Of a stretch of 11,111 nucleotides of DNA, positions 1 to 11,111 are shown piece by piece. The position numbers and the translations under genes were made by a program. Source of the DNA: Burkholderiales bacterium (GTDB lineage Bacteria; Pseudomonadota; Gammaproteobacteria; Burkholderiales; SG8-39); contig JAQSVY010000064.1 of NCBI GenBank assembly GCA_029266935.1, forward strand, positions 1 to 11,111, in the 5' to 3' direction. The notes below the pieces were generated by a model, which was given only the letters and a program-made list of their open reading frames with translations, was not told where the DNA came from and searched no databases. Positions within the stretch are counted from its first letter, which is position 1. Each line of letters opens with the position of its first letter.

Positions 1-999
1 CGAGATGTCCTCGAGCCCGGCGTCCTGCGGGATGCGGAACTCGCACTTCACGCCGGAGCGCCGGGCGAAGTCCTCGACCAGCCACTGCGCGGCGTCGGCA
101 AGTCCCAGGTCGTCGAGCATCAGCGGCCGCAGGTCGGCCGAGATGCGGCGCGTCGAGGTCACCGTCTTGTCGAGCAGCTCGCCCATCTCGTCGGCCTTGG
201 TGCCGAGCTCCTCGGGCAGGCGCTCGCGCAGCCAGCGCAAGTCCATCTTCAGCGCGGTGAGCAGCTGCCCCAGCTCGTCGTGCAGCTCGCGCGCGATGTG
301 CGTCTTCTCGTCCTCGCGCGCCTCCAGCACGCGCGCCGAGAGCTCGCGCAGCTCCTGCTGCTGGCGCTTCAGCTCGTCCTCGGCCTGCTTGCGGCGTGTG
401 ATGTCGCGCAGGATCACGGTGAAGTAGCGCCGTCCGTCCTCCATCGCCTGCGAGATCGACGCCTCGATGGGGAATTCCTCGTCGCTCTCATTTTTCCCGT
501 CCGCGCGCAGCGCCCACAGCGTGGTGACGTCGCCCATCTTGCGGCTGGTGACGCCCGTGTGGCCGAAGTGCTCGATGTGGCCGCGGTGCGCGCCGCGGAA
601 GCGCGCCGGCAGGAAGCGCTCGAGCGAGCTGCCGAGCACGTCGTCGCGGCGCACCCGGAAGACCTGCTCTGCGGCGCGGTTGAAGAGGACGATCTTCTGC
701 TCCTCGTCGACGGTGATGATGGCGTCCATCGCCGAGTCGACGATCGCCCCGAGCCGCGCCTGGCTCGCGTCGCTGCGCTCCTCGGCGAGCAGCGCCTGGC
801 GCGCGCCGCCCAGGATACCGGCGCCCACGAGCAGCATGTCGGCGACCAGCACGCCGCCGAGCAGCCACGGCGCGCGCTCGCCCAGCGCGAATGCGGCTAC
901 GTTCAGGGCGATGAGCGCCACCGCCGAGGCCGCGCCCACCGCCAGTACGACCGGGTGGCGCAGCGCGCCGCGCGTGGAGGCGAAGCTCCGCTCAGTCAT
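1..999 (-). CDS. PAS-domain membrane sensor histidine kinase, NarL/HisKA_3 family (3' part missing)
   Basis: Reading inward from ATG at 999-997, 333 codons are open to the left edge, so the C-terminus is outside the window. Residues about 17-39 and 46-64 are two hydrophobic segments with almost no periplasmic loop between them, so sensing is probably cytoplasmic or membrane-internal. Residues about 82-200 form a PAS domain (DSAMDAIITVDEEQKIVLFN; later FTVILRDITRRK). A coiled linker follows (about 203-228), then a HisKA_3 dimerisation domain with phosphoacceptor His240 in IARELHDELGQ. That motif is typical of kinases that pair with NarL/FixJ-type response regulators. The ATPase domain and any partner regulator must lie beyond position 1. 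It is divergent from hemN, 52 bp apart. No good Shine-Dalgarno sequence precedes the ATG, so the exact start is less sure than the gene. The signal sensed is unknown. Confidence 0.93.
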   Translation of the reverse strand, partial: MTERSFASTRGALRHPVVLAVGAASAVALIALNVAAFALGERAPWLLGGVLVADMLLVGAGILGGARQALLAEERSDASQARLGAIVDSAMDAIITVDEEQKIVLFNRAAEQVFRVRRDDVLGSSLERFLPARFRGAHRGHIEHFGHTGVTSRKMGDVTTLWALRADGKNESDEEFPIEASISQAMEDGRRYFTVILRDITRRKQAEDELKRQQQELRELSARVLEAREDEKTHIARELHDELGQLLTALKMDLRWLRERLPEELGTKADEMGELLDKTVTSTRRISADLRPLMLDDLGLADAAQWLVEDFARRSGVKCEFRIPQDAGLEDIS

Positions 1000-1003
1000 T
1001 CAT

Positions 1004-1017
1004 TTGATCGATGTCAA
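1004..1017. promoter_or_regulatory. FNR/Anr-type box upstream of hemN
   Basis: TTGAT-CGAT-GTCAA matches the FNR family consensus TTGAT-N4-ATCAA at all but one position. Its centre (1010.5) is 41.5 bp before the hemN ATG, and a TGn-type extended -10 (TGG CATAGT, hexamer 1039-1044) lies between. This is the classic class II activator spacing if transcription starts at or next to the ATG. hemN is a well known FNR/Anr target in proteobacteria. The box also sits 5 bp before the divergent kinase start codon, where binding could hinder kinase expression. The sequence match is seen; regulation is inferred. Confidence 0.75.
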
Positions 1018-1035
1018 GTGCCGCGCTGGGTGCGC

Positions 1036-1044
1036 TGGCATAGT
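1036..1044 (+). promoter_or_regulatory. Extended -10 element of the hemN promoter
   Basis: TGG followed by CATAGT. The predicted transcription start falls about 7 bases after the hexamer, at 1051-1052, which coincides with the hemN ATG. No -35 hexamer is evident, as expected for a class II FNR-dependent promoter. This is inferred from position and weak consensus only. Confidence 0.5.
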
Positions 1045-1051
1045 CGGTCGC

Positions 1052-2446
1052 ATGTCCTATCCCTCATCCGAGCTCGTGATCGATCCGGTGCTGATCCGCA
1101 AGCACGACGTGAGCGGGCCGCGCTATACGTCTTACCCGACCGCGGACCGCTTCGTCGAGGCGTTTGCCGAGCCGGAGCTGCGCCAGTGGCTCGGCAAGCG
1201 CAACATCGGCGGCATTAGCCAGCCGCTCTCGGCCTACGTCCATATCCCGTTCTGCAACACCATCTGCTACTACTGCGCCTGCAATAAGGTCATCACACGC
1301 GACCGCACGAAATCGGCCAAGTATATCAAGTACTTGCAGAAGGAGCTGGCGCTGGTGCGGCCGCTGCTCGGCGCCGATCGCAAGCTATGCCAGCTGCACT
1401 GGGGCGGCGGCACGCCCACCTTCCTGCAGCGCGAGGAAATGCGCGCGCTCATGGACGCGCTCGACGCCACCTTCCAGCGCTCCGCGGATGCCGAGGTGTC
1501 GCTGGAAGTCGACCCTCGCCGCGTCGAGGCGGGCACGATGGAGTTCCTCGCCGGGCTGGGCTTCAACCGCGTCTCGATCGGTGTGCAGGACTTCGACGCC
1601 GCCGTGCAGCAGGCGGTGCACCGCATCCAGAGCGAAGAGGTGACCCGCCGCGTGATCGAGGAGGCGCGCCGCAGCGGCTTCCGCTCGGTGAACCTCGACC
1701 TTATCTACGGCCTGCCGAAGCAGACGCTCGACAGCTTCAACCGCACCCTCGACAAGGTGCTCGGGCTCGAGCCCGACCGCATTGCCCTCTACAGCTACGC
1801 GCACCTGCCCAAGGCGTTCAAGCCGCAGCGGCGTATCGCCGAGGCCGACCTGCCTTCCGCCGAGGGGAAGCTGCAGATCATGACGCTCGCCATCGGCCGC
1901 CTCACGCGCGCCGGCTATCTGTACATCGGCATGGACCATTTCGCACGCCCCGGCGACGAGCTCGCCGTGGCGCAGAGCCAGGGGCGCCTGCAGCGCAACT
2001 TCCAGGGCTACTCGACCCGGCCCGAGAGCGACATGCTCGGCTTCGGCGTCTCGGCGATCGGCCGCATTGGCCCATGCTATTACCAGAACGCGAAGCGCCT
2101 CGACGACTACTACGCCGTGCTCGACGCCGGCCGCCTGCCGGTCGTGCGCGGTATCGAGCTCACGAGCGACGACCTGGTGCGGCGCGCGGTGATCCAGGCG
2201 CTTTCCTGCCACTTCCGCGTCTCGATCGAATCGATCGAGCTTGCCTACCTCATCGACTTTCGCAAGCACTTCGAGGCGGAGATGCAGGACCTGCGCCGCC
2301 TCGCGGTCGAGGGCCTGGTCGAGCTCGCCCCCGACTGGATCGTAGTCACGCCGAAGGGGCGCCTCCTGGTGCGCCGCATCTGCATGGTCTTCGACCGCTA
2401 CCTGCGCGAGCGCGAGGCGCGCGCGAGCTACTCCAAGGTCATCTGA
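1052..2446 (+). CDS. hemN: Oxygen-independent coproporphyrinogen III dehydrogenase (radical SAM)
   Basis: HemN decarboxylates coproporphyrinogen III to protoporphyrinogen IX without oxygen, in the cytoplasm, using S-adenosylmethionine and a [4Fe-4S] cluster. The 464-residue product has the usual HemN length. It shows the N-terminal GPRYTSYPTADRF signature (residues 22-34), the radical SAM motif CNTICYYCAC (Cys68, Cys72, Cys75, with the HemN-specific extra Cys77), the SAM-binding GGGTPTF (118-124) and a full C-terminal HemN domain. These separate it from HemW-like proteins. ATG at 1052 matches the family N-terminus; the frame stays open upstream to 467 only because it is antisense to the kinase. 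There is no Shine-Dalgarno sequence before the ATG, which together with the promoter spacing suggests a leaderless mRNA. The stop overlaps the next start (TGATG). An FNR-like box precedes it. Confidence 0.97.
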   Translation: MSYPSSELVIDPVLIRKHDVSGPRYTSYPTADRFVEAFAEPELRQWLGKRNIGGISQPLSAYVHIPFCNTICYYCACNKVITRDRTKSAKYIKYLQKELALVRPLLGADRKLCQLHWGGGTPTFLQREEMRALMDALDATFQRSADAEVSLEVDPRRVEAGTMEFLAGLGFNRVSIGVQDFDAAVQQAVHRIQSEEVTRRVIEEARRSGFRSVNLDLIYGLPKQTLDSFNRTLDKVLGLEPDRIALYSYAHLPKAFKPQRRIAEADLPSAEGKLQIMTLAIGRLTRAGYLYIGMDHFARPGDELAVAQSQGRLQRNFQGYSTRPESDMLGFGVSAIGRIGPCYYQNAKRLDDYYAVLDAGRLPVVRGIELTSDDLVRRAVIQALSCHFRVSIESIELAYLIDFRKHFEAEMQDLRRLAVEGLVELAPDWIVVTPKGRLLVRRICMVFDRYLREREARASYSKVI

Positions 2447-3069
2447 TGGAGCCCGCGCTCCTCGGCGGCATGTTCGCTCTGGGCATCGCCTCGGGCGTGC
2501 ACTGCGTCGGCATGTGCGGCGGCATCGTCACCGCCTTCAATGTCGTCGAAATTCGTAGCCGTTCTTCGTTGTTTCTCAGGCAACTGCTGTTCAATGCCGG
2601 GCGGATCTCGTCGTACGCGGTGGCGGGCGCGGCGGCCGGCACGGCCGGATTGCTCCTGTCGCTGCAGAACAGCCTCTACCTGTTTGCCAACATCGTGCTG
2701 ATCCTCGTAGGCCTGCACCTCGCCGGCTTCGGCGCGCTGCTGCGCCTGGAGCGCCTCGGCGGGCCGCTCTGGCGGCGGCTGCAGCCGCTCGCCGCGCGCG
2801 CCTCGGCGAAGGGCAATCCGTACTTCGCCGGACTGCTATGGGGATGGCTCCCATGCGGGCTGGTATATGCCGCGCTCGCCATCTCGGTTTCGGGTGGGAA
2901 CGCATTTTCTGGCAGCGCCGCGATGCTTGCCTTCGGCCTCGGCACGCTGCCCTGGCTGCTCGCCGCGGGCACCGCCGCGGCACAGCTGCGCCGCTGGATG
3001 AGCCTTCGTGCCGTGCGCCTTGCCGTGGGCGGCGGCGTCATCGCCTTCGGCGTGCACGGCTTGCTCTAG
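2446..3069 (+). CDS. Sulfite exporter TauE/SafE-like (DsbD_2 type) inner membrane protein
   Basis: A 207-residue, mostly hydrophobic protein with about six membrane segments. It carries the family's HCVGMCGG motif (residues 19-26) in the first helix, FNAGRISSYA (49-58) and WGWLPCGLVYAAL (132-144), the last resembling the Pro-Cys sites of DsbD/CcdA-type transmembrane domains. Members of this group (COG2836) are usually labelled sulfite exporters, but they recur next to cbb3 oxidase assembly genes and hemN, so a role in copper or thiol/redox handling for cytochrome assembly is as likely. No soluble N-terminal metal-binding domain is present. The start codon overlaps the hemN stop by one base, with AAGG at 2435-2438 as a ribosome site, so translation is probably coupled. 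The substrate is unknown. Confidence 0.88.
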   Translation: MEPALLGGMFALGIASGVHCVGMCGGIVTAFNVVEIRSRSSLFLRQLLFNAGRISSYAVAGAAAGTAGLLLSLQNSLYLFANIVLILVGLHLAGFGALLRLERLGGPLWRRLQPLAARASAKGNPYFAGLLWGWLPCGLVYAALAISVSGGNAFSGSAAMLAFGLGTLPWLLAAGTAAAQLRRWMSLRAVRLAVGGGVIAFGVHGLL

Positions 3070-3077
3070 GAGAGAAC

Positions 3078-3620
3078 ATGAGACCTGCCCTGACGATCAT
3101 CCGCGACGAGCACCGCACCATCTCGGCCGTGCTGCACGCGCTGAAGGACCTCGCTCGCGCGGCGCAGGAGCCCGGCGCCAGGCCCGCTTTCGCGGCGCTG
3201 CGCGCAATGGTGCGCTACATCGACGAGTTCCCGGAAAAGCTGCACCACCCGAAGGAGGACGACCTGCTGGCGCGACTCGTCGTGCGTGCCCCCGAGACCC
3301 GTGCGCTCGCCGACAGCCTGCGTCAGGAGCACGCGGAGGGCGCGCGCCTGGTGCGAGAGCTCGAGCGCGCGTTGTTGTTCTTCGAGGACAGCGCGAACGA
3401 AGGCGAATTCCTGGCCGCGGTGAACGCCTACGCCGAGTTCCACTGGCAGCACATGCGCAAGGAGGAGCAGGAGCTGCTGCCGCTCGCCGAGCGCATCCTC
3501 GGGCCGACGGACTGGCTCGCCCTCGACGCCGCCTTCGAGGCGAACCCGGACTTCGAGAAGCAGTTCACCCGGATCGTGAACCTCGCGCCCGAGCCGGTCG
3601 GCCTGGGCGCTCGGCCTTGA
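3078..3620 (+). CDS. Hemerythrin HHE-domain protein
   Basis: A 180-residue soluble four-helix protein. Candidate diiron ligands appear in order: His12 (RDEHRTI), His56/His57 and Glu60 (LHHPKEDD), His85 (QEHAEG), His122/His125 and Glu129/Glu130 (FHWQHMRKEEQELLPLAE). Family members bind a non-heme diiron centre and act in O2, NO or iron sensing or in repair of iron-sulfur centres after nitrosative or oxidative stress (YtfE/RIC-like); which applies here cannot be read from sequence. A strong ribosome site (AGGAGAG, 3068-3074) precedes ATG 3078, and only 8 bp separate it from the previous stop, so it is the third gene of the hemN operon. It converges on the J-domain gene; its stop codon lies in a short direct repeat. 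Confidence 0.93.
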   Translation: MRPALTIIRDEHRTISAVLHALKDLARAAQEPGARPAFAALRAMVRYIDEFPEKLHHPKEDDLLARLVVRAPETRALADSLRQEHAEGARLVRELERALLFFEDSANEGEFLAAVNAYAEFHWQHMRKEEQELLPLAERILGPTDWLALDAAFEANPDFEKQFTRIVNLAPEPVGLGARP

Positions 3621-3649
3621 AGTTGAGACTCACGTCCTGAAGTTGAGAC
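3618..3649. repeat. Two 12-bp direct repeats, 20 bp apart
   Basis: TGAAGTTGAGAC occurs at 3618-3629 and again at 3638-3649, offset exactly 20 bp. The first copy contains the hemerythrin stop codon and the second ends at the edge of the convergent J-domain gene stop, so the pair fills the whole intergenic gap. It is a direct repeat, not a hairpin, and no T-run follows, so it is not a normal terminator. Origin unknown; it could be a protein-binding repeat, a relic of a small duplication or part of a dispersed repeat. Confidence 0.7.
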
Positions 3650-4558
3650 CTATCCCCGGAAGCGGCTGCGCGGGTCGAAGCGCGAGGCTTCGCGCAGCTC
3701 CTCGAAGAGCTTCTTTTCCCGCTCGGTGAGCGTGGCTGGTACGACGATGTTGAGCACGGCGTAAAGGTCGCCCGCACCGCTACCCGGGCGGGGCAGGCCC
3801 TTGCCGGCGAGGCGCAGCTTCTGCCCGCCCTTCGAGCCCGGCGGCACCTTCATCGATACCCGGCCTTCGAGGGTGGGCACGTCCACCTGCGCGCCGAGCG
3901 CGGCTTCCCAGGGCGCGAGCGGCACCTCGATCTCCAGGTCGTGGCCGCTGGCGCGGTACAGCGGGTGCGGTTCGAGGGCGATCTGCAGGTAGAGGTCGCC
4001 CGCCTGGCCGCCGTTGGCCCCGGGGCCGCCCTTGCCGCGCAGCCGCAGTCGCTGCCCGTCGGTCGCGCCGCGCGGGATGCGCGCGCGCAGTTCGTGGCCG
4101 TTGAGCTGGAAGGCGCGCTCGGTGCCGCGAAACGCCTCTTCCAGGCCGATGCGCACCGTGATCTCGTAATCCTCGCCGGGGATGGGGATGTTGCGGCCGA
4201 AGCCGCCGCGGCGCCCGGCGGCGCGGCCGAAGATGCCCATCGACTCGAACAGATCCGAGAGGTCGACGTCGCGCAGGTCCTCGGCGCGCCCGGCGCCGAA
4301 GCGGTCGAACCAGTCGGGCGGCGGGCGGAAGTCCTGGCCGGGGCGGAAGCTGCCCAGGCTGTCATACGCGGCACGCTTTTCCTTGTCGCGCAGCGTCTCG
4401 TAAGCCTCGGCCACCTCCTGGAAGCGCTCCTTGGCGTTCGCCTCCTTGGAGACGTCGGGGTGGTACTTGCGCGCGAGCTTGCGGTAGGCCTTCTTGATCT
4501 CGTCTTCGCTGGCGCCGCGCGCGACCCCGAGAATCTTGTAGTAGTCCTTGTATTTCAC
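3650..4558 (-). CDS. cbpA: Class B J-domain co-chaperone, CbpA type
   Basis: A 302-residue DnaJ-family protein that would stimulate the ATPase of DnaK and deliver unfolded clients to it. The J domain (about 1-68) has HPD at 33-35 (ARKYHPDV). A Gly/Phe-rich linker with [12 protein letters not shown] follows (about 70-130), then two beta-barrel substrate-binding domains (about 135-285, with [16 protein letters not shown] and [12 protein letters not shown]). There is no CxxCxGxG zinc finger, which makes it CbpA-like rather than DnaJ proper. The start is GTG at 4558-4556, giving [12 protein letters not shown], the usual CbpA N-terminus; the frame is open further upstream only over the zinc-finger gene. 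The usual partner CbpM is not seen nearby. It is last in an operon after usp and the zinc-finger gene (25-bp gap), and its ribosome site is inside a hairpin. Confidence 0.95.
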
Positions 4559-4576
4559 CCCCTCAATATGAGGGTG
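4556..4576 (-). promoter_or_regulatory. Hairpin covering the ribosome site and start codon of cbpA
   Basis: On the minus strand CCCTCA-TAT-TGAGGG (4574-4560) is a perfect 6-bp inverted repeat around three bases. It extends outward: CAC at 4576-4574 can pair with the GTG start codon (4558-4556) if two G residues bulge. In RNA the GAGGGG ribosome site and the start codon would both be paired with an upstream CACCCUC, the arrangement of an RNA thermometer or other translational switch. It could instead be a DNA operator. Structure is seen; function is inferred. Confidence 0.5.
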
Positions 4577-4583
4577 ATCTTTC

Positions 4584-4787
4584 TCAACTGCAATTGGGGC
4601 AGCGGCGCGCCAGGGGGTCCGTCTGGAGTCGGCGGAAGGCAATGTCGGCGCCGCAGGCTTCGCACACGCCGTAGTCGGCGCTGTGCAGGCGCTCGAGCGC
4701 GGGGCCCAGCTCCGGGTCCATCAGGCTCGAGCGCATCTCGCGCTCGAGCGAAGCGCGCTGCTCCAGGGTGAAGTAGTGGTAGTGCAT
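4584..4787 (-). CDS. Short DksA/TraR-family C4 zinc finger protein
   Basis: A 67-residue protein with a C-terminal C4 zinc finger: CEAC at residues 42-45 and CPNC at 63-66, separated by 17 residues, in the context [16 protein letters not shown]...[10 protein letters not shown], which is characteristic of DksA/TraR. The long coiled-coil of full DksA (about 150 residues) is reduced to a short N-terminal helix, so it resembles TraR or the short DksA-like proteins. Such proteins bind in the RNA polymerase secondary channel and alter promoter choice. The acidic tip typical of DksA is not clear here. The ATG is 6 bp after the usp stop, with a GAGGAG ribosome site that overlaps that stop. Position between a stress protein and a chaperone suggests a stress-response role. 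Confidence 0.88.
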
Positions 4788-4793
4788 GGCTCC

Positions 4794-5240
4794 TCAGCGG
4801 ATGACGATGACGGGGATCTTCGAGTGGCCCAACACCCTCGTGGTCTCGCTACCGAGGATCAGGCCGCCCAGGCCGCCGCGGCCGTGCGAGGCCATCACGA
4901 TGGCGTCGCATTTCTGGCTGCGTGCGGCGCGCAGGATTCCCTTGAAGGGCTGCGAATCGGTGAGAAACAGGCTCTTGCAGCGCACCCCGGCGCCCCGGGC
5001 CTCGGCCTCGACCGCAGCCAGCGCCTTGCCGGCCTGCTTCTCCGTCATCCGGCGGTACTCCTGCGGCTCCACGGGCGGGACGTACATCGCCCCCTCGCCG
5101 TACATCGGCGGCACGTAGGGCGGGATTACGTACACGCCGCTCACCCGGGCACCGAGGGCTTTGGCGAGCCGCACGCCGGCCCGGGCGCCTTTCATGGCGA
5201 GGGCCGAGCCATCGATGGGAAGCAGGATGTGCTTGAACAT
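4794..5240 (-). CDS. Universal stress protein, UspA family, ATP-binding type
   Basis: A 148-residue single Usp domain beginning MFKHILLPIDGS, with the conserved Asp10. The C-terminal nucleotide loop is ASHGRGGLGGLILGSET (117-133). It matches the G-x2-G-x9-G-S/T ATP motif except that the first Gly is Ala117, so nucleotide binding is likely. The segment 38-60 (IPPYVPPMYGEGAMYVPPVEP) is an unusually proline- and tyrosine-rich insertion. The ribosome site AGGGAG (5253-5248) lies 7 bp before ATG 5240. It is first in the usp - zinc finger - cbpA operon and divergent from the ferritin-like gene, with an FNR-like palindrome in the shared promoter region. Usp proteins of this type are often induced by oxygen limitation or growth arrest; the biochemical role is undefined. 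Confidence 0.95.
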   Translation of the reverse strand: MFKHILLPIDGSALAMKGARAGVRLAKALGARVSGVYVIPPYVPPMYGEGAMYVPPVEPQEYRRMTEKQAGKALAAVEAEARGAGVRCKSLFLTDSQPFKGILRAARSQKCDAIVMASHGRGGLGGLILGSETTRVLGHSKIPVIVIR

Positions 5241-5259
5241 GAAGTTTCTCCCTGGGCTT

Positions 5260-5265
5260 AGGTTA
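5260..5265 (-). promoter_or_regulatory. Putative -10 element of the usp operon
   Basis: TAACCT on the minus strand (5265 to 5260). The predicted start, about 5252-5253, lies about 41 bp from the centre of the FNR-like palindrome and just at the ribosome site of usp. The consensus match is only moderate; the spacing is the main support. Confidence 0.4.
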
Positions 5266-5286
5266 GTGCGCGGGGGTGCGCGGGGC

Positions 5287-5300
5287 TTGAGCTAGGTCAA
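5287..5300. promoter_or_regulatory. FNR-like palindrome between divergent usp and ferritin-like genes
   Basis: TTGAG-CTAG-GTCAA keeps the TTGA-N6-TCAA core of FNR/Anr/Dnr sites but departs from TTGAT/ATCAA at the inner base of each half. The centre, 5293.5, lies 40.5 bp before the GTG of the plus-strand gene and about 41 bp from the predicted minus-strand start, so one dimer could act as a class II activator in both directions. Binding and regulation are inferred. Confidence 0.6.
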
Positions 5301-5321
5301 GAGTACCGCGCCGGGTGGTCG

Positions 5322-5327
5322 TACAGT
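5322..5327 (+). promoter_or_regulatory. Putative -10 element of the ferritin-like gene
   Basis: TACAGT, placed so that transcription would start 7 bases later at the GTG start codon (5334). No -35 hexamer is visible; the FNR-like site occupies that place. Confidence 0.45.
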
Positions 5328-5333
5328 CAAGGC

Positions 5334-5831
5334 GTGCAGCCGATCAAGTCCCCCAACGAGCTCTACGCCCACGCCATCGTCCTCGAGCGCGAGGCGGCGG
5401 AGTGCTACGCCGAGTTCGCCCGGCGCATGGACGACCAGGGCAACGCGGCGGCGGCCGAGGTCTTCACCACCCTGGCGCGGCTCGAGGAGGAGCACCTGCG
5501 GACGCTGCTCGAGCGCACGCAGGAAGTGGCAGTCCCTGAATTGCGGGACGAGCAATACGCCTGGCTCGACGCCGGGGCGCCCGAAACCACGGCGCGGGAG
5601 CTGGTGTTTCGCCTGCTCACCGCGCGCCAGGCGCTCGAGATCGCGCTGCGCGCCGAGAGCCGCGCGCAGACGTTCTTCGAGAAGGTAATGCTCACCGCCG
5701 ACGATCCGGCGCTGCGCGCGCTGGCGCGTGAGATGGCGGCCGAGGAGGGCGAGCACATCGCCCTCGTCGAGCAGCTGCTCCAGCGCACGCCACAGCCCGG
5801 CCTCGATTCCCAGGTGATCTTCGAGAGGTAA
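5334..5831 (+). CDS. Ferritin-like / rubrerythrin-type diiron protein
   Basis: A 165-residue all-helical protein with the double ExxH pattern of the rubrerythrin-like ferritin superfamily: Glu20/Glu23 (LEREAAECY), Glu51-x2-His54 (LEEEHL), Glu108 (RAESRAQTFFE) and Glu138-x2-His141 (EEGEHIALVEQLL). These are the likely ligands of a diiron site. There is no C-terminal rubredoxin domain (no CxxC), so it is not a full rubrerythrin. Expected roles are peroxide reduction, iron oxidation or iron storage in the cytoplasm. The start is GTG at 5334; no in-frame start upstream fits the promoter, and no usable Shine-Dalgarno sequence precedes it (AAGG ends one base away), which suggests a leaderless mRNA. 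The second usp gene begins 2 bp after its stop. Confidence 0.87.
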   Translation: MQPIKSPNELYAHAIVLEREAAECYAEFARRMDDQGNAAAAEVFTTLARLEEEHLRTLLERTQEVAVPELRDEQYAWLDAGAPETTARELVFRLLTARQALEIALRAESRAQTFFEKVMLTADDPALRALAREMAAEEGEHIALVEQLLQRTPQPGLDSQVIFER

Positions 5832-5833
5832 CC

Positions 5834-6277
5834 ATGTACAAGCACATCCTGATCCCCACGGACGGCTCGGCCGTCGCCGACAAAGCGGTCGAGGCGGGCA
5901 TCGAGTTCGCCCGCGAAGCGCAGGCGCAGGTGACCCTGTTCACCGCCGTGGCGGAATACGAGGTGCCGACGGCGGGCGAGCTGATGTCGCGCCGCGCCTC
6001 GTCGCTGAGCGCGCACGAGGAGCTTTCCAGGCGCAAGGCGGATGCGATCCTTGGGCCGGCGCAGTCGCGTGCGCGCGCCGCTGGCGTCGCCTGCGACACC
6101 GACTTCGTGCTGGACGACCGCCCCTACCACGCGATCATCGAGGCGGCGAAGCGCCACGGCTGCGACGCCATCTTCATGTCGACGCACGCCCGCCAAGGGC
6201 TCGCCAAGCTCTGGTACGGCAGCGAGACCGTCGAAGTGCTCGAGCACTCCGACATCCCGACGCTGGTGTACCGCTAG
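5834..6277 (+). CDS. Universal stress protein, UspA family, degenerate ATP loop
   Basis: A 147-residue single Usp domain starting MYKHILIPTDGS, with conserved Asp10. The C-terminal loop reads STHARQGLAKLWYGSET: the G-S pair of the ATP motif is kept, but the two earlier glycines are Thr/Ser and Ala, so ATP binding is doubtful compared with the other Usp in this window. The ribosome site GAGAGG lies across the end of the ferritin-like gene and the ATG is 2 bp after its stop, so the two form an operon and share the FNR-like promoter. Its TAG stop lies in a CTAG palindrome that also holds the stop of the convergent minus-strand operon. Confidence 0.95.
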   Translation: MYKHILIPTDGSAVADKAVEAGIEFAREAQAQVTLFTAVAEYEVPTAGELMSRRASSLSAHEELSRRKADAILGPAQSRARAAGVACDTDFVLDDRPYHAIIEAAKRHGCDAIFMSTHARQGLAKLWYGSETVEVLEHSDIPTLVYR

Positions 6278-6453
6278 CCGGAAAAAGAGCGCACCAGCCA
6301 GAAAGCCGCCAGCGCGAGCGGCAGGATGATGGCGAAGAACGCCACCTGGCGGTTCTCGAAGCGCGCGCCGCGCCGCCTCTCGATCCAGTCGAGCAGCCGG
6401 TCGGCGCCGAAGTACAGCCCGATTGCTACGAGCGTGAACCAGACGAGGTCCAT
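6274..6453 (-). CDS. Small two-helix membrane protein, last gene of the oxidase-like operon
   Basis: A 59-residue protein, MDLVWFTLVAIGLYFGADRLL..., with hydrophobic segments at about 3-18 and 38-54 joined by a basic loop (ERRRGARFENR, residues 25-35). By the positive-inside rule both ends would face the periplasm. The ATG lies 28 bp inside the end of the oxidase-like gene in another frame, with no clear ribosome site of its own, so it is probably translated by coupling. Small membrane subunits commonly accompany heme-copper oxidases and help assembly or stability; that role is inferred from position only. No family recognised. Confidence 0.75.
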   Translation of the reverse strand: MDLVWFTLVAIGLYFGADRLLDWIERRRGARFENRQVAFFAIILPLALAAFWLVRSFSG

Positions 6454-7763
6454 GCCGAGCGCCAGACGATGAGGATGAAGAGCAGGCCGCCGGCGACCGC
6501 GGCGAGGCCGCCCAGTCCCATGAGACCCATCGCGGCGACCTGCTCGAAGCCGCGCAGCACCTGCTCGGCGCCGGCCACCTTGCGCTGCACGCCGTAGCCG
6601 CCCGACCACATCAGCCCGAGCACGTGCGCGAGCTGCCCGGCGCCGTAGAGCCAGGGCTGCAGCGTCGCGAGCCGCGGGTCCGGGCGCGCAAGGCCCAGCC
6701 GCGGCAGCAGGTGATAGGCGAGACCCATGAACGCGAGCGTCACGCCGACGATACTGCCATGGTAGTGCGCGGGGACCTTGACGTTGTTGCCGCTGATGGC
6801 GATACCGATCAGCCCGCCCGCGGCGAACAGCACCAGCGACCACGCAAGCGCAACGCGCAACGGCCTCTGCTGTTCCGATGCGGGATTCGCAACGAGAAGG
6901 GCTGCGAGGACTGAAACCGCAAAAGGCACGATGGCGAGGCCGCCGCCGATGCGCATCAGCCAGGTCTGCAGCCGGTAGTGCTCGACCGAGACGATGTCGT
7001 AGGCGAGGTAGATCACCGGCGTGGCGAACACCGACACGGCCAGCCACAGCCAGGCGGCGAACATGAGCAGCGTCCAGGTGAATTGCAGCACGTGGCCGCC
7101 GCCCCAGAAGAGCACCTCGAAGTAAGCCTTGCCGTCCAATTGGGCGGGCAGCGCGATCCAGGACCAGGCGAAGGCGATGAGCGCCACCGCGGCGGAGACC
7201 GCCGCGGCGTTGAGCCCGAAGCGCAGCGCGCCAGCGCCGTCGGGGCGCGTGCCCACGCGTGGCGCCGCCGCCATCGCGCGCAATACCAGGGCAGCGCAGC
7301 CCGCGGCGAACAGAAGCAGCCCGGCGAGGAACACCGGGCCGTCGAGCACCGGCACGTAGTTGCTCATCACCGGCGGCGCCGCGTCGACGAACGGCGCGAC
7401 GCACATGACCAGCGTGCCAGCCGCGGCGGCGGCGAGCCCGGCCCAGCCGAGCGCGAGCAGGCGCCTCGTACCGTGCAGGCTCCAGAGCAGCCCGGCGAAA
7501 GCGCTGAACCACACCAGCACCGAAAAGTCGACGTGCACCACCAGCGCCACGCGGAAGAAGTCCGCCACCGGCAGCAGGTCCTTCACATACGGCGCGCGCG
7601 CGAGCACGAGCAGGATCGAGAACAGCCCCGAGCCCACCAGCGAGGCGACCGCGAGCGCGAGCCAGCCCACCGCCAGGCGGCGCCGCGCATCGGCCGGCAC
7701 CGCGAGCTCGTAGCTCGCTGGCGCGGCGGCGAGGCCTTCAGCGGAGAGCGAACGAGTATTCAT
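6426..7763 (-). CDS. Heme-copper oxidase subunit I-like membrane protein lacking the Cu_B His-His pair
   Basis: A 445-residue protein with about 11-12 membrane helices. Recognisable heme-copper superfamily positions are His77 (VVHVDFSVLVWF, low-spin heme ligand in helix II), His224 (FWGGGHVLQFTW, the first Cu_B-type ligand in helix VI) and His333/His335 (PAHYHGSIVG, high- and low-spin heme ligands in helix X). Between His224 and His333 the only histidine is His262, in a polar loop; the His-His pair expected in helix VII (about 272-292, IGGGLAIVPFAVSVLAALLV) is absent. No tyrosine follows His224 to form the His-Tyr crosslink of aa3 oxidases. It is therefore nearer NO-reductase/cbb3-like divergent members than a standard oxidase. 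Start ATG 7763 overlaps the upstream gene by 26 bp. No subunit II or cytochrome c gene is in the window; electrons probably come from the cytochrome b proteins upstream. Oxygen or NO reduction is possible but unproven. Confidence 0.85.
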   Translation of the reverse strand: MNTRSLSAEGLAAAPASYELAVPADARRRLAVGWLALAVASLVGSGLFSILLVLARAPYVKDLLPVADFFRVALVVHVDFSVLVWFSAFAGLLWSLHGTRRLLALGWAGLAAAAAGTLVMCVAPFVDAAPPVMSNYVPVLDGPVFLAGLLLFAAGCAALVLRAMAAAPRVGTRPDGAGALRFGLNAAAVSAAVALIAFAWSWIALPAQLDGKAYFEVLFWGGGHVLQFTWTLLMFAAWLWLAVSVFATPVIYLAYDIVSVEHYRLQTWLMRIGGGLAIVPFAVSVLAALLVANPASEQQRPLRVALAWSLVLFAAGGLIGIAISGNNVKVPAHYHGSIVGVTLAFMGLAYHLLPRLGLARPDPRLATLQPWLYGAGQLAHVLGLMWSGGYGVQRKVAGAEQVLRGFEQVAAMGLMGLGGLAAVAGGLLFILIVWRSAWTSSGSRS

Positions 7764-9003
7764 GTCCCGATCTCGAATATCGCACGTTGGGGCGAAGGCG
7801 CGGCATGCGCGCGCGGGCGAACCGTTCGTCCGCCAGGTCCATGCCGAGGCGGTAAGCGCATTCGGCGCAGCCGACTGCCCTGACTCGCCCGGCGCCATTG
7901 CGCAGCGCGTATTCGATGAAGGAAGGCGGCAGCATGGCGATACAGCGCACCGCCAGGCCTGGCCCTTTCGACGTTTCGCAGTGAAACACCAGCTCGCCCG
8001 CGGGCAACGCCGCCTTGACCCGCCGCTTCAGGCTGTCGACCGTCATATCCGGGAGATCGATGCCCGACGAGAGGTGCTGCACGCTGCGGAATGGCGTCGA
8101 CGAGGGGCAGGCGCCGGCGCAGATGCCGCACGCGGCGCAGCGCTCCGCGAACACCGATGCTTTTCCGTCCTTCACGATCACCGCTTCATAAGGGCAGTCT
8201 GCCACGCACCTGCCGCAGCCGTTGCAGTTGGCGGGGTCTACGATGGCGGGTAGGAGCTTTTCCTTCGGCGCGAGGTAGGGAACGGCGACGAGCACCAGGG
8301 TGATGCCGAGGAGCGCGGTCCACAGCACCGCCGGCGAAGTCGCGTACATGAGCGGATGAGCGAAGAGCAGGAACCAGTCGATCGCCACGCTGGTGGCGGC
8401 CTCGGCGGGCTCGGAGGCGACCGGCCAGACGAGCGCCAGCACCAGGAGCGAGCCCACCGTCATGGCGGCGAGCGCGCGCGGCGCGCCGGTGCGCGGCCGC
8501 CCGAGGCGCTGCACGTGGATCCACATGGCGGCGAGCAGCGCGAGCGGCAGCCCGATGTGCAGGAAGACGAAGAACGAGAACAGGCGGTCCGACACCTTCG
8601 CGCCGAGCGGCGCGAGCTGCACCGACTCGAGCGTGGCGAGGAACGAAAACTGCGCGCGCGCGTCCCAAACCAGCCAGTAGCCGACAATGCCAGAAGCGTA
8701 GAGCAGCCACACCAGCGGCACGCCCGAGATCCACGAGAAGGCGCGAAAGCCGCGGAACCGTCCCTGCCACAGCTCCTTGACCAGGTGGGCCATCGTGACG
8801 ACCACGAACGCGTCGGCGGCGTAGCGATGCAGGCTGCGCAGCACGCCGCCGAACCACCATTCCATCTCGCCGATGGACGCGTAGGCGCCGCCGACCGAGG
8901 TATCGAAGCGGATGTAGAGGTAAATGCCGCTCGCGGCGAGCGCCCAGAAGAGCACGAATCCCAGGCCGCCGAGGTGCGCCTTAAGTGCGGAAAACAAAGC
9001 CAC
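7738..9003 (-). CDS. Cytochrome b - 2x[4Fe-4S] ferredoxin - MvhD/FlpD-like fusion protein
   Basis: A 421-residue protein. Residues 1-245 form a cytochrome b6-type membrane domain with two His pairs, each 14 apart: His59/His73 (HRYAADAFVVVTMAH) and His149/His163, ligands for two b hemes on opposite sides. Residues 260-270 (CNGCGRCVADC) and 289-299 (CAACGICAGAC) are two classical [4Fe-4S] motifs. Residues about 338-405 resemble the MvhD/FlpD hydrogenase delta subunit: Cys342, Cys354, then PPSFIEYALRNGAGRVRAVGCAEC (360-382) and YRLG; MvhD normally has C-x4-C at the last pair, here C-x2-C. It probably links b hemes or quinone to a cytoplasmic iron-sulfur path. The start is GTG 9003, 23 bp inside the previous gene; TTG at 8997 is an alternative better spaced from GAGGGG. 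Its stop overlaps the oxidase-like gene by 26 bp. Partner unknown. Confidence 0.88.
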   Translation of the reverse strand: MALFSALKAHLGGLGFVLFWALAASGIYLYIRFDTSVGGAYASIGEMEWWFGGVLRSLHRYAADAFVVVTMAHLVKELWQGRFRGFRAFSWISGVPLVWLLYASGIVGYWLVWDARAQFSFLATLESVQLAPLGAKVSDRLFSFFVFLHIGLPLALLAAMWIHVQRLGRPRTGAPRALAAMTVGSLLVLALVWPVASEPAEAATSVAIDWFLLFAHPLMYATSPAVLWTALLGITLVLVAVPYLAPKEKLLPAIVDPANCNGCGRCVADCPYEAVIVKDGKASVFAERCAACGICAGACPSSTPFRSVQHLSSGIDLPDMTVDSLKRRVKAALPAGELVFHCETSKGPGLAVRCIAMLPPSFIEYALRNGAGRVRAVGCAECAYRLGMDLADERFARARMPRLRPNVRYSRSGHEYSFALR

Positions 9004-9484
9004 CCCTCGTCGCCACGAAATCGATGAGCAGCACGCCGCCGGGGGCGAGCTCCACCGTCTCTTCCTTCTCGTAGTTGAATTCCCCGCTCGCCCGGTCGGA
9101 GAGCCTCGCCACCACGCGATGCTTCCCGGCCGGCACCGGCAGGCGGTGGTACACCGTCGCGTTGCCGTCGTTCTTCAATCCCGAGGGCGGCACCTCGCGG
9201 CGCAGCACCAGCTTGCCGTCGACTTCGAGCTCGATCCTGACCGGGGCGCGCTCGCGCGGGCAATCCTGGGCGGCGCGCATGTTGGGCGAGAGCTTCGCCA
9301 GCTCCTCGGCGCTGCGCGTGCGGCAGGGCTCCTTGCGCTCGGCGGCATGGATGAACGACAGGCGCACCAGCGCCTCGTCCTCGTCGAGGATCGAGAAGCG
9401 CGGCTCGGTGGAGAAATAGCCGATCAGCGCCATCAGCGGCACGTAGAGCAGGAGCTGCGCGGCGATCCGCAGTATTGTCTTCAT
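8981..9484 (-). CDS. Membrane-anchored extracytoplasmic protein of unknown family
   Basis: I do not recognise this 167-residue protein. Residues 7-24 (IAAQLLLYVPLMALIGYF) form one N-terminal membrane anchor without a clear signal peptidase site. The rest is soluble and probably periplasmic. Residues 81-160 alternate polar and hydrophobic residues (PVRIELEVDGKLVLRREVPP, then PAGKHRVVARL and VELAPGGVLLIDFV), typical of an immunoglobulin-like beta sandwich. Cys54 and Cys75 could form a disulfide; no heme motif (CxxCH) or copper motif is present. The ATG overlaps the upstream stop as ATGA, with GGGGGA as ribosome site, and its end overlaps the next gene by 23 bp. Fixed position between two cytochrome b genes suggests an assembly or accessory subunit. 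Confidence 0.8.
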   Translation of the reverse strand: MKTILRIAAQLLLYVPLMALIGYFSTEPRFSILDEDEALVRLSFIHAAERKEPCRTRSAEELAKLSPNMRAAQDCPRERAPVRIELEVDGKLVLRREVPPSGLKNDGNATVYHRLPVPAGKHRVVARLSDRASGEFNYEKEETVELAPGGVLLIDFVATRGGFVFRT

Positions 9485-11111
9485 GTCGTTCCCCCAAGCT
9501 TCACCATCTGCGGCCTGGGTGCAAGCCGGAATACGTCCGAGAAGCAGTCATCGTGCGCGAGCCCGCGGGCGCTGAAGGCGGGGTAGGCGGCCTCGACCAT
9601 CGCCGCGGAGCCGCAGGCGTACACCTGGAAGGGTCCGAGGTCGGGAAAGTCGGCGAGGATGGCCTCGTGCACGAGCCCGGTGCGTCCCTGCCAGCGGTCC
9701 TCCGGCGCCGGCTCGGAGAGCACGGGCACGAACTTGAAGTTGTCGTGAGCATGCTGCCATTGCTCGGGAAGCTCGGCCAGGTAGAGGTCCTTCAGCCTCT
9801 TCGCACCCCAGTAGAGCAACATGCGCCGCTTCATGCCGCGGCTGAAGGCGTACTCGAGCATGCTCTTCACCGGCGCGAAGCCGGTCGAACCGGCGACGAA
9901 GATGATCGGCTTCTCCGAGTCCTCGCGCAGGAAGAAGGAGCCAAGCGGCCCCTCGAAGCGCACCCGGTCGCCGGAGCGCATGGCGCCGAACACCTGGCCG
10001 GTGAAGCGCCCGCCCTCGATGCGCCGGATGTGCAGCTCGACGCGGTCGCTCACCTGCGGCGCGGTGGCGAAGGAGAAGCTCCGCTTCGCGCCGTCCTCGA
10101 GGAGGATGTTGATGTACTGGCCGGCGTAAAAGGCGATCGGCTCCTTGCCCTCGAGCCTGAGCACCACGCGCATCACGTCGGGCGCGAGCCGGTCCATCGA
10201 CTCGACCGTCGCGCTCCAGATCCGCGCCGGGATGCCGCCGGGCGTGCGCGTCGGCTGGTATTCGATCTCCACGTCGCCGAGGGCGGTGGCGGTGCAGGTA
10301 AGCACCTTGCCCGCGGCGCGCTCGGCATCGGGAAGCGCGTCGCGCTGGTAGGCGCCGTAGTCCACCGCGCCGTAGGCGAGCGTCGCCTTGCACTTGCCGC
10401 AGCCGCCGTTCCTGCATTCGTAGGGCAGGGCGAGCCCCTCGCGCAGCCCCGCGTCGAGCAGCGTCTCGCCCGGGCGCATCGCGACGATGCGGTTGTCGGG
10501 CCGCGCCAGCATGAAGTGCCCGGCTTCCTTCTTCTTCGGCGGCAGCCAGGGCAGGACCACGAGCAGCGCGGTGGCCCCGGCGACCAGCAGCCAGACTTCG
10601 GCGGGAGTCCAGCGATACAGCAGCGCGTACACCGGCAGGTAGAACCAGTCGAAGTCGATCTCCGCCATGCCGCCGGCGAGATCGGCGCGCGCCTGCGAGA
10701 GCGCGGGCTTGGCGAGCGAGAGCACGACCAGCGCCACGGTGAGCGTCGCCGCGATCGGCAGCGGCGGCGCGGTGCGCGCCTGCGGCACGCGCTGGGTGTG
10801 CACCCAGAGCACCGCGAGCACTGCGAGCGGTACGCCGATGTGGACGAACGAGAGCAGCGAGAAGAGCCGGTCGTTGACGTTCTCGGTAAAGATGAAGTTG
10901 CGCACCAGCGTGCCGTTGAACAACGGCAGCCAGTCCAGCCACTCGGCGGTGGCGACGACGGTGAACTGCGCGAGGCGGTCCCACGGCAGCATGTAGCCGT
11001 TGATGCCGGAGACGTACACGAGCCAGAGCACCGCCATGCCGCTCACCCAGGAGAACCAGCGGAAGCCGCGGTAGCGGTCGAAGCTCCAGTGCCGCGCCAT
11101 GTGCAGGAGCA
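9481..11111 (-). CDS. Cytochrome b - [2Fe-2S] ferredoxin - FAD/NAD(P)H reductase fusion (5' part missing)
   Basis: Open at the right edge; residues are numbered here from the Met at 11100-11098, though reading enters with LLH just before it. Residues 1-185 are the end of a cytochrome b domain: the His just before Met1 matches His73 of the downstream paralogue, and His87/His101 form the second heme pair. Residues about 196-282 are a plant-type [2Fe-2S] ferredoxin with C229-x4-C234-x2-C237-x31-C269 (CRNGGCGKC). Residues about 290-392 bind FAD (RSFSFA at 340-345), and 398-525 bind NAD(P)H (GSTGFAPVKSM 404-414; YACGSAAMVE 494-503). Such reductase halves pass electrons from NAD(P)H through FAD to [2Fe-2S]; fusion to a membrane cytochrome b suggests delivery to b heme and on to quinone or the oxidase-like protein. 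It is the first visible gene of the five-gene operon; its promoter is beyond the window. Confidence 0.9.
   Translation of the reverse strand, partial: LLHMARHWSFDRYRGFRWFSWVSGMAVLWLVYVSGINGYMLPWDRLAQFTVVATAEWLDWLPLFNGTLVRNFIFTENVNDRLFSLLSFVHIGVPLAVLAVLWVHTQRVPQARTAPPLPIAATLTVALVVLSLAKPALSQARADLAGGMAEIDFDWFYLPVYALLYRWTPAEVWLLVAGATALLVVLPWLPPKKKEAGHFMLARPDNRIVAMRPGETLLDAGLREGLALPYECRNGGCGKCKATLAYGAVDYGAYQRDALPDAERAAGKVLTCTATALGDVEIEYQPTRTPGGIPARIWSATVESMDRLAPDVMRVVLRLEGKEPIAFYAGQYINILLEDGAKRSFSFATAPQVSDRVELHIRRIEGGRFTGQVFGAMRSGDRVRFEGPLGSFFLREDSEKPIIFVAGSTGFAPVKSMLEYAFSRGMKRRMLLYWGAKRLKDLYLAELPEQWQHAHDNFKFVPVLSEPAPEDRWQGRTGLVHEAILADFPDLGPFQVYACGSAAMVEAAYPAFSARGLAHDDCFSDVFRLAPRPQMVKLGGTT

Follow-up and report, generated by a model that had tools for sequence, protein, structure and literature searches.

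The five overlapping genes g1 to g5, located at one end of the contig that makes up the entire window (the whole stretch of DNA analysed, 11,111 bp), raise the question of which terminal acceptor their electron-carrying products serve. A sequence-only reading had placed them in a complex running from NAD(P)H to a divergent oxidase-like subunit, g4, and lacking a subunit II. The identity of each protein, the genes that accompany it in relatives and the likely fate of its electrons are considered in turn below.

The five-gene locus and its encoded proteins

Recomputation of the open reading frames yielded the same five minus-strand ORFs at 6274-11109, with neighbours overlapping by 4, 23, 26 and 28 bp (Table 1). 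Chance ORFs are ruled out by the conservation of the products and by a GC3 of 0.87-0.94 across the five frames. The source MAG is 56.5% complete and g1 is open at the contig end, with the sequence upstream of it falling outside the window. The encoded g1 thus lacks about 100 N-terminal residues, and the upstream gene content is out of sight. Three FNR-box-like sites (at most two mismatches) occur in the window against 0.84 expected. The excess is weak, as 11 of 200 shuffled sequences reach a count of three or more, and the five-gene operon itself has no such site.

Table 1. Coordinates and predicted products of the five genes in the window
Gene	Position	Strand	Product and features
g5	6274-6453	-	59 aa small protein; putative membrane peptide
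g4	6426-7763	-	12-helix heme-copper-oxidase-like protein; Pfam COX1, E=1.7e-13
g3	7738-9003	-	two-heme cytochrome b (DW[F/Y] motif), two 4Fe-4S, FlpD/MvhD-type domain; Pfam
g2	8981-9484	-	one N-terminal membrane helix and beta-sandwich
g1	9481-11109	-	two-heme cytochrome b, plant-type 2Fe-2S, FAD, NAD(P)-binding; 5' end off contig

Pfam matches bear out the domains originally called for g1 (PF13631, PF00111, PF00970 and PF00175), g3 and g4, while the same scan placed no family above the cut-off in g2 or g5. The relatives of g1 displayed at full length comprise 636-645 aa, and benzoate dioxygenase reductase and NqrF are its kin in the PDB. Its cytochrome b carries a quinol-site-like DW[F/Y] motif, whose D and W are retained, like the heme His and all four 2Fe-2S Cys, in 62-64 of 63-64 sequences (alignment of 64 rows, including one repeat of L062). 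The four heme b His are found in 63-64 of the 63-64 rows, the first two falling in the portion absent from the window. In g3, four heme His, eight ferredoxin Cys, four FlpD-domain Cys and the motif D and W are retained in 85-86 of 86 rows (again with one repeat of L062), the heme b His in 85-86 of 85-86; the copy in the window has all of these residues.

In bc1 cytochrome b, a PEWY motif occupies the place of the DW[F/Y] of g1 and g3. The two proteins share the N-terminal cytochrome b domain and four heme His of the bc1/b6f cytochromes b, but differ from them in being fused to cytoplasmic redox domains. In the 'novel quinol reductase' of Accumulibacter, a cytochrome b/b6 is reportedly joined to NAD(P) and flavin domains, which would be the same architecture as in g1; we know of no link between this enzyme and the nitric-oxide reductase eNOR.

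The g2 beta-sandwich is predicted to be periplasmic. Two of its Cys (C54 and C75) are invariant and His46 is nearly so, and neither a cupredoxin nor a Rieske protein was among the matches listed in a fold search. In L046 and L048, g3 and g2 are fused into a single gene. Homologues of g5 are present in 9 of the 61 related loci described below; where they adjoin g4 or eNOR, as they do in some relatives, they can lie on either strand.

The g4 protein has the subunit I fold of heme-copper oxidases and retains His at the heme-ligand positions (H77, H333 and H335) and at the first CuB-ligand position (H224). Across 95 aligned sequences, the low-spin and high-spin heme His are retained in 94, 95 and 95. 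This set omits L047, L058, L064, L065, L079, L103 and L128, which have a stop codon or fewer than 381 residues within the aligned piece. The position of the active-site Tyr in helix VI (His+4) is occupied by Phe in 93 of the 95, including the window, and by Tyr in two, while the helix-VII His pair (CuB ligands 2 and 3) occurs in none and a single His in that stretch in three. A further His, H285, is mostly conserved (83/95); it is placed after the predicted helix where the alignment is ambiguous, and two alignments disagree on it as a CuB ligand. The 14 compared relatives have 22 residues around the beginning of helix VII that are missing from the window copy, owing either to misassembly or to a genuine deletion. 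A ba3-type cytochrome c oxidase is the top Foldseek match for g4, from which g4 differs in its missing Tyr and His pair, and aa3-type chains rank first in VIA-align, within 2-3 Z. A PDB search with the single g4 sequence as query gave no match, nor did a plasmid search with g4. Since the heme His are kept while the Tyr (93/95) and the His pair (95/95) are missing, this unusual heme-copper-fold protein, whose CuB site seems to have been lost, is judged from its sequence to be probably not the terminal oxidase that it had been taken for.

Linkage and co-occurrence with eNOR

The gene content of related loci was scored with tblastn at analyst-set cut-offs in the 61 loci whose sequence reaches 8.5 kb or more upstream of g4. 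These encode a B-family heme-copper subunit I (59 loci), a subunit II (58), SCO (59) and cyoE (54), along with g3 (58), g2 (60) and g1 (52). In 19 loci the genes are arranged as g1-g2-g3-g4 and in 38 more as g3-g2-g4, a recurrence that indicates an arrangement beyond chance. The exact five-gene order including g5 appears in only four loci. The records of two cultured bacteria, Comamonas granuli NBRC 101663 and Ramlibacter cellulosilyticus USB13, contain the cluster together with g1. Because the contig stops within g1, the absence of a subunit II cannot be read from the window, and the claim of a complex without one is not supported by the 61 loci of relatives, 58 of which have a subunit II and 59 an eNOR-type subunit I.

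A Gln at the Tyr position is the defining feature of eNOR, a B-family heme-copper nitric-oxide reductase, in PMC8756737. The subunit I of the relatives has this residue four positions past the CuB His, in the motif W-x-x-GHSSQQ, in all of the best 120 homologues listed of 8000 scored, and its CuB His triad (H231, H280 and H281) is invariant in nine sequences. The best PDB sequence match for this subunit is a ba3-type cytochrome c oxidase. The adjoining cytochrome-oxidase-like subunit II has a COX2 match just below the Pfam cut-off in one relative, and the motif C-x2-Y-C-x3-H-x2-M in 41 of 61 alignments, which are local and possibly incomplete. While the diagnostic Gln, the His triad and the subunit II thus agree with eNOR, the passages of PMC8756737 consulted describe two subunits and do not mention the g1-g5 module, and the window itself has no eNOR. 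Another candidate is the sNOR of ammonia oxidisers (norSY-senC-orf1), which has a similar order of B-family subunit I, subunit II and SenC/SCO; a table in PMC8756737 lists it with Asn at the Tyr position, versus Gln in the relatives here.

Among 300 genomes of an order sample, 24 carry g4, 22 carry eNOR and 22 carry both, so that 22 of the 23 g4 genomes other than that of the window also have a true eNOR. Cytochrome-d1 genes (PF02239) occur in 21 of the 22 eNOR genomes versus 57 of the 278 others (Fisher p about 1e-12). In a class sample of 274 genomes, eNOR was found in 23, g4 in 30 and both in 18; g4 is absent from five of the 23 eNOR genomes, and 11 g4 genomes besides that of the window are without eNOR. 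Some g4 genes in genomes without eNOR adjoin aa3-oxidase-like and cyoE/SCO-like genes. No eNOR was found in the bin of the window, which is 57% complete, whereas the genomes of L057, L058, L060, L065 and L091 contain it.

The core linkage is maintained in relatives, with g3 and g2 lying downstream of eNOR in all ten loci of the class sample that have 7 kb or more of downstream sequence (six picked via g4 and four from genomes without g4). Scattering, which would speak against a common unit, is partly seen, as g1 varies in position and five of the 23 eNOR genomes of the class sample lack g4. Neighbouring genes, assigned by eye from ORF starts, are nirS-, nirJ-, nosR-, DNR- and NnrS-like. In L058, apparently of the same genus, the five genes stand alone and eNOR adjoins nirS on another contig. 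No g3 is present within the L122 cluster, and a Thermus plasmid has an eNOR stretch without the module. These three cases count against an eNOR module, as do the dispensability of g1 and g4, the g4 genomes lacking eNOR and the failure to find eNOR in the window or its incomplete bin. Linkage and genome co-occurrence support the earlier view that these membrane electron carriers belong together as a conserved unit linked to NO metabolism.

A candidate electron-transfer module for eNOR

The usual company of eNOR in relatives points most likely to a role in denitrification and not to a new O2-using oxidase, with NO rather than O2 the most likely terminal acceptor. We therefore consider it probable that g1-g5 form an accessory module for membrane electron transfer that is dedicated to eNOR. 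The catalytic part would be a CuA-type subunit II and a B-family subunit I with Gln for the active-site Tyr, whose genes would lie outside the window, either upstream or at another place in the genome. The core of the module would be g3 with g2, the two-heme cytochrome b of g3 linking a quinone site near the periplasm to the cytoplasmic Fe-S clusters and FlpD domain, and g2 lying on the periplasmic face. The paralogous cytochrome b of g1 would be wired to NAD(P)H through its 2Fe-2S and FAD domains, while g4, as a paralogue without the CuB/Tyr site, would most likely relay electrons between the cytochromes and the eNOR subunits via its two heme positions. The net reaction would be the reduction of NO to N2O by quinol and/or NAD(P)H, with a direct tie between NO reduction and both the quinone pool and cytoplasmic reductant.

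The module could alternatively feed electrons to the copper and heme maturation of eNOR (CtaA/CyoE/SCO), with g4 a heme-holding scaffold instead of a respiratory carrier. The proximity of g4 and g3 to cyoE, SCO and CtaA genes, the order g3-CtaA-g4 in L048, about 13 kb from eNOR on the same contig, and the oxidase and cyoE-like neighbours of g4 elsewhere are consistent with such an assembly role. It is, however, unlikely, as a pair of cytochromes b equipped with NAD(P)H and FlpD domains would be elaborate for such a task and the Thermus eNOR stretch lacks them.

Somewhat less likely again is a quinol-bifurcating module, in which quinol is oxidised at the DW site and one electron enters a high-potential NO branch, while the second climbs by way of bL/bH, Fe-S and flavin and reduces NAD(P)+ or ferredoxin. 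NO reduction would then drive reverse electron transfer. The conserved heme His and DW[F/Y] of cytochromes b joined to 2Fe-2S/FAD/NAD and 4Fe-4S/FlpD domains on the cytoplasmic side would suit this mechanism, as would the quinol-reoxidising role suggested for the Accumulibacter quinol reductase in PMC4930944. However, no Rieske protein or cytochrome c1/f was found among the cluster proteins scanned, and g2 matches a Rieske protein only in layout (helix anchor and beta domain), with no Rieske family match. An energy converter of a new kind is more doubtful still; here the paired cytochrome b-Fe-S/flavin proteins would bifurcate quinol electrons during denitrification, NO reduction with its very high potential pushing some uphill to NAD(P)+/ferredoxin by way of the CuB-less g4 relay and g2 as a non-Rieske periplasmic carrier. 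Least probable of all is the earlier reading, in which g4 itself is the terminal oxidase or NO reductase, in a divergent form supplied by g1 and g3, as its fold, heme His, frequent H285 and rare Tyr might allow, given its Phe, its missing His pair and the true eNOR that nearly always accompanies it in the order sample.

For the preferred eNOR module, the conserved g3-g2 pair, often with g1 and g4, beside proteobacterial eNOR offers a testable answer to how eNOR is supplied with electrons. The earlier remark that no standard complex is composed in this way is fair as far as g1-g5 are concerned; eNOR, however, has already been described. No description of g1-g5 with eNOR appeared among the listed papers and consulted passages of a literature search, although the principal paper on eNOR (Murali et al. 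2024), which lay beyond its scope, may already show the cluster. The g1-g5 genes could also serve as markers that help to recognise denitrifiers of the eNOR type in metagenomes. NO reductases produce N2O, a strong greenhouse gas. The subunit I of the relatives is labelled 'cytochrome c oxidase' in the sequence sources.

The five genes and their surroundings

The source MAG (completeness 56.5%, 375 contigs) contributes the window as the entire contig C4 (11,111 bp), on the minus strand of which five ORFs, g1 to g5, follow one another with overlaps of 4, 23, 26 and 28 bp; re-computing the ORFs returned the values given in the sequence-only reading. As g1 runs off the contig end, the start of the operon lies outside the sequence. 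The g4 protein lacks 22 residues near 7037/7038, around the start of helix VII, when compared with 14 close relatives, and this gap represents either an assembly error or a true deletion. By eye, nearly the same flanking genes surround g1-g5 at L058, a locus of a relative, and part of them at L059. The three FNR-box-like sites, within or close to intergenic gaps, compare with 0.84 expected by chance, and at least three were obtained in 11 of 200 shuffles.

Coordinates of features in the window and of variant genes in relatives
Feature	Location	Strand	Description
g1	window 9481-11109	-	cytochrome b + 2Fe-2S + FAD + NAD(P) domains
g2	window 8981-9484	-	family unknown by domain scan
g3	window 7738-9003	-	cytochrome b + two 4Fe-4S + FlpD domains
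g4	window 6426-7763	-	COX1-like
g5	window 6274-6453	-	small, family unknown
Flank (Pfam)	window 1-6277		PAS histidine kinase, HemN-like radical SAM, DsbD_2-type membrane protein, hemerythrin, DnaJ, DksA-like zinc finger, two Usp, rubrerythrin-like
FNR-box-like site	window 1004-1017		1 mismatch
FNR-box-like site	window 4574-4587		2 mismatches
FNR-box-like site	window 5287-5300		2 mismatches
Fused g3-g2	L046:1-1578		g2 on g3 C-terminus
Fused g3-g2	L048:5887-7935		g2 on g3 C-terminus
Third fusion version	L039:2675-5212		cytochrome b + flavodoxin + FAD + NAD domains, 846 aa
Hemerythrin	L138:14526-14930		Defluviimonas plasmid

The alignments of g1 (64 rows) and g3 (86 rows) keep the four heme His as well as D and W in a DW[F/Y] motif. 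Also conserved are the 2Fe-2S Cys of g1 and, in g3, eight ferredoxin Cys and four in the FlpD domain. PEWY is the quinol-site motif of cytochrome bc1, which the DW[F/Y] motif resembles by eye. g2 comprises one helix and a beta-sandwich with two invariant Cys, and its fold searches matched sandwich domains from unrelated proteins. CtaA and g4 adjoin both g3-g2 fusions, and the L048 genome encodes its heme-copper nitric-oxide reductase (eNOR, see below) on the same contig as the fusion.

Gene clusters in relatives and their heme-copper partner

The g4 profile matched 32 of the 274 genomes of the class sample (E<=1e-10), the match in G167 and G264 being the heme-copper subunit I (HCO) only; among named loci, the best 80 of at least 572 confirmed matches are mostly Betaproteobacteria/Burkholderiales by title. 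Diverged g4 relatives at L050, L051, L052 and L043 stand beside aa3-oxidase-, cyoE- or SCO-like genes, with no eNOR within the fetched stretch.

The clusters in relatives run from subunit II through HCO, cyoE and SCO into the module genes, arranged as g1-g2-g3-g4, as g3-g2-g4 with g1 coming next, or with g1 placed on the opposite flank. At the 61 loci where 8.5 kb or more lies upstream of g4, counted over the whole locus with tblastn cut-offs set by the analyst (at L099 the cluster is reversed, on the other side), HCO occurs in 59, subunit II in 58, SCO in 59 and cyoE in 54, and the module genes g3, g2, g1 and g5 in 58, 60, 52 and 9, respectively. The five-gene order of the window recurs exactly at 4 of the 61 loci; g1-g2-g3-g4 occurs at 19 and g3-g2-g4 at 38. 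Because these loci were selected by g4, a second set was taken by HCO. Where 7 kb was available downstream of HCO, g3 and g2 were present at 10/10 class loci (six of them chosen through g4 and four through HCO), and among named loci g3 at 63/65 and g2 at 65/65; L122 lacks g3 between SCO and g2, and L136 retains the cytochrome b part only. In four class genomes with HCO and without g4 (G111, G167, G214, G228), g3 and g2 lie downstream of SCO; the contig of G264 stops behind HCO.

HCO belongs to the B family by its PDB kin (ba3), and nine aligned sequences share without exception the His of helix VI and the His pair of helix VII. Of 8000 homologues scored, the 120 listed carry Gln in place of the oxidases' cross-linked Tyr. 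In the available part of PMC8756737, Gln at this position defines eNOR, and its table gives Asn for sNOR and CuANOR and Asp for gNOR. By this diagnostic residue the partner is an eNOR, with a putative NO-reducing activity in these organisms.

Co-occurrence with eNOR and the organism of the window

Among the 300 genomes of the order sample, g4 was found in 24 (the window's included) and strong eNOR matches in 22, with both in 22 (Fisher p 2e-31), and in the class sample the corresponding figures were 30, 23 and 18 (p 3e-16), these p-values overstating independence because the genomes share ancestry. G416 is an exception in the order sample with g4 and no eNOR; class mismatches comprise five genomes with eNOR and no g4, and 12, the window's included, with g4 and no eNOR. 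PF02239, the cytochrome d1 family, which takes in heme-d1 biosynthesis proteins too, occurs in 78/300 order genomes and in 21/22 of those with eNOR (p 1e-12), G371 being the exception. By ORF starts and by eye, nirS-, nirJ-, nirN/nirF-, nosR-, NnrS- and DNR-like genes adjoin the clusters, and additional nirS copies were located by tblastn with one nirS-like neighbour as query.

No eNOR was found in the window's own bin (56.5% complete), which holds one PF02239 match. The nearest layouts are L057, L058 and L059, the last showing a complete, unbroken cluster and, downstream, neighbours that largely match those of the window. L058, apparently the same assembly as G584, a member of the window's genus, has g1-g5 without the cluster partners among flanking genes of the window's kind, and its eNOR, 87% identical to the query, lies on a separate contig beside nirS, CtaA, cyoE and SCO. 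Of seven checked genomes whose loci lack a strong eNOR, six encode one (split in G576 into two fragments that lie at contig edges), and none was found in the genome of L074. Given these relatives, the window's organism likely has eNOR, which need not adjoin g1 there. The g1 fusion occurs in 2/11 genomes of the window's genus (the window's and G584).

A proposed electron module for eNOR

Read earlier as an NAD(P)H-to-oxidase-like complex with g4 as terminal subunit, g1-g5 are here taken to form a dedicated electron module of eNOR; its core would be g3-g2, and g1 and g4 frequent parts. Electrons would enter from quinol and/or NAD(P)H and pass to NO, which is the favoured direction. An assembly role for the module is a serious rival, since g4 relatives in other class genomes adjoin aa3-oxidase-, cyoE- and SCO-like genes. 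The boldest reading would reverse the flow, with NO driving uphill electron transfer to NAD(P)+. The Accumulibacter quinol reductase reportedly combines a cytochrome b with NAD(P)/flavin domains in one protein. The role suggested for it in PMC4930944 is the re-oxidation of quinones that succinate dehydrogenase has reduced.

eNOR itself is already described. The main paper on it, Murali et al. 2024, lay outside the literature search, and the module is therefore not claimed as unpublished. No description of g1-g5 with eNOR was found in the literature search or in the available parts of PMC8756737, PMC11388526, PMC11707229, PMC6967387, PMC4940428, PMC3475470, PMC9270275, PMC3772326, PMC12569097, PMC10734462, PMC8114936, PMC4653789 and PMC4930944.

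A Thermus plasmid carries an HCO (45.5% identical) 4.5 kb from nitrite reductase, with none of g1-g4 in the stretch around HCO, and a Defluviimonas plasmid carries HCO-cyoE-SCO-g3-g2 without g4 and with a hypothetical protein in the place of subunit II. Hemerythrin follows g2 on the latter (L138), at the usual g4 position. Small g5-like proteins (44-46% identical, weak scores) occur near eNOR at L165-L169, even without g4, and the third fusion version at L039 stands downstream of an eNOR/g3/g2/g4 cluster.
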